Below, in pieces: positions 1-64,000 of a stretch of DNA of 64,000 nucleotides. The position numbers were made by a program, and so were the translations under genes. Numbering within the stretch: the first letter of the stretch is position 1; each line of letters opens with the position of its first letter. The stretch is from Cloacibacterium caeni (GTDB taxonomy: Bacteria > Bacteroidota > Bacteroidia > Flavobacteriales > Weeksellaceae), in NCBI RefSeq assembly GCF_907163125.1, contig NZ_OU015319.1, forward strand, positions 186,001 through 250,000, written 5' to 3'. A model generated the notes under the pieces. It was not told the origin of the DNA, did no database searches, and saw only the letters and a program-made list of their open reading frames with translations.

Positions 1-449
1 TCTACATTGATTCCGCTTCCTACACCTTGCCAAACTAATTTTCCAGTTTTAGCATCTACGATGTCAATAATCAAACTTCCTCTGTTGTAATCGCTAGTCC
101 AAGCTCTGCTCATTCCAACTCCCCAACCAAAAGGTCTTCCCCAACCATACATTCCGAAACTAGGTTCAATTCTCGTATCTTCTACTTTTTTATGAGAAGC
201 TTTCAGGTTTACAACTAAATCGGGAGTTTGAGATGCTGATAAACCTTTCATTTGTAGGTTTTTAGCTACTTCGTTTAAAACACGGTCTTTGTCTAAATCA
301 TTCAGTTTTAAATCATCTACTCTAAACTGATATGTTTTATAAGAACTAAAATTGGCAGTTTCAGCGTAATCTGTTCTCACATTAAATGGTGAACAAGACG
401 TAACAAAAAGTGCTGCTGAAGCCAACAAAAGGAAAAAATATTTCTTCAT
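1..449 (-). CDS. DUF4136-like lipoprotein, C-terminus cut by window edge
   Basis: The reverse strand reads without a stop from an ATG at 447-449 to the left edge, about 149 residues. The start is a lipoprotein signal (MKKYFFLLLASAALFVTSCS) with the lipid-accepting Cys near residue 19. The next part (NVRTDYAETANFSSYKTYQF) and a later stretch on expressing a variable such as IIDIVDAKTGKLVWQG resemble the DUF4136 family of envelope lipoproteins. The function of that family is unknown. The C-terminus lies outside the window, so full length cannot be judged. It is followed upstream by the Cys-rich mini-protein in the same orientation, 4 bases away, so the two are probably co-transcribed. Confidence 0.75.
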   Translation of the reverse strand, partial: MKKYFFLLLASAALFVTSCSPFNVRTDYAETANFSSYKTYQFRVDDLKLNDLDKDRVLNEVAKNLQMKGLSASQTPDLVVNLKASHKKVEDTRIEPSFGMYGWGRPFGWGVGMSRAWTSDYNRGSLIIDIVDAKTGKLVWQGVGSGINV

Positions 450-453
450 TTTT

Positions 454-645
454 TTATGATTTATGTGGTTTTTTCTCAATTTTTTTAAAAGAATCAGTCT
501 TTTTATCATAACCATAAGGGCAATGTTTACAACCACTTTTACAGCAATAACCGCGTTTTAAGTGGTATCTTTCGGTGAAAACTTTGTAGCCTAATTCATT
601 ATAATAAAAATCTTCGCCTTCTACTAATTCTTTATCAAATTTCAT
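454..645 (-). CDS. Cys-rich mini-protein, DUF5522-like
   Basis: A 63-residue protein with a compact cysteine cluster, RGYCCKSGCKHCPYGY, in the middle and a Lys-rich tail. The CC-x3-C-x2-CPYG pattern matches the small DUF5522 family, often annotated in Flavobacteria as a conserved protein of unknown function. The four Cys could hold zinc or an iron-sulfur centre; that is inference. It lies 4 bases before the DUF4136-like lipoprotein and probably shares its transcript. No signal peptide is visible, so it should be cytoplasmic. Confidence 0.75.
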   Translation of the reverse strand: MKFDKELVEGEDFYYNELGYKVFTERYHLKRGYCCKSGCKHCPYGYDKKTDSFKKIEKKPHKS

Positions 646-714
646 TCCATAAAATTACAAAAAATTCAATCATATTTTTAAATCATTGTGATAATTGCTC
701 CTTTTAACTTTTCA

Positions 715-722
715 TATCTTTG
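715..722 (+). promoter_or_regulatory. Bacteroidota -7 element TATCTTTG
   Basis: TATCTTTG fits the TAnnTTTG consensus, with a TTG at 695-697 giving a 17-base spacer. The element ends only 4 bases before the ATG at 727, so the transcript would be essentially leaderless. Confidence 0.5.
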
Positions 723-726
723 TTCT

Positions 727-1056
727 ATGATTATTTTGAGTTTACGCCTTCTCCGAAAGACTAGAATCAACGGAATTACCATTTTTCCGTTCATTTTTCT
801 TCGTGAATCAGCTTTTAAGGAAAATAAAACACTCATTAATCACGAAAAAATACACATTCGTCAGCAATTAGAACTCCTCATTATTTTCTTTTATTTGTGG
901 TATATAGTAGAATATTACTATTGGTATTTTAAGTTAAAAGACGAACATTTGGCTTACCGAAATATCAGTTTCGAAAGAGAAGCTTACGCTATGGAAGAAG
1001 ATTTAAATTACCTCGAAACCAGAAAAATTTGGAGTTTTTGGAAGTACAGAGTGTGA
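727..1056 (+). CDS. small membrane protein with HExxH motif
   Basis: 109 residues from the ATG at 727. A GTG at 688 would add 13 residues, but it precedes the likely promoter at 715-722, so I prefer 727. The protein has a basic N-terminus, then NHEKIHIRQQLELL with an HExxH motif, a strongly hydrophobic segment (IIFFYLWYIVEYYYWYF), then FEREAYAMEED and a conserved-looking KIWSFWKYRV end. An HExxH followed by a Glu-containing helix is the layout of gluzincin metallopeptidases, but this protein is much shorter than M48 or M56 enzymes. Similar short proteins occur in Flavobacteria as conserved hypotheticals (from memory). Function unknown. Confidence 0.65.
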   Translation: MIILSLRLLRKTRINGITIFPFIFLRESAFKENKTLINHEKIHIRQQLELLIIFFYLWYIVEYYYWYFKLKDEHLAYRNISFEREAYAMEEDLNYLETRKIWSFWKYRV

Positions 1057-1092
1057 ATAGGACATGACTAATTCATTCACATTTTAATTTTA

Positions 1093-1243
1093 AAACGCAA
1101 AGATTTTTAATTATTTATTTAACGATTAAGTGAGCTAAGTCAACGAATAAATTCGTTTTTAAGCGTTCGCTTCATCAATTCGCTAGCGAACTCAATCTTT
1201 GCTTTCTTAAATTTTAGTTCCTTATTAATGTAACTTTGCGTTT
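1093..1243. repeat. MITE-like intergenic element with 10-bp terminal inverted repeats
   Basis: The ends AAACGCAAAG (1093-1102) and CTTTGCGTTT (1234-1243) are perfect inverted repeats. Inside are three further perfect palindromes: AACGAAT/ATTCGTT at 1142-1157, AAGCG/CGCTT at 1161-1172 and TTCGCTAGCGAA at 1179-1190. A second inverted pair is GCAAAGATT (1097-1105) with AATCTTTGC (1194-1202). There is no coding sequence. The structure suggests a non-autonomous mobile element or an RNA with several hairpins. The right end also contains TAACTTTG (1231-1238), which could serve as a promoter for the next gene. Confidence 0.7.
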
Positions 1244-1295
1244 CAAATTGGTAAATAATTGATTGCCTTTGATTTTTTCTTCTTACTGCTTTATT

Positions 1296-1303
1296 TAAAT
1301 TTG
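1296..1303 (+). promoter_or_regulatory. -7 element TAAATTTG before the PLP enzyme
   Basis: TAAATTTG matches TAnnTTTG and ends 4 bases before the ATG at 1308, implying a very short or absent leader. The alternative is TAACTTTG at 1231-1238, inside the repeat element. No convincing -33 TTG at the usual distance was found for this site. Confidence 0.4.
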
Positions 1304-1307
1304 TATT

Positions 1308-2225
1308 ATGAATTTACCCAAACATAAAATTCCAATTATAGAAATTCCTATCGGAAAAAAAGTAAGACTTTTCATCAAAAGAGAAGACCTTACCCATCCC
1401 GAAATTTCAGGAAATAAATATTGGAAAATGTTTTACAATATCAAAAAATATTTAGAAAAAGAAGTTTCTGAAAGGAAAATCATTACTTTCGGAGGTGCGT
1501 TTTCTAATCATATTGCAGCAGCGGCTGCTTTGGGAAAAGAATTTGATATCGAAACTCAAGGAATTATCAGAGGAGATGAATTAGAAAACACTTGGCAAGA
1601 AAATCCTACACTTTCTTTAGCGCACCAAAACGGAATGACTTTCAGATTTGTAACCCGAGAAACTTATAGAGACAAGGAAACTTTGATGAAAAACCTTCAA
1701 GAAGAATTCCCCGAAAGTTTGGTAGTTCCAGAAGGAGGAACTAATGAAAATGCGGTGGAGGGAATTCAGTTTATGCTCAATGAAGAAACTCAAGATTTTG
1801 ACTATCTTTGCAGCGCTATAGGAACAGGAGGAACCATTTCTGGAATCTCTAAATATGCAGAAAAACATCAAAAAGTGTTAGGTTTCAAAGCCGTGAAAGA
1901 TGAATCTTTAGAAAAAAGGATTTTAAATTTTTCTAAAAGACAAAATTTCACCATTTTTGATGCTTCTGATGGCGGTTTTGGCAAAATAACAGACGAAAAT
2001 ATTCGTTTTATAAATAAATTTTATCAAGATTTTGGCATTGTTTTAGAGCCTGTTTACACTGGAAAAATGCTCAGGAAGATTTTTGAACTCATAGAAGAAG
2101 ATTATTTTCCAGAAAATAGCAAGATTTTAGCTTTTCATACAGGAGGTTTGCAAGGAATAAAAGGTGCAAACGAAATGTTGAAAAAGAAAAACAGAAATTT
2201 AATTTTATTACATGACAAAAATTAA
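1308..2225 (+). CDS. ACC deaminase / D-cysteine desulfhydrase family PLP enzyme
   Basis: A 305-residue fold-type II PLP enzyme. IKREDLTHPEISGNKYWKM holds the expected Schiff-base lysine (K37), and the glycine-rich phosphate cup is seen at AIGTGGTISGI. This family opens aminocyclopropane-carboxylate or releases H2S, pyruvate and ammonia from D-cysteine. Sequence alone does not tell which, and in Bacteroidota D-cysteine desulfhydrase is the more usual suggestion. The length is close to the family norm. It is flanked by palindromic elements on both sides and looks like a single-gene unit. Confidence 0.85.
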   Translation: MNLPKHKIPIIEIPIGKKVRLFIKREDLTHPEISGNKYWKMFYNIKKYLEKEVSERKIITFGGAFSNHIAAAAALGKEFDIETQGIIRGDELENTWQENPTLSLAHQNGMTFRFVTRETYRDKETLMKNLQEEFPESLVVPEGGTNENAVEGIQFMLNEETQDFDYLCSAIGTGGTISGISKYAEKHQKVLGFKAVKDESLEKRILNFSKRQNFTIFDASDGGFGKITDENIRFINKFYQDFGIVLEPVYTGKMLRKIFELIEEDYFPENSKILAFHTGGLQGIKGANEMLKKKNRNLILLHDKN

Positions 2226-2352
2226 TAACCACAAAAGAATCAAAAGAAATACTTAAAAAAGTATTTCAAGAGTAAAAAAAGTAAAACATTTCGCTTTTTT
2301 TACTTTTGAATAACTTATAAACAGGTGAAATCTTTTGTCGCTTTTGCGGTTA
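2226..2352. repeat. palindromic element with 22-nt imperfect terminal inverted repeats
   Basis: The left end (2226-2247, starting TAACCACAAAAG) and right end (2331-2352, ending CTTTTGCGGTTA) match as inverted repeats at 18 of 22 positions. Two perfect hairpins nest inside: AAATACTT/AAGTATTT at about 2247-2266 and AGTAAAAAAAG/CTTTTTTTACT at 2271-2304. It begins right after the stop of the preceding gene and may also end its transcript. It belongs to the same structural class as the elements at 5025-5073, 6508-6566 and 57778-57852. Confidence 0.7.
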
Positions 2353-2417
2353 AAAATATAATTTAAAAAATTGTCATGTCCTAAATAATCTAATTAAAGT
2401 TTTTTAAATTTTAAAAT

Positions 2418-2484
2418 AAGTTCCGTAGGAACGAAAGGTTTGTAGATAAAACATCATTATCAATAGGAAGTTCCGTAGGAACGA
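2418..2484 (+). repeat. paired 17-bp repeat with 50-bp period (AAGTTCCGTAGGAACGA)
   Basis: The identical 17-mer AAGTTCCGTAGGAACGA occurs at 2418-2434 and 2468-2484. Each copy has a palindromic core, TTCCGTAGGAA. The second copy ends 9 bases before the ATG at 2494, so its GGAACGA may sit in the translation-initiation region. Two copies with a single spacer are not a CRISPR array, and no cas gene is present. Confidence 0.75.
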
Positions 2485-2493
2485 CACATAAAT

Positions 2494-3534
2494 ATGAAGA
2501 AACTCATTTTAATATTTTCAATTGCCTTGTTTTCAAATATCCAAGCCCAAACTTGGAAAACCGAAGACCAATACATTCAGCGATTTGCACAATATGCTGT
2601 AGAAGAAATGGAATTATACAATATTCCCGCTTCTATTACTTTGGCGCAAGGACTTTTAGAAACAGGAGGTGGTCAGTCTAGATTGGCACAAGAAGGGAAA
2701 AATCACTTCGGGATTAAGTGTAAAGAAAACTGGACGGGCAAAACTATGAAACATACAGATGACGCACCAAATGAATGTTTCCGTGTGTATGAAGATCCTA
2801 GAGAATCTTACAGAGACCATTCTTTGTTTTTGGTGAATCGTCCTTTTTACAAAAATTTATTTCAACTTGACCCAAAAGATTATAACGCTTGGGCTCATGG
2901 TTTGAAAAAGGCAGGTTATGCGACCAATCCTAGATACGCTTATATTTTGATTGATAAAATTCAGAAATATAAACTTTTTGAATTTGACTATATCAAAAAA
3001 GAACAAGTCACCGAAAAACTTTTGGCTTTGTATCCTGATTTGGTGAATGATAAAGAATTTTTAGCTAAAAATTTGCCAACTCCTAAAAAAGAAGAGGCTC
3101 CAAAAGTCGTAATCGATGCTCCAGAACCTAAAAAATTGACTAAAGAAGAAGTTTTATTATCGGTTCTGATGAAAGCACATCCTAATGAAGCTTTGAGATA
3201 TATTGTAATTCCGATGGAACCAGATTATGACGATGCTTCGGAAGTAAGCTTACAAGATATTTCTAAAAAATATGGCGTTTCTACTTCTAAATTGATGAAA
3301 TGGAACGAGCTTTCTTCTCAAACTTTAAAAGAAGGACAAATTCTCTTCCTCGAAAAGAAAAATTCTAGCGGAAGTGTAGAAACGTATCGCGCCGAAAAAG
3401 GAGATAATATGTATTCTATCGCTCAGAAATTTGCAATAAGACTCGATAAACTTTATGACAAAAACCGCATGGAATATGGAGATAAAGTAAAAGAAGGGCA
3501 ATTAATTTATCTTAAAAACAGAAAACCTAGATAA
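2494..3534 (+). CDS. secreted GH73 N-acetylglucosaminidase with two LysM domains
   Basis: 346 residues. Residues 1-18 are a signal peptide ending NIQAQ. A GH73/FlgJ-type glucosaminidase domain follows (about 20-165), with the catalytic Glu in LLETGGGQS (E56) and the downstream HFGIKC and GYATNPRYA motifs. A charged linker with proline leads to two LysM modules (about 236-290 and 296-343), which bind glycan. It should cleave peptidoglycan between GlcNAc and MurNAc in the periplasm and probably remodels the wall. It stands between palindromic elements and hemL, with no obvious operon partner. Confidence 0.88.
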   Translation: MKKLILIFSIALFSNIQAQTWKTEDQYIQRFAQYAVEEMELYNIPASITLAQGLLETGGGQSRLAQEGKNHFGIKCKENWTGKTMKHTDDAPNECFRVYEDPRESYRDHSLFLVNRPFYKNLFQLDPKDYNAWAHGLKKAGYATNPRYAYILIDKIQKYKLFEFDYIKKEQVTEKLLALYPDLVNDKEFLAKNLPTPKKEEAPKVVIDAPEPKKLTKEEVLLSVLMKAHPNEALRYIVIPMEPDYDDASEVSLQDISKKYGVSTSKLMKWNELSSQTLKEGQILFLEKKNSSGSVETYRAEKGDNMYSIAQKFAIRLDKLYDKNRMEYGDKVKEGQLIYLKNRKPR

Positions 3535-3554
3535 AATTTTTTGTAAAGAATTTT

Positions 3555-3691
3555 GCGTGAGCGATTGAAGTGAAAATCCCGCAACCGCTGAAAGCGAGTG
3601 AGGAATTGTAACGAAAAGCGCGACCTGAAATAAAAATTTTTTTCATTCTGAATGGAATGAAGAATCTGAAATTTTTATGAAGGACACGCCC
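3555..3691. repeat. dispersed intergenic element, copy A
   Basis: This 185-base gap contains GATTGAAGTGAAAATCC (3563-3579) and TTGTAACGAAAAGCGCGACC (3606-3625), then a T-rich hairpin and GGACACGCCC (3682-3691). The 3606-3625 block matches 17 of 20 bases of the complement of 63061-63080, so the same element type occurs twice in this window in opposite orientations. No ORF of note. Confidence 0.6.
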
Positions 3692-3719
3692 AAAACATTA
3701 AAAAAATAAATTCAAAATT

Positions 3720-5018
3720 ATGTTATATCAAAGAAGTTCGGCTTTATTTGAAGAGGCGTACAAATATATTCCAGGAGGTGTTAATTCGCCAGTTCGTGCT
3801 TTCAAATCTGTAGGAGGAGTTCCTATTTTTATGAAATCTGCGAAAGGTGCCTATTTAACAGATGCAGATGACAGAACGTATGTAGATTACATCAATTCTT
3901 GGGGACCCGCAATTGTAGGTCACGCTCATGATGAGGTAGTAGAAGCGGTAAAATTACAAGCAGAAAAAGGCTTTTCCTTTGGTGCGCCAACAGAATTAGA
4001 AACAGAAATTGCAAAATTTATCATCGAAAATGTTCCGAATATTGATCAAATCAGAATGGTTTCCTCAGGTACAGAAGCTTGTATGAGCGCCATCAGATTA
4101 GCAAGAGGTTATACAGGAAGAGAAAAAATCATCAAATTTGAAGGTTGCTATCATGGTCATTCTGATTCATTTTTGATCAAAGCAGGAAGTGGAGCTGCCA
4201 CTTTTGGGAACCCAAATTCTCCAGGAGTAACTTCTGGAACTGCAAAAGATACGCTTTTAGCAAAATACAATGATATAGAACAAGTAGAGGATTTGTTCCG
4301 TCATAATCAAGGTGAGATTGCTGCGATAATTGTAGAACCCGTTGCTGGAAATATGGGTTGCGTTTTGCCAGAAAATAATTTTCTTCAAAATTTAAGAAAA
4401 GTTTGTGATGAAAACGGCGCCTTATTGATTTTTGATGAAGTGATGACTGGTTTCAGATTGGCTTTCGGTGGAGCGCAAGAAGTTTTTAATGTAAAAGCAG
4501 ATATTGTGACTTACGGAAAAGTAATTGGCGGAGGAATGCCAGTTGGTGCTTTTGCGGCAAGAAACGAAATTATGAATAAACTTTCGCCACGAGGTGATGT
4601 GTATCAAGCCGGAACTTTAAGCGGAAATCCTCTAGCAATGAGAGCAGGTCTTACAACGCTTCAACTCATCAAAAACAATCCTAATTTCTACGAAAAACTC
4701 AATAAAACTACAGAAACGCTTGATTTTGAAATTGGCAAAATTCTCAATGCAAAAGGAATTGCCCATAAAATCAATAGAAAAGGAAGTATGATGAGCATTT
4801 TCTTCCATACGAATAGGGTTTCTAATTTTGAGGAAGCTGCAGATTCTAACCATTCATTATTCAATAATTTCTTCCATCAATTGTTGGCTCAAGGAATTTA
4901 TCTTCCGCCAAGTGGTTACGAAACGTGGTTTATTTCTGATTCGATTAACGAAACCGAAATTGATAAAACGCTTGAAGCCGTAAGAAATTTTGATTATTCA
5001 GATAAAGTTGAAGACTAA
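3720..5018 (+). CDS. hemL: glutamate-1-semialdehyde 2,1-aminomutase
   Basis: 432 residues, normal for HemL. It converts glutamate-1-semialdehyde to 5-aminolevulinate in the C5 route of heme synthesis. It shows the class III aminotransferase pattern: [13 protein letters not shown] near the start, [16 protein letters not shown] for phosphate binding, [10 protein letters not shown] with the cofactor Asp, and the PLP lysine K267 in [16 protein letters not shown]. The gene stands alone and ends in a palindrome shared with the convergent CCA gene. Confidence 0.95.
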
Positions 5019-5024
5019 TTTTTT

Positions 5025-5073
5025 TGCCACGAATACACGAATATTTTTAAAATTAATTTGTGCATTCGTGGCA
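5025..5073. repeat. palindromic element between convergent genes, likely bidirectional terminator
   Basis: TGCCACGAATACACGAAT (5025-5042) pairs with ATTTGTGCATTCGTGGCA (5056-5073), 16 of 18 positions, with T-runs on both outer sides. It lies between the convergent hemL and CCA genes. Each arm is itself a short direct repeat (CACGAATA, CACGAAT), as in the related element at 57778-57852. Confidence 0.7.
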
Positions 5074-5077
5074 TAAT

Positions 5078-6493
5078 TTATATTTCCAAGCCTAAAAGTT
5101 TCGCTTCTTTAATCACAAAATTTTTGGCTTCTTCTTTATCATTGGCAATTTCGCCTTCTAAAATCGCTTCTTTTACTTTTTCTTTTAAAATTCCAATTTC
5201 ACGACCAGGTTTCAATTGGAACATTTCCATAATTTCTTCTCCAGAAATCGGTGGTTGAAAATTTCTAACATGGTCTTTTTCTTCCACTTCTTTTATTTTC
5301 TTCGCTACATATTCAAAATTTTTCTTGAATTTTTCCTGTTTTGAAGAATTTTTTGTGGTAATATCAGCCTTACAAAGCGTGAACAAATCTTCTAAATCTT
5401 CACCAGCGTCAAAAAGCAATCTTCTCAAGGCCGAATCCGAAGTTCCATCATCAATCAAAGCAATCGGTCTAGATGAAAGTTTTACCATTTTTTGAACATA
5501 TTTCATATCAGTTCCTAAAGGTAATTTCAGTCTTGTAAATAGATTTTTCACCATTTTAGAACCTAAAAATTCATGTCCGTGGAAAGTCCAACCAATTTTT
5601 TCTACAAATTTTTTAGTCGGAGCTTTTCCGATGTCGTGCAATAAAGCAGCCCATCTTAACCAAAGATTATCGGTGTTTTTAGAAATATTGTCCACAACTT
5701 CCAAAGTATGCCAAAAATTATCTTTGTGCGTTTGTCCTTCTACTTCTTCAATGCCTTTTAGCGCTGTTAATTCTGGAATTATTTTTTCTAAAAGTGTGGT
5801 TTCTTCCATCAATTTTAAACCAACCGAAGGTTTTTCGCTCAACATAATTTTGTTGAATTCTACCATAATGCGCTCCATAGAAACAATTTTGATGCGTTCT
5901 GCTTCTTGTTTGATGGCTTCTAGAGAATTTTTCTCAATTTCAAAATGTAAAACCGATGCAAATCTAATCGCTCTCATCATTCTCAAAGGATCGTCAGAAT
6001 AGGTTTGAGCTGGTTCTAAAGGCGTTTTCAGAATTTTATTCTGCATGTCTTCTCTTCCGTTAAAAGGATCAATCAGTTCCCCGAAATTTTCAGCATTCAG
6101 AGAAATAGCGAGTGCATTTACGGTAAAATCTCTGCGTTTTTGGTCGTCTTCCAAAGTTCCGGTTTCTACCGCCGGTTTTCTAGAATCTTCGGAATAACTT
6201 TCTTTTCTGGCACCTACAAATTCTAAATCTAAATCTTGGTATTTAATCATGGCAGTTCCATAAGTTTTGAACACAGAAACTTTCAAATCTCCGAGTTCTT
6301 TTCCTACTGCTTTTGCGAGTTCTATTCCGCTTTGTTCGGTTACAAAATCGATGTCTGTTGGTGCTTTTCTTTGCATCAACAAATCACGAACGTAACCGCC
6401 AACAATATAAACCGTTTGGTTATTTTCTTGGGCGACTTTAGAAATGATTTTAAAAAGTTTGAAATTTTTATTTTGGGTTAAATTGATTTTCAT
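5078..6493 (-). CDS. CCA tRNA nucleotidyltransferase with HD domain
   Basis: 471 residues. The N-terminal polymerase head has GGYVRD (32-37) and the metal-binding DID (47-49), followed by RRDFTVNAL. A C-terminal HD domain shows WAALLHDIGK. The enzyme adds or repairs the 3' CCA of tRNAs, and the HD part suggests phosphohydrolase activity as in related enzymes. This fits the two tRNA-Phe genes in the window, neither of which encodes CCA. The start is the ATG at 6491-6493. A palindromic element separates it from tsaC, which reads in the same direction. Confidence 0.93.
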   Translation of the reverse strand: MKINLTQNKNFKLFKIISKVAQENNQTVYIVGGYVRDLLMQRKAPTDIDFVTEQSGIELAKAVGKELGDLKVSVFKTYGTAMIKYQDLDLEFVGARKESYSEDSRKPAVETGTLEDDQKRRDFTVNALAISLNAENFGELIDPFNGREDMQNKILKTPLEPAQTYSDDPLRMMRAIRFASVLHFEIEKNSLEAIKQEAERIKIVSMERIMVEFNKIMLSEKPSVGLKLMEETTLLEKIIPELTALKGIEEVEGQTHKDNFWHTLEVVDNISKNTDNLWLRWAALLHDIGKAPTKKFVEKIGWTFHGHEFLGSKMVKNLFTRLKLPLGTDMKYVQKMVKLSSRPIALIDDGTSDSALRRLLFDAGEDLEDLFTLCKADITTKNSSKQEKFKKNFEYVAKKIKEVEEKDHVRNFQPPISGEEIMEMFQLKPGREIGILKEKVKEAILEGEIANDKEEAKNFVIKEAKLLGLEI

Positions 6494-6507
6494 TTTTGTA
6501 TAAAAAC

Positions 6508-6566
6508 TCTCGCAGATTGAGCCGATTTTGCAGGTTTAATCTGCGGTTTCTACTAAATCTGCGAGA
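6508..6566. repeat. palindromic intergenic element (TCTCGCAGATT arms)
   Basis: TCTCGCAGATT (6508-6518) and AATCTGCGAGA (6556-6566) are perfect 11-bp inverted repeats, with an inner GCAG/CTGC pair. It lies in the 131-base gap upstream of the CCA gene, within a minus-strand gene series, so it may also affect read-through from tsaC. Confidence 0.65.
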
Positions 6567-6624
6567 AATTAATTTTTTGCAAAGATAAGATTAAATATAG
6601 TTTTTCAAAAACTTCTGAATTTAA

Positions 6625-7173
6625 TCACTCTCTTAAAACTTTTACTCTTCCGTCACTCCAGACTTTTATCACAGAAGAACCAGAATATTTGGAAACGCTT
6701 TCTCTGTTTTCTTCTACGGCGTAATCTACCGCATCAACGAGTTCTTGAGAAATGTCTGAGAATTTCAATGGTGATTTGTCTCCGCTAAAATTGGCAGAAG
6801 TAGAAACCAAAGGTTTATTAAGTTTAGAAATCAATTTTTTACAAAAATCATCTTTCACCAGTCTAATGCCAATACTTCCATCTTCAGCTAAAATTTTTTT
6901 AGGCAGATTTTTAGGATTTTCATAAACGATAGTGACAGGTTTTTCAGACAAATCAATAATTTGCCAAGCCATTTCTGGAACATCTACCAAATCTTGTAAT
7001 CGGCGTTCGTTTTCTACCAAAATAATCATAGATTTGGTTTTCTCACGCTTTTTGATTTCAAAAATTTTGTTGATGGCTTCTACATTGGTTGCGTCACAAC
7101 CAATTCCCCAAATGGTATCAGTAGGATAGAGGATAACGCCGCCGTTTTTTAATATTTCTAATGCTTTTTCCAT
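6625..7173 (-). CDS. tsaC: threonylcarbamoyl-AMP synthase (Sua5/YrdC/YciO family)
   Basis: 182 residues with the YrdC-domain signatures GGVILYPTDTIWGIGCDA near the N-terminus and STSANFSGDKSP in the second half. It makes threonylcarbamoyl-AMP from threonine, bicarbonate and ATP, the first step of the t6A37 modification of ANN-decoding tRNAs. It is the short TsaC form without the extra Sua5 domain. It starts 2 bases after the stop of the upstream membrane protein gene, so translation is probably coupled. Confidence 0.9.
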   Translation of the reverse strand: MEKALEILKNGGVILYPTDTIWGIGCDATNVEAINKIFEIKKREKTKSMIILVENERRLQDLVDVPEMAWQIIDLSEKPVTIVYENPKNLPKKILAEDGSIGIRLVKDDFCKKLISKLNKPLVSTSANFSGDKSPLKFSDISQELVDAVDYAVEENRESVSKYSGSSVIKVWSDGRVKVLRE

Positions 7174-7175
7174 AA

Positions 7176-7763
7176 TTATTTAGAATTTTCTTCAAACTCT
7201 GATTTTAGTTCTATAATATTAGGATTTCTTGATGAAAAAATGATGGTTTCAAAATCTCCAACATTTTTTAAAGTATCTTTCAAAAACAACATTTTTGAAA
7301 TCTTTTCATTATTAAACTCAAAATTTATTTTTGCTCTTTTGTTGCCTTTATAATATGAAATATCTTCAATTTTAACTGATTTTTCAATTCCATAATAGGT
7401 TAAATCTGTGTACTCTACGAAATTTACAATTTTATAAAATATGAATATTGTTAAAATTAAAATGGCAAATGAGAATATTGTTAAAGTTTTTCTGAATTTT
7501 AAAAAATTTTCTTGAGACGTGAGTTTGTTTAAATTTAATAAACCAATAAATCCAAAGTTATCATTCTTAAAATTTATTTTTCTTGAAACTAGAATTCCTA
7601 TGTGCAAAGTACCAAACCAGCATAATCCTAAAATGAAAAATAGTAAAAAGAATTCTCCAGAATATAAATCAAGTTTCCACCAAAAATTATAAGCTAATAA
7701 GAATGAAACTCCAATTAATAGAACAGAAATTAATAAATATTGTATGGTAACTTTATAATTCAT
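7176..7763 (-). CDS. membrane protein of unknown function
   Basis: 195 residues that I do not recognise. Three hydrophobic segments are visible (about 9-25, 36-58 and 92-112), the first two joined by a short loop. The C-terminal ~75 residues are hydrophilic and rich in Lys, Asn and Phe, with an alternating pattern that could form beta strands. It is nearly fused to tsaC (2-base gap) and follows the DinB gene by 43 bases, so it probably belongs to a DinB-hypothetical-tsaC transcript. Its base composition is more AT-rich than its neighbours. Confidence 0.7.
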   Translation of the reverse strand: MNYKVTIQYLLISVLLIGVSFLLAYNFWWKLDLYSGEFFLLFFILGLCWFGTLHIGILVSRKINFKNDNFGFIGLLNLNKLTSQENFLKFRKTLTIFSFAILILTIFIFYKIVNFVEYTDLTYYGIEKSVKIEDISYYKGNKRAKINFEFNNEKISKMLFLKDTLKNVGDFETIIFSSRNPNIIELKSEFEENSK

Positions 7764-7806
7764 AATTGTTTAGATTCCTTCGGAATGACAAACGATGTGA
7801 TTTATT

Positions 7807-8313
7807 CTATTTCAAATTCGGTAAATACCTCTCCTCAACTATTTTTAAATGATGGAAATTATGTCCCACGATTAATCTTCCGATGGTTTCTACAGAAATT
7901 TCGTTTCCATTAGCTTTTCCAGTGTTGGTAAGTGCTGCATTTTGTAAATTTTCGAAGAAAATGATAGACGTTTGTCTCACAATTCTGAATTCTTCTAACA
8001 AACTTACCAAAGTTCTGTCATTGGCAAAAGAATTCGCTACGAAGAAATCTTCATCAAAACCAGATAATTCGGTTTGGTCTTTTCTGGCAAAGCGAAGCGC
8101 TCTGTATTGGAAAATCTTTTCGGTATCTATTAAATGAAGAAGCAATTCCTTGAGCGTCCATTTTCCTTCTGCGTAAGCAAAAAGTGATTTTTCATTGTGT
8201 AAACCAGAAAAAATCTGAATGGTTTCTGCTCCTGAATTGATCATTTCTTCCAACCAATTATCAGATGGAATTAGGTCTAAATATCTTTGAATATATTTTT
8301 GAAATTCAGTCAT
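7807..8313 (-). CDS. DinB-family four-helix protein
   Basis: 168 residues of the DinB/YfiT superfamily. It shows WTLKELLLHLIDTEKIFQYR, carrying the first metal-binding His in helix two, and the C-terminal VGHNFHHLKIVEERYL, carrying the usual second His cluster. Members are metal-binding, and some are thiol-dependent transferases; the substrate here is unknown. It is first in a probable operon with the membrane protein and tsaC. A palindrome lies just upstream. Confidence 0.85.
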   Translation of the reverse strand: MTEFQKYIQRYLDLIPSDNWLEEMINSGAETIQIFSGLHNEKSLFAYAEGKWTLKELLLHLIDTEKIFQYRALRFARKDQTELSGFDEDFFVANSFANDRTLVSLLEEFRIVRQTSIIFFENLQNAALTNTGKANGNEISVETIGRLIVGHNFHHLKIVEERYLPNLK

Positions 8314-8324
8314 AACATTTGAGA

Positions 8325-8386
8325 TTTGAGATTTTGGATTTAAAATTTAACATTATTCTGTTAGAAATCGTAAATCCAAAATCAAA
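8325..8386. repeat. palindromic short-word repeat (GATTTTGGATTTA arms)
   Basis: GATTTTGGATTTA within 8325-8342 pairs with TAAATCCAAAATC within 8371-8386; 13 bases are exact and the arms continue with one small gap. It fills the 75-base gap between the GNAT gene and the DinB gene, both on the minus strand. A single related arm (GATTTTAGATTTACGATTT) occurs after the barstar gene near 13290. Confidence 0.6.
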
Positions 8387-8388
8387 CA

Positions 8389-8835
8389 TTAAATAGGATT
8401 AGTCCATTCATAAAAATTGGCGTGATTATAATGTTCAAAACCACAACTCGGATAAAGTTGGTTGCCAATTTCGTTGGTTTTATCGGTTTCTAAAAGAATT
8501 CCGCAAGCTTTTGTTTCTCTACAAAGTTCTTTTGCGCTTTCTATCAAAGCTTTAGAATGCCCTTTTCCTCTGTGATTTTCGTTGACGAATAAATCGTTCA
8601 AAAGCCAATATCTTTTCATTCTTGTAGAAGAAAACAATGGGTACAATTGAGTAAAACCAGTCAAAATTCCGTTTTCTTCTGCTACGAAAATTTCAGAATC
8701 TTGGTTTTCTAATCTTTCTTTTAGAAAATTTTCAGCACCTTCAATATCACTTTCCTTATGATAAAAACTTCTGTATTGGTCAAATAAATTTGACAGTTGA
8801 GGTAAATCTTCTAAAGTGGCTTTTCTCGTCAACAT
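8389..8835 (-). CDS. GNAT N-acetyltransferase
   Basis: 148 residues with the GNAT fold. The acetyl-CoA loop is seen in NDLFVNENHRGKGHSKALIESA (the R-G-K-G-H form of Q/RxxGxG/A), and the last strand in GILLETDKTNEIGNQLY. The acceptor cannot be told from sequence. It starts 6 bases after the stop of the cystathionine synthase gene upstream, so the two form an operon. A role tied to sulfur amino acids is possible but unproven. Confidence 0.85.
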   Translation of the reverse strand: MLTRKATLEDLPQLSNLFDQYRSFYHKESDIEGAENFLKERLENQDSEIFVAEENGILTGFTQLYPLFSSTRMKRYWLLNDLFVNENHRGKGHSKALIESAKELCRETKACGILLETDKTNEIGNQLYPSCGFEHYNHANFYEWTNPI

Positions 8836-8841
8836 AGATTT

Positions 8842-9981
8842 TTAATTAAAAGCTTGTTCTATATCTGCAATTAAATCTTCTACATCTTCAATTCCGCAAC
8901 TAAGTCTTACCAAATCATCGGTAATGCCTAATTCTGCACGTTTTTCTGCAGGAATAGAGGCGTGAGTCATCAATGCTGGATGATTAGCCAAAGATTCTAC
9001 ACCGCCCAAACTTTCTGCTAAAGTGAAGACTTTCAATTTTTCTAAAAATTGGATAGAATCTTCCTTTTTACCTGATTTGAAAGTAAAAGAAATCATTCCA
9101 CCGAAAGTTTTCATTTGTTTTTTCGCCAATTCTAACTGAGGATTGCTCGCTAAATTAGGATAAAAAACTTGATCTACTTTTGGATGATTTTGTAAATATT
9201 CTGCAATTTTTTGTCCGTTTTCAGAATGTCTTTGAACTCTTAAAGCCAAAGTTTTAATACCTCTCAAAACCAAATAAGAGTCGTGAGGTCCTAAAATTCC
9301 GCCACTTGCAAACTGGATGAAGTGCAGTTTTTCTCCTAATTCTGGAGTTTTTGCAATTAAAGCTCCTGCAATAACATCAGAATGTCCACCCAAATATTTG
9401 GTAGCAGAATGCATCACAATATCTGCACCTAAATCCAAAGGTGTCTGAATATAAGGTGTTGCAAAAGTGTTATCCACCGCTAAAAGAATGTTTTTTCCTT
9501 TGATGAGTTCTGCAACTTTTTGAATGTCAACTAATTTCATTAAAGGATTGGTTGGAGTTTCCAGCCAAACCAATTTGGTTTTTTCGTTGATGAGCGGAAG
9601 AATGTTTTCAGGATTTTCAAGATTTACAAAGTGAAATTTGAGTTGATATTTCTCAAAAAGTCTGGTAAACATTCTGTAGCTTCCTCCGTATAAATCGTCT
9701 ACAGCGATGATTTCGTCTCCTGGATTTAATAATTTCAAAACGCAATCTATTGCTGCTAAACCAGAACCAAAAGCCAAACCTCGAGCTCCGTTTTCTATAG
9801 ATGCCAAAGCGTCTTCTAACGCTTGTCTTGTAGGGTTTGCCGCTCTAGAATATTCGTAACCAGAATGTTCTCCCGGAGATTTTTGTGCAAAGGTAGAAGT
9901 AAGAAATACAGGAACATTTACAGAACCTGTTACTTTTTCGTGGCTTTGATTGCCGTGTATTACTTTGGTATTGAATTTCAT
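8842..9981 (-). CDS. cystathionine gamma-synthase / lyase family PLP enzyme
   Basis: 379 residues of the Cys/Met metabolism PLP family. It shows YEYSRAANPTRQALE, the FGSGLAAI phosphate loop, and the PLP lysine K195 in HSATKYLGGHSDV. It likely makes cystathionine from an activated homoserine and cysteine. Synthase, gamma-lyase and beta-lyase are hard to tell apart by eye, so I leave the symbol blank. No SAM riboswitch-like leader was seen; the upstream gap is filled by the TGATG-type repeat. Confidence 0.88.
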   Translation of the reverse strand: MKFNTKVIHGNQSHEKVTGSVNVPVFLTSTFAQKSPGEHSGYEYSRAANPTRQALEDALASIENGARGLAFGSGLAAIDCVLKLLNPGDEIIAVDDLYGGSYRMFTRLFEKYQLKFHFVNLENPENILPLINEKTKLVWLETPTNPLMKLVDIQKVAELIKGKNILLAVDNTFATPYIQTPLDLGADIVMHSATKYLGGHSDVIAGALIAKTPELGEKLHFIQFASGGILGPHDSYLVLRGIKTLALRVQRHSENGQKIAEYLQNHPKVDQVFYPNLASNPQLELAKKQMKTFGGMISFTFKSGKKEDSIQFLEKLKVFTLAESLGGVESLANHPALMTHASIPAEKRAELGITDDLVRLSCGIEDVEDLIADIEQAFN

Positions 9982-9984
9982 TTG

Positions 9985-10070
9985 TTGATGTGTTGATTAG
10001 TTGGTTTGTTGATTTGATGATGTATAAAATTAACACATCATCTCATCATCAAATTATCACATTATTTAAT
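9985..10070. repeat. TGATG-type palindromic repeat
   Basis: The gap between gldC and the cystathionine synthase gene is built of near-repeats of TGATGTG/TTGATT. TTTGATGATG (10013-10022) pairs exactly with CATCATCAAA (10044-10053), and longer imperfect pairing extends outward. The same vocabulary fills the gldB-gldC gap. Confidence 0.6.
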
Positions 10071-10385
10071 TTTACTCATAAAAGCGAAATCTTCCGCAAA
10101 TTCTTGAATTTTTTCGGCTACATCATCTTCGCCAGTTGCTCTTTGATAAGTATGACCAAGAGAAACAAAAATCTGATGAAGGAACATTTTCATTTGATCT
10201 ACAGGCATATCTTTAGTCCATAAATCGATGCGTAATGCTTCCATTGCTTTTTCGTCCCAAACTGAAATCATGGTGGCTTTGGTTTCTTGATTTTCTACAC
10301 CGCCATCTTGAGCATTCCAAGTCATTTTTTCTGGAACGTGGTTTTCGTCTAATTCTACGTTGATTGTTATCTGTGTTTGTCTCAT
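10062..10385 (-). CDS. gldC: gliding motility protein GldC
   Basis: 107 residues matching GldC: an N-terminal beta-rich segment (TQITINVELDENHVPEKMTW), the middle NQETKATMISVWDEKAMEALRIDLWTK, and the C-terminal FVSLGHTYQRATG. GldC is a small cytoplasmic protein found beside gldB in gliding Flavobacteria, and its exact role is not settled. Here it lies 81 bases downstream of gldB, with a TGATG-type palindrome between them. The pairing with gldB and divergent nadE is the usual order in this class. Confidence 0.92.
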   Translation of the reverse strand: MRQTQITINVELDENHVPEKMTWNAQDGGVENQETKATMISVWDEKAMEALRIDLWTKDMPVDQMKMFLHQIFVSLGHTYQRATGEDDVAEKIQEFAEDFAFMSKIK

Positions 10386-10468
10386 GTTGATGTGATGATG
10401 TGATGATATGATGATGTGATGAAGAATTACTAAATTGGCAAATCATCACATTATCTAATTAACACATC
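10386..10468. repeat. TGATG-type palindromic repeat
   Basis: The sequence 10386-10421 is a run of TGATGTGATGA units, and 10441-10468 is its imperfect reverse complement (ATCATCACA pairs with TGTGATGAT). It fills the gap between gldB and gldC, so the transcript would carry a large hairpin between the two genes. Confidence 0.6.
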
Positions 10469-11447
10469 AGTTTTTAGGTTTATAATTACTGTTGTTAAAT
10501 ATTTCTGTTGCAGGTAAATGCAAGAATTTTTGCAAAGTTACCTCAGGATTTTTTTCTAAATATTGTCTGCAAATTTGCCAACCGATAAAAGCGCCCACTC
10601 TTGGTGAAGATTTTGGGTCTATTTCGGTATAGAATTTAGAAAAAGGAGCTTTTGCCAAAAATCTTTCATCTAATCTATTGTCATCGCTGAAAAGCAAGTC
10701 GTTTTCTACAAAATAATTCCAAATATTTTCTTCATTAGAAATCGCCCAAGATTGTTGGTCTTTAGAATAATGCATTTTGAATTGATCCATCGTTTCAGGA
10801 AGAAAAGCGTCTTGGAGAATCATTAATTTTCCAAAATTGATGATTTTGTCCAAAAATTTATTGTGGTCTGGAGTTGCAGGAACATAATCTGCAGCTATGG
10901 TTTCTGCTACTTTTGGCAAAACGTTTTGAGGCGTCATTTCTTTTCTCATGTAAACATCTATTCCTTCATAAAATTCTGATTTTTCGCCTAAAAATGCAGA
11001 TAAATCTATGAACAGTACACCTTCATTTGGAACATATAAAATAGGTTCTTCATACAATTCCGTAGCCGAAGAAAACACATACACCTGTGGATTTTTAAAT
11101 TCAGGGAAATAGTATTTTATATGTGCAAAAAGTGTAGCCAATTGTTTTTCTAAATTTGCCAGATTATTTTTATTTAAAGCGTCTTTATAGACTCTTTTTT
11201 CGATGGCATCTGCACGTTTTTTCTCGTAGGTAGCATCTGGAACTTGTGGTGCCAAGAAAAAACCGAAATCTTTCTTGAAATTCTGAAACGGAATTTTATC
11301 ATTATAAAAAGCTGCAGAAATATCAGTGATTTTTACAGGTTCAGTAGTTTTGATTTCTATATTCCAACGGTTTTCTGCCTCTTTATTACAAGAAAAAAGA
11401 AGTAGGAAAAAACTGTAAATAAGAGTGTATACAATATATTTTTTCAT
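10467..11447 (-). CDS. gldB: gliding motility lipoprotein GldB
   Basis: 326 residues with a lipoprotein signal (LLLFSCNKEA, Cys near residue 20). The body matches GldB: RWNIEIKTTEPVKITDISA, then ILYVPNEGVLFIDLSAFLG, then SPRVGAFIGWQICRQYLEKN near the C-terminus. GldB is a membrane-anchored lipoprotein needed for gliding in Flavobacterium and supports the type IX secretion machinery. The gene is divergent from nadE over 89 bases. Confidence 0.93.
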   Translation of the reverse strand: MKKYIVYTLIYSFFLLLFSCNKEAENRWNIEIKTTEPVKITDISAAFYNDKIPFQNFKKDFGFFLAPQVPDATYEKKRADAIEKRVYKDALNKNNLANLEKQLATLFAHIKYYFPEFKNPQVYVFSSATELYEEPILYVPNEGVLFIDLSAFLGEKSEFYEGIDVYMRKEMTPQNVLPKVAETIAADYVPATPDHNKFLDKIINFGKLMILQDAFLPETMDQFKMHYSKDQQSWAISNEENIWNYFVENDLLFSDDNRLDERFLAKAPFSKFYTEIDPKSSPRVGAFIGWQICRQYLEKNPEVTLQKFLHLPATEIFNNSNYKPKN

Positions 11448-11536
11448 GGGCTAAAACATTTGACCAAACTAATCTGTGAGTTCGGCAAAAATTTAATTAT
11501 TTTTACAAAAAATTAGTTTCGCAAAAATACAATAAA

Positions 11537-12328
11537 ATGCAATCAGAAAAAATAATTGAAAGAATAGTTTCTTGGCTAAAAGATTACGCTGAAAAAGCAG
11601 GTGTAAAAGGTTATGTAATTGGAGTTTCTGGTGGAGTAGATTCTGGTGTGGTTTCTACACTTTGCGCCATGACTGGATTGAAAGTTTTGGCTCTAGAAAT
11701 GCCGATTCGTCAACAAAAAGATCAAGCTTCTCGTGCTTTAGAGCATATAGAATTTCTAAAAAATAAATTTCCAAATGTGGAAGGTTTTTCGGTTGATTTA
11801 AATGAACCTTTCGAAGCGTTGTACAAAACTTTTGATGTAAAAGATAATGAATTTCCTGCCGAAAAATTGGCTTTTGCCAATACCAGAAGCAGATTGAGAA
11901 TGCTAACTTTGTATTATTACGGACAAATCAATGGACTTCTCGTTTGTGGAACTGGGAATAAAGTGGAAGATTTCGGGATTGGTTTTTACACGAAATACGG
12001 AGATGGTGGAGTAGATGTTTCGCCGATTGCTGATTTGTACAAAACCGAAGTATATGCTTTGGCAAGAGCTTTAGATTTGCCAGAATCTATTAAAAATGCG
12101 ATTCCTACAGATGGACTTTGGGATGTGGATAGAACAGATGAGCAACAAATTGGCGCAACGTATCCCGAATTAGAAAAAATTCAAAAAGAATGGGGAACCA
12201 AAACCGAAGCAGATTACAACGGTAGAGATTTAGAAGTTTACCAAATTTTCAGCAGAATGCACAAAGCTGCGCAACATAAAATGAACCCAATTCCGGTATG
12301 CGATATTCCGGAAGAGTGGAGAGATTGA
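11537..12328 (+). CDS. nadE: NAD+ synthase, ammonia-dependent
   Basis: 263 residues. The ATP pyrophosphatase P-loop SGGVDS is at 31-36, and GTGNKVEDFGIGFYTKYGDGGVDVSPIADLYKT is the typical ammonia-dependent NadE motif. It has no N-terminal glutaminase domain, so it should use free ammonia to turn deamido-NAD into NAD+. It is divergent from gldB, and the barnase-like gene follows 37 bases downstream on the same strand. Confidence 0.95.
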   Translation: MQSEKIIERIVSWLKDYAEKAGVKGYVIGVSGGVDSGVVSTLCAMTGLKVLALEMPIRQQKDQASRALEHIEFLKNKFPNVEGFSVDLNEPFEALYKTFDVKDNEFPAEKLAFANTRSRLRMLTLYYYGQINGLLVCGTGNKVEDFGIGFYTKYGDGGVDVSPIADLYKTEVYALARALDLPESIKNAIPTDGLWDVDRTDEQQIGATYPELEKIQKEWGTKTEADYNGRDLEVYQIFSRMHKAAQHKMNPIPVCDIPEEWRD

Positions 12329-12365
12329 ATTAAAGTGGGAGCTTTGGAAACTTAAAACAAAATTT

Positions 12366-12926
12366 ATGGAAAAAAATAAAAATTTAATCTATATAGTCCT
12401 TGCTTTTGTGGCAGGATTATTATTGATGTATCTTTTCAATAACTACAAAATTGAGAAGAAAAATGAAGTAAATAATCAAGAAGTTACCTATCAGAAATCT
12501 GAAAATAAAGATAAAAACTATATTGATGATTATACAATAAAAAATTATGAAGATAAGAAGAATGAATATTCCCATCCTTCTGATAATTCAGAAAATATTG
12601 ATGAACTTACCAATGATGAATTGGTGGTAAAATATCTAAAAGAACACGGCGAATTACCCGATTATTACATCACAAAATCCGAAGCAAAATCTTTGGGTTG
12701 GGTTCCGAGTAAAGGAAATCTTTGCGAAGTTGCTCCCGGAAAAGCTATAGGTGGTGATATCTGGACAAACCGTCAAAAATCGCTCCCAATAAAATCTGGA
12801 AGAAAATATTTCGAAGCAGACCTTAATTACAATTGCGGCAATAGAAATGCAGATAGAGTAGTGTTTTCTAATGATGGTTTGGTTTTCGTGACGTTTGATC
12901 ATTACAGAAGTTTTGAGGAAAAATAA
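12366..12926 (+). CDS. membrane-anchored barnase-family ribonuclease
   Basis: 186 residues. Residues 1-6 are short and basic, 7-25 a transmembrane anchor, and 26-77 a charged Lys/Asn/Glu/Asp linker. Residues 78-186 align without gaps to barnase 1-109 (offset 77). PDYYITKSEAKSLGW, GKAIGGDI and FDHYRSF are nearly those of barnase. The catalytic set is intact: K104 (K27), E150 (E73), R160 (R83), R164 (R87) and H179 (H102). C120 and C157 fall on barnase A43 and S80. It should cleave RNA, preferring guanine, and the anchor suggests an extracytoplasmic domain. No promoter is seen in the 37-base gap after nadE, so read-through is likely. A barstar-like gene follows. Confidence 0.92.
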   Translation: MEKNKNLIYIVLAFVAGLLLMYLFNNYKIEKKNEVNNQEVTYQKSENKDKNYIDDYTIKNYEDKKNEYSHPSDNSENIDELTNDELVVKYLKEHGELPDYYITKSEAKSLGWVPSKGNLCEVAPGKAIGGDIWTNRQKSLPIKSGRKYFEADLNYNCGNRNADRVVFSNDGLVFVTFDHYRSFEEK

Positions 12927-12960
12927 ATTTGCTGGAAGTTGGATGTTGGAATCCAGATGT
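12927..12960 (+). repeat. short-word spacer between barnase and barstar genes
   Basis: The spacer carries the near-repeated words GGAAGTTGGATGTTGGAAT (12934-12952). It resembles the TGG/ATG-type fragments after the GH13 gene at 21369-21400. Its function is unknown. Confidence 0.4.
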
Positions 12961-12964
12961 TTAC

Positions 12965-12972
12965 TAACTTTG
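12965..12972 (+). promoter_or_regulatory. -7 element TAACTTTG before the barstar gene
   Basis: TAACTTTG matches TAnnTTTG, 17 bases before the ATG at 12990. TTG at 12946-12948 gives a 16-base spacer, slightly short of the usual range. It would give the inhibitor its own transcript in addition to read-through from the RNase gene. Confidence 0.5.
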
Positions 12973-12989
12973 AAACTTGAAATAAAATT

Positions 12990-13274
12990 ATGGAAGTATA
13001 TATAGATTTTTTAGAAATTGGAGATTACGAGGATTTTTATGCTCAACTGAAAGAAAAATTGACTTTACCAGAGCATTTCGGGGATAATCTCGATGCGCTT
13101 TTTGATGTGATTACAGGCGAATTAGAAATGCCGCTTCATTTAGAATTTGTCAATATGAGCGTAGAGCAATTAGAAATTTTCGAAGATTTACTTACTACTT
13201 TAGAAGATGCGGAAGATGAGGTAGAAGATTTTACTTTTGCCTATTATCTAGAGCAATATGAAGATGAGGAATAA
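12990..13274 (+). CDS. barstar-family ribonuclease inhibitor
   Basis: 94 residues aligning to barstar with the same numbering through the inhibitory helix: LTLPEHFGDNLDALFDVITG against the barstar [20 protein letters not shown]. The RNase-binding D35 and D39 are kept, while Y29 is His and W38 is Phe. The position of E76 appears to be Asp. The tail is very acidic (YYLEQYEDEE), matching the basic active site of the RNase. It has no signal peptide, so it should neutralise enzyme that stays or misfolds in the cytoplasm. It lies 63 bases after the barnase-like gene, with its own likely promoter. Confidence 0.9.
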   Translation: MEVYIDFLEIGDYEDFYAQLKEKLTLPEHFGDNLDALFDVITGELEMPLHLEFVNMSVEQLEIFEDLLTTLEDAEDEVEDFTFAYYLEQYEDEE

Positions 13275-13323
13275 TTTTGATATAAGAATTACGATTTTAG
13301 ATTTACGATTTAAAAATTTAGAT

Positions 13324-13384
13324 AAAAACCGCGCCCCGAAAATTTTTTCGGGGCGTATTCGTTAAAATCAAAAAAACGGTTTTT
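13324..13384. terminator. nested hairpin between convergent barstar and beta-helix genes
   Basis: An inner stem CGCCCCGAAAA (13332-13342) pairs with TTTTCGGGGCG (13345-13355). An outer stem AAAAACCG (13324-13331) pairs with CGGTTTTT (13377-13384). T-rich tracts lie on the outer side in both directions, so it can serve both convergent genes. Confidence 0.65.
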
Positions 13385-13397
13385 AAATAAGAAGAAA

Positions 13398-14591
13398 TTA
13401 TTTAAGCGCTGTTAATAAATCTACACCATTTACATTAGCCCAAGCTCCTGAAGTTAAAGAGATTTTCTTAACAGTGTTATCATTAGTGTACGTTTTTGGC
13501 TGAGTAGAAGTAAACGCATAGCCCCAATTTCCTAAGTTGTCTGAATTCTGAACAAAAATTGGAGAAACTTTTACCTTGTTTGTTAAAACTTGAGCAGTTT
13601 CTGTTCCTGCATCTTGAATAAGAACGGCAAATGCATTTTTACCGCCTAAGTTTTTATAACCATCGATAAATACATTCGTGAAAATTCCTGAACCTTGTTT
13701 CTTGAATTGGATAGCAGAAATTTCTGCAGAACCTGCCACTTCTGGGTTGGTTCCAGCTTCTCTAATTAAGGTAATTCCAGAGATTTTAGGAGCAGTATTG
13801 TCTGCATTAGAAGAAGATTCTATTTCCATCCCAAAGTTACCAATAGAAGTTTGATACGCAAACCAGTTGCTATTGTTTTGTCCGCTCCATGAATCTTGCC
13901 AGTCAAAAGCATCATCATAATTTCCGTAAGATACTAAATTGCTTGCAGAAACCGTACCTCCGAAAAATTCATAACCATCATCAGTTCCTTTGTAAGCCAC
14001 TAGATTTTCTAAAATTGTACCTGCACCTACTGCATAGAAAGTCATGGTATTGGTTTCAGAAGTTCCATCTCCAATCTTTCTTCCTCCGTATTCTACTCTT
14101 ACATATTTCATTACACCAGAGTTATCATTGGCATCATTTCCGCCATAAGTTTGGTTGTTTCCGTCTTCAGATAATGCAGTAGAAGCACCGTTTGCAGCTT
14201 TTATAGGCGCATTTCCGTAGATGGTAATTCCTCCCCAATCTCCTGGTTTTTTATTGTCTGAGGTAAAAATAATGGGTTCTGTAGCAGTTCCTTGAGCATC
14301 AATTTTTCCACCTTTTAGAACCACTAAACTTGTACCTACGCTAGATTTAGCTGTAAAAACTGCGCCTGGTTCTATGGTTAAGGTAATTCCGTCTGCTACT
14401 TTTACAATTCCTTCTAATGTATAATTTCCTTTTTTGATGGTAGTATTTTTAGTAATGGTTCCAGAAATGGTATTTCCTGTGAAAACATTGTCAGATTTTG
14501 GGATGTCATTATCTTCTCTTACTTCTATCGTACAAGAAGTAATGCTTAAAAATAAAGTAAGAGATGCGATTGCTAGAAATTTGTTTTTCAT
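13398..14591 (-). CDS. beta-helix surface lipoprotein
   Basis: 397 residues with a lipoprotein signal (LFLSITSCTIEV, Cys at about 20). The body is a right-handed beta-helix type: NTTIKKGNYTLEGIVKVADG, then ITLTIEPGAVFTAKSS, then PIIFTSDNKKPGDWGGITIYG. Two motifs stand out: TDDGYEFFGGTV and YDDAFDWQDSWSG, rich in Asp and aromatic residues and typical of a lipoprotein family found next to TonB-dependent receptors. It lies 45 bases downstream of such a receptor. A role in binding or processing a substrate at the cell surface is inferred; the substrate is not known, although the divergent PhoB/PhoR-like pair hints at phosphate compounds. Confidence 0.8.
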   Translation of the reverse strand: MKNKFLAIASLTLFLSITSCTIEVREDNDIPKSDNVFTGNTISGTITKNTTIKKGNYTLEGIVKVADGITLTIEPGAVFTAKSSVGTSLVVLKGGKIDAQGTATEPIIFTSDNKKPGDWGGITIYGNAPIKAANGASTALSEDGNNQTYGGNDANDNSGVMKYVRVEYGGRKIGDGTSETNTMTFYAVGAGTILENLVAYKGTDDGYEFFGGTVSASNLVSYGNYDDAFDWQDSWSGQNNSNWFAYQTSIGNFGMEIESSSNADNTAPKISGITLIREAGTNPEVAGSAEISAIQFKKQGSGIFTNVFIDGYKNLGGKNAFAVLIQDAGTETAQVLTNKVKVSPIFVQNSDNLGNWGYAFTSTQPKTYTNDNTVKKISLTSGAWANVNGVDLLTALK

Positions 14592-14636
14592 TTTATTATT
14601 TTTATTGAGTTACGAATAATTGTGTTGGTTTAAGGA

Positions 14637-17234
14637 TTAAAAACTGTATCCTACGGTTAAGCTATAAGTAGTTCCGCGTTTGAAATCGGTCATGATTAAT
14701 GAATTACTGTCTACAGTTACTAAGCTGTTTTCGCCTAAATCTAGTTTGTACGTATCATTTAAGATATTCTGTACAGAGAATTTATAATTCCAGTTTTTAT
14801 TAATCTGATTGCTGTACACAAAATCTAATTGATGGAATGGTTTTTCGTAGATGTTATCTAATTTACTGAAACCTACCCCATAGATTTTTTTCCCTGTAAC
14901 GTTATATACTAATGAAGCCGTTCTAGAGAAATTGTTTCTGTTTTTGGTTTCATATTTTATATCTGCGTTAATGGTAAAAGGAGCTGCACCTTGTAAAGTT
15001 CTTTTTCTATTAGCTTCTGCATCTGTTTCACCAGATTGTGCTGCACTTCTTTTTACTTCGGAATACATTAAAGTAGCATTAGCTCCCAAAGAGAATTTTT
15101 CTAAATTTTCGTGAATTCTTTTCAGGGCAAAAATTCCTTCTAATTCTATTCCTGCAAGAATGGCGTGTTTTGCATTGTAGAAGGTGATGGTTTGTCCGTT
15201 AGAGTTTCCAGAAGCTACGAAAGATCTCTCAATAGCGTTGTCTATTTTTTTAGCAAAAAGGTTTACTGCAAAAAGTTCTTTAGATGTAGGGAAAACTTCA
15301 TATTTTAAATCTAAATTGTAGTTTTCTGAGTTTTTTAAATCTTTGTTACCAATAATATTTTCGTTGTCTGGATTGATATATGTAATCGGCATGTATTCAA
15401 TCAAGATAGGTCTGGTAATGGTTTTACTTGCAGAAAATCTAATGTTAGAAGAATTGTTTAAGGTTTTCTTTACCGATAAACTTGGGAGAATGAAGGTTTG
15501 GTTTCTTTCTAGGTTTATGAATGGCGAATTAGGCAAAGAATCTGAGTTTTTATAACGGGTAAGATTCGTATTGCTTTCTGCTCTCATTCCTAGTAAAATA
15601 TCCCAATTTTGATTAGGTTTATAGTTGAATGTAAGATAACCAGCATTTACCAATTGATACATAAAACTTCTGTATTCAAAATTCCAAGCACTTTCTTGGA
15701 AATAGATTTCATTGTTTTGAATGGATTGATTAAGAGTGTCTTGTATTCTATCAATATCCACCATAATTCCTGCAGCATTGGTATTATTTCTTCCGAAGAT
15801 GAAACGGTAGGAATTAGACCTTTTGTCAAAAAATCCGTTGTAACCTACAGTAAAAGTATAAGGATACTCTTTACCAGATTTTTCACCAAGATTTAGCACA
15901 TATTCTGCATATCCAGAAAAATAGTTTTTACCGTTTACATCTAGATATTGTCTGATGAAGTTATTGCCACCATAAGAAATTTCGGTTTCATTATTTGCAT
16001 TAACTGGAGTTCCGTTAAAGATTTTTCTATCTGGCTGAGAAAAATGGTTATTTACCCAACTTGCACCACCTCTAATTTGGTTTCTTTCATTGATTTTGTG
16101 AGAAGCAAAAAGCTGCACATCTGTAAATCTAGAAATATCTAACTGATTTACACGGAAGAATTCTGGCGCTTGGATCTGGTTGTTTCTATATCCACTAAAA
16201 TCCTGAATCATATTGTCTGCATTCTGTAAGAAAATTGCATTCAAGTTGATTTCTGTTTTTTGAGATTTAAATCCTAAACCAAGTAAAGCCGAAGATTCTA
16301 TTTCGTAATTATATTGGGTTTTATTTAAGTTATTGTTCAGAATAATAGAGTTCCCATTATACACAAACTGGTTCTTTTTACCATTTCTGTATTCATAACT
16401 GCTTCCTTGGTTAATAGAAAATAGTAAACCAAGGCTAGAAGTATCATTTACTCTAAATTTTTGAGCAGTAGTAAAACCAATGCTGGTATTAGGTAAAGAT
16501 TTTACCACATCTACATTCCAAGAATCTTTAAAAGAATGAATAGATTCATCCTTAGTAAATTGATAGTTTTCTGGGATGTAACCTCTAACTTCTGATGGTA
16601 ATTTACGATCTTCTGAATTGAGACCTATATAACCTTTCATGGTATTAGCGTTTTCAGAAATTCTGAAATTTCTAAAACTACTCACGGAATTTACACCTAC
16701 AGAAAATTCTACTTTGCTGAAAGGCTTTTCGTAAGTGAGGGTTTCTATGTCAAATGTTGCTCCTGCAAAATCTGCGTATAAGTTAGCATTGAATGTTTTA
16801 TAGATATTTAATTTACCTACTACATCTGTAGGAAATTGTTTTAGGGCAATAATTTTTTGGAAAGGGTTATTAGATGGAGAGCCTAAATTATTGATAAGTA
16901 GTGTGTTGTATCTTTCTTCTAAGCCGCGTACAAAAATTCCTCTTCCATCTACAGTGTTTATTCCCGTCACTTTAGTAAGACCTTGTTCTACATTTGAAAT
17001 TCCTTTTCTAGAAATTTCTTCTGTTCCCATACTTTGCTTTTGGATGATGGCTTTTTTCTGTTCTACTAAAATTGCGCTTTCAGATTTTTTATTGGCATTT
17101 CCTCTCAGTTGAACTCCTTCTATTACTTTTTCGTCTTTGGTTTTTACCGAATCTGTTTTGGTAGCTTGAGCGAAAACCACTTGTTGCGAAGTCAATAAAA
17201 ATAGGGCTGCTAAACTTATTTTTCTATAATTCAT
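14637..17234 (-). CDS. TonB-dependent outer membrane receptor
   Basis: 865 residues from the ATG at 17232-17234. An in-frame upstream start at 17294 adds 20 residues that would spoil the signal peptide, so it is rejected. The signal is MNYRKISLAALFLLTS... ending VFAQ. A plug domain follows (about 60-190: ISNVEQGLTKVTGINTVDGR, GIFVRGLEERYNTLLINN) and then a 22-strand barrel ending YSLTVGYSF with the terminal Phe. There is no N-terminal carboxypeptidase-like domain, so it is not a classic SusC. It heads an operon with the beta-helix lipoprotein and is divergent from a PhoB-like regulator. Confidence 0.9.
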   Translation of the reverse strand: MNYRKISLAALFLLTSQQVVFAQATKTDSVKTKDEKVIEGVQLRGNANKKSESAILVEQKKAIIQKQSMGTEEISRKGISNVEQGLTKVTGINTVDGRGIFVRGLEERYNTLLINNLGSPSNNPFQKIIALKQFPTDVVGKLNIYKTFNANLYADFAGATFDIETLTYEKPFSKVEFSVGVNSVSSFRNFRISENANTMKGYIGLNSEDRKLPSEVRGYIPENYQFTKDESIHSFKDSWNVDVVKSLPNTSIGFTTAQKFRVNDTSSLGLLFSINQGSSYEYRNGKKNQFVYNGNSIILNNNLNKTQYNYEIESSALLGLGFKSQKTEINLNAIFLQNADNMIQDFSGYRNNQIQAPEFFRVNQLDISRFTDVQLFASHKINERNQIRGGASWVNNHFSQPDRKIFNGTPVNANNETEISYGGNNFIRQYLDVNGKNYFSGYAEYVLNLGEKSGKEYPYTFTVGYNGFFDKRSNSYRFIFGRNNTNAAGIMVDIDRIQDTLNQSIQNNEIYFQESAWNFEYRSFMYQLVNAGYLTFNYKPNQNWDILLGMRAESNTNLTRYKNSDSLPNSPFINLERNQTFILPSLSVKKTLNNSSNIRFSASKTITRPILIEYMPITYINPDNENIIGNKDLKNSENYNLDLKYEVFPTSKELFAVNLFAKKIDNAIERSFVASGNSNGQTITFYNAKHAILAGIELEGIFALKRIHENLEKFSLGANATLMYSEVKRSAAQSGETDAEANRKRTLQGAAPFTINADIKYETKNRNNFSRTASLVYNVTGKKIYGVGFSKLDNIYEKPFHQLDFVYSNQINKNWNYKFSVQNILNDTYKLDLGENSLVTVDSNSLIMTDFKRGTTYSLTVGYSF

Positions 17235-17390
17235 TTTTTTACTTCTTATTTGGCGCAAAGAAATAAAGAAACACGTGCAAGTCTGGTTTAGCAAAAATTA
17301 ATTTTGTTTTAATAAATCTTTACCAAAAATTATTTTATGTTAAATTATTGTGAAGTTTTAAATATTCGTGTTTCCAATGTAAATTTTCAT

Positions 17391-17398
17391 TAATTTTG
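17391..17398 (+). promoter_or_regulatory. -7 element TAATTTTG before the response regulator
   Basis: TAATTTTG matches TAnnTTTG and lies 18 bases before the ATG at 17417, in the 182-base region shared with the divergent receptor gene. A -33 TTG is not clear. No direct repeat recognisable as a regulator-binding box was found by eye. Confidence 0.45.
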
Positions 17399-17416
17399 AG
17401 AGGTTAAAATGTATAG

Positions 17417-18094
17417 ATGAAAGGAAAAAAGATTCTTTTAATAGATGATGAACAAGATATTTTAGAAATCTTGTCATACAACCTCGAAAAAGAAGGATAT
17501 CAGGTTTTTACAGCTAATAATGGCAATGAAGGCATCGTAAAAGCCAAAGAAATTATCCCAGATTTAATCTTACTAGATGTAATGATGCCAGAAAAAGATG
17601 GGATAGAAACGTGCCAAGAAATGCGTCAAATAAAAGAGCTTCAGAAAACATTGATTGTTTTCTTGTCTGCTAGAAGCGAAGAATTTTCTCAGTTAGCAGG
17701 TTTTGATGCAGGAGCTAATGATTACATTGTGAAAATTATCAAGCCAAAAGTGCTGATTTCTAAAGTTAATGCACTTTTACAACTCACTACACAAGTAGCA
17801 GAACAGTCTAAATTAATAGAACTAGGCGACTTAGTGATTGATAAAGATAATTTTAAAGTCACCAAAAACGGCGAAAATTTCCTACTCCCGAAAAAAGAAT
17901 TTGATTTGTTATATCTTCTAGCTTCTAATACCCAAAAAGTTTTTAAAAGAGAAGAAATTTTAGACAAAGTTTGGGGAAATGATGTGATTGTAGGAGAAAG
18001 AACCATAGATGTACACATCAGAAGATTGAGAGAAAAATTAGGAGATAATTCTATACAGACTCTCAAAGGAATTGGCTACAAATTAGTAGTGTAA
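17417..18094 (+). CDS. OmpR/PhoB-family response regulator
   Basis: 225 residues. The receiver domain (1-120) has the acidic pocket DDE (10-12), phospho-Asp D54 in LILLDVMMPEKDG and the conserved Lys region near YIVKIIKP. The C-terminal winged helix (about 130-225) has the PhoB-type end VGERTIDVHIRRLREKLG. It binds DNA and is paired with the kinase 27 bases downstream. The family in Bacteroidota is often called PhoB-like; control of the divergent receptor and lipoprotein is inferred from position only. Confidence 0.92.
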   Translation: MKGKKILLIDDEQDILEILSYNLEKEGYQVFTANNGNEGIVKAKEIIPDLILLDVMMPEKDGIETCQEMRQIKELQKTLIVFLSARSEEFSQLAGFDAGANDYIVKIIKPKVLISKVNALLQLTTQVAEQSKLIELGDLVIDKDNFKVTKNGENFLLPKKEFDLLYLLASNTQKVFKREEILDKVWGNDVIVGERTIDVHIRRLREKLGDNSIQTLKGIGYKLVV

Positions 18095-18121
18095 TTCTAC
18101 CTTTTTCTCAGAAAATGTAAT

Positions 18122-19141
18122 ATGAAAATTCATAGACTTTCACTTTTTGCAGCATGTATTCTTACTTCTGCTATGGCAATTGTAGCCTTGGCTTTCAATT
18201 ATGTGCAACAAAAAGTGATTGCAGATACACAGTCTTTTTACTTTTATTTAAGCATCAGTCTCGTTTTTATTGCACTGCTTAATTATTTCGTGTTAGAATT
18301 ACTCTTTAATTCTTATGGAAAGAAACAAATCAAGCGAATTTCTGATATTCTCCCCGAAAATATTCTTCAAGAAGAAGAAAATGTAAATTTCCAACAATTA
18401 GGTGAGAGAATCCAAAAAAACGTTTCAGAAATCGACATGATGAAAGAAATGGAAGATTACAGAAAAGAATACATCGGGAATGTTTCTCATGAGCTTAAAA
18501 CACCACTTTTTTCCATTCAAGGTTATGTAGAAACACTGAAAGATGGCGCGGTAGAAAATCTTAACATTAGAGATAAATATCTAGAACGCATCGGGAATTC
18601 TGTAGAACGATTACTGAACATCGTCACCGATTTAGACCAGATTTCTAAATACGAAGCCGCAGAAATTTCCATCAATTATTCTGTTTTTGATATTAATGCT
18701 TTGATAAAAGAAATCTTTGATTTATTAGAAATCGAAGCCCATAAAAAATCCGCAAAATTAGTTTTGCAAACCTCGCAAAATGCTATTATGGTAAGAGCAG
18801 ACAAGCAAAAAATTTCTCAAGTACTTACCAATCTTATTTCAAACGCCATTCATTATTCTAATAGAGAAGAAGCTTTGATTAAAGTAATCACCAAAACTGA
18901 GCAAGAAAAAGTGAAAATTATCGTGCAAGATAACGGAATGGGAATCAAGCCAGAAGTCTTGCCTAGAATTTTCGAAAGGTTTTATAGGGTAGAAACCAGC
19001 AGAAACCGTAAAGACGGCGGTTCTGGACTAGGTCTTGCCATCGTAAAACATATTCTAGAAGCTCACCATCAAAGCATTACTGTAGAAAGCAAATATCTGG
19101 AAGGAACGCTCTTCACTTTTTATCTAGAAAAAGCTTTGTAG
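18122..19141 (+). CDS. PhoR-like sensor histidine kinase
   Basis: 339 residues. Two transmembrane helices (about 8-29 and 39-63) flank a very short external loop of ~10 residues, so it has no real periplasmic sensor domain. There is no PAS domain. The H-box VSHELKTPLFSIQGY carries the phospho-His H123. The ATPase part has the N box (LTNLISNAIHYSN) and G boxes (DNGMGI, GSGLGLAIVK). Such short PhoR-like kinases usually sense through a partner protein. It is the second gene of the two-component operon. Confidence 0.92.
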   Translation: MKIHRLSLFAACILTSAMAIVALAFNYVQQKVIADTQSFYFYLSISLVFIALLNYFVLELLFNSYGKKQIKRISDILPENILQEEENVNFQQLGERIQKNVSEIDMMKEMEDYRKEYIGNVSHELKTPLFSIQGYVETLKDGAVENLNIRDKYLERIGNSVERLLNIVTDLDQISKYEAAEISINYSVFDINALIKEIFDLLEIEAHKKSAKLVLQTSQNAIMVRADKQKISQVLTNLISNAIHYSNREEALIKVITKTEQEKVKIIVQDNGMGIKPEVLPRIFERFYRVETSRNRKDGGSGLGLAIVKHILEAHHQSITVESKYLEGTLFTFYLEKAL

Positions 19142-19244
19142 TATTAATTATTTCTGTATATTGGCCCCAGAAAACGCTGGGAATTTAATAAAATCTTTTT
19201 TGAATAAAAATTTATTTTTTTAGAAAGTCAAGTTTCTTTTGTTT

Positions 19245-19252
19245 TATCTTTG
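19245..19252 (+). promoter_or_regulatory. -7 element TATCTTTG
   Basis: TATCTTTG matches TAnnTTTG. It predicts a leader of about 70 bases before the ATG at 19331. The preceding gap also holds a small CCCAG/CTGGG hairpin near 19165-19180, a weak candidate for the end of the kinase transcript. Confidence 0.5.
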
Positions 19253-19330
19253 TAACCGAAATTTTAAACATCAAAATCAATAAAAATACTTTAATACAAT
19301 TAGCTTCTAAATATTAGTAAAAAGTAAAAT

Positions 19331-19912
19331 ATGGTTTATAAAATTAGAGTAATTCTAGATTCAAAAGACAATATTTTTAGAGATATTGAAATTAAAGAAA
19401 AGCAAACCCTTTGGAATTTACATAACGGGATTAAAAGTGCTTTCAGTTTGCAAGGTGACGAATTGTCTATGTTCACTATTCTAGACGAAGAAGGAATGGA
19501 AGTAAAAACCGTTCCACTAGAAGACATGAGCGATGATGGCGACGGAGAAATTATGTCAGATGTTTACCTGATGGAAGCCTTCGAAGAAGTAGGTGATAAA
19601 GTGCAGTTTCAGTATGGTCTAATCGATTTATGGGAATTTTTCTGTGAATTGGTAGAGATTATAGACGAGAAACCTGCTGTAAATTATCCTATTACCGTTT
19701 TTAGATTTGGTAACGTTCCATTAAAGGCTCCAGGAAAATCTGGTGGCGCTTCTGGTAAAGCATCAGTTGCTGCTGCTTTCATGGATGATGATTTTGGAGA
19801 TTTAGACGCAGACTTCAAAGATGATTTTGATGACGAGTTTGCTACAGAAGACGAAGAAGAAGATGATGGTTTTGGCGATGATTTTATCGATGAAGGAGGG
19901 GAAGATGATTAA
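19331..19912 (+). CDS. pRiA4b ORF-3-like acidic protein
   Basis: 193 residues. The first ~110 residues resemble the plasmid pRiA4b ORF-3 domain (MVYKIRVILDSKDNIFRDIE, then QTLWNLHNGIKSAFSLQGDE). After a small linker of Gly/Ser/Ala the protein ends in a highly acidic tail of about 50 residues, mainly Asp/Glu/Phe/Gly. Databases often call this family IS1096 passenger TnpR, but nothing here is a recombinase and no insertion sequence is nearby. Function unknown; cytoplasmic. It has its own promoter and a strong terminator. Confidence 0.8.
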   Translation: MVYKIRVILDSKDNIFRDIEIKEKQTLWNLHNGIKSAFSLQGDELSMFTILDEEGMEVKTVPLEDMSDDGDGEIMSDVYLMEAFEEVGDKVQFQYGLIDLWEFFCELVEIIDEKPAVNYPITVFRFGNVPLKAPGKSGGASGKASVAAAFMDDDFGDLDADFKDDFDDEFATEDEEEDDGFGDDFIDEGGEDD

Positions 19913-19932
19913 ATAATATTGAAATTTATGAT

Positions 19933-19963
19933 AAAAATCCGGAAAAATTTTCCGGATTTTTTA
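19933..19963 (+). terminator. rho-independent terminator
   Basis: A 14-bp perfect stem around ATCCGGAAAA/TTTTCCGGAT is followed by a T-run. It ends the acidic protein gene and shields the GH13 promoter immediately downstream. Confidence 0.85.
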
Positions 19964-19992
19964 TTGGTTTTAGCATACAATCACTACATTTG
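19964..19992 (+). promoter_or_regulatory. promoter TTG-N18-TACATTTG of the GH13 gene
   Basis: TTG at 19964-19966 and TACATTTG at 19985-19992 are 18 bases apart, a near-perfect Bacteroidota sigma-A-type promoter. The ATG follows 20 bases after the -7 element. Confidence 0.7.
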
Positions 19993-20012
19993 TTTCGCTA
20001 AAATTTTCAACT

Positions 20013-21362
20013 ATGAAAAAGCTATTTTTATCTGCAATGTTAGGCTTGTCACTAATCTCTTGCAGCGCTTTACAAAATCAGAAAACAATGACAACTGACT
20101 GGAAACACACCACCAACATTTATGAAGTAAACGTAAGACAATTTTCTAAAGAAGGAACCTTCAAAGCTGTAGAAAAAGAATTACCAAGACTTAAAAAAAT
20201 GGGCGTAGAAACACTTTGGTTTATGCCAATTACACCTATTGCTCAAAAAAATAAAAAAGGAACACTTGGTAGTCAATATGCTGCGCAAGATTATACCTCT
20301 ATCAATCCAGAATTTGGGACTTTAGAAGATTTCAAAAGTGTAGTAAATGAAGCTCATAAAATGGGTTTTAAAGTCATCATCGATTGGGTGGCGAATCATA
20401 CGGGTTGGGATCATGTTTGGACCAAAACGCATCCAGACTTTTATTTGATGGATCCTAAAACCAATGATTTTCAAATAGCTTCTGGAATGGATGACATCAT
20501 AGAACTCAATTATCGAAACCCAAAAATGCGTGAAGCCATGATTGAAGCCATGAAATATTGGGTAAGAGAAACGGATATTGATGGGTTTAGATGTGATTTA
20601 GCTTCTTGGGTAGAAGTAGATTTCTGGCAACAAGCAAAACCAGAAGTTGAAACCATAAAACCACTTTTTTGGTTAGGAGAATATGATGAATTAGACAATC
20701 CAGATTATGCTACAGTTTTTGATGCGAGTTATAGCTGGAAATGGATGCATCTAACCAAAGAATTTTATCAGAAAAAATTACCAATTACGGATTTAACGAA
20801 TCTTTTGTCACAGTATTCTGCCATCGGAAACAAAAGCATGAGAGCTTGGTTTACCACTAATCATGACGAAAATACATGGAACGGAACAGAATATGAAAAG
20901 TATGGTGAAATGGCGAAAACTCTAGCCGTATTTTCTGCAACTTGGAACGGTGTTCCTTTGATGTACAACGGTCAAGAACTGCCATTGTTAAATAAAAGAT
21001 TAGAATTTTTTGAAAAAGACCCAATTCCTTGGAATGGCGAAAATAAATTAGAAAATTTCTACAAAAAGTTGTTCGAACTTAAATCTAAAAATCCTGCATT
21101 GAGAGGTGGCGATGACCAAGCAACTACTCAAATTTTGAAAACCACCGCCCCAGATCAAGTTCTGGCTTATCTTAGAAAAAATGGAAATGACGAAGTTTTG
21201 GTAATCCTTAATTTATCAGATGCTCAACATTTGAAAGTGCAGATTTTAGACGAAACGGTAAAAGGAAAATTCAAAAGTATTTTCTCTGGTTTGACCACAG
21301 ATTTTGATGCGAAACCTACCATAGAAATGTACAAGTGGGAATATATTGTTTTCGAAAAATAA
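20013..21362 (+). CDS. GH13 alpha-amylase-family lipoprotein
   Basis: 449 residues with a lipoprotein signal (MLGLSLISCSALQ, Cys17). A GH13 barrel is visible with all catalytic residues: nucleophile D195 in GFRCDLASWV, acid/base E223 in WLGEYDEL, and D285 in TTNHDENTWNG. VIIDWVANHT is region I. A short all-beta C-terminal domain (about 375-449) follows. It should cleave alpha-glucans or malto-oligosaccharides at the cell surface or in the periplasm. It has its own promoter and terminator and is not part of a sus-type locus. Confidence 0.9.
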   Translation: MKKLFLSAMLGLSLISCSALQNQKTMTTDWKHTTNIYEVNVRQFSKEGTFKAVEKELPRLKKMGVETLWFMPITPIAQKNKKGTLGSQYAAQDYTSINPEFGTLEDFKSVVNEAHKMGFKVIIDWVANHTGWDHVWTKTHPDFYLMDPKTNDFQIASGMDDIIELNYRNPKMREAMIEAMKYWVRETDIDGFRCDLASWVEVDFWQQAKPEVETIKPLFWLGEYDELDNPDYATVFDASYSWKWMHLTKEFYQKKLPITDLTNLLSQYSAIGNKSMRAWFTTNHDENTWNGTEYEKYGEMAKTLAVFSATWNGVPLMYNGQELPLLNKRLEFFEKDPIPWNGENKLENFYKKLFELKSKNPALRGGDDQATTQILKTTAPDQVLAYLRKNGNDEVLVILNLSDAQHLKVQILDETVKGKFKSIFSGLTTDFDAKPTIEMYKWEYIVFEK

Positions 21363-21415
21363 AAATTTGTCAGATGTCAGAAGATGGATGTTTGATGTGA
21401 TAATAAAATCAATAG

Positions 21416-21440
21416 AGTCGGGCTTTAGCCCGACTTTTTA
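21416..21440 (+). terminator. terminator, GGGCTTTAGCCC hairpin
   Basis: AGTCGGGC (21416-21423), loop TTTA, GCCCGACT (21428-21435) and a T-run. The loop and inner stem (GCTTTAGC) recur in other hairpins at 21451-21470 and 46855-46874, so this may double as a dispersed repeat. Confidence 0.75.
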
Positions 21441-21450
21441 ATAAATAATT

Positions 21451-21470
21451 CATTTAGACTTTAGTCAAAA
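21451..21470 (+). repeat. CTTTAG-type mini-hairpin
   Basis: CATTTAGACTTTAGTCAAAA is 16/20 identical to 46855-46874 (CAATTTGGCTTTAGCCAAAA). In both, the stem bases covary around the same CTTTAG core. Confidence 0.5.
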
Positions 21471-21478
21471 ATTATGTT

Positions 21479-21919
21479 ATGAACAAAGCTGAACTTTTAG
21501 AACTGGTAAAAAAAAAAATTTCTGAAAAAATTCAGAAATTAGAACAACTCATTGCCGAAACCAGAGCTTCTAATAATGATACCAAAAGTTCTATGGGAGA
21601 CAAGTATGAAACTTCCCGAGAAATGCTTCAGCAAGAAATTAATAACCTTCAGCTTCAACTGAATGAACAACTGAAATCTCAACAGATTCTTAAAAACATT
21701 CAGTCTATTTCTCATAAAACCGTCAATTTAGGAAGTTTAGTGGAAACAGATAAAGGCAAATTTTTTATTGCCGTTTCTTTAGGCGAATTGAGTTTTAACC
21801 AAGAAAAAATATTCATCATTTCGGCAGAATCTCCTTTAGCAAAAGCGATGAATGGTAAAAAAGAAGGCGATGTATTCATTGTGAATAACTTAAATCAATT
21901 CATCAAAAATATTTGGTGA
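21479..21919 (+). CDS. GreA/GreB-like protein
   Basis: 146 residues. The first ~75 form a long coiled coil (KKISEKIQKLEQLIAETRAS, then EINNLQLQLNEQL), as in the Gre N-terminal hairpin. The C-terminal part is beta-rich and ends with SPLAKAMNGKKEGDVFIV, the Gre C-terminal signature that contacts RNA polymerase. Gre factors stimulate transcript cleavage by paused polymerase. The acidic tip is less clear here (NDTKSSMGDKYETSREM may be the loop), so it may be a regulator of the Gre fold and not a true cleavage factor. It precedes thyA by 59 bases. Confidence 0.75.
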   Translation: MNKAELLELVKKKISEKIQKLEQLIAETRASNNDTKSSMGDKYETSREMLQQEINNLQLQLNEQLKSQQILKNIQSISHKTVNLGSLVETDKGKFFIAVSLGELSFNQEKIFIISAESPLAKAMNGKKEGDVFIVNNLNQFIKNIW

Positions 21920-21978
21920 AAATTTCATTAATTTGTAGAAGTCAACTCAGAACTTAGAACCAAGAATATTGAACCATT

Positions 21979-22773
21979 ATGCAAAACTACCTCGATTTAC
22001 TCCAACATATTTTAGACCACGGAACCGATAAAACAGACAGAACAGGAACAGGAACCAGAAGCGTTTTTGGTTACCAATTGCGATATGATTTGTCTAAAGG
22101 TTTTCCTTTGGTAACGACCAAAAAAGTGCATTTGAAGTCTATTATTTATGAATTGTTGTGGTTTCTAAAAGGCGACACTAACATCAAATATCTCACTGAT
22201 AATGGGGTTTCTATTTGGAATGAATGGGCAGATGAAAACGGAAATCTTGGTCCAGTTTACGGAGCACAATGGAGAACTTGGGAAGGCAAAGATGGAAAAG
22301 TGGTAGATCAAATTGTAGAAGTAGTAGAGCAAATCAAGAAAAATCCAGATTCTAGAAGACTTATCGTTTCTGCTTGGAATGCAGCAGAAATTCCAAATAT
22401 GGCTTTAGCGCCTTGTCACGCATTGTTTCAGTTTTATGTAGCTGATGGAAAATTGTCTTTACAACTGTATCAAAGAAGTGCTGATGTATTTTTGGGCGTT
22501 CCTTTTAACATTGCGAGTTATGCGTTGCTTTGTATGATGGTGGCGCAAGTTTGTGGATTAGAAGTAGGAGATTATGTGCATACTTTTGGAGATGTTCATA
22601 TTTACAACAACCATTTTGAGCAGGTAAAATTGCAACTTTCTCGTGAACCTAGAGCATTGCCAACCATGAAACTCAACCCGGAAATTAAAGATTTATTTGA
22701 TTTCGATTTTGAAGATTTTACGCTAGAAAATTATAATCCATATCCTGGAATTAAAGCACCAGTTGCGATTTAA
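21979..22773 (+). CDS. thyA: thymidylate synthase
   Basis: 264 residues, the classic length for ThyA. It makes dTMP from dUMP using methylene-tetrahydrofolate. The catalytic C146 lies in [13 protein letters not shown], with [20 protein letters not shown] and HIYNNHFEQ as further signatures. The 59-base spacer upstream contains repeated words of the AACTTAGAACC type and no clear promoter, so it may be read from the Gre-like gene. Confidence 0.97.
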
Positions 22774-22797
22774 AAGATAATTTATTAAATATTTAAG

Positions 22798-22849
22798 AAT
22801 CAAAATTTATTTCCTCTAAGATTTAGAGAGTAAATTTTGATTTTTTTTT
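22798..22849 (+). terminator. terminator after thyA
   Basis: AATCAAAATTTA (22798-22809) pairs perfectly with TAAATTTTGATT (22831-22842), followed by seven T. An inner CTCTAA/TTAGAG stem strengthens the hairpin. Confidence 0.8.
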
Positions 22850-22854
22850 AGGAT

Positions 22855-22895
22855 TTTGCCAAAGTTAATTTGAGAATAATTTTAACTTTGGCAAA
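22855..22895. repeat. second hairpin in the thyA-aminopeptidase gap
   Basis: TTTGCCAAAGTTAA (22855-22868) pairs with TTAACTTTGGCAAA (22882-22895), 14 bp perfect. The right arm contains TAACTTTG, which fits the -7 consensus, so a promoter may be embedded in the palindrome. It lies 60 bases before the aminopeptidase start. Confidence 0.55.
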
Positions 22896-22957
22896 GTTTT
22901 TATACGTAACAAAGAGTACATAAATGGGACTAATTAACCGAAATACAAAATTTTAAA

Positions 22958-25459
22958 ATGAAGAAACTACTCATTGCAGCCTTATTTTTAGGGCTTTTTT
23001 CTACTGACAATTTCACTTTTGCACAAACCGAAACTTCTGGCAGAACTGGTGTTTACAGAGCTACTCATACCAAATCTACAGAGTTGAAACACACCAAATT
23101 GCGTGTGAATTTCAATTTTGAAAAAGAACAAATGAACGGCGAAGCTTGGATTACCGCTTCTCCATTTTTTTATGCTTCCAATGAATTGGTTTTAGATGCT
23201 AAAGGAATGATTATTAATGAGGTCGCATTAGAAAAAAATGGTGCAAGAACTCCTTTGAAATATGATTATAAAGAAGATATTCTAAAAATTTCTTTAGATA
23301 AAACTTACCAAAAAAATCAAGATTATACCGTTTATATCAAATATGTAGCGAGACCAAATGAAGTAAAACAGAAAGGTTCTGCTGCCATTAATGATGCGAA
23401 AGGACTTTATTTCATCAATGCTCAAGGAAAAGATGCAGATAAACCTACGCAAATTTGGACTCAAGGTGAAACGGAATCTTCTTCTTGTTGGTTTCCTACA
23501 ATAGATAAACCCAATCAGAAAACCACGCAGGAAATTTACATGACGGTTCCTAAACAATATGTAACCCTTTCTAACGGAATTTTAAATAGTTCTGAAAATT
23601 TAGGCGAAAACCTGAGAACGGATCATTGGGTAATGGATCAAAAACACGCTCCGTATTTATTTTTCATGGGAGTGGGAGAATATGCCGTGATTAAAGATAA
23701 ATGGAGAAATATAGATGTAGATTATTATGTAGAAAAAGAATACGAACCGTATGCAAAACAAATTTTTGGGAATACTCCAGAAATGATAGAGTTCTTTTCT
23801 AAAAAATTAAATTATGATTTTCCTTGGCAAAAATACGCACAGATTGTAGGCAGAGATTACGTTTCTGGTGCTATGGAAAATACTACCGCAGTAATTCACG
23901 AAGAATCTGCACAACAAAAAGCGGGTGATTTAGCAGACGAAAACAAGTGGGAAGATGTAATCGCTCACGAATTATTCCACCATTGGTTTGGAGATTTGGT
24001 AACCGCAGAAAGTTGGAGTAATCTTACTGTAAATGAGAGTTTTGCAGATTATTCAGAATATCTTTGGAACGAATACAAGTACGGAAAAGACGAAGCAGAT
24101 TATAAAAGATTAAAATCTCTTAGAAATTCTAAAGCAGACCCAAGAAATTTTGGAAAAGATTTAGTGAGATTCAACTATGAAAGCAGAGAAGACATGTTTG
24201 ATGGCGTTTCTTATAATAAAGGAGGCGGAATTCTACACATGCTAAGAAATTATTTGGGAGATGATGCGTTTTTCGCTGGACTTTCAGATTATCTTAAAAC
24301 CAATGAATATGGAACTGGAGAAGCGCATCAACTGAGACTTTCTCTGGAAAAAGTTTCGGGAAAAGATTTAAATTGGTTCTTTAATCAATGGTATTTCGGG
24401 AAAGGTTATCCTAAGTTAGAGGTTAAATCTACTTTTGACCCGATGAAAAAACAAGTCATCGTAAATGTTGCTCAGACACAAGAAGAAAAATTTGAGTTTC
24501 CATTGTCGATTGATGTTTTAGAAAATGGTAAAATTTCTAGAAAAGAAGTTTGGGTAACGGCAAAAGCTAAAAATGACTTCGTTTTTGATGTGACTAAAAA
24601 TCCTGAATTGATTAATGCAAATCCTGAAGGTTTATTGCTGAGCGATATTAAACAAGACAAAACTCCAGAACAATTATTTTTACAATACACTACTGCTAAA
24701 GATTTGTACAGCAAATACACGGCTATAGAAGAAGCAAAAGACCAAGTTTCTAAAAATCCATTTGCAGACAAATTATATGCAGCAGCTTTGAAAGATAAGT
24801 TTTACAGAAATAGATTGTTAGCGTTGGAAGGTTTACCAGAAGATCCAAAATCATTTTTGGCAGATGTAGAAAAATTAGCGCAAAATGATGAGAAAAATTT
24901 GGTGAAAGGAGCTGCAATCGGTGTTTTAGCAAAAACTAAAAACCCTAAATATTTACCATTATTTGAAAAAGGAATCAATGCAATTTCTAATTCGGTGAAA
25001 GGAAATTCACTTTCTGGAATTGCTCAAGTTGCTCCTGAAAAAGTAGTAAATTATGCCGAAAAAATAGATTTAGAAAGCGCTTCGGAAGATTTAGTGATGA
25101 CACTTTTGCCGGTGATTGTAAAAAATAAAATTACTGCTCAAATGCCAAATATTGCCTCTCTTGTAGCTTTTTATCCTTTTATTGGGTTTCAAAATCCTAA
25201 ACTAGCAGCACCTGCAGAAGAAGGTTTCAATTGGATTATGGATTCTGATAATACAAAAGCAGTATACAATCTTACGAAAGTTTTAGGACAAGCCAAAAGT
25301 CAAATTGGCGATAATGTACAAGCCAAAATGATGATTGTTCAAATGCTGAAAAAAGGTTTAGAAAGAAAGATGAAACTATTTAGAGAGAATCCTTCTAGCA
25401 CCAGTCTAAATACACAAATAGAAATGTTGAATAAAGCGATTACTTCTTACAGCAACTAA
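22958..25459 (+). CDS. M1-family zinc aminopeptidase, exported
   Basis: 833 residues with a signal peptide ending near TFAQ (residue 23). Gluzincin motifs are complete: GAMEN (VSGAMENTTAVIHEE), HELFHHW with H337 and H341, and the third ligand E360 in VNESFADYSEY. N-terminal beta-saddle, catalytic domain and a C-terminal helical region (from about 560) follow in the usual order. It removes N-terminal residues from peptides in the periplasm or outside the cell. No C-terminal type IX sorting domain is visible, so the periplasm is more likely. Confidence 0.93.
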   Translation: MKKLLIAALFLGLFSTDNFTFAQTETSGRTGVYRATHTKSTELKHTKLRVNFNFEKEQMNGEAWITASPFFYASNELVLDAKGMIINEVALEKNGARTPLKYDYKEDILKISLDKTYQKNQDYTVYIKYVARPNEVKQKGSAAINDAKGLYFINAQGKDADKPTQIWTQGETESSSCWFPTIDKPNQKTTQEIYMTVPKQYVTLSNGILNSSENLGENLRTDHWVMDQKHAPYLFFMGVGEYAVIKDKWRNIDVDYYVEKEYEPYAKQIFGNTPEMIEFFSKKLNYDFPWQKYAQIVGRDYVSGAMENTTAVIHEESAQQKAGDLADENKWEDVIAHELFHHWFGDLVTAESWSNLTVNESFADYSEYLWNEYKYGKDEADYKRLKSLRNSKADPRNFGKDLVRFNYESREDMFDGVSYNKGGGILHMLRNYLGDDAFFAGLSDYLKTNEYGTGEAHQLRLSLEKVSGKDLNWFFNQWYFGKGYPKLEVKSTFDPMKKQVIVNVAQTQEEKFEFPLSIDVLENGKISRKEVWVTAKAKNDFVFDVTKNPELINANPEGLLLSDIKQDKTPEQLFLQYTTAKDLYSKYTAIEEAKDQVSKNPFADKLYAAALKDKFYRNRLLALEGLPEDPKSFLADVEKLAQNDEKNLVKGAAIGVLAKTKNPKYLPLFEKGINAISNSVKGNSLSGIAQVAPEKVVNYAEKIDLESASEDLVMTLLPVIVKNKITAQMPNIASLVAFYPFIGFQNPKLAAPAEEGFNWIMDSDNTKAVYNLTKVLGQAKSQIGDNVQAKMMIVQMLKKGLERKMKLFRENPSSTSLNTQIEMLNKAITSYSN

Positions 25460-25480
25460 TTAATTTGTTTTAATAAATTG

Positions 25481-25519
25481 AAGCCCTTTTTACATTTTTT
25501 GTAAAAAGGGCTTTTTTGA
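25481..25519 (+). terminator. terminator after the aminopeptidase
   Basis: AAGCCCTTTTTAC (25481-25493) pairs perfectly with GTAAAAAGGGCTT (25501-25513), then a T-run. Confidence 0.85.
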
Positions 25520-25621
25520 TGTTAAAAATTATTTAGATTTAAAATAAAAAACAAAATTCTTAGCATAATTCTTTTGTCAGGAATTTTCAACTCGTTAAAT
25601 TCGCACAAAAATTGAGGAATT

Positions 25622-26950
25622 ATGATGAAAATCGGAATCGAAGCGGCAAGTTTTTTTGTGCCAAGTTTATATTTAGAAATTAAGGATTTAGCCGAAAAAA
25701 GGGGAATAGAACCTGCAAAATTAGAAAAAGGTTTAGGACTGAAGAGGATGGCTTTTCCCGATGTACACGAAGACGCAGCCACTTTTGCCGCAGAAGCACT
25801 TTTAAAACTCATACAAGATTATAAAATAAATCCCAAAGAAATTTCTAGAATTTATCTAGGAACAGAATCTGCGCTAGATGCTGCAAAACCTACTGCTACT
25901 TATGCCATGCAAATGGTAGAAAAAGAACTAGAAAAAGAATTTGGAGCAAGATGTTTCAAAAATTGTGATGTAGTAGATATGACTTTTGCGTGTGTAGGTG
26001 CTGTAGATGCGCTGCACAATTCTCTTGATTTTGTAAGAGCGAATCCTGAGAAAAAAGCCATTGTAATTGCTTCTGATTATGCGAAATATGAATTGGCTTC
26101 TACTGGTGAATATACGCAAGGTGGTGGTGCAGTTGCAGTTTTGGTATCGGCAAATCCTACATTGTTGGAAATTGAAAATAAATTTGGAGTCGCTACAGAA
26201 AGCGTTTTTGATTTCTTTAAACCAAGAAGAGAAACCACTAAAAACTTGGTGCAGAATTTACCAGAAACCTTCGCCGAAAAAGTAGAAATTTTTACAGATG
26301 AACCTGTTTTTGACGGTCAATATTCTAATCAATGTTACCAAGATAGAATTAGAGAAGCCTACCAACATTACAAAGAAGAAAGTGGAAGAGAAAAGCCTTA
26401 TGAAAATTGGCGATTTCTGATTTTCCACCTTCCTTATGCATTTCACGGGAAGAGATTATTTACTGAGATTTTTGGGATAGAAAACGGAATGAATGCCACC
26501 ACTTCTGAAGATATAAAAGCCATCGCTCAAACCGATGAATATAAAAATTTAGTTGCTGAAAAAATAGAAATTACACAACGTGCAAGTTCAGAAATTGGGA
26601 ATATGTACACCGCTTCTATTTTTATGGCATTGCTTTCTGCTTTTCAAGTTTCTTATGAAAATGGGGAAGATTTAGCCGGAAAAGAACTAGGGTTTTTAGC
26701 CTATGGAAGTGGAAGTAAATCTAAAGTTTTTGCTGGAAAAATAGGAAACGATTGGAAATCTGTGGTAGAAAAATGGAATATTTTCGAAGTGCTGAATCAG
26801 CGCAGAGCAATAGATTTTGATACGTATGAAAATCTCCACCGAAAAAAACTCAATACTTCGGTAAATCCAGATTGGAAAGGTTTTGGATTGGTAAAAGTAG
26901 AAAAAGAAAGCCCAGTTTTAGTGGGAGCAAGATATTACGAAAAAAGATAA
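25622..26950 (+). CDS. hydroxymethylglutaryl-CoA synthase
   Basis: 442 residues (or 441 from the second ATG). The thiolase-fold enzyme condenses acetyl-CoA with acetoacetyl-CoA to HMG-CoA, entering the mevalonate route to isoprenoids that Flavobacteriia commonly use. E82 in LGTESALDAAKP, the acyl-accepting C124 in DMTFACVGAVDAL and the His of FHLPYAFHGKRLF are the expected active-site residues. The gene stands alone between a terminator and the promoter of the giant surface proteins. Confidence 0.93.
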   Translation: MMKIGIEAASFFVPSLYLEIKDLAEKRGIEPAKLEKGLGLKRMAFPDVHEDAATFAAEALLKLIQDYKINPKEISRIYLGTESALDAAKPTATYAMQMVEKELEKEFGARCFKNCDVVDMTFACVGAVDALHNSLDFVRANPEKKAIVIASDYAKYELASTGEYTQGGGAVAVLVSANPTLLEIENKFGVATESVFDFFKPRRETTKNLVQNLPETFAEKVEIFTDEPVFDGQYSNQCYQDRIREAYQHYKEESGREKPYENWRFLIFHLPYAFHGKRLFTEIFGIENGMNATTSEDIKAIAQTDEYKNLVAEKIEITQRASSEIGNMYTASIFMALLSAFQVSYENGEDLAGKELGFLAYGSGSKSKVFAGKIGNDWKSVVEKWNIFEVLNQRRAIDFDTYENLHRKKLNTSVNPDWKGFGLVKVEKESPVLVGARYYEKR

Positions 26951-26979
26951 AAAAACTGATAAATGTCTTTGTTTATTTA

Positions 26980-27010
26980 TTGACTTAGGATTTAAAGTTT
27001 CGTAACTTTG
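26980..27010 (+). promoter_or_regulatory. promoter TTG-N20-TAACTTTG of the first giant gene
   Basis: TTG at 26980-26982 and TAACTTTG at 27003-27010 with a 20-base spacer. The first ATG (27019) is 8 bases from the -7 element; a second in-frame ATG lies at 27031. With a start point 5-8 bases downstream, the mRNA would be leaderless, or translation uses 27031. Confidence 0.65.
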
Positions 27011-27018
27011 AGGTATAA

Positions 27019-30000
27019 ATGAATTTAATTATGTTTAAATATCATTTCATATCTGCTTTTACAATTTTGTTTTTTAGTGTTATTTTTATTAAATCTCAAA
27101 GTCAATCAGAGTTTTTTATATCAGATTCTAAAAATGAACAAAATGTTTTTATCGATTGTAATTATCCTTTCGTTAAAGATAATAGTGTACTGTTAAAATC
27201 TAATTATCCTTCTTTTAAGCTTACGAATAAGTACATCATTTCAGCTATTAATTATACCCCTTATTCTGTTTCTAATAAAGTAGTTATAAAAGATAATTTA
27301 GATGATTCTTTTTCTGAAATCATTGATTTACCATTCCAGTTCTGTTTTTATGGTCAAGCGTATAATCAGTTAGTAATAGGTTCTAATGGAATGGTAAGTT
27401 TTGATATAAATCAAGCAGGTCAAGCGAATGCACCTAATATATCTACAGCCTTACCTAGTGAAGATTTACCCAAAGCTGCAATCTTTGGAGCATTACACGA
27501 CATGTATTTTTCTCTATCAGATGATTCCGAAATTAATTATTCTGTAATAGGTAGTGCGCCTTTTAGAAAATTTGTAATAAATTTTTATAAAGGAAGAATG
27601 TCTGGATGTGATGATTCAGTATCTACTTCACAGATCGTACTTTCAGAAGGAAGTAATAATATAGAGGTTTTCGTGGAAAATAAATCTCTTGCATGTGATT
27701 TAGCAAAATTCAAGAATTCTCTTATAGGAATAAATGATGAGATAGGAGACTCTGGACTTGCAGCTCCCAATAGAAATACTGGGATTTGGCAAGCACAGAA
27801 TGAAGCATGGTTATTCACTCCAGATGGAGAAAATGTAGTGCCTAAATTTGCTTGGTATGATGGAAGTGGCAATTTAATTGGAAGTTCTAATGAGCAAATA
27901 GTATCTCCTAAAAAAGATGAAAATTATAGATTAGATTTTCTTTATACTATATGTAACGGACAGACCTATACATATACAGACGAAATTGACATTACTTTTT
28001 CTTCAGATTATCCAACAACAATAGATTATAGTAAAATAATATGTAATAGTAGTGAGCAAATAGTTTTATCAGATTATAAAAAATTTCTTACGACTAATGA
28101 TTTTTCAAAATTTAGTTTTGTTTTTATAGATGCTTTAAGTAACCAAATTATAGATGAAACTATACCATTTACGGTTGATTCTAGCAGAGATTTCAACGTA
28201 ATTATTTCCAATAAAGATAACCGTAATTGTAAAAGATCTACAACTCTTTCTTTTCAATATTTTTCTCAAAATATTTTAACCAATCAAGTTTCTGTGTGCG
28301 ATTTATGGAAAGATGGAAAAGAAAACGATTATCTTCTTAGTAATTTAAATGTAAATTTAGTAGGCTCAAATTTCAAAGGTGAGATTTCTTATTTTTTAAC
28401 TAGACAATCCGCGTTAGATAATATAAATTCTGTTACAACTTATAATTTGGAGAATAATACTCAGTTTTATATAAGAGTGTCACAAAATAATTGCTATAAT
28501 GTATTTGGACCAATATCTATAAAACTTACATCTCCACCTCAAGTTGTTTCGCCGTTAAATCTTAGAGTACAAATATGTGATTTAAATTATGATGGAGTAG
28601 AAAATTTTAATTGGGGTGATTATTTAAAAGATAAAGTTACTACAGATCTTGGCGTTTCAATAAGAGTTTTTAAGACATATGATGAAGCATTAAGTGCATT
28701 ATCTACTCAGTTAGGTCTAGATAAAATAACAAAAGGCAATTACAAAGTATATGCAAGAGTAGAATTTCCGGGTGCTTGTTTTTCGATTGCAGAGATTAAT
28801 ATGGATGTTGTTCTATCTGGAGTAGAGCTTAAAAATATAGATACTTATATTTGTTTTGATGGTTTTGAAGATATAACAGTAGATCTTCTTGCTATAGCAA
28901 ATAATATGCTTGTAAATCCTAATAGTAATTTAACGGGTCCTTTCTTTTTTACAAGTAATAAGGCTGCAATAGATAATTTGCCAGCTAATATGATACCTTC
29001 TACTCAAGTTATTAAGGATGATGGAAATTATATTTCTAAAACATTTTATGTGAGATTTAATAATGGAACAGATTGTTATACTATAAAACCAATAAAAATT
29101 TATTTGGTTCATTTAGTGAAAAATAAAGATCAGTTTAATATTTGTGATGTAAAGAATGATAATTCAGAAACCATTACATTAAGTACTTATGCAAAACAAA
29201 TAAATAATCAAAGTGGTTCAAAAGTATTTTATTTTAATACAGAAGCACAAGCATTAGCCAATGTCTCAGGAACAGATATTAAATCTCTTACAGTAACTTC
29301 TAGCCAAATTGTTTATGCCAGAATTACAATAAAAAAATGTTTGCTTATAATACCTGTTACGTTTACCTTAGTTAAAACTCCAGATATTCTTTCTGAATTA
29401 ACAATAAACCTTAAAGATGTTTGTGATAATAATGCAGATGGAAAAGAAAATGTAGATTTAAGCTCTTATGCTACCGAAATAAATGTAAATAAAGAATCAG
29501 TAGACTTTACTTATTTTAAAACATATAATCCTGTAAATAATACCTTCGCTGATCCCTATTCTAATGTTTCTAATGTAGAAGTCCAAGATGCAACAATAAT
29601 CTATGTAAAAGTAAAATTCAAAGATTCAGATTGCTTTTCTGTATCAAAAATTATTGTCAATATAGATTATTTACCTTCAATAAAACTTTCTAAAACAGTA
29701 ACTTTAAAAAAATGTGATGATGATTTTGATTTTGGTGAATATTTTGATTTATCAGAATCTATTCTTCAATTATATGACCCAAACTTAAATTCTATTCCGC
29801 TGTCTGACCTTATTATTTCTTATTATGAATGTGAAGATGATGCAAATGTAGGAACAACGGTAGGCAAAATAAATTCTTTGCATCATACCCATACCGCAAA
29901 TGCATTTGTTTATGTAAGATTTCAATCAAAAAAAGACGGTTGCTATTCTGTAGCTCCTATTAATTTACTGTCTTATTTTCCTACAAAGGCTAAAAACTCT

Positions 30001-31266
30001 GTTATCTCTATTTGTGATAACAACCTTGATGGATATTATGATGTAAATCTTCTAGAATACAAAAATTATATGGTACAAAATCCTGATGACCAAAATGTAT
30101 ATAAATTCTATCTCAGAGAAAGCGATATAAACATCCCAGGAAAAGAAATAAAAAACCCCGAAAAGTTTAAATTGAATCCTTACATCTCTAAAATTTGGGT
30201 ATACGTAGAAAATTTAACCAATTGCGGAAGCATTGCAGAAGTAAATTTTAAAAAAGGAAATATTTTGACTTTGAATAAAAATCAATTCAGTATCAATAAC
30301 ATTTGTGATACAGGTAATGATGGAAAAGAGCAAATAAACCTTACGATTTTTGAAAATAATTTTAGTGCTTCTTATACTTATGAGTATTTTGAGAAAGATA
30401 GCGATATGTGGCAGAATCAAAATAAAATTCAAAATCCTGCTTATTATGCTTATGATGAAACTAAAGGAAGTTCTACCTTCTATGTGAAAGTTTCTCAAGA
30501 AGGTTTTTGCCCTAATTTTTACTCGATAGAAGTTCAATTAAATAAAATGCCAATTATAAACATAGCAGACTATTATTATTGTAAAAATGCTTCTCAAGGA
30601 TTAGAGATAAAACCGAATTTTTCTACAATGAAAATTGCAAATTATAGATGGGAATTGCCAGATGGAACCATTATAGAAGGAGCAGACAAAAATTATCTTT
30701 CAGGGATAAAAACCATAGGAACATATACATTAAGTTTAACTACAGTTTACAATTGCAGTTACACTACGAGCTTTAGAGTGCTCAATGTAGATACTCCAGA
30801 AATCGTCTCACTAATAGAACAAGATAACAATTTTGAAGTGACTGCACAGGGAATTTCAGGAAAAAAAATTGTTTATTCTAAAGATTTACTTCATTGGCAA
30901 GATAGTAATGTTTTCTACATAGCAGCCGGTGAATATAATTTTTATGCAAAATATGCAGATTCTGACTGTTATAGTGATGCGAAGAAAGGCAAAGTTTTCA
31001 CCGTTCAAACCGCCTTTACTCCAAATGGAGACGGAATAAATGATTATTGGGTGTTCTCTGGTTTAGATGTTTTTGGTGGAACTTCAACCTTGCAAATTGT
31101 AGATAAGTTTGGTAAAGTTGTTTGCCAGCAAACAAGCAATAAAGAATTTAGATGGGATGGTAAAATTCAGTCAAGAAGTTTAAATACAGATGCATATTGG
31201 TATGTAATAAAAGTAGGCAATGGAAGAATTTACCAAGGATGGATTTTTCTTAAAAATAGAAATTAA
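27019..31266 (+). CDS. giant modular surface protein, type IX secretion (type B sorting domain), copy 1
   Basis: 1,415 residues. A signal peptide (to about residue 30) is followed by a beta-sandwich domain with FCFYGQAYNQLVIGSNGMVSF. Eight modules of ~92-100 residues come next, each opening with a loop such as VCDNNADGKENVDLSSY. A PKD-like region near YYYCKNASQGLEIKPNF follows. The C-terminus (from about 1,330, AFTPNGDGINDYWVFSGLDV to GWIFLKNRN) is the gliding-associated type B sorting domain that sends proteins through type IX secretion. The module starts fall at about 28298, 28573, 28852, 29143, 29423, 29710, 30010 and 30301. It is probably secreted or cell-attached and adhesin-like. The next gene is a close paralogue. 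Confidence 0.88.
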   Translation: MNLIMFKYHFISAFTILFFSVIFIKSQSQSEFFISDSKNEQNVFIDCNYPFVKDNSVLLKSNYPSFKLTNKYIISAINYTPYSVSNKVVIKDNLDDSFSEIIDLPFQFCFYGQAYNQLVIGSNGMVSFDINQAGQANAPNISTALPSEDLPKAAIFGALHDMYFSLSDDSEINYSVIGSAPFRKFVINFYKGRMSGCDDSVSTSQIVLSEGSNNIEVFVENKSLACDLAKFKNSLIGINDEIGDSGLAAPNRNTGIWQAQNEAWLFTPDGENVVPKFAWYDGSGNLIGSSNEQIVSPKKDENYRLDFLYTICNGQTYTYTDEIDITFSSDYPTTIDYSKIICNSSEQIVLSDYKKFLTTNDFSKFSFVFIDALSNQIIDETIPFTVDSSRDFNVIISNKDNRNCKRSTTLSFQYFSQNILTNQVSVCDLWKDGKENDYLLSNLNVNLVGSNFKGEISYFLTRQSALDNINSVTTYNLENNTQFYIRVSQNNCYNVFGPISIKLTSPPQVVSPLNLRVQICDLNYDGVENFNWGDYLKDKVTTDLGVSIRVFKTYDEALSALSTQLGLDKITKGNYKVYARVEFPGACFSIAEINMDVVLSGVELKNIDTYICFDGFEDITVDLLAIANNMLVNPNSNLTGPFFFTSNKAAIDNLPANMIPSTQVIKDDGNYISKTFYVRFNNGTDCYTIKPIKIYLVHLVKNKDQFNICDVKNDNSETITLSTYAKQINNQSGSKVFYFNTEAQALANVSGTDIKSLTVTSSQIVYARITIKKCLLIIPVTFTLVKTPDILSELTINLKDVCDNNADGKENVDLSSYATEINVNKESVDFTYFKTYNPVNNTFADPYSNVSNVEVQDATIIYVKVKFKDSDCFSVSKIIVNIDYLPSIKLSKTVTLKKCDDDFDFGEYFDLSESILQLYDPNLNSIPLSDLIISYYECEDDANVGTTVGKINSLHHTHTANAFVYVRFQSKKDGCYSVAPINLLSYFPTKAKNSVISICDNNLDGYYDVNLLEYKNYMVQNPDDQNVYKFYLRESDINIPGKEIKNPEKFKLNPYISKIWVYVENLTNCGSIAEVNFKKGNILTLNKNQFSINNICDTGNDGKEQINLTIFENNFSASYTYEYFEKDSDMWQNQNKIQNPAYYAYDETKGSSTFYVKVSQEGFCPNFYSIEVQLNKMPIINIADYYYCKNASQGLEIKPNFSTMKIANYRWELPDGTIIEGADKNYLSGIKTIGTYTLSLTTVYNCSYTTSFRVLNVDTPEIVSLIEQDNNFEVTAQGISGKKIVYSKDLLHWQDSNVFYIAAGEYNFYAKYADSDCYSDAKKGKVFTVQTAFTPNGDGINDYWVFSGLDVFGGTSTLQIVDKFGKVVCQQTSNKEFRWDGKIQSRSLNTDAYWYVIKVGNGRIYQGWIFLKNRN

Positions 31267-31440
31267 AGTGTTTTTATATAAATTTAGTTTTAATCTTAGG
31301 TGATTTTTTTTCGTTAGTACTTTAAATTTATTATTGACAACTATTAACCAAAAATAATAGTAACTTAACAAGAATTTTCTAACATCAATGAAATCTTAAC
31401 ATAAGTTAATTTTTTTATCCACTTTTAAAAAGAATTTTAT

Positions 31441-31448
31441 TAAATTTG
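31441..31448 (+). promoter_or_regulatory. -7 element TAAATTTG before the second giant gene
   Basis: TAAATTTG matches TAnnTTTG, 24 bases before the ATG at 31473. The -33 part is weak. It suggests the two paralogues can be expressed separately across the 206-base AT-rich gap. Confidence 0.45.
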
Positions 31449-31472
31449 AATGCAAAATGAAAATAAATTTTA

Positions 31473-34400
31473 ATGAAACTTAAAAAAAACTATAGCTTTT
31501 TTATTGCCATTTTACTAATTTCTTTCAGCTTTTTTAAAGCCCAAACCGCATCAGACTTTTTTATTTCTGATGCTAAAAACGAAAGAGAAGTCTTAGTAAA
31601 CTGTAACTATCCTTTAGTTAATGGTAATTGTGTAGCATTAACTGCAAATTATCCTTCTTTTAAACAAACAGATAATTATGCCGTATCCTCTATTAACTAT
31701 ACTCCTTACGCTGTAGTTAATAAAACTGTTATTACAGGTAATTTAGATGATTCTTTCTCGGAAATAATTGATTTACCATTTAAATTTTGTTTTTATGGAC
31801 AAGTTTATAAACAATTGGTTATAGGCTCTAATGGAATGATAAGTTTTGATACTTTTCAAGCCAATCAAGCCAATCCTGCCAATTTTTCAGAAGCTTTACC
31901 AAATCAAAATTTACCTAAAGAAGCCATTTTTGGAGTCTTTCATGATATGTTTTTTTCAGAATCAAATGGTTCTGAAATTAATTATGCGGTAATAGGAACG
32001 GCACCATATAGAAAATTTGTGGTTAATTTCAGAAATGGTAGAATTTCTGGATGTGATTCTGAGGCTTCGTCATCTCAAATCGTTTTATCAGAAGGAAGTA
32101 ATAATATAGAAATTTTTGTAGTAAATAAACCACTTGCATGTGATCTTGCAAGTGTTAAAAATGCCGTAATAGGAATTAATGATGCTACTGGAGACTTAGG
32201 ACTTGCAGCTCCAGGAAGAAATACAGGTAATTGGTCTGCGCAAAATGAAGCTTGGGTATTTACTCCAAATGCAGATTCATTAACACCAAAGATTAAATGG
32301 TATGATAGTAATAATAATATTATTGGGACAAATAAAGATTTGAAGGTTTGTCCTACCAAAAATGAAACGTATAGAGTAGAGATTATTTACACCAATTGTA
32401 ATAATGAAGAAATAATTTATTCTGATACCATAAATGTTAATTTTGCTGCAGATTATCCACTCGTAAAAGACTATAGCAAAATTTTTTGTAATAATACGGA
32501 GCTAGTAAAATTGAAAGATTATAAAAGCTCCATTGTAACCGGAAATCCTTCTCTTTTTAACTTTGAGTTTATAGATGCGGCAACTGGTTTGGCGGTAGAC
32601 GAAAATACTCCTTTCTCGATAAGTGCGAATAGAAATTTTAAAGTTACAGTTTCTAATAAGAATGATGCTAATTGTAAAAAAGTGGCTAATCTATCATTTC
32701 TTTCTCAGAATATTTACAATGACAAGCCAGTAATATGTGATTTTGCTAATGATGGAATAGAAAACAATTTTTTATTAAGTAATCTAAATTCACAATTAGT
32801 AGGAACAGATTATCAAGGAACAGTTTCTTATTTCACATCTTTTAATGATGCAAACAATGATCATAATGCAATTACAAATTATAACTTAAATAATGGAACT
32901 CAATTCTATATAAGGCTTGTTCAAGGGGGATGCGTAAATGTTTTAGGCCCAATCGAAGTTAGATTTAACTCATCTCCTGTTGTAAATAATGCCTCATTAA
33001 ATGTGACAATATGCGATAATAATGATGACGGAGTAGAAAATTTTAATTGGGCAGAAAACTTAAAGAATAAATTAACTACAGAATCAGGAATGTCTATAAG
33101 GGTTTTTAATACTTATGATGAGGCATTCACTGCATTACCTAATCAATTAGGACTTACCCAGATCAGGGAAGGAAATTATAAAGTATATGCTAGAGTACAA
33201 AGTACTTCGGGTTGTTTCTCCATTGCCGAGGTTAATATGAATGTGACTTTTAATTCCATTGAGGCAATAAATGTAGATAAATATATATGTTTTGATGGTA
33301 ATGAGGATAAAACCATAGATCTAAGTAATTACAAAAATGAAATGTTGAGAAATCCATCAGGAGAAGAACATGTTGATTTTTTTGGATCTTTAAGAAATGC
33401 ACAAAATAATTCAAATAAAATTGATCCTATTCAGACAATTACTAATAATGGCGATTATATAAGCAAAAGTTTTTATGCTAGATTTAGTAATGGCGATTGT
33501 TATACCATAAAGAGAATAAGAATAGTTCTCGTAAAACTTACTGTAAATAAAGATAAATTTAAAGTCTGCGATATAAAAAATGACGGCTTAGAGAGAATTA
33601 CACTAAGCAAGTATACTCGTGAAATAAACAATCAAAGCGGAACTAGAGTTGCCTTTTATCTATCTGAACCTGAAGCAAGAGATGGTTCTACAACCGGTTT
33701 AAGATTTTTAGATCTCAGATCAAGCTCTACAGAGTTGTTTGCTAGAATAAGTTTACCAGATTGTTTTTTAGTAGTTCGTATAACTTTCAACCTAGTACGT
33801 ACTCCAAATATCGTTACCGAAATAGTACGAGAATTCCCTATTTATTGTGATAATCTTGCTGATGGAAAAGAAAATATAGACCTTACAAAGCTTGAACCAT
33901 TAATTAATACAAATATTGAGCTGGTGGAGTTTTCTTATTTTAAAAGCTATAATGCACAAAACGGTACTTTTGCAGACCCTTATTCAGAACCATCAAATAC
34001 AGAAGTTCAAGATGGAGATATTTTATATGTAAAAGTTAAATTTATAGATTCTGATTGTTTTTCTGTTGCAAAAGTTACGGTAAAATTACCCGTCATTAAC
34101 GATGTAATTAATTTAAAAGAAAAAGCGGTTTTAAAAATATGTAATGAGGATTTTTCGGTCAGTGAAACCTTCAATTTAGAAGAGGCAGTCTCTCAACTAT
34201 TTTACCAACAAAATAATAATGTTTTGTTAGAAAATCTTCAAATTACTTATTATGTAAACGAAAATTCTGCAAAACAAGGAACCTCGGCAGGAAAGATTTC
34301 TGCACCTAGCTCTTATGTTTCTACCGCTGCTAACACTTATGTTTACGCTAGATTTCAGTCACAATACGGATGTTATTCTATAGCTCCAATTAATTTATTA

Positions 34401-35693
34401 TTTGTACTCCCAGCTAAAGCAATTAATTCAGAAATTACTATTTGTGACAATAATTTAGACGGAGCGTATGATGTAAATCTGCTTGCATATAAAGATAGTA
34501 TGGTACAAAATCCTAGTGAGGAGAATATATTTAAATTTTATAAAGTATTACCTGGTAATAATTCTCCTGGAGAAGAAATTACAAATCCTGGACATTTTAT
34601 ACTTGATGCTAATACTTCTAAAATTTGGGTATATGTAGAAAATTTACCTAACTGTGGAAGTTATGCAGAGATTAATTTTAAGAAAGGGGAAGTATTGACT
34701 CTTGATAAAAAACAATTTAAAATAGATAATATTTGTGATATAAATAATGACAAAAAAGAAATAATAGACCTTACAGGTTTCGAAAGAAATTTTAGCTCGC
34801 CTTTCACTTATGAATATTATGGTAATCAGTCTGATTTATGGCTAGGTCAAAATAAAATTCAAAATCCTGCATCTTATGCTTATGATGGAAATAGTGGGGA
34901 TCCTACCATTTATGTGAAGGTTTCTCAAGAAGGTTTTTGTCCAGATTTTTATACCATAAATGTTGTTTTGAAGACAACACCTATGATTGAAATTCCTGAC
35001 TATTATTATTGTAAAAATGATGAAATAGGATTAGAAATAAGGCCAAATTTCAATGGGCTAAATGTGGAGAAATATCATTGGGAGTTCCCAGGCGGAACGA
35101 TTAAAGATGGAGTTGATTATTTAACAAATATCAAAACCTTAGGAACATATACATTAACATTAACCAATTCACTAGGTTGTACATATACTACAACGTTTAA
35201 AGTTTTAAATGAAGAAACTCCTAGAATTGTATCTTTAACTGGAAAAAATGATTATTACACCATAAAAGCTGAGGGTATACCAGGCAAAAAAATAGTCTAT
35301 TCTAAGGATTTGGAAACTTGGCATGACAGTAATGTATTTTATAATTTAGAGGCTGGTGATTATACTTTTTATGTAAAATATGCAGATTCAGATTGCTATG
35401 GAGATTCTATTAAAGGAAAAATTTTTAATCTGAAAAATGCTTTTTCACCAAATGGAGATGGAATTAATGATTATTGGGAGCTAACTGGATTAGATGTTTT
35501 CAGTAACAATTCTACGTTGCAGATTTTTGATAGGTACGGCAATATGGTGTACAAAGAGGTAAGCAATACTGAATTTAGATGGGATGGAAAATCAAATTCT
35601 AGAGTATTAAATTCAGATACTTATTGGTTTGTTATAACGGCTGGAGATGAGAGAATTTACAAAGGATGGATTTATCTTAAGAATAAAAAATAA
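31473..35693 (+). CDS. giant modular surface protein, type IX secretion (type B sorting domain), copy 2
   Basis: 1,406 residues with the same architecture as its upstream neighbour: signal peptide ending near FFKAQ, beta-sandwich with FCFYGQVYKQLVIGSNGMISF, eight modules and the type B sorting domain (AFSPNGDGINDYWELTGLDV to GWIYLKNKK). The modules again carry DxNxDG-like loops, for example ICDNNDDGVENFNWAENL and ICDNNLDGAYDVNLLAYK. One module has lost the acidic pattern (ICNEDFSVSETFNLEEAV). Most visible differences between the copies are in the middle modules, while the ends are well kept. It is a tandem duplicate followed by a bidirectional terminator. Confidence 0.88.
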   Translation: MKLKKNYSFFIAILLISFSFFKAQTASDFFISDAKNEREVLVNCNYPLVNGNCVALTANYPSFKQTDNYAVSSINYTPYAVVNKTVITGNLDDSFSEIIDLPFKFCFYGQVYKQLVIGSNGMISFDTFQANQANPANFSEALPNQNLPKEAIFGVFHDMFFSESNGSEINYAVIGTAPYRKFVVNFRNGRISGCDSEASSSQIVLSEGSNNIEIFVVNKPLACDLASVKNAVIGINDATGDLGLAAPGRNTGNWSAQNEAWVFTPNADSLTPKIKWYDSNNNIIGTNKDLKVCPTKNETYRVEIIYTNCNNEEIIYSDTINVNFAADYPLVKDYSKIFCNNTELVKLKDYKSSIVTGNPSLFNFEFIDAATGLAVDENTPFSISANRNFKVTVSNKNDANCKKVANLSFLSQNIYNDKPVICDFANDGIENNFLLSNLNSQLVGTDYQGTVSYFTSFNDANNDHNAITNYNLNNGTQFYIRLVQGGCVNVLGPIEVRFNSSPVVNNASLNVTICDNNDDGVENFNWAENLKNKLTTESGMSIRVFNTYDEAFTALPNQLGLTQIREGNYKVYARVQSTSGCFSIAEVNMNVTFNSIEAINVDKYICFDGNEDKTIDLSNYKNEMLRNPSGEEHVDFFGSLRNAQNNSNKIDPIQTITNNGDYISKSFYARFSNGDCYTIKRIRIVLVKLTVNKDKFKVCDIKNDGLERITLSKYTREINNQSGTRVAFYLSEPEARDGSTTGLRFLDLRSSSTELFARISLPDCFLVVRITFNLVRTPNIVTEIVREFPIYCDNLADGKENIDLTKLEPLINTNIELVEFSYFKSYNAQNGTFADPYSEPSNTEVQDGDILYVKVKFIDSDCFSVAKVTVKLPVINDVINLKEKAVLKICNEDFSVSETFNLEEAVSQLFYQQNNNVLLENLQITYYVNENSAKQGTSAGKISAPSSYVSTAANTYVYARFQSQYGCYSIAPINLLFVLPAKAINSEITICDNNLDGAYDVNLLAYKDSMVQNPSEENIFKFYKVLPGNNSPGEEITNPGHFILDANTSKIWVYVENLPNCGSYAEINFKKGEVLTLDKKQFKIDNICDINNDKKEIIDLTGFERNFSSPFTYEYYGNQSDLWLGQNKIQNPASYAYDGNSGDPTIYVKVSQEGFCPDFYTINVVLKTTPMIEIPDYYYCKNDEIGLEIRPNFNGLNVEKYHWEFPGGTIKDGVDYLTNIKTLGTYTLTLTNSLGCTYTTTFKVLNEETPRIVSLTGKNDYYTIKAEGIPGKKIVYSKDLETWHDSNVFYNLEAGDYTFYVKYADSDCYGDSIKGKIFNLKNAFSPNGDGINDYWELTGLDVFSNNSTLQIFDRYGNMVYKEVSNTEFRWDGKSNSRVLNSDTYWFVITAGDERIYKGWIYLKNKK

Positions 35694-35698
35694 AACTA

Positions 35699-35728
35699 AA
35701 AAAGCTTCACCATCGTGAAGCTTTTTCT
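35699..35728. terminator. bidirectional terminator
   Basis: AAAAAGCTTCAC (35699-35710), loop CATC, GTGAAGCTTTTT (35715-35726). A-run on the left and T-run on the right serve both the giant gene and the convergent glnS. Confidence 0.85.
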
Positions 35729-35743
35729 ATATAACTTAAAATT

Positions 35744-37417
35744 TTAATCAATTTTAAAACTATCTTTCAGCGTAACCGTTCTGTTAAAGATTAGTTGGTC
35801 TGCTGTAGAATCTTTGTCAGGAGTAAAATACCCAATTCTTTGGAACTGATAATGGTCTCCCACTTTTGCATTTTTAAGGCTTGGCTCAGCAAAACCTTGA
35901 ACTTTTTTCAGAGAATCTTTGTTCACGAATTCCATGAAATCTGTTTCCTTTTCTGCATCTGGTTGCTCGTGAGTAAATAATCTGTCGTAAATTCTTACTT
36001 CAATTGGTAAAGCATGTTTTGCAGAAACCCAATGAAGCGTTCCTTTTACTTTTCTCATACTTGCTTCAGTTCCACTTCCAGATTTAGATTCTTCGTCATA
36101 AGTAGCGTAAATAGTAGTGATTTCGCCATTTTCATCTTTTTCTACTCCGTTGGCTTTAATAATGTAAGCAGATTTTAGTCTTACTTCTCCACCAATGGTT
36201 AATCTGAAGAACTTTTTCGGAGCTTCTTCCATGAAATCCTCTCTTTCAATGTAAAGTTCTCTGCTGAATGGCACTTCTCTAGTTCCTGCGTTTTCGTCTT
36301 CAGGATTATTTTCAGTTTCTAGCCATTCTTCTTTATCTTCAGGATAATTTTCGATGATAAGTTTTACAGGATTTACCACAGACATTACTCGGGTAGAAAC
36401 TTTGTTGAGGTCTTCTCTTACGCAGAATTCTAGCAACTGAATATTGATGAGGTTTTCACGTTTTGCAACGCCCACTCTGTCAATAAATTCTCTGATGGCT
36501 TTCGGAGTGTAACCCAATCTTCTCATTCCAGAAATCGTAGGCATTCTAGGATCATCCCAGCCTGTTACTACACCTTCTGCTACTAATCTTTGTAATTTAC
36601 GTTTAGAAGTTACCATGTAAGTAACGTTCATTCTCGCAAATTCTCTTTGTTTATTTCTTACTTTTCCATCTTCATAAACTTGGTCTAAATACCAATCATA
36701 AAGAGGTCTGTGGTTTTCGAATTCTAATGAACAAAGGGAATGTGAAATTTGCTCTAAATAATCAGATTCACCATGAGCCCAATCGTACATAGGATAGATT
36801 TTCCATTTTTCACCAGTTCTGTGGTGTGGTCTTTTCAGAATTCTGTACATAACAGGGTCACGCATGTTCATATTTGGCGAAGTCATGTCTATTTTAGCTC
36901 TTAGAGACATTGTACCTTCTTCGAACTCTCCGTTTTTCATTCTTTCGAATAAATCTAGAGATTCTTCTATAGGTCTGTTTCTATATGGAGACTCTATTCC
37001 GGCTTCGGTAGGATTTTTTCTTTGTTCTGTAATCACTTCAGAAGGTTGCTCATCTACATAGGCTTTTCCTTGTTTAATCATTTCTACAGCCCAATCATAC
37101 AACTGCTGGAAGTAATCAGAAGCATATAGTTCTTGGTCGTATTTAAAACCTAGCCATTTAATATCTTCTTTGATGGCATCTACGAATTCTTGCTCTTCTT
37201 TTTCGGGATTAGTGTCGTCAAATCGTAAATTAACAGGAGCACCATATTTTTCTCCTAAACCGAAGTTGATGCAAATCGCTTTGGTATGTCCTACGTGTAA
37301 ATAACCATTAGGTTCTGGTGGAAATCTAAAACGCAATTTAGATTTATCTAAACCATTTTCTAAATCATTTTCGATGATTTGTTCAATAAAATTGAGCGGT
37401 TTTTTTTCTTCTTCCAT
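35744..37417 (-). CDS. glnS: glutaminyl-tRNA synthetase
   Basis: 557 residues, the usual size for bacterial GlnRS. RFPPEPNGYLHVGHTKAICINFGL holds the HIGH-type motif (HVGH, 41-44) and YMVTSKRKLQRL the KMSKS-type loop. The C-terminal anticodon-binding beta-barrels end with GYFTPDKDSTADQLIFNRTV. It charges tRNA-Gln directly, so the organism need not rely only on transamidation for this tRNA. Single-gene unit with its own promoter at 37437-37444. Confidence 0.96.
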   Translation of the reverse strand: MEEEKKPLNFIEQIIENDLENGLDKSKLRFRFPPEPNGYLHVGHTKAICINFGLGEKYGAPVNLRFDDTNPEKEEQEFVDAIKEDIKWLGFKYDQELYASDYFQQLYDWAVEMIKQGKAYVDEQPSEVITEQRKNPTEAGIESPYRNRPIEESLDLFERMKNGEFEEGTMSLRAKIDMTSPNMNMRDPVMYRILKRPHHRTGEKWKIYPMYDWAHGESDYLEQISHSLCSLEFENHRPLYDWYLDQVYEDGKVRNKQREFARMNVTYMVTSKRKLQRLVAEGVVTGWDDPRMPTISGMRRLGYTPKAIREFIDRVGVAKRENLINIQLLEFCVREDLNKVSTRVMSVVNPVKLIIENYPEDKEEWLETENNPEDENAGTREVPFSRELYIEREDFMEEAPKKFFRLTIGGEVRLKSAYIIKANGVEKDENGEITTIYATYDEESKSGSGTEASMRKVKGTLHWVSAKHALPIEVRIYDRLFTHEQPDAEKETDFMEFVNKDSLKKVQGFAEPSLKNAKVGDHYQFQRIGYFTPDKDSTADQLIFNRTVTLKDSFKID

Positions 37418-37436
37418 AATCAGTTCTTGAATCTTG

Positions 37437-37444
37437 CAAATTTA
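37437..37444 (-). promoter_or_regulatory. -7 element TAAATTTG of glnS
   Basis: The reverse strand reads TAAATTTG here, 19 bases before the glnS ATG at 37415-37417. No clear -33 TTG was found. Confidence 0.45.
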
Positions 37445-37648
37445 AGAAAATTATTAGGCTTATAAATATGATAATCTGCTTTAATTATACTATAAGCAGT
37501 ATTTGTTTGTTTTTTAAGTTATTTAGTGTAATTTTAGTAATAAAGTTGAGATATTTCGATGAAAAATATTATTTTTATTTCTTAATTTGTGGTAATAACC
37601 TTAAAAATTAAGTTTCTGACTAGAGTTTTTCCTTTAAATTGCTTAAAA

Positions 37649-38278
37649 ATGTCTATCAAAGTTGCCGTAGTAGAAGATGAAAAGCATTATAATAATGCAC
37701 TAAAAAAAATTATTGACAACGATTCGGAGTTGGACTGTGTAGCTCAATTATATTCAGGGGCAGAATCTTTAGCTTTATTAAAAGAGATGAAACCAGATGT
37801 GGTTTTGATGGATATTAAACTTCCTGATATGAGCGGTATAGAAGTGGTTTCTAGAGTTATAGATAATATGTCAGAAACCAAATTTATAATGTGTACCAGT
37901 TTTGAAGATGATGCGCATATTTATGATGCGCTAAAAACAGGAGCTTCTGGCTATCTTATCAAAGGAGAAACGATGGATAAAATTATTGCTTCCATAAAAG
38001 ATGTTTACCAAGGTGGCGCACCGATGAGTTTTGGAGTTGCAAAAAGAGTTTTACAATATTTTAGAGAAGAAAAAACAATTGTGAATCAACAACTGAACGA
38101 TTTGTCAAAAACCGAATTTGAAATTTTAGAACTCTTGGCAAAAGGCTATTTGTATAAAGAAATCGCAGAAATAAAACAAGTGACCATAGATACTATAAAA
38201 AAACATGTGAGCAATATTTACAAAAAACTTCATGTGAATAATAAAGTTGAAGCCATAAATATTCTTAAAAACTTATAA
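37649..38278 (+). CDS. NarL/LuxR-family response regulator
   Basis: 209 residues from the ATG at 37649. A GTG at 37589 is in frame, but its 20 extra residues do not fit a receiver domain. Receiver: VAVVEDE and the phospho-Asp D55 in VVLMDIKLPD. The C-terminal HTH is a LuxR type (LSKTEFEILELLAKG, then IDTIKKHVSNIYKKLHV). It heads an operon with a lipoprotein, a 7TM protein and a NarX-type kinase, with gaps of 19, 4 and 19 bases. Confidence 0.9.
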   Translation: MSIKVAVVEDEKHYNNALKKIIDNDSELDCVAQLYSGAESLALLKEMKPDVVLMDIKLPDMSGIEVVSRVIDNMSETKFIMCTSFEDDAHIYDALKTGASGYLIKGETMDKIIASIKDVYQGGAPMSFGVAKRVLQYFREEKTIVNQQLNDLSKTEFEILELLAKGYLYKEIAEIKQVTIDTIKKHVSNIYKKLHVNNKVEAINILKNL

Positions 38279-38297
38279 TAATTTCTTATAACTCAGC

Positions 38298-39119
38298 ATG
38301 AAAAAATTAATTAAATTTCCATGGTTAGAAGGTCTTTTGCTTTGTTTATTTTTAATAGCTTGTGTAGATAAAAAACAGTTACCAAAAGAGGATGTATTAC
38401 TTGCTCATGTTCCTATGCCTGAGAAATTAGATTCTGCAATGCGTCACAGTTTTGATAAGGAAACCTACAAAATTCTTAAAAAATTAAATGCTAAAAATGA
38501 GAAATCTTTTAAAGTAAATAAAGAAAATTATTTGCAAATGATTGAACAGATTCCTGCTGGTGCAGATAAAGTAGCATTTAGTTTTGTACAGTTTAATAAA
38601 GATAAGTTTCCTAATCAATATCAAGAGTTGGCTCAATTTGATGGGGAACTCTATATGCTATATTATTATATGGATAAATCTGGTAAAAACATTACTGGAA
38701 GAGCCTATGCAATGTTAGATGTAAAGCAAACCATAGAAATTGATGAAAAGGATTATAAAATAATGGAGAATGATTATATAAATAACATAAAACCTTATAT
38801 TGACAAAGTAGTGAAGGGTACGCAAGGAAACACTCTTAGAGTGAAAATGATGAAAGATGAACTGCTGGCTTATAAAAATAGAGCGATGACAAAGAAGAAT
38901 GTAAAAAATTTTAAAATTACTCTAGCTCAGTGGGTTAATTATGAATCTCTTCTCTCCAAGACAGAATCAAGTATACTTAGAAAAAAATTAAAATTATATA
39001 CAGATGAAAGTGTAGGGCAAATGACCTTTATTACAGACTGTCAGAATCCTGAAAGCGGAGATGTAGAAAGTTTGTCTGGCTTTGATTTAAATCATTTTTG
39101 TCCTCAAGATTGCCCTTAA
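38298..39119 (+). CDS. lipoprotein of unknown function in a signalling operon
   Basis: 273 residues that I do not recognise. The lipobox LIAC gives lipid-modified C22 after a hydrophobic core. The remainder is Lys-rich and hydrophilic, with helical and mixed segments, and ends with a three-Cys tail region (TDCQNPESGDVES, then NHFCPQDCP). Those Cys could form disulfides or bind metal. Because it lies between the response regulator and the 7TM protein, it may serve as an external sensor or ligand-binding part; that is inference from position. Confidence 0.75.
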   Translation: MKKLIKFPWLEGLLLCLFLIACVDKKQLPKEDVLLAHVPMPEKLDSAMRHSFDKETYKILKKLNAKNEKSFKVNKENYLQMIEQIPAGADKVAFSFVQFNKDKFPNQYQELAQFDGELYMLYYYMDKSGKNITGRAYAMLDVKQTIEIDEKDYKIMENDYINNIKPYIDKVVKGTQGNTLRVKMMKDELLAYKNRAMTKKNVKNFKITLAQWVNYESLLSKTESSILRKKLKLYTDESVGQMTFITDCQNPESGDVESLSGFDLNHFCPQDCP

Positions 39120-39123
39120 TAGT

Positions 39124-39774
39124 ATGTTATTCAAAATTTTATCGCTCATTTATGACACTGTAATTTTTACAGCAATGTCATATTCTATTTATCTGTGGCT
39201 CAAAAAAGGTTATACTCATAAACAAAGGTTTATGTATATATACCTTATTGCAGTTTTTTTCGTAGATGTTTTAGGGATTTATATCAGACAGGCTTTTCAA
39301 ATAGATCAGTTCTATTTGTTTATGCCTTTTAATGTTTTATCTATTGTATATTTTAGTTATTTTTTTTTGGTAGATTACCAGAATAATTTAAATAAATATT
39401 TTCTTTACGGGATTTCGTTTCTTACTATGTTGGTAATAACTTATATACAATTAGAGACGCCTATTATTAAGATAGATACCCGAATATTTGTAGCTTTAGT
39501 TCTCTTTTTCCTGCTCATTAGTTTACAATGGTTGCTATATATTATTAATCATATTGATGAAGAGAACATTACTCATAAACAAGCTTTCTGGGTAAGCGTA
39601 GCTTTAATTATTTGGAGTGTTTTTGCATTGTTTAGGTTATTTCTTAATCAATGGCTCTATGATTATGATAGAGATATTTTTTCTATTATAGCCTATTTGT
39701 TCAATATAGCAAATATTACCATGTATCTTTTTTTCTTACAAGGTCTAAGAGTAATAGAAAAAAAATATAGCTAA
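39124..39774 (+). CDS. seven-helix membrane protein
   Basis: 216 residues with about seven hydrophobic helices spread along its length and short polar loops (starts near residues 2, 38, 62, 94, 119, 150 and 184). No enzyme motif is seen. The layout resembles the 7TM sensor parts of 7TMR-DISM-type proteins, but here it is a separate protein and not fused to a kinase. It lies 4 bases after the lipoprotein gene, so it is probably co-translated, and 19 bases before the kinase gene. A role in signal reception is inferred. Confidence 0.75.
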   Translation: MLFKILSLIYDTVIFTAMSYSIYLWLKKGYTHKQRFMYIYLIAVFFVDVLGIYIRQAFQIDQFYLFMPFNVLSIVYFSYFFLVDYQNNLNKYFLYGISFLTMLVITYIQLETPIIKIDTRIFVALVLFFLLISLQWLLYIINHIDEENITHKQAFWVSVALIIWSVFALFRLFLNQWLYDYDRDIFSIIAYLFNIANITMYLFFLQGLRVIEKKYS

Positions 39775-39793
39775 CTTTATAAAGTAACACATT

Positions 39794-40585
39794 TTGATTA
39801 GACATTTGCCAGACGCTGTTTTATTAGTTTTAATCTTTGCAATCGTTATTTTACTAATGTTTGTAGGGTTTATTATTTTAGTAGTCATGGTATATAGAAA
39901 GAAACAAATAGTTTTTATCAAAGAAAAATTGCTCCAAGAAATAGAATATCGAAACCAAATTCTGGAAAAAGAATTAGAAATACAAAAGAAAATTCAAGAA
40001 GAAAGGGAAAGAATCTCTCATGATATGCATGATGATTTAGGTGCGGGAATCTCTGCGCTAAAACTTCAAGCAGAATTTTTAAAACAAAAAATAAACGAAC
40101 AACACCTCAAAGAAGATATTAATGATTTACTTAAGACATCAGAAGAAATGAATCTTTCTATGAGAGAAATGCTCTGGAGTCTTAATTCCAATAATGACAC
40201 TCTAGGCAATTTTATTCAGTATTTGACCATTTATTCCGAAAATTTTTTCAAAAAAACAGAGATTGAGATTAAGATAGATAGAAAAGTAGACCATCCAGAG
40301 AAACAACTTAATGCAGAAACCAGAAGACATCTTTTTTTATGTGCCAAAGAAGCATTAAATAATATTTACAAACACAGTCAGACAAGAAGTCTTAGCATAT
40401 TTTTTCTTTTAGAGAAAGATATTTTTACCTTAGAAATTATTGATGATGGAATTGGAATCCAAAATAAAAGGAAATCAGGAAATGGCCTGCATAATATGGA
40501 AAGAAGAATGAATGCAATAGAGGGTAGTTTTGAGATAAAACCCTCTAAAAAAGGGCTGCATCTCCTCTTTCAGGTGCAACTGTAA
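39794..40585 (+). CDS. NarX-type sensor histidine kinase (HisKA_3), TTG start
   Basis: 263 residues. The start is TTG; no ATG lies upstream in frame, and the first internal Met is already inside the transmembrane helix (about 8-33). A coiled coil (about 40-70) leads to RERISHDMHDDLGAGISALK with the likely phospho-His H79. The ATPase domain has AKEALNNIYKHSQ (N box) and NGLHNMERRM (G box). It should phosphorylate the NarL-type regulator at the head of this operon. With one helix and no sensor domain, it needs an input partner, and the 7TM protein and lipoprotein are the obvious candidates. Confidence 0.88.
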   Translation: MIRHLPDAVLLVLIFAIVILLMFVGFIILVVMVYRKKQIVFIKEKLLQEIEYRNQILEKELEIQKKIQEERERISHDMHDDLGAGISALKLQAEFLKQKINEQHLKEDINDLLKTSEEMNLSMREMLWSLNSNNDTLGNFIQYLTIYSENFFKKTEIEIKIDRKVDHPEKQLNAETRRHLFLCAKEALNNIYKHSQTRSLSIFFLLEKDIFTLEIIDDGIGIQNKRKSGNGLHNMERRMNAIEGSFEIKPSKKGLHLLFQVQL

Positions 40586-40626
40586 AATTACACAAAAGTG
40601 TAATAGCGTAGTAGAATTTTCTTTTA

Positions 40627-40634
40627 TACATTTG
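40627..40634 (+). promoter_or_regulatory. -7 element TACATTTG with no gene behind it
   Basis: TACATTTG matches TAnnTTTG, but only about 60 bases separate it from a terminator at 40696-40722. The only ORF between is the four-codon ATGAAAACATTCTGA at 40653-40667. It may drive a small RNA. A -33 TTG is not evident. Confidence 0.4.
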
Positions 40635-40695
40635 TGCACGGTAGAAACAACCATGAAAACATTCTGAAAACACAAATTTAAACGCTGAAAAAATG

Positions 40696-40722
40696 AACGT
40701 CTTAACAATAAGACGTTTTTTT
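40696..40722 (+). terminator. terminator overlapping the 3' end of menC
   Basis: AACGTCTTA, loop ACAA, TAAGACGTT, then a T-run. It ends the kinase operon on the plus strand, while on the minus strand the same bases encode the last codons of the convergent menC. Confidence 0.75.
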
Positions 40723-41778
40723 ATGCCACATTTGGTCGCCTTCTAATTGCAAATGAGTTTCAAAATTATTCGTGAAAAGTGCGCCTGTTCCTAATCCTTG
40801 AGGTAAAGGATTTTTCTTGGTGTAAGTGTACTGGCAAATCGCATTCAAGCCAATATTGCTTTCTAAAGCAGAAGTAATCCACCAGTTGATTCCTAAACTT
40901 TCTGCAATGGCAATCCATTCATCAGAGCCAGAAAATCCGCCCACTAAAGCTGGTTTTAGAATAATGTATTGTGGTTTAATGGTTTCTAAAAGTTTCTTTT
41001 TATCTTCAAAATCTATCACGCCGATAAGTTCCTCATCTAAAGCAATAGGAGTAGGTGTTTCTGCACATAATTTCGCCATTTCATTCCAAGGAACACAGCA
41101 GTCCGTTGAATTTATTTCATCAATTTCTTGGCTCTTTTTACTTTTTACTTGGCTCTTCTTTATCGGTTGTTCAATCGAATGAATTCCTAAATCTGCCAAT
41201 TCTTGTAAAACCATACTAGCTTCATCATAAGAAAAAGCACCATTAGCATCTACTCTTAGTTCCAATTGTTCTTTCGGGAATTTTTCTCTGAGTTTTTTGA
41301 TGATTTCTTTTTCAGATTTCCAATCTACCCCGATTTTTAATTTAATACAGTCAAAACCTTTTGCTAATTTTTCTTCAATTTGAGATTGCATAAAATCTGC
41401 ATTTCCCATCCAGATCAGTCCATTGATTTTTATAGAATCTTTACCATCAGTAAAATCACTCGGAAAATAAATATCTGAGCCATATTTTAAATTTAACAAA
41501 GCCTGTTCTAATCCAAAAATTATGGAAGGATAATGAAGAAGTTCTTTTTTTAAAACTTCAAAATCTTGATTGATGTTATCACAAAGCCAAGTAAGTTTTT
41601 CTTCATAATCAGGAACATCATCATAGCTCAATCCTCTGAAAATGGCACATTCGCCAATTCCTTTTTTGTTATTTTCTGAAATTTCTAAAAGATAAGTTTC
41701 CTTAGTGGTAAGAACTCCTCTAGAAGTTCCACTCGCTTGTTTAAAGATGAGTTCGTGTCTGGTAAATTGAGCGTTCAT
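40702..41778 (-). CDS. menC: o-succinylbenzoate synthase with an internal insertion
   Basis: 358 residues of the enolase superfamily. It dehydrates SHCHC to o-succinylbenzoate in menaquinone synthesis. Catalytic and metal residues are present: KxK at 146-148 (KLKIG), D177 (RVDANGA), E203 (IEQPI), D248 (ALDEEL) and K275 (LKPAL). Between IEQPIK and WNEMAKLC lie about 22 extra residues (208-229), where relatives usually have only one or two. The DNA there (41092-41157) holds two copies of AAGAGCCAAG (coding sense) with a 21-base period. The insertion stays in frame and avoids the active-site residues. The start overlaps nothing and abuts the PLDc_N-like gene. Confidence 0.85.
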   Translation of the reverse strand: MNAQFTRHELIFKQASGTSRGVLTTKETYLLEISENNKKGIGECAIFRGLSYDDVPDYEEKLTWLCDNINQDFEVLKKELLHYPSIIFGLEQALLNLKYGSDIYFPSDFTDGKDSIKINGLIWMGNADFMQSQIEEKLAKGFDCIKLKIGVDWKSEKEIIKKLREKFPKEQLELRVDANGAFSYDEASMVLQELADLGIHSIEQPIKKSQVKSKKSQEIDEINSTDCCVPWNEMAKLCAETPTPIALDEELIGVIDFEDKKKLLETIKPQYIILKPALVGGFSGSDEWIAIAESLGINWWITSALESNIGLNAICQYTYTKKNPLPQGLGTGALFTNNFETHLQLEGDQMWHKKTSYC

Positions 41779-42000
41779 TTAATTTATTTTTTGTTGGCCT
41801 CCAAAAATAAAATACAGAATAGAGCCTAAAACGGGCAACAAAAGTACAATTAAAACCCAAATAATTTTATTGGTAGAATCCTTAAAATTGCTTTTTAAAA
41901 TGTCAATAAGGGCAAAAATCCATAAAACAGAAGGCAAAAGAATAATGAACAAAACGAAAACCAAATGCAGAATAGACAACGATAAAAAAGTGAGAATCAT
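41779..42000 (-). CDS. PLDc_N-domain small membrane protein
   Basis: 73 residues with two hydrophobic helices. The second region (IIWVLIVLLLPVLGSILYFI) followed by FGGQQK is the signature of the PLDc_N domain, normally found before phospholipase D domains but also as a stand-alone protein. It has no catalytic part. Its stop is adjacent to the menC start, so translation is probably coupled. The role is unknown. Confidence 0.85.
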   Translation of the reverse strand: MILTFLSLSILHLVFVLFIILLPSVLWIFALIDILKSNFKDSTNKIIWVLIVLLLPVLGSILYFIFGGQQKIN

Positions 42001-42028
42001 GATAATATTTTGATATAAAAATAATAAA

Positions 42029-42062
42029 AAAATCGTAAAATCAAGAGAGACTTTACGATTTT
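42029..42062 (-). terminator. terminator of fbp
   Basis: AAAATCGTAAA (42029-42039) pairs with TTTACGATTTT (42052-42062). Read on the minus strand it is followed by a T-run. It separates fbp from the PLDc_N-like gene. Confidence 0.8.
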
Positions 42063-42085
42063 ATAATAAGCAATTTTATAAATTT

Positions 42086-43102
42086 CTAAGGTTTTAAAGC
42101 TTTTGCCATAAATTCTTCGGCTTTGGTTACCATTGCAGCACTTCCGCAGAAGAAAGGTACTCTTTGGTGCAATTCTGTAGGTTCTATTTCCAGAATTCTT
42201 CTGTAGCCATCACTCGCTTTTCCGCCAGCTTGTTCTGCTAATAATGCCATTGGATTACATTCGTATAATAATCTTAGTTTTCCTTTTGGAGATTGTGACG
42301 TAGAAGGATAGATGTAAATTCCTCCTTTAATCATATTTCTGTGAAAATCTGAAACCAATGAACCAATATATCGAGAAGTATAAGGTCTGTCACCTTCTTC
42401 TAACTGACAATATTTAATGTAATCTTTCACACCTTGAGGAAATTTAATGTAATTTCCTTCGTTAATGGAATAAATTTTTCCAGTTGTTGGGAATTTCATA
42501 TTCGGGTGAGAAAGGTAATATGTACCAATAGAAGGGTCAAGCGTAAATCCATTTACGCCATTTCCTGTAGTGTATACAATCATGGTAGAACTTCCGTAAA
42601 CTACATAACCAGCTGCTACTTGTTTTACGCCTTTTTGTAAAAAATCTTTGAGTTGAACAGGTGTTCCAGGTTCCGTAACACGTCTGTAGATAGAGAAAAT
42701 GGTTCCTACTGAAACATTTACATCAATATTAGATGAACCATCTAATGGATCAATCAAAACCACATATTTATTAAGGTGAGCGTTGCTTGTCGCTTTAATT
42801 TCTATAAAATCATCACTTTCTTCAGAGGCAATTCCGCAGACTACTTCACGCTGAGAAAGCGCTTCAATAAAAAGATTATTGGCTAAAACATCTAGTTTTT
42901 GTTGGTCTTCACCTTGCACATTCTGGTTTCCAGCATGACCGATGATTTCTGCGATTCCCGCCTTGTTTACTTCTCTATTCACTACTTTAGAAGCCAATCT
43001 GATGGCGCTCAAAAGTCTAGAGAGTTCCCCGGTAGAATATTTAAAATCGTCTTGTTTGTCAATGATAAATTCACCTAAAGTTTGAAAAGTTTGTTCAGAC
43101 AT
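42086..43102 (-). CDS. fbp: class I fructose-1,6-bisphosphatase
   Basis: 338 residues from the ATG at 43100-43102 ([13 protein letters not shown]). The frame stays open 86 codons further upstream, but that part overlaps the divergent lysC start and does not look like FBPase. Metal-binding [22 protein letters not shown] and the substrate region [21 protein letters not shown] are typical of class I. It dephosphorylates fructose-1,6-bisphosphate in gluconeogenesis. It is divergent from lysC over 127 bases. Confidence 0.95.
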
Positions 43103-43167
43103 TTTTTTGGTATTTGCTTGTTTGTAAATTTCGTAATTATTAGTGAGATTTCCCAAAAAATATTCAA

Positions 43168-43199
43168 TTGATTCATATGGAAATAATTTAATAAATTTG
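43168..43199 (+). promoter_or_regulatory. promoter TTG-N21-TAAATTTG of lysC
   Basis: TTG at 43168-43170 and TAAATTTG at 43192-43199 with 21 bases between. The lysC ATG at 43230 gives a leader of about 25 bases. Confidence 0.6.
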
Positions 43200-43229
43200 A
43201 AGGTTTGAATTGATTTTAGATAAAAGAAG

Positions 43230-44468
43230 ATGAAAATTTTTAAATTCGGAGGAGCATCAGTAAAAGATGCAGAGAGTGTAAAGAATGTAGCGAAAGTGTT
43301 AAACTCGCAAGGTTTTGAAAAATGCCTATTAGTAGTTTCTGCCATGGGAAAAACTACCAACGCATTAGAAAAAGTAGTAGAATACTATTTTAAGAAGGAA
43401 GATTACCAAAATGAGGTAGAAAAAATAAAACAATCTCATTTAGAAATTACCAAAGGTCTTTTTGCCGAAAATCATAAAATTTTTGGGGAAGTAGCTTTGT
43501 TTTTTGATGATTTAGAAGCTTTTTTGAGAAGAAATAAATCTCCAAATTACAATTTTGTGTATGATCAAGTGGTGAGTTGTGGTGAAATGATTTCGTCTAA
43601 AATTCTGAGTGAGTATCTTAATGATATCAATTTTAGCAATGCTTGGCTAGATGCTAGAGATTACATCAAAACGGATGACACATACAGAGAAGGCGTAGTG
43701 AACTGGCAAGAAACCGAGAAAAACATCAGCGATCTAGACCAAAATCAATCGTATGTTACACAAGGTTTCATCGGTTCAGAAGCCAATAATTTTACTGTAA
43801 CTTTAGGAAGAGAAGGTTCAGATTACTCTGCGGCGATTTTTGCCTATTGTTTAAATGCAGAAGCCATGACCATTTGGAAAGATGTTCCAGGTGTGATGAC
43901 AGGTGACCCTAGAAAATTTGAAAACGTAACCTTACTTTCTAATATTTCTTACGAAGAAGCCATAGAAATGGCATATTACGGAGCATCGGTAATTCACCCG
44001 AAAACGCTACAACCGCTGAAACAAAAGCATATTCCTTTTTATGTGAAATCTTTTGTTGAGCCAGAAAAACCAGGAACCAAAGTAGGAAATTCTGATGTCA
44101 ACCAAAGCGAAGAAAGTTATATCCTGAAAGAAAATCAAGTGTTAATGAACATTTCTACGAGAGACTTTTCTTTCATTGCCGAAGACCACATCAGTCAGAT
44201 TTTTAATCTTTTGGCAAAACATAAAATCAAAGTTTCTATGATGCAGAACTCTGCGATTTCTTTGGCGCTTTGTCTGGAAGATAAATTTGGGAAAATTGAT
44301 GAGGTTAATCAAACGTTAACTCAACAATTCAGCACAGATGTAGTGAAAAATGTTTCGCTATATACCGTAAGAAATGCCAATATGGATGAACTTTCTACTT
44401 TCTACGCTGATAAAAAAATCCTTTTAGAACAAATTTCAAAAAACACTGTACAAATCGTTACGCAATAA
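43230..44468 (+). CDS. lysC: aspartate kinase, monofunctional
   Basis: 412 residues. The kinase domain opens with [11 protein letters not shown] (the KFGG motif) and contains [15 protein letters not shown], with [13 protein letters not shown] for ATP binding. A C-terminal ACT region (about 300-412, with [21 protein letters not shown]) allows feedback control. It makes aspartyl phosphate for lysine, threonine and methionine synthesis, linking to the dapA gene 18 kb away. It is followed by the OlsF-type gene after 6 bases. Confidence 0.93.
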
Positions 44469-44474
44469 CCAACC

Positions 44475-46289
44475 ATGAGCCTCATTTCTAAACAAGATTT
44501 TATCAAAGCAGCAGGATTGCAGAAATTCGGATTTATTAAAAGTCCGATTGCTTCTACCATTATGGAACTTACCAAGTTGAATGATGTCAATAGATTGTAT
44601 GACAGCATAAAACACCACGATGGAGTAGCTTTTTTTGATGCTTTTCTCAAAAAATTAGAAATCCAATACGTAGCCTTCGAAGAAGATTTGGCTAAAATCC
44701 CAAAAACAGGACCTTTCATTTTGGTAGCCAATCATCCTCTAGGAGCGATTGATGGCATCCTGATGTGTAAAATCCTTACAGAAATTAGACCTGATTTTAA
44801 AATCATGGGCAATTTTCTTTTGCAGAAAATAGAGCCTATGAAAGATTATGTAATTCCGGTAAATCCTTTTGAAACCAGAAAAGAGGCATACAGCAGTATT
44901 TCTGGAATGCGTGAGACCTTGAAACACCTTCAGGAAGGCGGTTGTGTCGGTATTTTTCCTGCGGGAGAAGTGTCGAATCGTAATAATATTTTTGATGAGG
45001 TTTTGGATAAAGAATGGGAAATTCCAGCACTTAAATTAATAAAAAAAGCAAAGGTTCCTGTGGTTCCGATGTATTTTCATACCAAGAATTCGAGCAAGTT
45101 TTATAGCATTGCCAAAATTCATGCAGATTTACAAACGCTCTTGCTTCCGTCTGAAATGATGAAGAAAAGAGACAAGCCCATTAGAATCAGAATAGGAAAG
45201 CCTGTTTCGCCAAAAATCCAAGAAGAATATGAATCGGTGAAAGAATTAGGCGATTTCTTGAGAAAGAAAGTCTACATGATGAAGTCTTACTATGAAAGGA
45301 GAAAATCTATTGCGGAGCTCTTTAAACTGTCTAATTTGCCGATTAAATTTCCGCTGAAGTCTGGACAAGAAGTGATTCAGAATATCATAGACGAAACACC
45401 TCATGAAGACATTCTAAAAGATTTAGAAAATCTTAAAAAGAAAGATAAACTCTTATTCTCCAACTCTAATTACGAAGTGTATTTCACCGAATATGACGAA
45501 ATTCCTTCGATGATGAGAGAAATCGGAAGACAGCGTGAGTTAACCTTCCGAGCAATAGGAGAGGGAACCAACCTGCCTTTTGATTTAGATGAGTATGATA
45601 AGCATTACCATCATCTTATTCTTTGGGATAATAGTGCTCAAAAAATTGCGGGAGCTTATAGAATGGCATTAGGTGCTCAAGTCATGAAGAAATTTGGAAT
45701 TAGCGGCTTTTATACCAGCTCATTATTTGAGTTTGACCAAGAAATACAACCTTTCTTTAGAAAAGTGATAGAAATGGGGCGTGCTTATGTGAATTTAGAA
45801 TATCAGCAAAAACCATTACCACTATTCTTGTTGTGGAGAGGAATTGTGCATGTTTGCCTCAAAAATCCTGAACATAAATTCTTAATGGGTGGAGTAAGCA
45901 TCAGTAATAAATTCTCAGATTTTTCTAAGTCTTTGATGATTGAATTTATGCGTTCGCATTATTATGATTCTGTGGTGGCGCAATACGTGCATCCTAAAAA
46001 CGATTTTAAGGTAAAACTTAAGGTAAAGGAAAAACACCTCTTTTTCGAAGGTTTAGACAATGATTTGAACAAGTTTGATAAACTTATCGATGATTTAGAG
46101 CCAGAAATGAGAATGCCGGTTTTAATAAAAAAATACATCAAACAAAATGCTAAGGTTATCGCATTTAATGTAGACCCTAATTTCAATGATGCGATAGACG
46201 GACTCATGTATATCAGAATAAGCGACCTTCCAGAAAGTACAATTAAGCCCGTTTTAGAAGAAATGAGTGAACAATTAAAAGAAAGTTAA
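44475..46289 (+). CDS. olsF: OlsF-type bifunctional acyltransferase (amino lipid synthesis)
   Basis: 604 residues in two halves. The N-terminal half (about 60-270) is a PlsC-type O-acyltransferase with HxxxxD at NHPLGAID (H87, D93) and FPAGEVSNR. The C-terminal half (about 310-580) resembles the N-acyltransferase OlsB (SSLFEFDQEIQPFFRKVIEMGRAYV, KFLMGGVSISNKFSDFSK). Fused proteins of this order (OlsF) make ornithine lipid in Flavobacterium and Serratia by N- then O-acylation; related fusions make glycine lipids. The exact amino acid head group here cannot be read from sequence. Operon with lysC. Confidence 0.85.
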   Translation: MSLISKQDFIKAAGLQKFGFIKSPIASTIMELTKLNDVNRLYDSIKHHDGVAFFDAFLKKLEIQYVAFEEDLAKIPKTGPFILVANHPLGAIDGILMCKILTEIRPDFKIMGNFLLQKIEPMKDYVIPVNPFETRKEAYSSISGMRETLKHLQEGGCVGIFPAGEVSNRNNIFDEVLDKEWEIPALKLIKKAKVPVVPMYFHTKNSSKFYSIAKIHADLQTLLLPSEMMKKRDKPIRIRIGKPVSPKIQEEYESVKELGDFLRKKVYMMKSYYERRKSIAELFKLSNLPIKFPLKSGQEVIQNIIDETPHEDILKDLENLKKKDKLLFSNSNYEVYFTEYDEIPSMMREIGRQRELTFRAIGEGTNLPFDLDEYDKHYHHLILWDNSAQKIAGAYRMALGAQVMKKFGISGFYTSSLFEFDQEIQPFFRKVIEMGRAYVNLEYQQKPLPLFLLWRGIVHVCLKNPEHKFLMGGVSISNKFSDFSKSLMIEFMRSHYYDSVVAQYVHPKNDFKVKLKVKEKHLFFEGLDNDLNKFDKLIDDLEPEMRMPVLIKKYIKQNAKVIAFNVDPNFNDAIDGLMYIRISDLPESTIKPVLEEMSEQLKES

Positions 46290-46349
46290 AAATAATGAAC
46301 TTGAAAATCAATTGTTTTAGTATTTAGTTGAAATTTAAAGAGCAAATAT

Positions 46350-46380
46350 TTGCATGGTATACAAAAAGTGTTTAATTTTG
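46350..46380 (+). promoter_or_regulatory. promoter TTG-N20-TAATTTTG of the tRNA-Phe genes
   Basis: TTG at 46350-46352 and TAATTTTG at 46373-46380, spacer 20. The first tRNA begins at 46412, leaving a leader of about 25 bases for RNase P processing. Confidence 0.65.
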
Positions 46381-46411
46381 CACAACTTAAAAACTAAGAC
46401 AAAAGAAAATT

Positions 46412-46484
<73 letters not shown>

Positions 46485-46502
46485 CATACATTTTTCAATT
46501 TG

Positions 46503-46533
46503 CCCTTAAATTTTTAAAAATTTAAGGGTTTTT
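46503..46533 (+). terminator. terminator between the two tRNA-Phe genes
   Basis: CCCTTAAATTTTT (46503-46515) and AAAAATTTAAGGG (46516-46528) form a perfect palindrome followed by five T. It should end most transcripts after copy 1. Confidence 0.75.
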
Positions 46534-46559
46534 ATTGAAAGTTTGTTTTAAATCATTTA

Positions 46560-46632
<73 letters not shown>

Positions 46633-46633
46633 C

Positions 46634-46668
46634 AAACCGCTTCTTTCGAGAGGCGGTTTTTGTTTTTT
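46634..46668 (+). terminator. terminator after tRNA-Phe copy 2
   Basis: AAACCGC (46634-46640) pairs with GCGGTTT (46653-46659), followed by T-rich sequence. Confidence 0.75.
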
Positions 46669-46983
46669 ATATGTTTTTCAAGTAATTATTTAAAATTCAA
46701 TTTATTCTGACTCCCCAATTTGGATATAGCATAGGTGGTTCATAGATACTCCGTAGATAGCTCATGAAGAGTGCATGAAAAGTATATTTTAAATGCGAGT
46801 TACTTTCATGTAAAATTGAAACGGTTATTTTTCCATTTCAGAAATCATAAAAATCAATTTGGCTTTAGCCAAAACAGAATAAAAAAGACTTTCATTATTG
46901 AAGGTCTTTCTTTTTTAGTTTTGAACAAATTTCCTTAATTTCACATCGTAAAACTCACAGTTCACTGCGAAGTAAATTCACCA
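46669..46983. other. gene-free stretch before recG
   Basis: This 315-base part has no ORF of note. It holds a degenerate run of the words ATAGATA, TCATAGATACT, CGTAGATAGCTCATGAA (about 46727-46785), a CTTTAG-type mini-hairpin CAATTTGGCTTTAGCCAAAA (46855-46874), and a hairpin with T-run at 46884-46916. No clear TAnnTTTG promoter for recG was recognised. Confidence 0.5.
46884..46916 (+). terminator. hairpin with T-run upstream of recG
   Basis: AAAGACTTTCA (46884-46894) pairs with TGAAGGTCTTT (46899-46909) with one G-T pair, then TCTTTTTT. It may end an unknown short transcript or tRNA read-through. Confidence 0.6.
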
Positions 46984-49077
46984 TTGACATTAGACACTTC
47001 CATAGAATTTTTAAAAGGAATTGGTACAGAACGTGCCAAACTGATTGCTAATGTATTAGATATTAGAACGGTGGAAGATTTTTTGCATTTTTTTCCGATA
47101 AGATATTTAGATAAATCGAAAGTCTATAAAATTGCAGACATCAAGGAAGATAATTTAGAAATTCAACTTAAAGGAAGAATTACAGAATTACAGGAAATCA
47201 CTTATGCTAAAGGGAAAAAACGACTTTCGGGGAAGTTTACAGACGGGACAGGAACACTAGATGTAGTTTGGTTTCAGTATTCTAATTGGATGAAAGAACA
47301 GATTCCCGTAAACCGAGAAATCTATATTTTTGGGAGAGTTCAGGAGTTTAATCACACTTTCTCCATGCCGCATCCAGAAATTGAATTAGAAGACAAAAAA
47401 TCGGCAGAAGAAAGACTCAGACCTATTTATCCCAGTTCAGAAAAATTGACGAAAAGAGGATTGAACCAGAAATTTTTTCAAACGGTTCAAGCCAACATCA
47501 TTTCGCAGATTCCTCAGTTGATAGAAGAGAATTTGCCAGTTTCCCTCATGAAATCTCTGAAATTGATGAGTCGTCAACAAGCGTATCTCAACATTCATTT
47601 TCCACAAAATGCAGATTTTGCCAAACATGCAGACAGAAGATTGAAATTTGAAGAAGCGTTCTTTTTCCAGTTGGGTTACGGTCTCAAAAAAAATTACAAC
47701 AAAAGTTTTACCATTGGGAATCCTTTTCCGATAGTAGGCGAAAATTTCAATAATTTCTACGAAAATTTCCTTCCTTTTGAATTGACCAATGCTCAAAAAA
47801 GAGTGCTGAAAGAAATCAGAAATGATTTGAAAAAGCCTATCCAAATGAACCGATTATTGCAAGGAGATGTAGGTTCTGGTAAAACGATGGTGGCACTTTT
47901 GGCGATGCTTTTGGCGATGGATAATGGTTTCCAAAGTTGTATGATGGCGCCTACAGAAATTTTGGCAACGCAGCATTTTAATTCGATTGCAGATTTATTG
48001 AAGGAAACAGATGTCAAAGTAAGATTACTCACCGGTTCTACCAAAACCGTCGAAAGAAAAATCATTCATGAAGAATTATTAAACGGTGAACTTTCGATTT
48101 TAGTAGGAACTCATGCGGTTTTAGAAGACATTGTTCGGTTCAAAAATTTAGGATTGGCGATTATTGATGAACAGCATAGATTTGGAGTAGCGCAACGTGC
48201 GAAACTTTGGGCTAAAAATAAAATTGCACCGCATATTTTGGTAATGACGGCAACTCCAATTCCCAGAACTCTAGCAATGAGTTATTACTCAGATTTAGAT
48301 GTTTCGGTAATTGATGAAATGCCTGTTGGTAGAAAACCCATTATCACAGCTCATAGAAGAGAAAAAGATAGAAATTCTGTTTATGGTTTTGCCAAAGAAG
48401 AAATTGCCAAAGGCAGACAAGTGTATTTTGTATATCCATTAATTGAAGAATCTGAAACGCTAGATTATAAAAATTTGATGGAAGGTTTTGAGCATATTTC
48501 AGAAATTTTTCCGCTTCCAGATTATAATGCCACCATGCTTCACGGGAAAATGAAACCCGATGAAAAAGATGCAGCCATGAATTATTTTGCCAAAGGAAAA
48601 GCAGATATTATGGTCGCAACTACCGTAATAGAAGTAGGCGTAAATGTTCCAAATGCTTCGGTAATGGTGATAGAAAGTGCTGAAAGATTTGGTCTTTCAC
48701 AGTTGCACCAGCTTCGTGGTAGAGTAGGAAGAGGCGCAGAACAAAGCTATTGTATTCTGATGACGGGCGATAAACTTTCCACAGAATCCAGAAAACGCAT
48801 CAAAACCATGTGCGAAACCAATGACGGTTTTAAAATTTCTGAAGTAGACATGCAATTGCGCGGTCCTGGAGATATTCTGGGAACTCAACAAAGCGGAATG
48901 GTAGATTTTAAACGCCTAGACTTGGTAAATGATGGTAATATCATAAAAGCAGCAAAAGAAACCGTAGAACATTTGCTAAAAATAGATGGAAATCTACAGC
49001 TTCCTGAGCATCAAAGCCTTAGAAATTACTACGTTAAGCAGTACAAAGGCAAAAATAAATGGGGTAAAATCTCTTAA
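46984..49077 (+). CDS. recG: ATP-dependent DNA helicase RecG, TTG start
   Basis: 697 residues, typical for RecG. The wedge/OB domain is at about 50-150. The helicase core has Walker A LLQGDVGSGKTMVAL, the DEQH box IIDEQHRFG, MTATPIPRTLAM, and motif VI QLRGRVGRG. It drives branch migration of stalled forks and Holliday junctions. The frame has no ATG between the upstream stop and the core, so TTG at 46984 is the best start. Single gene with a bidirectional terminator after it. Confidence 0.93.
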   Translation: MTLDTSIEFLKGIGTERAKLIANVLDIRTVEDFLHFFPIRYLDKSKVYKIADIKEDNLEIQLKGRITELQEITYAKGKKRLSGKFTDGTGTLDVVWFQYSNWMKEQIPVNREIYIFGRVQEFNHTFSMPHPEIELEDKKSAEERLRPIYPSSEKLTKRGLNQKFFQTVQANIISQIPQLIEENLPVSLMKSLKLMSRQQAYLNIHFPQNADFAKHADRRLKFEEAFFFQLGYGLKKNYNKSFTIGNPFPIVGENFNNFYENFLPFELTNAQKRVLKEIRNDLKKPIQMNRLLQGDVGSGKTMVALLAMLLAMDNGFQSCMMAPTEILATQHFNSIADLLKETDVKVRLLTGSTKTVERKIIHEELLNGELSILVGTHAVLEDIVRFKNLGLAIIDEQHRFGVAQRAKLWAKNKIAPHILVMTATPIPRTLAMSYYSDLDVSVIDEMPVGRKPIITAHRREKDRNSVYGFAKEEIAKGRQVYFVYPLIEESETLDYKNLMEGFEHISEIFPLPDYNATMLHGKMKPDEKDAAMNYFAKGKADIMVATTVIEVGVNVPNASVMVIESAERFGLSQLHQLRGRVGRGAEQSYCILMTGDKLSTESRKRIKTMCETNDGFKISEVDMQLRGPGDILGTQQSGMVDFKRLDLVNDGNIIKAAKETVEHLLKIDGNLQLPEHQSLRNYYVKQYKGKNKWGKIS

Positions 49078-49098
49078 TTTTTTAACCAAAACTTAATA

Positions 49099-49130
49099 AA
49101 AATACCGATGAAATTTTCATCGGTATTTTC
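49099..49130. terminator. bidirectional terminator between recG and the cytochrome b gene
   Basis: A perfect stem of about 15 bp centred on 49114 (AAATACCGATGAAA / TTTCATCGGTATTT), with A-rich and T-rich flanks. Confidence 0.8.
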
Positions 49131-49145
49131 TATTATTTTTTAAAA

Positions 49146-50120
49146 TTAATCATCATCTTCATCATAATCATGATGTTCTCTTTTTACGTGATGATGTTTA
49201 GAATGTTCTTCATGTTCATAATATTCACGCTCATCATTACTGTTTTCGGTGTAATATTGTGAGTTTTGTGCATAACTCTGGATAGAATTACTTTCTGTAT
49301 TCACAGTAGTATTAGTCTCAGTTTGTCTACTGCTAGAAGCCAAACTGGTTCCATCTACATTGCTTCTGTTTTTAGTCAATTTCACAATGAGATTCATTGG
49401 TGATTTTTCAGAATTTTTGTCAGGGTAGAGCAGCGATTCCCATTCATCTTCTTCCTCATTTTCTCTTTCATTACCTCTTTCATTTACAGGTAAACCGAAA
49501 GCAAGGTAGAATAAAATCATCGGTACGCCTAACCAAATTATAGAGAAGATTTTATGAAAAGCATTTGTTTTTGAAGCATCTGCTTGTACGTTTTTGTATC
49601 CTGTGAAGATAGAACCCAAAGTTCCTGTTTTTCTGTGAAAAATAGTGTCAGCAAATATTCCTGCTAAATGTGCAAATACAAGAATTAAGAATAGTTTTGC
49701 ACCAATTTCGTGGCCTTCTTCTACCATTTCTTCAGTAAAAGTAAATCCTAAAAAATGTGCAGATTCTGTAGCCCATAAATAACCTGTAAATGCTGTGAAA
49801 ATTCCTAAAAACATCATAGAAAACATCACTAAAGATGCTAAAGGATTATGACCTACATACGTTTGATTTTTAGAGAAATAATTTTTAATGAAATCTATTT
49901 GTTTAGAAATTCCCATTGGGAAATCTTCAAAATTAGAATATTTTGGACCGATAATTCCGTAAAGAATTCTGAAAAATAAAATTCCACCAACTAATGCTCC
50001 AAAAGCATAGTGGTAATTCATTTGCCATTCATTTTCGCCGGTGATATAGGCTACGGTAAATCCTATGGCTAAAAGCCAGTGCGAGATTCTGGTCGTCAAA
50101 GACCAAGTTTTTGTTTTCAT
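49146..50120 (-). CDS. cytochrome b561-type membrane protein with His/Asp/Glu-rich tail
   Basis: 324 residues from the ATG at 50118-50120; an upstream in-frame start at 50198 adds an unlikely 26-residue leader. Residues 1-210 form a four- to five-helix cytochrome b domain (TRISHWLLAIGFTVAYITGE with the first heme His, then YHYAFGALVGGI, then VFAHLAGIFAD). The last ~115 residues are hydrophilic and end in a strongly metal-binding stretch (YYEHEEHSKHHHVKREHH, then DYDEDDD). Related proteins pass electrons across the inner membrane. The tail suggests metal sensing or buffering; that is inference. It is the last gene of the minus-strand metal island. Confidence 0.85.
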   Translation of the reverse strand: MKTKTWSLTTRISHWLLAIGFTVAYITGENEWQMNYHYAFGALVGGILFFRILYGIIGPKYSNFEDFPMGISKQIDFIKNYFSKNQTYVGHNPLASLVMFSMMFLGIFTAFTGYLWATESAHFLGFTFTEEMVEEGHEIGAKLFLILVFAHLAGIFADTIFHRKTGTLGSIFTGYKNVQADASKTNAFHKIFSIIWLGVPMILFYLAFGLPVNERGNERENEEEDEWESLLYPDKNSEKSPMNLIVKLTKNRSNVDGTSLASSSRQTETNTTVNTESNSIQSYAQNSQYYTENSNDEREYYEHEEHSKHHHVKREHHDYDEDDD

Positions 50121-50202
50121 TTTCTTAAATTTTAATGTAATATGAATGTGAGGAGTATCTTTTTCTTTTTGAAAAAAGATAAAGTTGATGTAAATCAAAA
50201 AA

Positions 50203-50595
50203 TTACATTAAAATTTCTGGTGGTTGAAAAATAGAATAATGAAACTCAGAAATGAAATCGTTTTTATAAATGAAAAAGTTCTTATTTTCTATAAATAATC
50301 TCTTGGGAGTTTCGATTTTTAAAACATTAAGTGATTCTACTACAAAAACGATGGTAGAAAATTGAGTGAAATCTATTTGTTTGAAAGGAAGTTTCTGATC
50401 TTGAGCATAATCATTATCCATAACATTTCCACTGAAATAGTGGTGGTTAAGAAAATTAACCAATGAAAATTCACCATTTTCTATCCTATGTTTTACAATA
50501 TGCTCTACCAAATTAGGCAACTTGAAAACTTGTCTAAATTCTTGAAAGGAAAATAGATAAACAGAAATGAATAATATGGAAATAAATTTTTTCAA
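50203..50595 (-). CDS. small exported protein of a metal-linked paralogous family, copy 1
   Basis: 130 residues from a TTG start (no ATG fits). It has an N-terminal hydrophobic segment (KKFISILFISVYLFSF) that may be a signal or anchor. The pattern FKLPNLVEHIVKHRIEN, then HHYFSGNVMDNDYAQDQKLP, then the end FQPPEIL is shared with the protein at 61093-61482. I do not recognise the family. The shared His and Asp residues could bind metal. Both copies lie at the edges of the efflux and redox cluster. Confidence 0.7.
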   Translation of the reverse strand: MKKFISILFISVYLFSFQEFRQVFKLPNLVEHIVKHRIENGEFSLVNFLNHHYFSGNVMDNDYAQDQKLPFKQIDFTQFSTIVFVVESLNVLKIETPKRLFIENKNFFIYKNDFISEFHYSIFQPPEILM

Positions 50596-50684
50596 CTCAG
50601 TATTTTAGATACAAAAATTAGGCTAAAGTTAAATTTTATCAAAAATAAAGTGATTCATTTTCACTTTAGCCATTAATTTTATGA

Positions 50685-51782
50685 TTATCCTATAACGGAA
50701 ACGCCAATTAATTTACCGATTCCGAAAGTGATTGCTGCAGCCAATAATCCGAAAATAACTTGTCTGAAACCTGAATACCAAATGCTCTTTCCTGTGAAAA
50801 GTGTAATGGCAGAACCGATTAAAAACAAGCCAACAGAACTAGAGATAGCACTTGCAATAATTGCGGGAGTTCCTCCTAAAAAGAAAAACGGGAACAGTGG
50901 TAAAATGGCTCCAATTGCAAATAATACAAAAGAAGAAATCGCTGCTTCCATAGCAGAACCTTTCAGTTCTTCGGAGTTGATTCCTAATTCTTCTTTTACC
51001 AAAAATTGATGTGCAGAATTTTTGTCATTCATGAGTTCTATTGCCATTTGTGCGGCTTGATCAGCAGGAATTCCTTTCGCTCTGTAAATCAATTCTATTT
51101 CTTTTAATTCTCCTTCAGGGTTTACTTCTAATTCATCCATTTCCAAAGACATCTGGTTTTCGTATAATTCTTTGGAACTCTGTACGGAAATCCATTCTCC
51201 TAATGCCATAGACAATGAACCTGCTAAAAGCCCAGCTAAACCTGCGAGCAGTACTTCTTTTTGTCCGCTACTTGCTCCTGCAACTCCCATAATTAATGAA
51301 AAGTTGGAAATTAAACCGTCATTTCCTCCTAAAACAGCTGCTCTAAGTGCGTTTCCGCCAACAGAACGATGTCTTTTTTCAAAACGAGAAAGTGCATTTC
51401 CGCCGATTTTAGGATTATTTTGAAGAATATTTTCTAAAATTTTCACGTGGGCAGTATCCGAAATAGATGCTTGAGTTTTTGTATTAACTCTGGCTTTTCC
51501 GATAGAGCTGGAAAGTGATTTTTCGGTATCCATTAAAACACCTAAAACATAATCATAACCTAAAATTCCTCCAATTTTTTTAAGAATTTTTGCTCTTGTA
51601 GAAGGTTTCGGCATGTCTTTTTCCGTGAGTCCTACTTTCTGTAAAAATGCTACTGCGTGAGATTTTTCGATGGCAGACATTTGTGAGAAAATCTCTTTTA
51701 CATTTTGGTTTTCTTCTTTCTCTGCTAATAAACCGTACAGAAAAGAAGCATCTACTTCGGTTTGGATGTTTTTTAAGTTCAT
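50685..51782 (-). CDS. MbfA-like protein: ferritin-like domain fused to VIT1/CCC1 transporter
   Basis: 365 residues. The first ~90 residues look like a ferritin-type helical domain (EVDASFLYGLLAEKEEN, IEKSHAVAFL with the Glu-x2-His pair). The rest is a VIT1/CCC1-type transporter with the signature AAVLGGNDGLISNFSLIMGV, then LAGSLSMALGEWISVQSSKEL, and three further helices. Such fusions export iron or manganese and protect from peroxide (MbfA in Bradyrhizobium is the model). It follows the DUF3570 gene by 10 bases in the same operon. Confidence 0.9.
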   Translation of the reverse strand: MNLKNIQTEVDASFLYGLLAEKEENQNVKEIFSQMSAIEKSHAVAFLQKVGLTEKDMPKPSTRAKILKKIGGILGYDYVLGVLMDTEKSLSSSIGKARVNTKTQASISDTAHVKILENILQNNPKIGGNALSRFEKRHRSVGGNALRAAVLGGNDGLISNFSLIMGVAGASSGQKEVLLAGLAGLLAGSLSMALGEWISVQSSKELYENQMSLEMDELEVNPEGELKEIELIYRAKGIPADQAAQMAIELMNDKNSAHQFLVKEELGINSEELKGSAMEAAISSFVLFAIGAILPLFPFFFLGGTPAIIASAISSSVGLFLIGSAITLFTGKSIWYSGFRQVIFGLLAAAITFGIGKLIGVSVIG

Positions 51783-51792
51783 TTTGTGATGG

Positions 51793-53097
51793 TTATTTAA
51801 AGGTTATAGCAAATGTAAGATTATGTGCTGATAAACCTTCACTTCTTTTATAAAAACTATATCTGAAATCTACACTTTTAAAAATCTTAGATTCTAAAGG
51901 TAAATAATGAAGATTTAACCCAATGTTTTGGCTATTAAAACTAGATAAATCATAGTCTGAAGAATAATATTTTTCGCCAGGATTGTGTTGTCCGTAAGGT
52001 TTAAAATAATCATTGCTGGTCTGATGATGATATCTATAAAAAGGACTTAATGAAACAAATGGCGAAATTTTTATCGGGATTTCTAATTGTGCAGTATGTG
52101 CTTTGATTCCCCAATCATCAAAGAAATATCGATAATAGGTTCTGAAAATAAATGTTTCGCCCAAGAAATAATTGAGTCTCATTCCTAATGGGATTTTCAT
52201 TCTTTGCATAGGCAATTTTTCGCTGGAAACCGTATTATTGGTAAAATAAACTCTGTTATAAGGAATAGAAAGTAAACCATCTTGAAATGCAAAATCTGCC
52301 AACAATGAAACTTGTAATCTTGGATTGATAATTTGAGAATAGGCAAAATTTACACTATAAGAATTTTTATTCCAAAGTTTATAATTATCATCGCCTCCTT
52401 CATGTTCGTCTTCGTCATCGTCAGCTATTTTGTTGTTTACTCCTGTATTAACTGGTCTAAGTTCTACTGGTAAAATTTCTAGTCTTTGGTCAAAAAATGC
52501 CATTGCTTTTACACTGAACTCAGCATTATTATCTTGAGACGCTTTTACAAAAGAAAGTTCACCACCAATGGATTGATAGTCAAATTCTCGGGAATAGTAA
52601 GCTCCAATTCCATAAGTAGTATTTCGTTCTAAATTTTTAGCAAAATAATTAATAGAAGGATAAATTCTCCAACCTACAAATTTAGAAGAAGCACCAGTAA
52701 CTCCGCTAGTTCCACTAGAAGCAGCAGTTTTGGCACTTATTTTTCCAGAATATATATTGGTAGGGGAACCATCTGGAACATTATTAATTAATTTGGTAGA
52801 AGCAGAAGTGTGATGGTCTACTGCTACAGCAACGTCTAGTCTATGTTCATATTTTTGACTGTTTTTAAGTAATCTTACCTGTATAGAATTAGAAATATTG
52901 GTCAAAGCTTCATCACCTTTTCCCCCGCCAATAGAAGAGTGGTCACCTTCCTGAGTGTAATATCCTGATACAAAGTTAATTTCGTCAATTTTCAGTTTTC
53001 TCGCTTCGTAAAGTGAGTCTTTTTCTTGTGCTTTTGATTTTCCAAAGAAACCAAAAGTGATGGCTAGTAAAAATACGGATACTATGCTTTTTTTCAT
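51793..53097 (-). CDS. DUF3570 outer membrane beta-barrel protein
   Basis: 434 residues with a signal peptide ending GKSKAQ. The body is rich in alternating strands ending with an aromatic residue (YSINFAYSQIINPRLQVSL type), as in outer membrane barrels, and ends AHNLTFAITFK. An Asp/Glu-rich loop with DDDEDEHEGGDD sits at about 210-223. It matches DUF3570, a family regularly found with DUF4266 and ApbE genes. Its role is not known; an outer membrane pore or scaffold is plausible. Confidence 0.85.
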   Translation of the reverse strand: MKKSIVSVFLLAITFGFFGKSKAQEKDSLYEARKLKIDEINFVSGYYTQEGDHSSIGGGKGDEALTNISNSIQVRLLKNSQKYEHRLDVAVAVDHHTSASTKLINNVPDGSPTNIYSGKISAKTAASSGTSGVTGASSKFVGWRIYPSINYFAKNLERNTTYGIGAYYSREFDYQSIGGELSFVKASQDNNAEFSVKAMAFFDQRLEILPVELRPVNTGVNNKIADDDEDEHEGGDDNYKLWNKNSYSVNFAYSQIINPRLQVSLLADFAFQDGLLSIPYNRVYFTNNTVSSEKLPMQRMKIPLGMRLNYFLGETFIFRTYYRYFFDDWGIKAHTAQLEIPIKISPFVSLSPFYRYHHQTSNDYFKPYGQHNPGEKYYSSDYDLSSFNSQNIGLNLHYLPLESKIFKSVDFRYSFYKRSEGLSAHNLTFAITFK

Positions 53098-53127
53098 CGT
53101 TAATGATTATATAGATTCGTAATTTAC

Positions 53128-53346
53128 TTAGTTGCAACCGCAACCGCCACCGTTTTTCCCACCATCTGCACCAGAAGCTGCTTCTCTGTATAAAAGAAAA
53201 TTATTTTCTGTTTTTGCAGATTTTTTGGTAGAAAGTTGCATTTCACTATCGTTCACATAGTTTTTTTCGTATTCTTTTACAGAAACGCAGTTTTGCACCA
53301 TTATCGAGACGAAGAATAGTGCAAAAAATACTTTAATAGAGTTCAT
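53128..53346 (-). CDS. DUF4266 small lipoprotein with CGC tail
   Basis: 72 residues. The lipobox MVQNC gives a lipidated Cys at about 20. The middle is polar, and the end is the family hallmark: EAASGADGG, then GGGCGCN with two Cys separated by one Gly. The gene lies 2 bases after ApbE and 30 bases before DUF3570. The tail could anchor a cofactor or bind copper; that is not known. Confidence 0.88.
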   Translation of the reverse strand: MNSIKVFFALFFVSIMVQNCVSVKEYEKNYVNDSEMQLSTKKSAKTENNFLLYREAASGADGGKNGGGCGCN

Positions 53347-53348
53347 TT

Positions 53349-54269
53349 TTATATGATTTTGATGTTTTCTGAGTAATAAATATTGTTATCATCATCTATG
53401 ATGATGCATTCTATATCTTTCATTTGATTAATCAAAGAAAGTCCAGCTTTTATGCCCATAATCGAAATAGGTGTTGCGAAAGCATCAGAAATTTCTGCGT
53501 TTGGACTAATTACTGTTACGCTTTTAATTCCGTGAATAGGAAATCCTGTTTTTGGGTCTATGGTATGCGAATATTTTTTGCCATCAATCATCACGAATTT
53601 TTCATAATTTCCAGATGTTGCGATGGCTAAATCTGTTACTTCAAGCGTAGAAAATGGCATTCCCGAAAAATCAGGATGTGCAATTCCTATGGTCCAAGAT
53701 TTTCCGTTTTCGGGGATTCCCCAACAAGATAAATCTCCTGAAGCATTGATGATTCCTGCTTTTACACCAAGACTTTTTAGTAGATTTTTGGCTTTTTCTG
53801 CAGCATAGCCTTTTCCAATGCCCCCAAAACCAATTCTCATTCCTTTGTTTTTGAGGAAAACAGTTTTGTGCTCTGCGTCTAGTTCTATGTTTCTGTAATC
53901 AATTAAAGCGATGCTTTTTTTAGCCAAATCTTCATCTGGAAGCGAAGTCATTTCGGTGTCAAAATTCCAAAAACGCTTATCAATAGAGCCGTAAGTAATA
54001 TCAAAAGCTCCCTGAGTAATTTTAGAAATTTTCTTAGACCTTGCGATAATCGAAAAAGTTTCATCACTCACTTTTACAGGTTTTATTCCTGCATTTTCAT
54101 TGATGAGATTGGTTTCGCTGGTAGATTGATAAGTAGAGAGTAATGCTTCTATTCTAGAAATTTCTTCTACCGCTTTTTTTAGAAAAAAATCTGCTTCTGC
54201 ATCTGTTTTGGCTTCTACAGTAATTTCAAACCGATTTCCCATCAAAAGTTGGGTCAGTTTTTTTTGCAT
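53349..54269 (-). CDS. apbE: FAD:protein FMN transferase (ApbE)
   Basis: 306 residues. GGIGKGYAAEKA and YSHTIDPKTGFP with DAFATPISIMG are ApbE signatures, including the Mg-binding Asp and Thr. It transfers FMN from FAD to a Thr or Ser in an exported redox protein. No lipobox or clear signal peptide is seen at this start (MQKKLTQLLMGNRFEI), so the site of action is uncertain. No target with a classic FMN-binding domain is found in the window. It sits 1 base after the thioredoxin gene. Confidence 0.9.
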   Translation of the reverse strand: MQKKLTQLLMGNRFEITVEAKTDAEADFFLKKAVEEISRIEALLSTYQSTSETNLINENAGIKPVKVSDETFSIIARSKKISKITQGAFDITYGSIDKRFWNFDTEMTSLPDEDLAKKSIALIDYRNIELDAEHKTVFLKNKGMRIGFGGIGKGYAAEKAKNLLKSLGVKAGIINASGDLSCWGIPENGKSWTIGIAHPDFSGMPFSTLEVTDLAIATSGNYEKFVMIDGKKYSHTIDPKTGFPIHGIKSVTVISPNAEISDAFATPISIMGIKAGLSLINQMKDIECIIIDDDNNIYYSENIKII

Positions 54270-54270
54270 A

Positions 54271-54714
54271 TTATTTACCAGTAGATTGATTAATTTCTTG
54301 AATCATCGTATTTACAGTCGCATTATCAAAACCTTCCCAAGTTTTTAGAATTTTGCCATTAGCATTCAATAAGACCATTTTAGGAAAAACGCCTTGTTTA
54401 TTGTAAATGTCTGCTAATTCTTTATTTCTTGTAATGATATTGGCACTTAATTTCCCTTTTTTTCTAGGGAAATCTGCTTCTATATAGACTAGATTTTTAG
54501 AAATATACTCTTGGAAAATAGGGTCATCAATCACTTTTTTTTGCAGCTTAATACATGGAATGCACCAATCTGAGCCTGAAAATTTGAGTAGAATACTTTT
54601 GTTTTCCTGTTGAGCAGCGTCTTTAATTTGCTGAAACTTGCTAAATTTTTCTTGTGAAAAAACGAATAGGCTGAAGAGTAGTAATATGCTGAATATTACC
54701 TTTTTAGTTCTCAT
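54271..54714 (-). CDS. exported thioredoxin-family protein
   Basis: 147 residues with a signal peptide (LLLFSLFVFSQ) and a thioredoxin fold. The active site is CIPC in GSDWCIPCIKLQKKVID. The cis-proline region appears at GVFPKMVLLNANGK. It probably reduces disulfides in the periplasm, and could keep the Cys of the DUF4266 tail or the efflux parts reduced. It is the first of a tight set with apbE, DUF4266, DUF3570 and the MbfA-like gene. Confidence 0.9.
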   Translation of the reverse strand: MRTKKVIFSILLLFSLFVFSQEKFSKFQQIKDAAQQENKSILLKFSGSDWCIPCIKLQKKVIDDPIFQEYISKNLVYIEADFPRKKGKLSANIITRNKELADIYNKQGVFPKMVLLNANGKILKTWEGFDNATVNTMIQEINQSTGK

Positions 54715-54780
54715 TTATTTAAATTTTTAATTGTAACGTTGTAAATTGTGTAATTATTATAAAAATGTTTTAGAAAATAT

Positions 54781-55914
54781 TTATTCTTCTACATTTTTAA
54801 GTCCCATCAATAGATAATAAGCTCCTTTGGTTACAAATTTCTTGTTTTTAGCCTTTTCGTCAAGGTTCAAAATTTCTGTTCTACCATTTTCCGAATTTCC
54901 TATCGTTACAGGAAACATTTTATAGGTTTTTGGTTGTATTTCTTCAAAAATATATTGTTTGCCTTCCCAAGTAACTACTGCATCGTCTGGAACAGTATTG
55001 CCTGTTTCAGTTTTAGTTTCTACTCCGGCATTCATGTAAGTTCCGGGAATTAAACTCTTGTCATATTCTATAAAATGACAGTGAATAATCACTGATTTGT
55101 CTGGTTGAAAATCTCTACCGATTAAAATAACATTAGCTGCGTATTTTTTATCAGGATTTTGATTGGTATAGGCAAAAACTCTTTGGTTCAAAGCAATTTT
55201 ATTTAAATCTTTTTCAAAAACCTTTAATGCAAGATGAATATCATCCGTGTTTACTACGTCAAAAAGTCTTTCTGTAGGCGAAACATATTGTCCCATTTTC
55301 ACATTTACACTAGAAATATAACCAGAAACTGGTGATGTAACGGCTACACTTCTTTTGATATTTCCAGCGTTCAAATTATTTGGATTTATTCCAAGAGCTC
55401 TCAGTTTTTCGGCCATTCCTCTCATCAAAATATTTTGATTTTGAGCTTCAGTTTGGGCTAGTTGCATCGCTTTATCTGATGCGGCTTTGCTTTGATTTAA
55501 TTCACTTTGTCTAGCATAATCTTTTTGTGCGTAACCTAAATTAGATTTTGCCAAAAGATAATCCTGCTGCAACTGAACAATCTGTGGATCTTCTAAAACA
55601 GCTAAGGTTTCGCCTTTATCTACGTGCATTCCTGGCATATGACGAATAAAACGCACATAACCACCACTTGGTGCAGAAACGCTTGCTAAATTCTGTGGCG
55701 GCACATCTACAGCTCCGTTGAGGATAATTTTTGCTGAAATATCTTCGTATCCTAAATTTCCTATTTCTATACCCGCATTTTTGATTTGGTTATCGTTTAG
55801 TGTAATTTGGTTTTCAGCGGCTACTACTTCAAATTCTTCTTTGGCAGTTTCTTCTTTTTTGCCACAAGAAAAGAGTAGAAGCGTTATCGTTATAATTGAA
55901 ATTATTTTTTTCAT
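54781..55914 (-). CDS. RND efflux periplasmic adaptor (CusB/CzcB-like)
   Basis: 377 residues. The lipobox LLFSC gives C17. Membrane-fusion layout: barrel-sandwich halves (SAPSGGYVRFIRHMPGMHV, then VTSPVSGYISSVNVKMGQYV) around a helical hairpin (LQQDYLLAKSNLGYAQKDYA), then beta-barrel and membrane-proximal domains. It bridges the inner membrane pump (57856-61026) and the TolC-like channel. The Met-rich metal site of CusB is not obvious, so the metal cannot be named. Confidence 0.88.
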   Translation of the reverse strand: MKKIISIITITLLLFSCGKKEETAKEEFEVVAAENQITLNDNQIKNAGIEIGNLGYEDISAKIILNGAVDVPPQNLASVSAPSGGYVRFIRHMPGMHVDKGETLAVLEDPQIVQLQQDYLLAKSNLGYAQKDYARQSELNQSKAASDKAMQLAQTEAQNQNILMRGMAEKLRALGINPNNLNAGNIKRSVAVTSPVSGYISSVNVKMGQYVSPTERLFDVVNTDDIHLALKVFEKDLNKIALNQRVFAYTNQNPDKKYAANVILIGRDFQPDKSVIIHCHFIEYDKSLIPGTYMNAGVETKTETGNTVPDDAVVTWEGKQYIFEEIQPKTYKMFPVTIGNSENGRTEILNLDEKAKNKKFVTKGAYYLLMGLKNVEE

Positions 55915-55966
55915 TTTTGATTCATTTTTTGCTTAAAAAAAATTAAAATTTTCATTTGATTAAGGA

Positions 55967-56533
55967 TTATTCTCCTCCAATCATTTTAGAAACAATTCCT
56001 TTTTTGTTGGTCAATTCGGCAATGGTAATTCCTACAAAATGAAGGACGATGAATCCAGGCATCCAATAAATGGCTAGTTTGTGAATTTCTTCGGCTTTTT
56101 CTAGAATATTTTCTCCTGCTAATTCAAATTTTAGCATCATACCTGTTGCTGCTTCTACAGCCACTAAAAAGTAGAAAATAAAATAAATAGTCCCTTGGAA
56201 TTTGTCTTTTCCAGAAGCCGTTTTAGAAAAAGGATTAGGAAATTTAATGCCTTTTACCAGCATATAAATTATCCTTAAAACAAAAGCAAAAACGAGTACA
56301 TAAGCAAAGTTAACGTGCCACTCAAACATTGGATTGATAATGGATTTTGCAATAGCACGAACGCTTTCTTCTGGTAATTCTAAACCTTTAGCAGTAAGTT
56401 CGTTATTGATAGCAGCAGAAATGGTTTTTCTACCCATCCAATACATTCTTAAAAATCCAGTGGCTAATAATACGAACATTGAAATTGCGATAACCCAATG
56501 TATAATTCTATGTGTTGCGGTAAATTTTTTCAT
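55967..56533 (-). CDS. cytochrome b561-type membrane protein within the efflux operon
   Basis: 188 residues with four helices. Heme-ligand candidates are H8 and H12 in TATHRIIHWVIA, the His of FEWHVNFAYVLVF, and those of EEIHKLAIYWM and GFIVLHFVG. It belongs to the cytochrome b/b6-like di-heme family used in transmembrane electron transfer. It lies between the TolC-like gene (7 bases) and the adaptor gene (52 bases), an unusual place for an electron carrier. Confidence 0.88.
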   Translation of the reverse strand: MKKFTATHRIIHWVIAISMFVLLATGFLRMYWMGRKTISAAINNELTAKGLELPEESVRAIAKSIINPMFEWHVNFAYVLVFAFVLRIIYMLVKGIKFPNPFSKTASGKDKFQGTIYFIFYFLVAVEAATGMMLKFELAGENILEKAEEIHKLAIYWMPGFIVLHFVGITIAELTNKKGIVSKMIGGE

Positions 56534-56540
56534 CTTTTAA

Positions 56541-57761
56541 TTAATTATCGCTTTTCAGCGCGTTGATTTCTATAATAATATCATTGAGTTCTTTTAATCG
56601 ATCTGTGTATTTGTTTTCAATTTCAAATGCTTGATTCACTAAAAGAGTCCATTCTAAATAATTGATTTCTCCGGTATAATACTGGTTATTGGCAGTTTTT
56701 AAGATGCTTTCGCTGTTTGCCAAACCTGTTTTCTGATAGTAAGAAATCTCATTCGTTAGTTTTTGATAAAGATTAAAGTTCTGTGTGTATTGATTTTTTA
56801 GTTTCAATGAACCCAGTTGATAATTATTTTCAGCGATTTGTTGGTTGATTTTCTGAGCTTCAATCACTGATTTCTGAGCTGAATTAAAAACAGGTAAACC
56901 TATTCCGACCATTCCAGAGTGAAATCTTGCAGAACGTTCATAAAATTTATCATCTGCACCATTTCCGTACATCGACATATTGTTGTATCCAATGTTAAAA
57001 CTAGGAGTAAGCTTAGATTTTTCAGCTAAAAGTTTAGCGTTTTGAATGTTTTTTTCTTGTTCTAATTGTTTCAAAATAATTGGATTTCCAGAGAAATTTT
57101 CGCCAAGATTGTTAATATCTAAAACAGTATATTTTTCTTTATCATTTTGGTAAAAAGTTCCGTCATTGATTAGGAAATTAAATTTCTGTAAAGCAATTTC
57201 TCTGTCTTTTTCGAGTGCATTGAGTTGCAGTTCTGCTTGACTTCTCAAGTTTTCGGCAGTCGCTTTTTCTAAGAGATTGCTTTCTCCTTTTTTCAGTCTG
57301 AGTTCTGCTCTTTTGTAGTACTGAGAAAAGATGCTGTCTGCTTTTGTGAGCAGTTTTTTCTTCTCGTCTAGATATTTTAACTCATTGTAAATCAAAGAAA
57401 TTTCTTTTTTGATTTGCCATTTATGAACATCCAATTGTAGCGTAGAATTTTTATATTCTTCTGCTAAAACTTTCTTCTGACTGTTGTAAAATTTTGGCAA
57501 TCTAATCGTTTGAGAAACCGAAAATTTATTGTCAACATAAGCTGAATTCATTTGCCCGATTTCTCCAGATATCATCAATGGATCAATAACTGTAGCAGAA
57601 CGTTGCATTTTTTCTTGGTATTGTACCTTTAATGTTCCGTCTTTGATGTATAAGTTATTGTTCAGGGCTTTATTGATAGCACTTTCTAACGAAATAGGAG
57701 TTTGTGAAAATCCTAATCCAAAAATTAGAAAAGTGAATATTTTTAAAAATTTATCTTTCAT
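56541..57761 (-). CDS. TolC-family outer membrane efflux protein (CusC/CzcC-like)
   Basis: 406 residues from the ATG at 57759-57761 (MKDKFLKIFTFLIFGLGF with a signal ending near SQ). The frame is open to 57872, but the extra 37 residues are the translation of a palindromic repeat and are rejected. Long coiled-coil helices (QKKVLAEEYKNSTLQLDVHK, QAELQLNALEKDREIAL) alternate with short barrel strands. It forms the outer membrane exit for the RND pump. Confidence 0.88.
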   Translation of the reverse strand: MKDKFLKIFTFLIFGLGFSQTPISLESAINKALNNNLYIKDGTLKVQYQEKMQRSATVIDPLMISGEIGQMNSAYVDNKFSVSQTIRLPKFYNSQKKVLAEEYKNSTLQLDVHKWQIKKEISLIYNELKYLDEKKKLLTKADSIFSQYYKRAELRLKKGESNLLEKATAENLRSQAELQLNALEKDREIALQKFNFLINDGTFYQNDKEKYTVLDINNLGENFSGNPIILKQLEQEKNIQNAKLLAEKSKLTPSFNIGYNNMSMYGNGADDKFYERSARFHSGMVGIGLPVFNSAQKSVIEAQKINQQIAENNYQLGSLKLKNQYTQNFNLYQKLTNEISYYQKTGLANSESILKTANNQYYTGEINYLEWTLLVNQAFEIENKYTDRLKELNDIIIEINALKSDN

Positions 57762-57777
57762 TTTATTTGATTTATTT

Positions 57778-57852
57778 TTTACCACAGAGGTCACAGAGAA
57801 ATTATTAGAGTTCACGGTGTTCTCCTTGAAATTCTTTGTGTCTCTGTGTTTA
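57778..57852. repeat. palindromic element inside the efflux operon (CCACAGAGG arms)
   Basis: The left arm ACCACAGAGGTCACAGAGAA begins at about 57781, and the right arm TTCTTTGTGTCTCTGTGTTT ends at about 57851; they are imperfect inverted repeats. Each arm is itself a short direct repeat (CACAGAG). It fills the gap between the pump gene and the TolC-like gene on the minus strand, so it may fold in the mRNA and lower expression of the genes after the pump. Confidence 0.7.
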
Positions 57853-57855
57853 GAT

Positions 57856-60800
57856 TTATAGTTGGTATCCATCTTCAGTATCTTCTATTTCTTGCAATTT
57901 TCTATTTTTTTCAGGGAAATGTGCCTCAAACCAAATGTACATTACAGGTAATAGATAAAGTGTAAGGTAAGTGGCTAATAATAAGCCACCAATTACAACT
58001 GTAGCGAGAGGTCTCTGAACTTCTGCACCTTCACCTGTAGAAATTGCCATTGGCAAAAATCCTAAAGATGCAACAAATGCAGTCATTAAAACGGGTCTTA
58101 ATCTGGTTTTACCACCAATGATTACTGCAGTTTTTAAATCTGGTTGTATTGTTTTTTGGCGGTTAAATTCCGAAATAAGAACGATGCCATTTAAAACCGC
58201 AACCCCAAATAATGCGATGAAACCTACTCCCGCAGAAATACTGAAATTCATATCTCTTAACCAGAGTGAGAGGATTCCTCCAATCGCGGAAAGTGGAATG
58301 GCAGAGAAGATGAGCAATCCGTATTTTACGGAATTAAATGCAAAATATAGCATCAATAAAATTAAAAATAAACTCACCGGAACGGCTATTGCTAAACGTG
58401 ATTTCGCTTGTTGAAGATTTTCAAAAGTTCCACCATATTTTATGGAATAACCAGCAGGAAGTTTCAGTTGTTTTTCTACATTTTGTTGTAAATCTTCTAC
58501 CGTAGATTGTATATCTCGGTTTCTAACATTGAAGCCAACAATAATTCTTCGCTGAGCATTTTCACGCTGAATTTGGTTGATGCTTTCCTTTAATTCCACA
58601 TTTGCAACTGTACTGAGTGGAATTTCAATTCCAGAAGGAGTAGAGATGAGTAGATTATTGACATCGTCTACATTTTTTCTTTGGTTTCCGTCTAAACGAA
58701 CCACCAAATCAAATTTCTTTTCTCCTTCAAATACAGAGCCTGTAGCTTGTCCCGCGAAAGCGGTATTCACGATATTATTTACATCACTTACATTAAGTCC
58801 AAACTGTGACATGGCTTCACGTTTGTAAGTAATTACAATCTGTGGCATTCCTGAAACGGGCTCTACATAAATGTTTTGTGCGCCTTCAATTTTTTTAGAA
58901 ATTTGACCTAACTTTTCAGCATAAACTTTTAAGGTGTCAAGATTTTCTCCAAAAATTTTACAAACTACGTCTTGTCTTGCTCCTGTCATTAATTCGTTAA
59001 ATCTCATTGCAACAGGATATTGGAAAGAGTAAGTCACGCCAATCATATTTTTCTTCAATTCGGCGGACATTTTTTCTGAAAGTTCATCATAAGTTGTTGC
59101 AGAAGTCCATTCAGCACGAGGTTTTAAGATAATCATCATATCACTCGCGTCAATTGGCATTGGATCGGTTGGGATTTCGGAACTTCCTGTTTTTCCTACA
59201 ATTTTTTCAATTTCTGGGAATTTTTTCATCAAAATCTGTGATGACTTTTGAACAGCATCTGTAGAAGTTTTCAGATTACTGCCTGGTAAAACTCTGGTGT
59301 CTACTGCGAAATCTCCTTCAGGAAGACTAGGAATAAATTCTCCACCTAATCTGGTCATTATAAAGACTGCAAAGAAAAATACAGCAACAATTCCGAAGAA
59401 TATTAAATTAGGAATTTTTAAAACTCTTTCTAATGATTTATCGTAGTTTTTCTCAATTTTTTCAATCATTTTATCCGAAATGGTCTTCTTATTGTCAATT
59501 TTTTTAGACAAAACAAGAGAGCTCATCATCGGGATATAGGTTAAAGAAAGAATAAATGCTCCCAATAATGCAAAAATTACAGTTTGCGCCATCGGAATAA
59601 ACATTTTGCCTTCTACGCCTTCCAAAGTGAGAATTGGTAAGTAAACGATAAGGATAATGATTTGTCCAAACACCGCCGAATTCATCATTTTGCTGGAAGA
59701 AGTATAGACTTCGTCATCCATCATGGTTTGAGAAATGCTTTGATTTTGATAGATTTTCAAGTGTTGTAATCTATGCAAAACCGCTTCTACAATAATGACG
59801 GCTCCATCTACAATTAACCCGAAATCTAATGCGCCTAGACTCATTAAATTCCCTGAAACTCCAAAAATATTCATCATAATGATGGCAAAAAGCATGGAGA
59901 GCGGAATAACAGAAGCTACCAAAAATCCAGCACGCAGATTCCCTAGGAATAACACCAATACGAAAACTACAATTAATGCCCCTTCTAAAAGGTTTTTCTC
60001 TACCGTTCCGATGGCATTATTTACCATTTTGGTTCGGTCTAAGAATGCATCAATTTTTACGCCTTCTGGTAAAGTTTTCTGGATTTCTTCTATTCTTGTT
60101 TTTACTTTTTTAATGACTTCGTTTGAGTTTTCTCCTTTCATCATCATCACCACGGCTCCTGCAACTTCTCCTTGTCCGTTGTAAGTCATTGCGCCGTATC
60201 TGATGGCTTTTCCGTATTGTACGGTTCCAATATTTTTAATCAAAATTGGAGTTCCGTCTTCTAAATTTTTAACTACAGTGTTCTCAATATCTGTAATTTT
60301 TCCCATTAATCCTTCGGTTCTGATAAAAAGAACACTCGGACCTTTTTCTATATAAGCGCCACCAGTATTTTGATTGTTCTTTTGTAATGCATCAAAAACT
60401 TCGGTCATGGTTACACCCATAGATTTCAGTTGAGATGGATTTACAGCAACTTCATATTGCTTTAAATCTCCACCAAAACTCGCTACATCTGCAACTCCTT
60501 CAGTTCCTAATAATTGTCTACGAACAATCCAATCTTGAATGGTTCTGAGTTGCATCGCATTGTAGCGGTGTTCATAACCTTTTTTTGGGCGAACTACATA
60601 TTGATAAATTTCTCCTAAACCTGTAGAAATGGGTGCCATAGAAGGCGTTCCCAAACTGGTAGGAATATCTTTAGAAACTTGCTGAAGCCTTTCTGCAACT
60701 TGTTGACGTGCCCAATGTAAATCTACTTCATCTTTAAAAACAATAGTAATTACAGAAAGCCCGAAACGCGAAAAACTACGCATTTGTTTAATTCCTGCAA

Positions 60801-61026
60801 TGTTATTATTGGCTTGTTCTAGCGGAAAAGTGATGAATCTTTCTACATCTGGTGCTCCCAAACTTGGGGAAACGGTAATAATCTGTACCTGATTGTCTGT
60901 AATATCAGGTACCGCATCGATAGGTAATTTTCTTACCTCAAATATTCCATAAATGATTAATCCAAGCGTGAATAAAGCGATAATCAGTTTATTCTTGATG
61001 GAAAATTCTATGATTTTGTTAAGCAT
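57856..61026 (-). CDS. heavy-metal efflux RND permease (CusA/CzcA family)
   Basis: 1,056 residues with the HME-RND plan: N-terminal helix, porter domain, TM2-6, second porter domain, TM8-12. DFGLIVDGAVIIVEAVLHR holds the TM4 Asp region used for proton relay. FIPSLPEGDFAVDTRVLPGS and SRFGLSVITIVFKD are family signatures. It exports monovalent (Cu, Ag) or divalent (Zn, Co, Cd) cations; the metal cannot be told from what I see. It follows the unknown paralogue gene by 66 bases. Confidence 0.93.
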   Translation of the reverse strand: MLNKIIEFSIKNKLIIALFTLGLIIYGIFEVRKLPIDAVPDITDNQVQIITVSPSLGAPDVERFITFPLEQANNNIAGIKQMRSFSRFGLSVITIVFKDEVDLHWARQQVAERLQQVSKDIPTSLGTPSMAPISTGLGEIYQYVVRPKKGYEHRYNAMQLRTIQDWIVRRQLLGTEGVADVASFGGDLKQYEVAVNPSQLKSMGVTMTEVFDALQKNNQNTGGAYIEKGPSVLFIRTEGLMGKITDIENTVVKNLEDGTPILIKNIGTVQYGKAIRYGAMTYNGQGEVAGAVVMMMKGENSNEVIKKVKTRIEEIQKTLPEGVKIDAFLDRTKMVNNAIGTVEKNLLEGALIVVFVLVLFLGNLRAGFLVASVIPLSMLFAIIMMNIFGVSGNLMSLGALDFGLIVDGAVIIVEAVLHRLQHLKIYQNQSISQTMMDDEVYTSSSKMMNSAVFGQIIILIVYLPILTLEGVEGKMFIPMAQTVIFALLGAFILSLTYIPMMSSLVLSKKIDNKKTISDKMIEKIEKNYDKSLERVLKIPNLIFFGIVAVFFFAVFIMTRLGGEFIPSLPEGDFAVDTRVLPGSNLKTSTDAVQKSSQILMKKFPEIEKIVGKTGSSEIPTDPMPIDASDMMIILKPRAEWTSATTYDELSEKMSAELKKNMIGVTYSFQYPVAMRFNELMTGARQDVVCKIFGENLDTLKVYAEKLGQISKKIEGAQNIYVEPVSGMPQIVITYKREAMSQFGLNVSDVNNIVNTAFAGQATGSVFEGEKKFDLVVRLDGNQRKNVDDVNNLLISTPSGIEIPLSTVANVELKESINQIQRENAQRRIIVGFNVRNRDIQSTVEDLQQNVEKQLKLPAGYSIKYGGTFENLQQAKSRLAIAVPVSLFLILLMLYFAFNSVKYGLLIFSAIPLSAIGGILSLWLRDMNFSISAGVGFIALFGVAVLNGIVLISEFNRQKTIQPDLKTAVIIGGKTRLRPVLMTAFVASLGFLPMAISTGEGAEVQRPLATVVIGGLLLATYLTLYLLPVMYIWFEAHFPEKNRKLQEIEDTEDGYQL

Positions 61027-61092
61027 TTTAATTTAATTTATAGAGTGAAACGTCTCAAAACCAAATAGTAATGAGTTTTCTATACCAATAAA

Positions 61093-61482
61093 TTAAATCA
61101 GCTCTGGCGGTTGAAAAAATGAAAGTAAATGTGGATTGATAAAACTTTCAGCGTAATGAAAGTTCTCGTTTTTTTCTTCAAAAAACTTTTTAGTTTGAGC
61201 TAAATTTAACTCAAAAGTTTTAGGTAAGTCTTGGATAGCAAAGCTAACGGAAGAAATTTCATGGGCTTTAAAAGGCAGTTTCATATCTTTTTCATAATCA
61301 CTGTCTTTTTGGCTTCCACTTAAATAATGAAGCGCGATAAACCCAATAATACTGATGTTTTTATTTTCAGATTTATGTTCCTGATAATGTTCGACTAATG
61401 CAGGAATTTTCAATACTTCTTTTACCTCAGTAAAACTAAAGAGGTAAATTGTTAAGAGAAATATTGAAAAATGTCTTTTCAT
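61093..61482 (-). CDS. small exported protein of a metal-linked paralogous family, copy 2
   Basis: 129 residues from ATG. The hydrophobic N-terminus (KRHFSIFLLTIYLFSF) resembles that of copy 1 at 50203-50595. Shared pattern: LKIPALVEHYQEHKSEN, then HYLSGSQKDSDYEKDMKLPF, then SFFQPPELI at the end. The family is not one I know. It is the first gene of the pump operon, right behind a promoter, which suggests a role in metal handling or control. The His, Asp and Glu residues kept in both copies are candidates for metal binding. Confidence 0.75.
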   Translation of the reverse strand: MKRHFSIFLLTIYLFSFTEVKEVLKIPALVEHYQEHKSENKNISIIGFIALHYLSGSQKDSDYEKDMKLPFKAHEISSVSFAIQDLPKTFELNLAQTKKFFEEKNENFHYAESFINPHLLSFFQPPELI

Positions 61483-61494
61483 CTGAATATTTCA

Positions 61495-61502
61495 CAAAGT
61501 TA
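61495..61502 (-). promoter_or_regulatory. -7 element TAACTTTG of the metal island operon
   Basis: The reverse strand reads TAACTTTG 12 bases before the ATG at 61480-61482. No clear -33 TTG at the usual distance. It is the best candidate promoter for the pump genes and perhaps much of the island. Confidence 0.5.
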
Positions 61503-61551
61503 GTAAAAAAATTAATAGAGAATGTCTATGAAGTGTTAAAGATAAGATAAT

Positions 61552-62040
61552 TTATGCATTCCATTCCATCAAATAATCATCCATCACGAAGCCATTTCCA
61601 ATGTCAAAAACGCCCTCTTCATAGACTTTGAAGCCTTGAGAAAGATAAAAATGATAAGATGGATTTTGCTTATTTACGGCAAGGATAATTCTTTGGTCAC
61701 CTACTTCTAAAATTTGATTTTTTAGAAATTGAATGGCTTCTTTTCCTAGACCTTTTCCTTTTCCTTCTTCGGTAATGTAGATTCTATGGAGTTTAGTAGT
61801 GTTTTCTTCATAATGATTTTCGAAGCCCATAATTCCATAGAAATTTTCTGCATCACCCAAAAGATAATAATGATAATTGGGATTATTAAATTGACGGGTG
61901 ATTTCTTCTTCCGAATACATTAAATCCAGCATAAAATCTATTTGTTCATGAGAAATGATTCCCGGATAGTGACTTCTCCAAGATTTTTCTGCTAAATCTT
62001 GAATTAAAGGAATGTCTTTTATGGTAGCTTTTGTAATCAT
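61552..62040 (-). CDS. GNAT N-acetyltransferase
   Basis: 162 residues. The acetyl-CoA motif is seen in LHRIYITEEGKGKGLGKEAI, followed by ILAVNKQNPSYHFYLSQGF, the usual third strand and helix. The N-terminal IQDLAEKSWRSHYPGIIS is common in GNATs that act on small molecules. The acceptor is unknown. Its start lies 16 bases downstream of a -7 element that is embedded in the dapA terminator. Confidence 0.88.
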   Translation of the reverse strand: MITKATIKDIPLIQDLAEKSWRSHYPGIISHEQIDFMLDLMYSEEEITRQFNNPNYHYYLLGDAENFYGIMGFENHYEENTTKLHRIYITEEGKGKGLGKEAIQFLKNQILEVGDQRIILAVNKQNPSYHFYLSQGFKVYEEGVFDIGNGFVMDDYLMEWNA

Positions 62041-62041
62041 A

Positions 62042-62070
62042 AAAAAAGAACTTACACAAAGGTAAGTTCT
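62042..62070 (-). terminator. terminator of dapA
   Basis: On the minus strand AAGAACTTAC and GTAAGTTCTT form a 10-bp stem followed by seven T. The loop region contains TACCTTTG, a -7 match. Confidence 0.75.
62057..62064 (-). promoter_or_regulatory. -7 element TACCTTTG inside the dapA terminator hairpin
   Basis: The reverse strand reads TACCTTTG within the loop and stem of the terminator at 62042-62070, 16 bases before the GNAT ATG. It would restart transcription exactly where the dapA transcript ends. Confidence 0.45.
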
Positions 62071-62097
62071 TAATATTGAAATTTAAAATTTATAAAA

Positions 62098-62970
62098 TTA
62101 AATTTTTGCCATTTCTGCTTTTATTTTGGCTTGTAAACCTTCAGAAGCAACAACTAGAGGCAATCTTAAGTAGTTTTTGATGATTCCTTTCTCTGCTAAA
62201 ACGGTTTTAATTCCACAAGGATTTCCTTCAGCAAAAATAAGTCTGGTAATTTCTACCAATTTGTTATGAATTTCATAAGCTTCTTTTACTTTTCCTTCGA
62301 AAGCAAGTTGTACCATTGTAGAAAATTCCTTAGGATAACCTTGTCCAATTACAGAAATTACACCGTCTCCACCAGCTAAAGTTACTGGAAGTGTATATTC
62401 ATCATCTCCAGAAACTAAAGAGAAATTTGTAGGTTTTTTTCTTAAAATGTCAAAATATTGTAAGATGTTTGGTGCAGCTTCTTTAATCATAAAAAGATTA
62501 GGGAATTCATTCGCTAAACGCAATGTGGTAGAAGCCTCTATGTTTTGACCAGTTCTTCCTGGAACGTTATAAATAATAATTTGTTTTCCCGTAGAAGCTA
62601 GCATTTTGTAATGTTGATAAAGTCCTTCTTGATTGGGTTTGTTATAGTAAGGAGATACCGATAAAACTGCATCGAAATCAGTTAAATCTGCTTCTTCAAT
62701 TTGTTTTTTAACTTCTAGAGTATTGTTTCCACCGATTCCTAAAACCAATGGTAAACGTTTATTATTAATCTTTATAACGTGTTTTATAACTTCTTGTTTT
62801 TCTGTTGCAGAAAGAGTAGCAGCTTCTGCTGTGGTTCCTAGAACTACTAAATAATTGGTGCCATTTTCGATGTTGTATTCTACTAATCTCGTTAGCGAGT
62901 CAAAATCTACTGATAAATCTTCGTTGAAAGGTGTTACTAATGCTACACCTACTCCTTTTAAGTTACTCAT
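62098..62970 (-). CDS. dapA: 4-hydroxy-tetrahydrodipicolinate synthase
   Basis: 290 residues, the standard length for DapA. It condenses pyruvate with aspartate semialdehyde in the lysine and diaminopimelate pathway. The Schiff-base K163 is in LFMIKEAA, Y134 in IIIYNVPGRTGQNI, and the GTTAEA motif is at about 45-50. It depends on the product of lysC, also in this window. Own promoter upstream and terminator downstream. Confidence 0.96.
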   Translation of the reverse strand: MSNLKGVGVALVTPFNEDLSVDFDSLTRLVEYNIENGTNYLVVLGTTAEAATLSATEKQEVIKHVIKINNKRLPLVLGIGGNNTLEVKKQIEEADLTDFDAVLSVSPYYNKPNQEGLYQHYKMLASTGKQIIIYNVPGRTGQNIEASTTLRLANEFPNLFMIKEAAPNILQYFDILRKKPTNFSLVSGDDEYTLPVTLAGGDGVISVIGQGYPKEFSTMVQLAFEGKVKEAYEIHNKLVEITRLIFAEGNPCGIKTVLAEKGIIKNYLRLPLVVASEGLQAKIKAEMAKI

Positions 62971-63001
62971 TGTTAAATTGTGTTATAAAAATTAATTTGT
63001 T

Positions 63002-63009
63002 CAAAATTA
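63002..63009 (-). promoter_or_regulatory. -7 element TAATTTTG of dapA
   Basis: The reverse strand reads TAATTTTG, 31 bases before the dapA ATG at 62968-62970. The -33 part is weak. Confidence 0.45.
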
Positions 63010-63049
63010 GTGAAAAATTTTTTTTCAGGAGCAAGAAGTTTACTAATTC

Positions 63050-63252
63050 TCATCACTTTTGGTCCCGCTTTTCGCTGCAATCTTTTAAAATTTTTTCACT
63101 CAGGTTTCATAAAATGAAAAAACCTGAAAATTTTAAAAGGATTTCCGCTTCAAAACGAGGCACGAGTTTCGCCGATTCCTTTAAAAATATAAAAAATACA
63201 AAGAGGCAATCGGGGCTATTTTTCACTCAAATTTCTTCGGTTCACGCCCGCC
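63050..63252. repeat. dispersed intergenic element, copy B (inverted relative to copy A)
   Basis: The complement of 63061-63080 reads TTGCAGCGAAAAGCGGGACC, 17/20 identical to 3606-3625. Next to it is a long hairpin: TTTTAAAATTTT (63083-63094) pairs with AAAATTTTAAAA (63127-63138), and CAGGTTT (63101-63107) with AAACCTG (63120-63126). On the complement, a GAAGCGGAAATCC word follows, matching GAAGTGAAAATCC in copy A. Confidence 0.6.
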
Positions 63253-63284
63253 AAAAAATCTATTCATAATAACAGATAATCAAT

Positions 63285-63292
63285 TATATTTG
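63285..63292 (+). promoter_or_regulatory. -7 element TATATTTG
   Basis: TATATTTG matches TAnnTTTG, 21 bases before the ATG at 63314. No clear -33 TTG. Confidence 0.45.
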
Positions 63293-63313
63293 CATTACAA
63301 TTTTTATAAAATC

Positions 63314-64000
63314 ATGAAAAATAATATTTGGTTGTTGGCCATCGTTGCGCTCACTGCTTCTGCATGCAGAACTCCGCTTCAAGTGGCTCAAGTTCAACCG
63401 CAGAAAAATACTTCTATTACTTCTGAAATTGCAGAAAATCAGAATTTTGTATCCGTTATCGCTCCATATAAAGCAGAGTTGGAGAAAAAAATGAATTCTA
63501 AAATTTCTTACACTTCTGTAGACCTTAATAAATCGGGAGACAATTCTAATTTAGGGAACCTTTTGGCAGATTTTACTTATGAAGGAGCGGAAGAATGGGG
63601 AGAAAAAAATGATATTGATGTAGATGCTGCGGTAATTAACATCGGGGGAATTCGTTCTACGATTGGTGCAGGAGATATTTTGACCAAACATGTTTTCGAA
63701 GTTATGCCTTTTGAAAATGAAGTGGTAATTGTAAAAATGAAAGGGAGTGATTTAAGAGGTTTATTTCAATATTATCTAGAAACACAAAAAAATAACCCTG
63801 TTTCTCATCTTTACATCGAAACAGAAAACGGTAAAATCAATCAAGCCTTAATCGATGGCGAAAATGTAGAAGATGATAAGGTGTATTACATCGCTACATC
63901 TGATTATCTTGCTTTAGGTGGTGATAATATGAAGTTTTTCAGCAAAGGAGAATTGATTTCTACAGGAATTAAATTAAGAGATTTATTTTTAGAATATTTC
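63314..64000 (+). CDS. 5'-nucleotidase C-terminal-domain lipoprotein, cut by window edge
   Basis: 229 residues from the ATG at 63314 with no stop before the window end. The lipobox LTASAC gives C18. NLGNLLADFTYEGAEE, then AVINIGGIRSTIGAGDIL, then EVMPFENEVVIVKMKGSDL are the signatures of the substrate-binding C-terminal domain of UshA-type 5'-nucleotidases. The catalytic metallophosphatase domain, normally N-terminal, is missing here. In Flavobacteria it is often encoded by the next gene, which would lie outside the window. The enzyme pair would release phosphate from nucleotides outside the inner membrane. Confidence 0.88.
   Translation, partial: MKNNIWLLAIVALTASACRTPLQVAQVQPQKNTSITSEIAENQNFVSVIAPYKAELEKKMNSKISYTSVDLNKSGDNSNLGNLLADFTYEGAEEWGEKNDIDVDAAVINIGGIRSTIGAGDILTKHVFEVMPFENEVVIVKMKGSDLRGLFQYYLETQKNNPVSHLYIETENGKINQALIDGENVEDDKVYYIATSDYLALGGDNMKFFSKGELISTGIKLRDLFLEYF

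What the first reader, a model, noticed from the sequence alone, without database searches (positions are those of the whole stretch)
12366..12926. Natural barnase homologue carrying Cys at barnase positions 43 and 80
Seen: the RNase domain (residues 78-186) aligns to barnase without gaps at an offset of 77, and its only two Cys, C120 and C157, fall on barnase A43 and S80. Known: A43C/S80C was made in barnase as an engineered disulfide that stabilises the fold. Inference: this lineage evolved the same bridge, which fits an enzyme that folds outside the cytoplasm behind the N-terminal transmembrane anchor. The engineered design appears to have a natural counterpart.
Basis: partly seen in the sequence, partly recalled or inferred. 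Interest (0 to 1): 0.78.

Follow-up and report, generated by a model that had tools for sequence, protein, structure and literature searches.

The report
Gram-negative barnases share a cysteine pair
This gene encodes a probably membrane-anchored cousin of the bacterial RNA-cutting enzyme barnase that carries the same pair of cysteines that protein engineers once built into barnase as a cross-link, and the pair was present in every Gram-negative barnase examined and in none of the Gram-positive ones.

Summary
The ORF at 12366-12926 aligns without gaps to barnase 9-107 (58 of 99 identical). Its only two Cys fall on barnase 43 and 80; the three best PDB hits have Cys at both places, among them 1BNE, the A43C/S80C disulfide mutant. 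An AlphaFold model superposes on 1BNE at 1.0 Å over 106 residues. A barstar gene follows.

The interpretation needs widening: the pair is not an invention of this lineage. All 150 places found in 296 genomes of the window's family carry it, as do all other full-length Bacteroidota and Pseudomonadota barnases read. Of 267 distinct full-length domains, 223 of 223 Gram-negative ones have both Cys, 44 of 44 from Bacillota have neither, and none has one. On trees built without the Cys columns this is a single, well-supported change. Two Paenibacillales copies carry C40/C82 instead, plausibly a separately evolved staple of the same loops.

Open: whether the bond forms. No DsbB or VKOR was found in the genome; a cysteine-parity test showed no disulfide signature but was underpowered.

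The parts
12366..12926 (+). barnase-family ribonuclease with N-terminal hydrophobic segment, 186 aa
   Evidence: PF00545 49.8 bits, cut-off 24; 58/99 identical to barnase 9-107; AF2 model Z 18.5, rmsd 1.0 A over 106 residues to 1bne
12387..12440 (+). hydrophobic, probably membrane-spanning segment, about residues 8-25
   Evidence: mean hydropathy 2.87 over 15 residues, no lipobox or AXA pattern by crude patterns; helix 2-37 in the model; orientation not tested
12465..12590 (+). linker predicted disordered, residues 34-75
   Evidence: pLDDT under 50
12597..12923 (+). RNase domain, residues 78-186
12723..12725 (+). Cys120 = barnase position 43
   Evidence: Cys in 223 of 223 distinct full-length Gram-negative domains, 0 of 44 from Bacillota
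12834..12836 (+). Cys157 = barnase position 80
   Evidence: Cys in 223 of 223 distinct full-length Gram-negative domains, 0 of 44 from Bacillota
12990..13274 (+). barstar-family inhibitor, 94 aa, no Cys; starts 63 bases after the RNase stop codon
   Evidence: PF01337 E 1.3e-18; barstar 1ab7 E 1.1e-9; gap and sequence

Best explanation
The gene encodes a barnase-type ribonuclease, held to the membrane by an N-terminal helix and displayed on the far side, with its inhibitor barstar made from the next gene to protect the cytoplasm. C120 and C157 form one disulfide, equal to the engineered 43-80 bridge, joining the short helix at 119-122 (barnase 42-45) to the loop between strands 148-153 and 163-168 (barnase 71-76 and 86-91). 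It stabilises the folded enzyme in the periplasm. The pair is a fixed, inherited feature of the Gram-negative branch of the barnase family, not an invention of this lineage. Shown: fold, register, conserved catalytic residues, barstar neighbour, strict pairing and fixation of the two Cys, one change on the tree. Inferred: that the bond forms in the cell, that it stabilises, the membrane orientation, and RNase activity.
For: Gapless alignment, Cys on 43 and 80. Model superposes on 1bne at 1.0 A over 106 residues, Z 18.5; secondary structure. Residues recalled as important in barnase (K27, R59, E73, R83, R87, H102) are all kept in the window; E73, R83, R87 and H102 are invariant in 172 Gram-negative and 38 Bacillota domains, K27 in 169 and 38, R59 in 170 and 35. 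Of 267 distinct full-length domains 223 have both Cys (all Gram-negative), 44 neither (all Bacillota), 0 one. All 150 places found in the window's family have both. Best 80 of 479 relatives in named genomes: 79 with both, one Paenibacillus with Q/G. Bacillota sample: 11 of 11 places with neither. C43 and C80 are 2 of 19 invariant columns among 172 Gram-negative domains; among 38 Bacillota domains column 43 ranks 2nd of 99 for variability. Trees without the Cys columns: one change, support 99/94 and 98/96. Two Paenibacillales domains carry C40+C82 as the only Cys.
Against: No DsbB (E<=1) and no VKOR (E<=0.1) found in the window's genome; none of the 7 sampled genomes of its genus has VKOR. Exported proteins of the window's genome show no excess of even Cys counts: 17 even, 21 odd, against 70 and 79 in its cytoplasmic ones, p 0.86; E. 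coli K-12 by the same crude method gave 10 and 5, difference p 0.22, so the test is underpowered. No S-S distance measured. The trees are unrooted, rest on 94-96 columns, and their bootstraps had not settled: gain in Gram-negatives and loss in Bacillota cannot be told apart. The scan required C, W or A at position 43 in one of its two patterns, a mild bias. Only Bacteroidota, Pseudomonadota and Bacillota were surveyed.
Confidence: 0.8

Rival explanations
1. The Cys pair is a relic: the common ancestor of all barnases had the bridge and Bacillota lost it; where kept, it matters little now.
For: One change on an unrooted tree fits a loss as well as a gain.
Against: Both Cys are kept in 172 of 172 distinct Gram-negative domains whose mean pairwise identity over 3000 sampled pairs is 63% and lowest 47%; that is not what a neutral relic gives.
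Confidence: 0.1
2. The two thiols stay reduced and do another job, such as metal binding or a mixed disulfide with a partner.
For: No DsbB or VKOR found in the genome and no parity signature in exported proteins.
Against: The positions are those of the crystallised barnase disulfide mutant (1BNE title). Apart from the two Cys, only Y24 and A74 are invariant in the Gram-negative domains and not in the Bacillota ones, so no further metal ligand stands out.
Confidence: 0.07
3. As to why Gram-negatives have it: shared ancestry plus transfer between Bacteroidota and Pseudomonadota, not an adaptation to the periplasm. This can hold together with the best explanation.
For: One change on the tree, so Gram-negative against Gram-positive is a single contrast with no statistical weight of its own.
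Against: Fixation of both Cys in both phyla, and the C40/C82 pair on its own branch in Paenibacillales, argue for selection on bridging these loops, though the second case is in a Gram-positive.
Confidence: 0.35

Closest known systems
Barnase A43C/S80C (PDB 1BNE, 6PQK)
   Same: same fold (rmsd 1.0 and 1.2 A), Cys at both equivalent positions
   Different: engineered in an enzyme described as cysteine-less (PMC4742420, passages); here natural, with an N-terminal hydrophobic segment
Barnase and binase of Bacillus, with barstar
   Same: PF00545 domain, catalytic residues, barstar gene next door
   Different: barnase has A43/S80 and is a secreted enzyme; here a Cys pair, no lipobox or AXA pattern after the hydrophobic segment and a linker of about 40 residues predicted disordered
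Paenibacillales barnases with C40/C82 (L362, L363)
   Same: two Cys as the only Cys, at positions near 43 and 80
   Different: different residue pair, own clade inside Bacillota; geometry not measured
RNase Sa/Sa2/Sa3
   Same: distant fold relatives, Z 7.3-7.8, 19-26% identity
   Different: aligned over 77-80 residues only; RNase Sa's own disulfide is elsewhere (recalled)

Membership tests
Barnase-type ribonuclease (PF00545) | profile match over curated cut-off | tested here: met
   49.8 bits against 24
Barnase-type ribonuclease (PF00545) | barnase fold | tested here: met
   AF2 model, blocks from residue 81 on at pLDDT 79-96; Z 16.0-19.0 to the barnase and binase entries listed, 18.5 to 1bne
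Barnase-type ribonuclease (PF00545) | catalytic residues K27, R59, E73, R83, R87, H102 (list recalled) | tested here: met
   all present in the window protein
Barnase-type ribonuclease (PF00545) | guanyl-preferring RNA cleavage | not testable with these tools
   needs an assay
Barnase-barstar pair | barstar gene beside the RNase | tested here: met
   PF01337 E 1.3e-18, 63 bases downstream; a same-strand barstar match within 3000 bases downstream in 231 of 242 loci, duplicates included
43-80 disulfide barnases (1BNE type) | Cys at both 43 and 80 | tested here: met
43-80 disulfide barnases (1BNE type) | sulfurs within bonding distance | not testable with these tools
   coordinates are not returned; only superposition on 1bne at 1.0 A
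43-80 disulfide barnases (1BNE type) | bond formed in the native cell | tested here: inconclusive
   no DsbB or VKOR found; Cys parity underpowered

The most novel reading that the evidence does not exclude
The 43-80 bridge acts as a compartment lock: Gram-negative barnases need it to fold, so the reduced enzyme is unstable and harmless in the cytoplasm and becomes active only after oxidation outside, adding a safeguard to barstar; and bridging these two loops has been selected at least twice, once as 43-80 and once as 40-82.
Probability: 0.18. Interest if true: 0.7.

Novelty: new variant of a known kind. Interest (0 to 1): 0.5.

Why it matters
Barnase is a standard model for protein folding (recalled), and the 43-80 disulfide was built to study its stability and folding. 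If the bridge is the wild-type state of the Gram-negative half of the family, there is a natural set of sequences on either side of one branch on which the stability, folding route and evolution of a designed disulfide can be tested. It also raises a direct question: how a fixed disulfide is made in a genome in which neither DsbB nor VKOR was found.

Tried and rejected
Rejected: chance placement of the Cys (survey); a misaligned register (gapless, and the three best PDB hits have Cys at both places); a gain special to this family. PADLOC defence models: no match for RNase or barstar at E<=0.1. NCBIfam: nothing over its cut-offs for the RNase, nothing for barstar. Phage records: no match. Viral contigs: none with the window protein, two partial relatives with the alignment.

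Led nowhere: the S-S distance (no coordinates returned); Cys parity of exported proteins, underpowered; VKOR as a correlate: 24 of the 42 VKOR-positive genomes carry the RNase (handles compared), near the family rate of 146 of 296. Papers: no text on a natural 43-80 pair was seen, but this shows little. The searches were made; several matched 100 or more papers of which only the top 10-20 were listed; I read passages of nine, and the library lacks most subscription journals. The original papers on the engineered bond were seen only as reference-list titles.

Dropped before counting the 267: domains with under 90 of 99 columns filled, namely RNase Sa-type relatives (L109, L111, L215-L223, L225, L257-L273), L224 (not recovered by my profile), L195 and L196 (viral, 65 columns), L309 (cut by a stop, both Cys present) and L364 (distant, neither Cys). 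Identical domains were merged; the 300 loci behind them include some places fetched twice and the window's own gene twice. In Paenibacillales 39 of 51 places were read. The structure alignment used 60 of the 80 loci.

Full report
WHAT IS THERE. The ORF at 12366-12926 (+) encodes 186 residues: a hydrophobic segment at about 8-25 with no lipobox pattern, a stretch predicted to be disordered at 34-75 and a ribonuclease domain (PF00545, 49.8 bits against a cut-off of 24). A barstar-family gene (PF01337, E 1.3e-18) starts 63 bases after the RNase stop codon. Upstream on the same strand is an NAD synthase gene (11537-12328). The RNase is the only PF00545 match found in the genome.

THE CYSTEINES. 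Residues 86-184 align without a gap to barnase 9-107, 58 of 99 identical; Cys 120 and 157 are the only Cys and fall on 43 and 80. phmmer against the PDB ranks three chains with Cys at both positions first (6pqk, 7mrx, 1bne), and the titles of 1BNE and 6PQK name A43C/S80C. The 6PQK title also shows that a barnase with this pair can bind a barstar.

STRUCTURE. AlphaFold2 on the window protein with 60 aligned relatives gave 99 residues at pLDDT 90 or more; from residue 81 on the ten-residue blocks lie at 79-96, the lowest being 151-160, which holds C157. VIA-align puts the model on 1bne with Z 18.5 and rmsd 1.0 Å over 106 residues, model 81-186 on chain 4-109, and on other barnase entries with similar scores.

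SURVEY. In the window's family 146 of 296 genomes have a PF00545 match, at 150 places. All 150 were read, and all carry both Cys; a recount of exactly these places is (one of them, L309, is cut by a stop after both Cys). In the order sample the 26 matching genomes of 296 are all of this family. In the phylum sample three matches lie outside it: one full-length barnase with both Cys (L110) and two RNase Sa-like domains. In the order of a Chitinophagaceae MAG 22 of 119 genomes match: 5 have barnase-type domains, all with both Cys, and 17 are RNase Sa-like, without Cys at 80 and with no aligned position 43. The scan of named genomes found 479 relatives and kept the best 80: 79 with both Cys, from Enterobacterales and Bacteroidota, and one Paenibacillus with Q43/G80. 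In a sample of 299 Pseudomonadota 14 genomes match; 4 have full-length barnases (one is the centre genome itself), all with both Cys, and the rest are short, RNase Sa-like matches. In a sample of 299 Bacillota 11 places in 9 genomes have neither, and so have Acetoanaerobium and Aerococcus and the 39 Paenibacillales places read of 51.

COUNTS. Merged, 300 loci give 267 distinct full-length domains: 223 with both Cys (149 from the window's family, 63 Pseudomonadota, 11 other Bacteroidota), 44 with neither (all Bacillota), none with one. Every distinct full-length Gram-negative domain has the pair. In the earlier set of 210 (172 Gram-negative, 38 Bacillota), C43 and C80 are 2 of the 19 columns that are invariant in the Gram-negative domains, beside E73, R83, R87 and H102; in the Bacillota domains column 43 ranks second of 99 for variability.

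ORIGIN. Trees built without columns 43 and 80 and without 40, 43, 80 and 82 put the Cys-bearing domains on one side of one branch, support 99/94 and 98/96. They rest on few columns and their bootstraps had not settled, so the values are rough. The pair changed once, by gain or by loss; the trees are unrooted. Two Paenibacillales domains (L362, L363) have A43/S80 but C40 and C82, their only Cys, and form their own clade inside Bacillota. That these bridge the same two loops is an inference from their positions; if so, it is a second origin of the same staple.

CAN THE BOND FORM? The window's genome shows no DsbB at E<=1 and no VKOR at E<=0.1. None of 7 sampled genomes of its genus and 42 of 163 of its family have VKOR. 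A crude parity test on 464 kb of its genome found 17 exported proteins with an even and 21 with an odd number of Cys, like its cytoplasmic proteins (70 and 79, p 0.86). E. coli K-12, 450 kb by the same method, gave 10 and 5; the difference between the two is not significant (p 0.22). So this neither supports nor excludes general oxidative folding. DsbA was not searched. The fixed pair in such a genome means that an unrecognised oxidant makes the bond, that it forms on its own, or that it does not form.

READING. The link with folding outside the cytoplasm is weaker than claimed, since barnase itself is described as a secreted and cysteine-less protein (PMC4742420, passages seen), and since Gram-negative against Gram-positive is a single contrast on the tree.

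Noticed in passing
L362, L363 (G1526, G1546, order of Paenibacillus): Barnase-type domains with C40 and C82 as the only Cys, a possible separately evolved bridge between the same two loops.
   Followed up: partly
L032, L034, L037, L042, about 680-780 bases between RNase stop and barstar start: A gene for a protein with an HELGHTQGL motif (archaemetzincin-like by recalled motif) lies between RNase and barstar in these relatives, but not in the window. In L032 its frame is split by a stop.
   Followed up: partly
L037 (G089, same genus as the window): Nearly the same membrane segment and barstar as the window's genus, but the RNase domain is only 61 of 99 identical to the window's and groups elsewhere in the tree, as if the domain had been replaced. 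The assembly has about 120 contigs, so a chimera is not excluded.
   Followed up: partly
window genome G000: No match to DsbB or VKOR. Exported proteins are poorer in Cys than cytoplasmic ones (0.47% against 0.80%), as in E. coli (0.44% against 1.41%).
   Followed up: partly
L195, L196 (IMG/VR contigs): Two viral contigs encode a partial barnase-like stretch covering about residues 14-78, without an aligned C-terminal part.
   Followed up: no
L309 (G114): The RNase frame is interrupted by a stop near the C-terminus in one genome of the window's family; both Cys are present.
   Followed up: no
L113, L205-L209; L204, L210, L211, L249, L251: One Bacillota subgroup has a Cys at position 74 and another a Cys at 22, without C43 or C80.
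   Followed up: no
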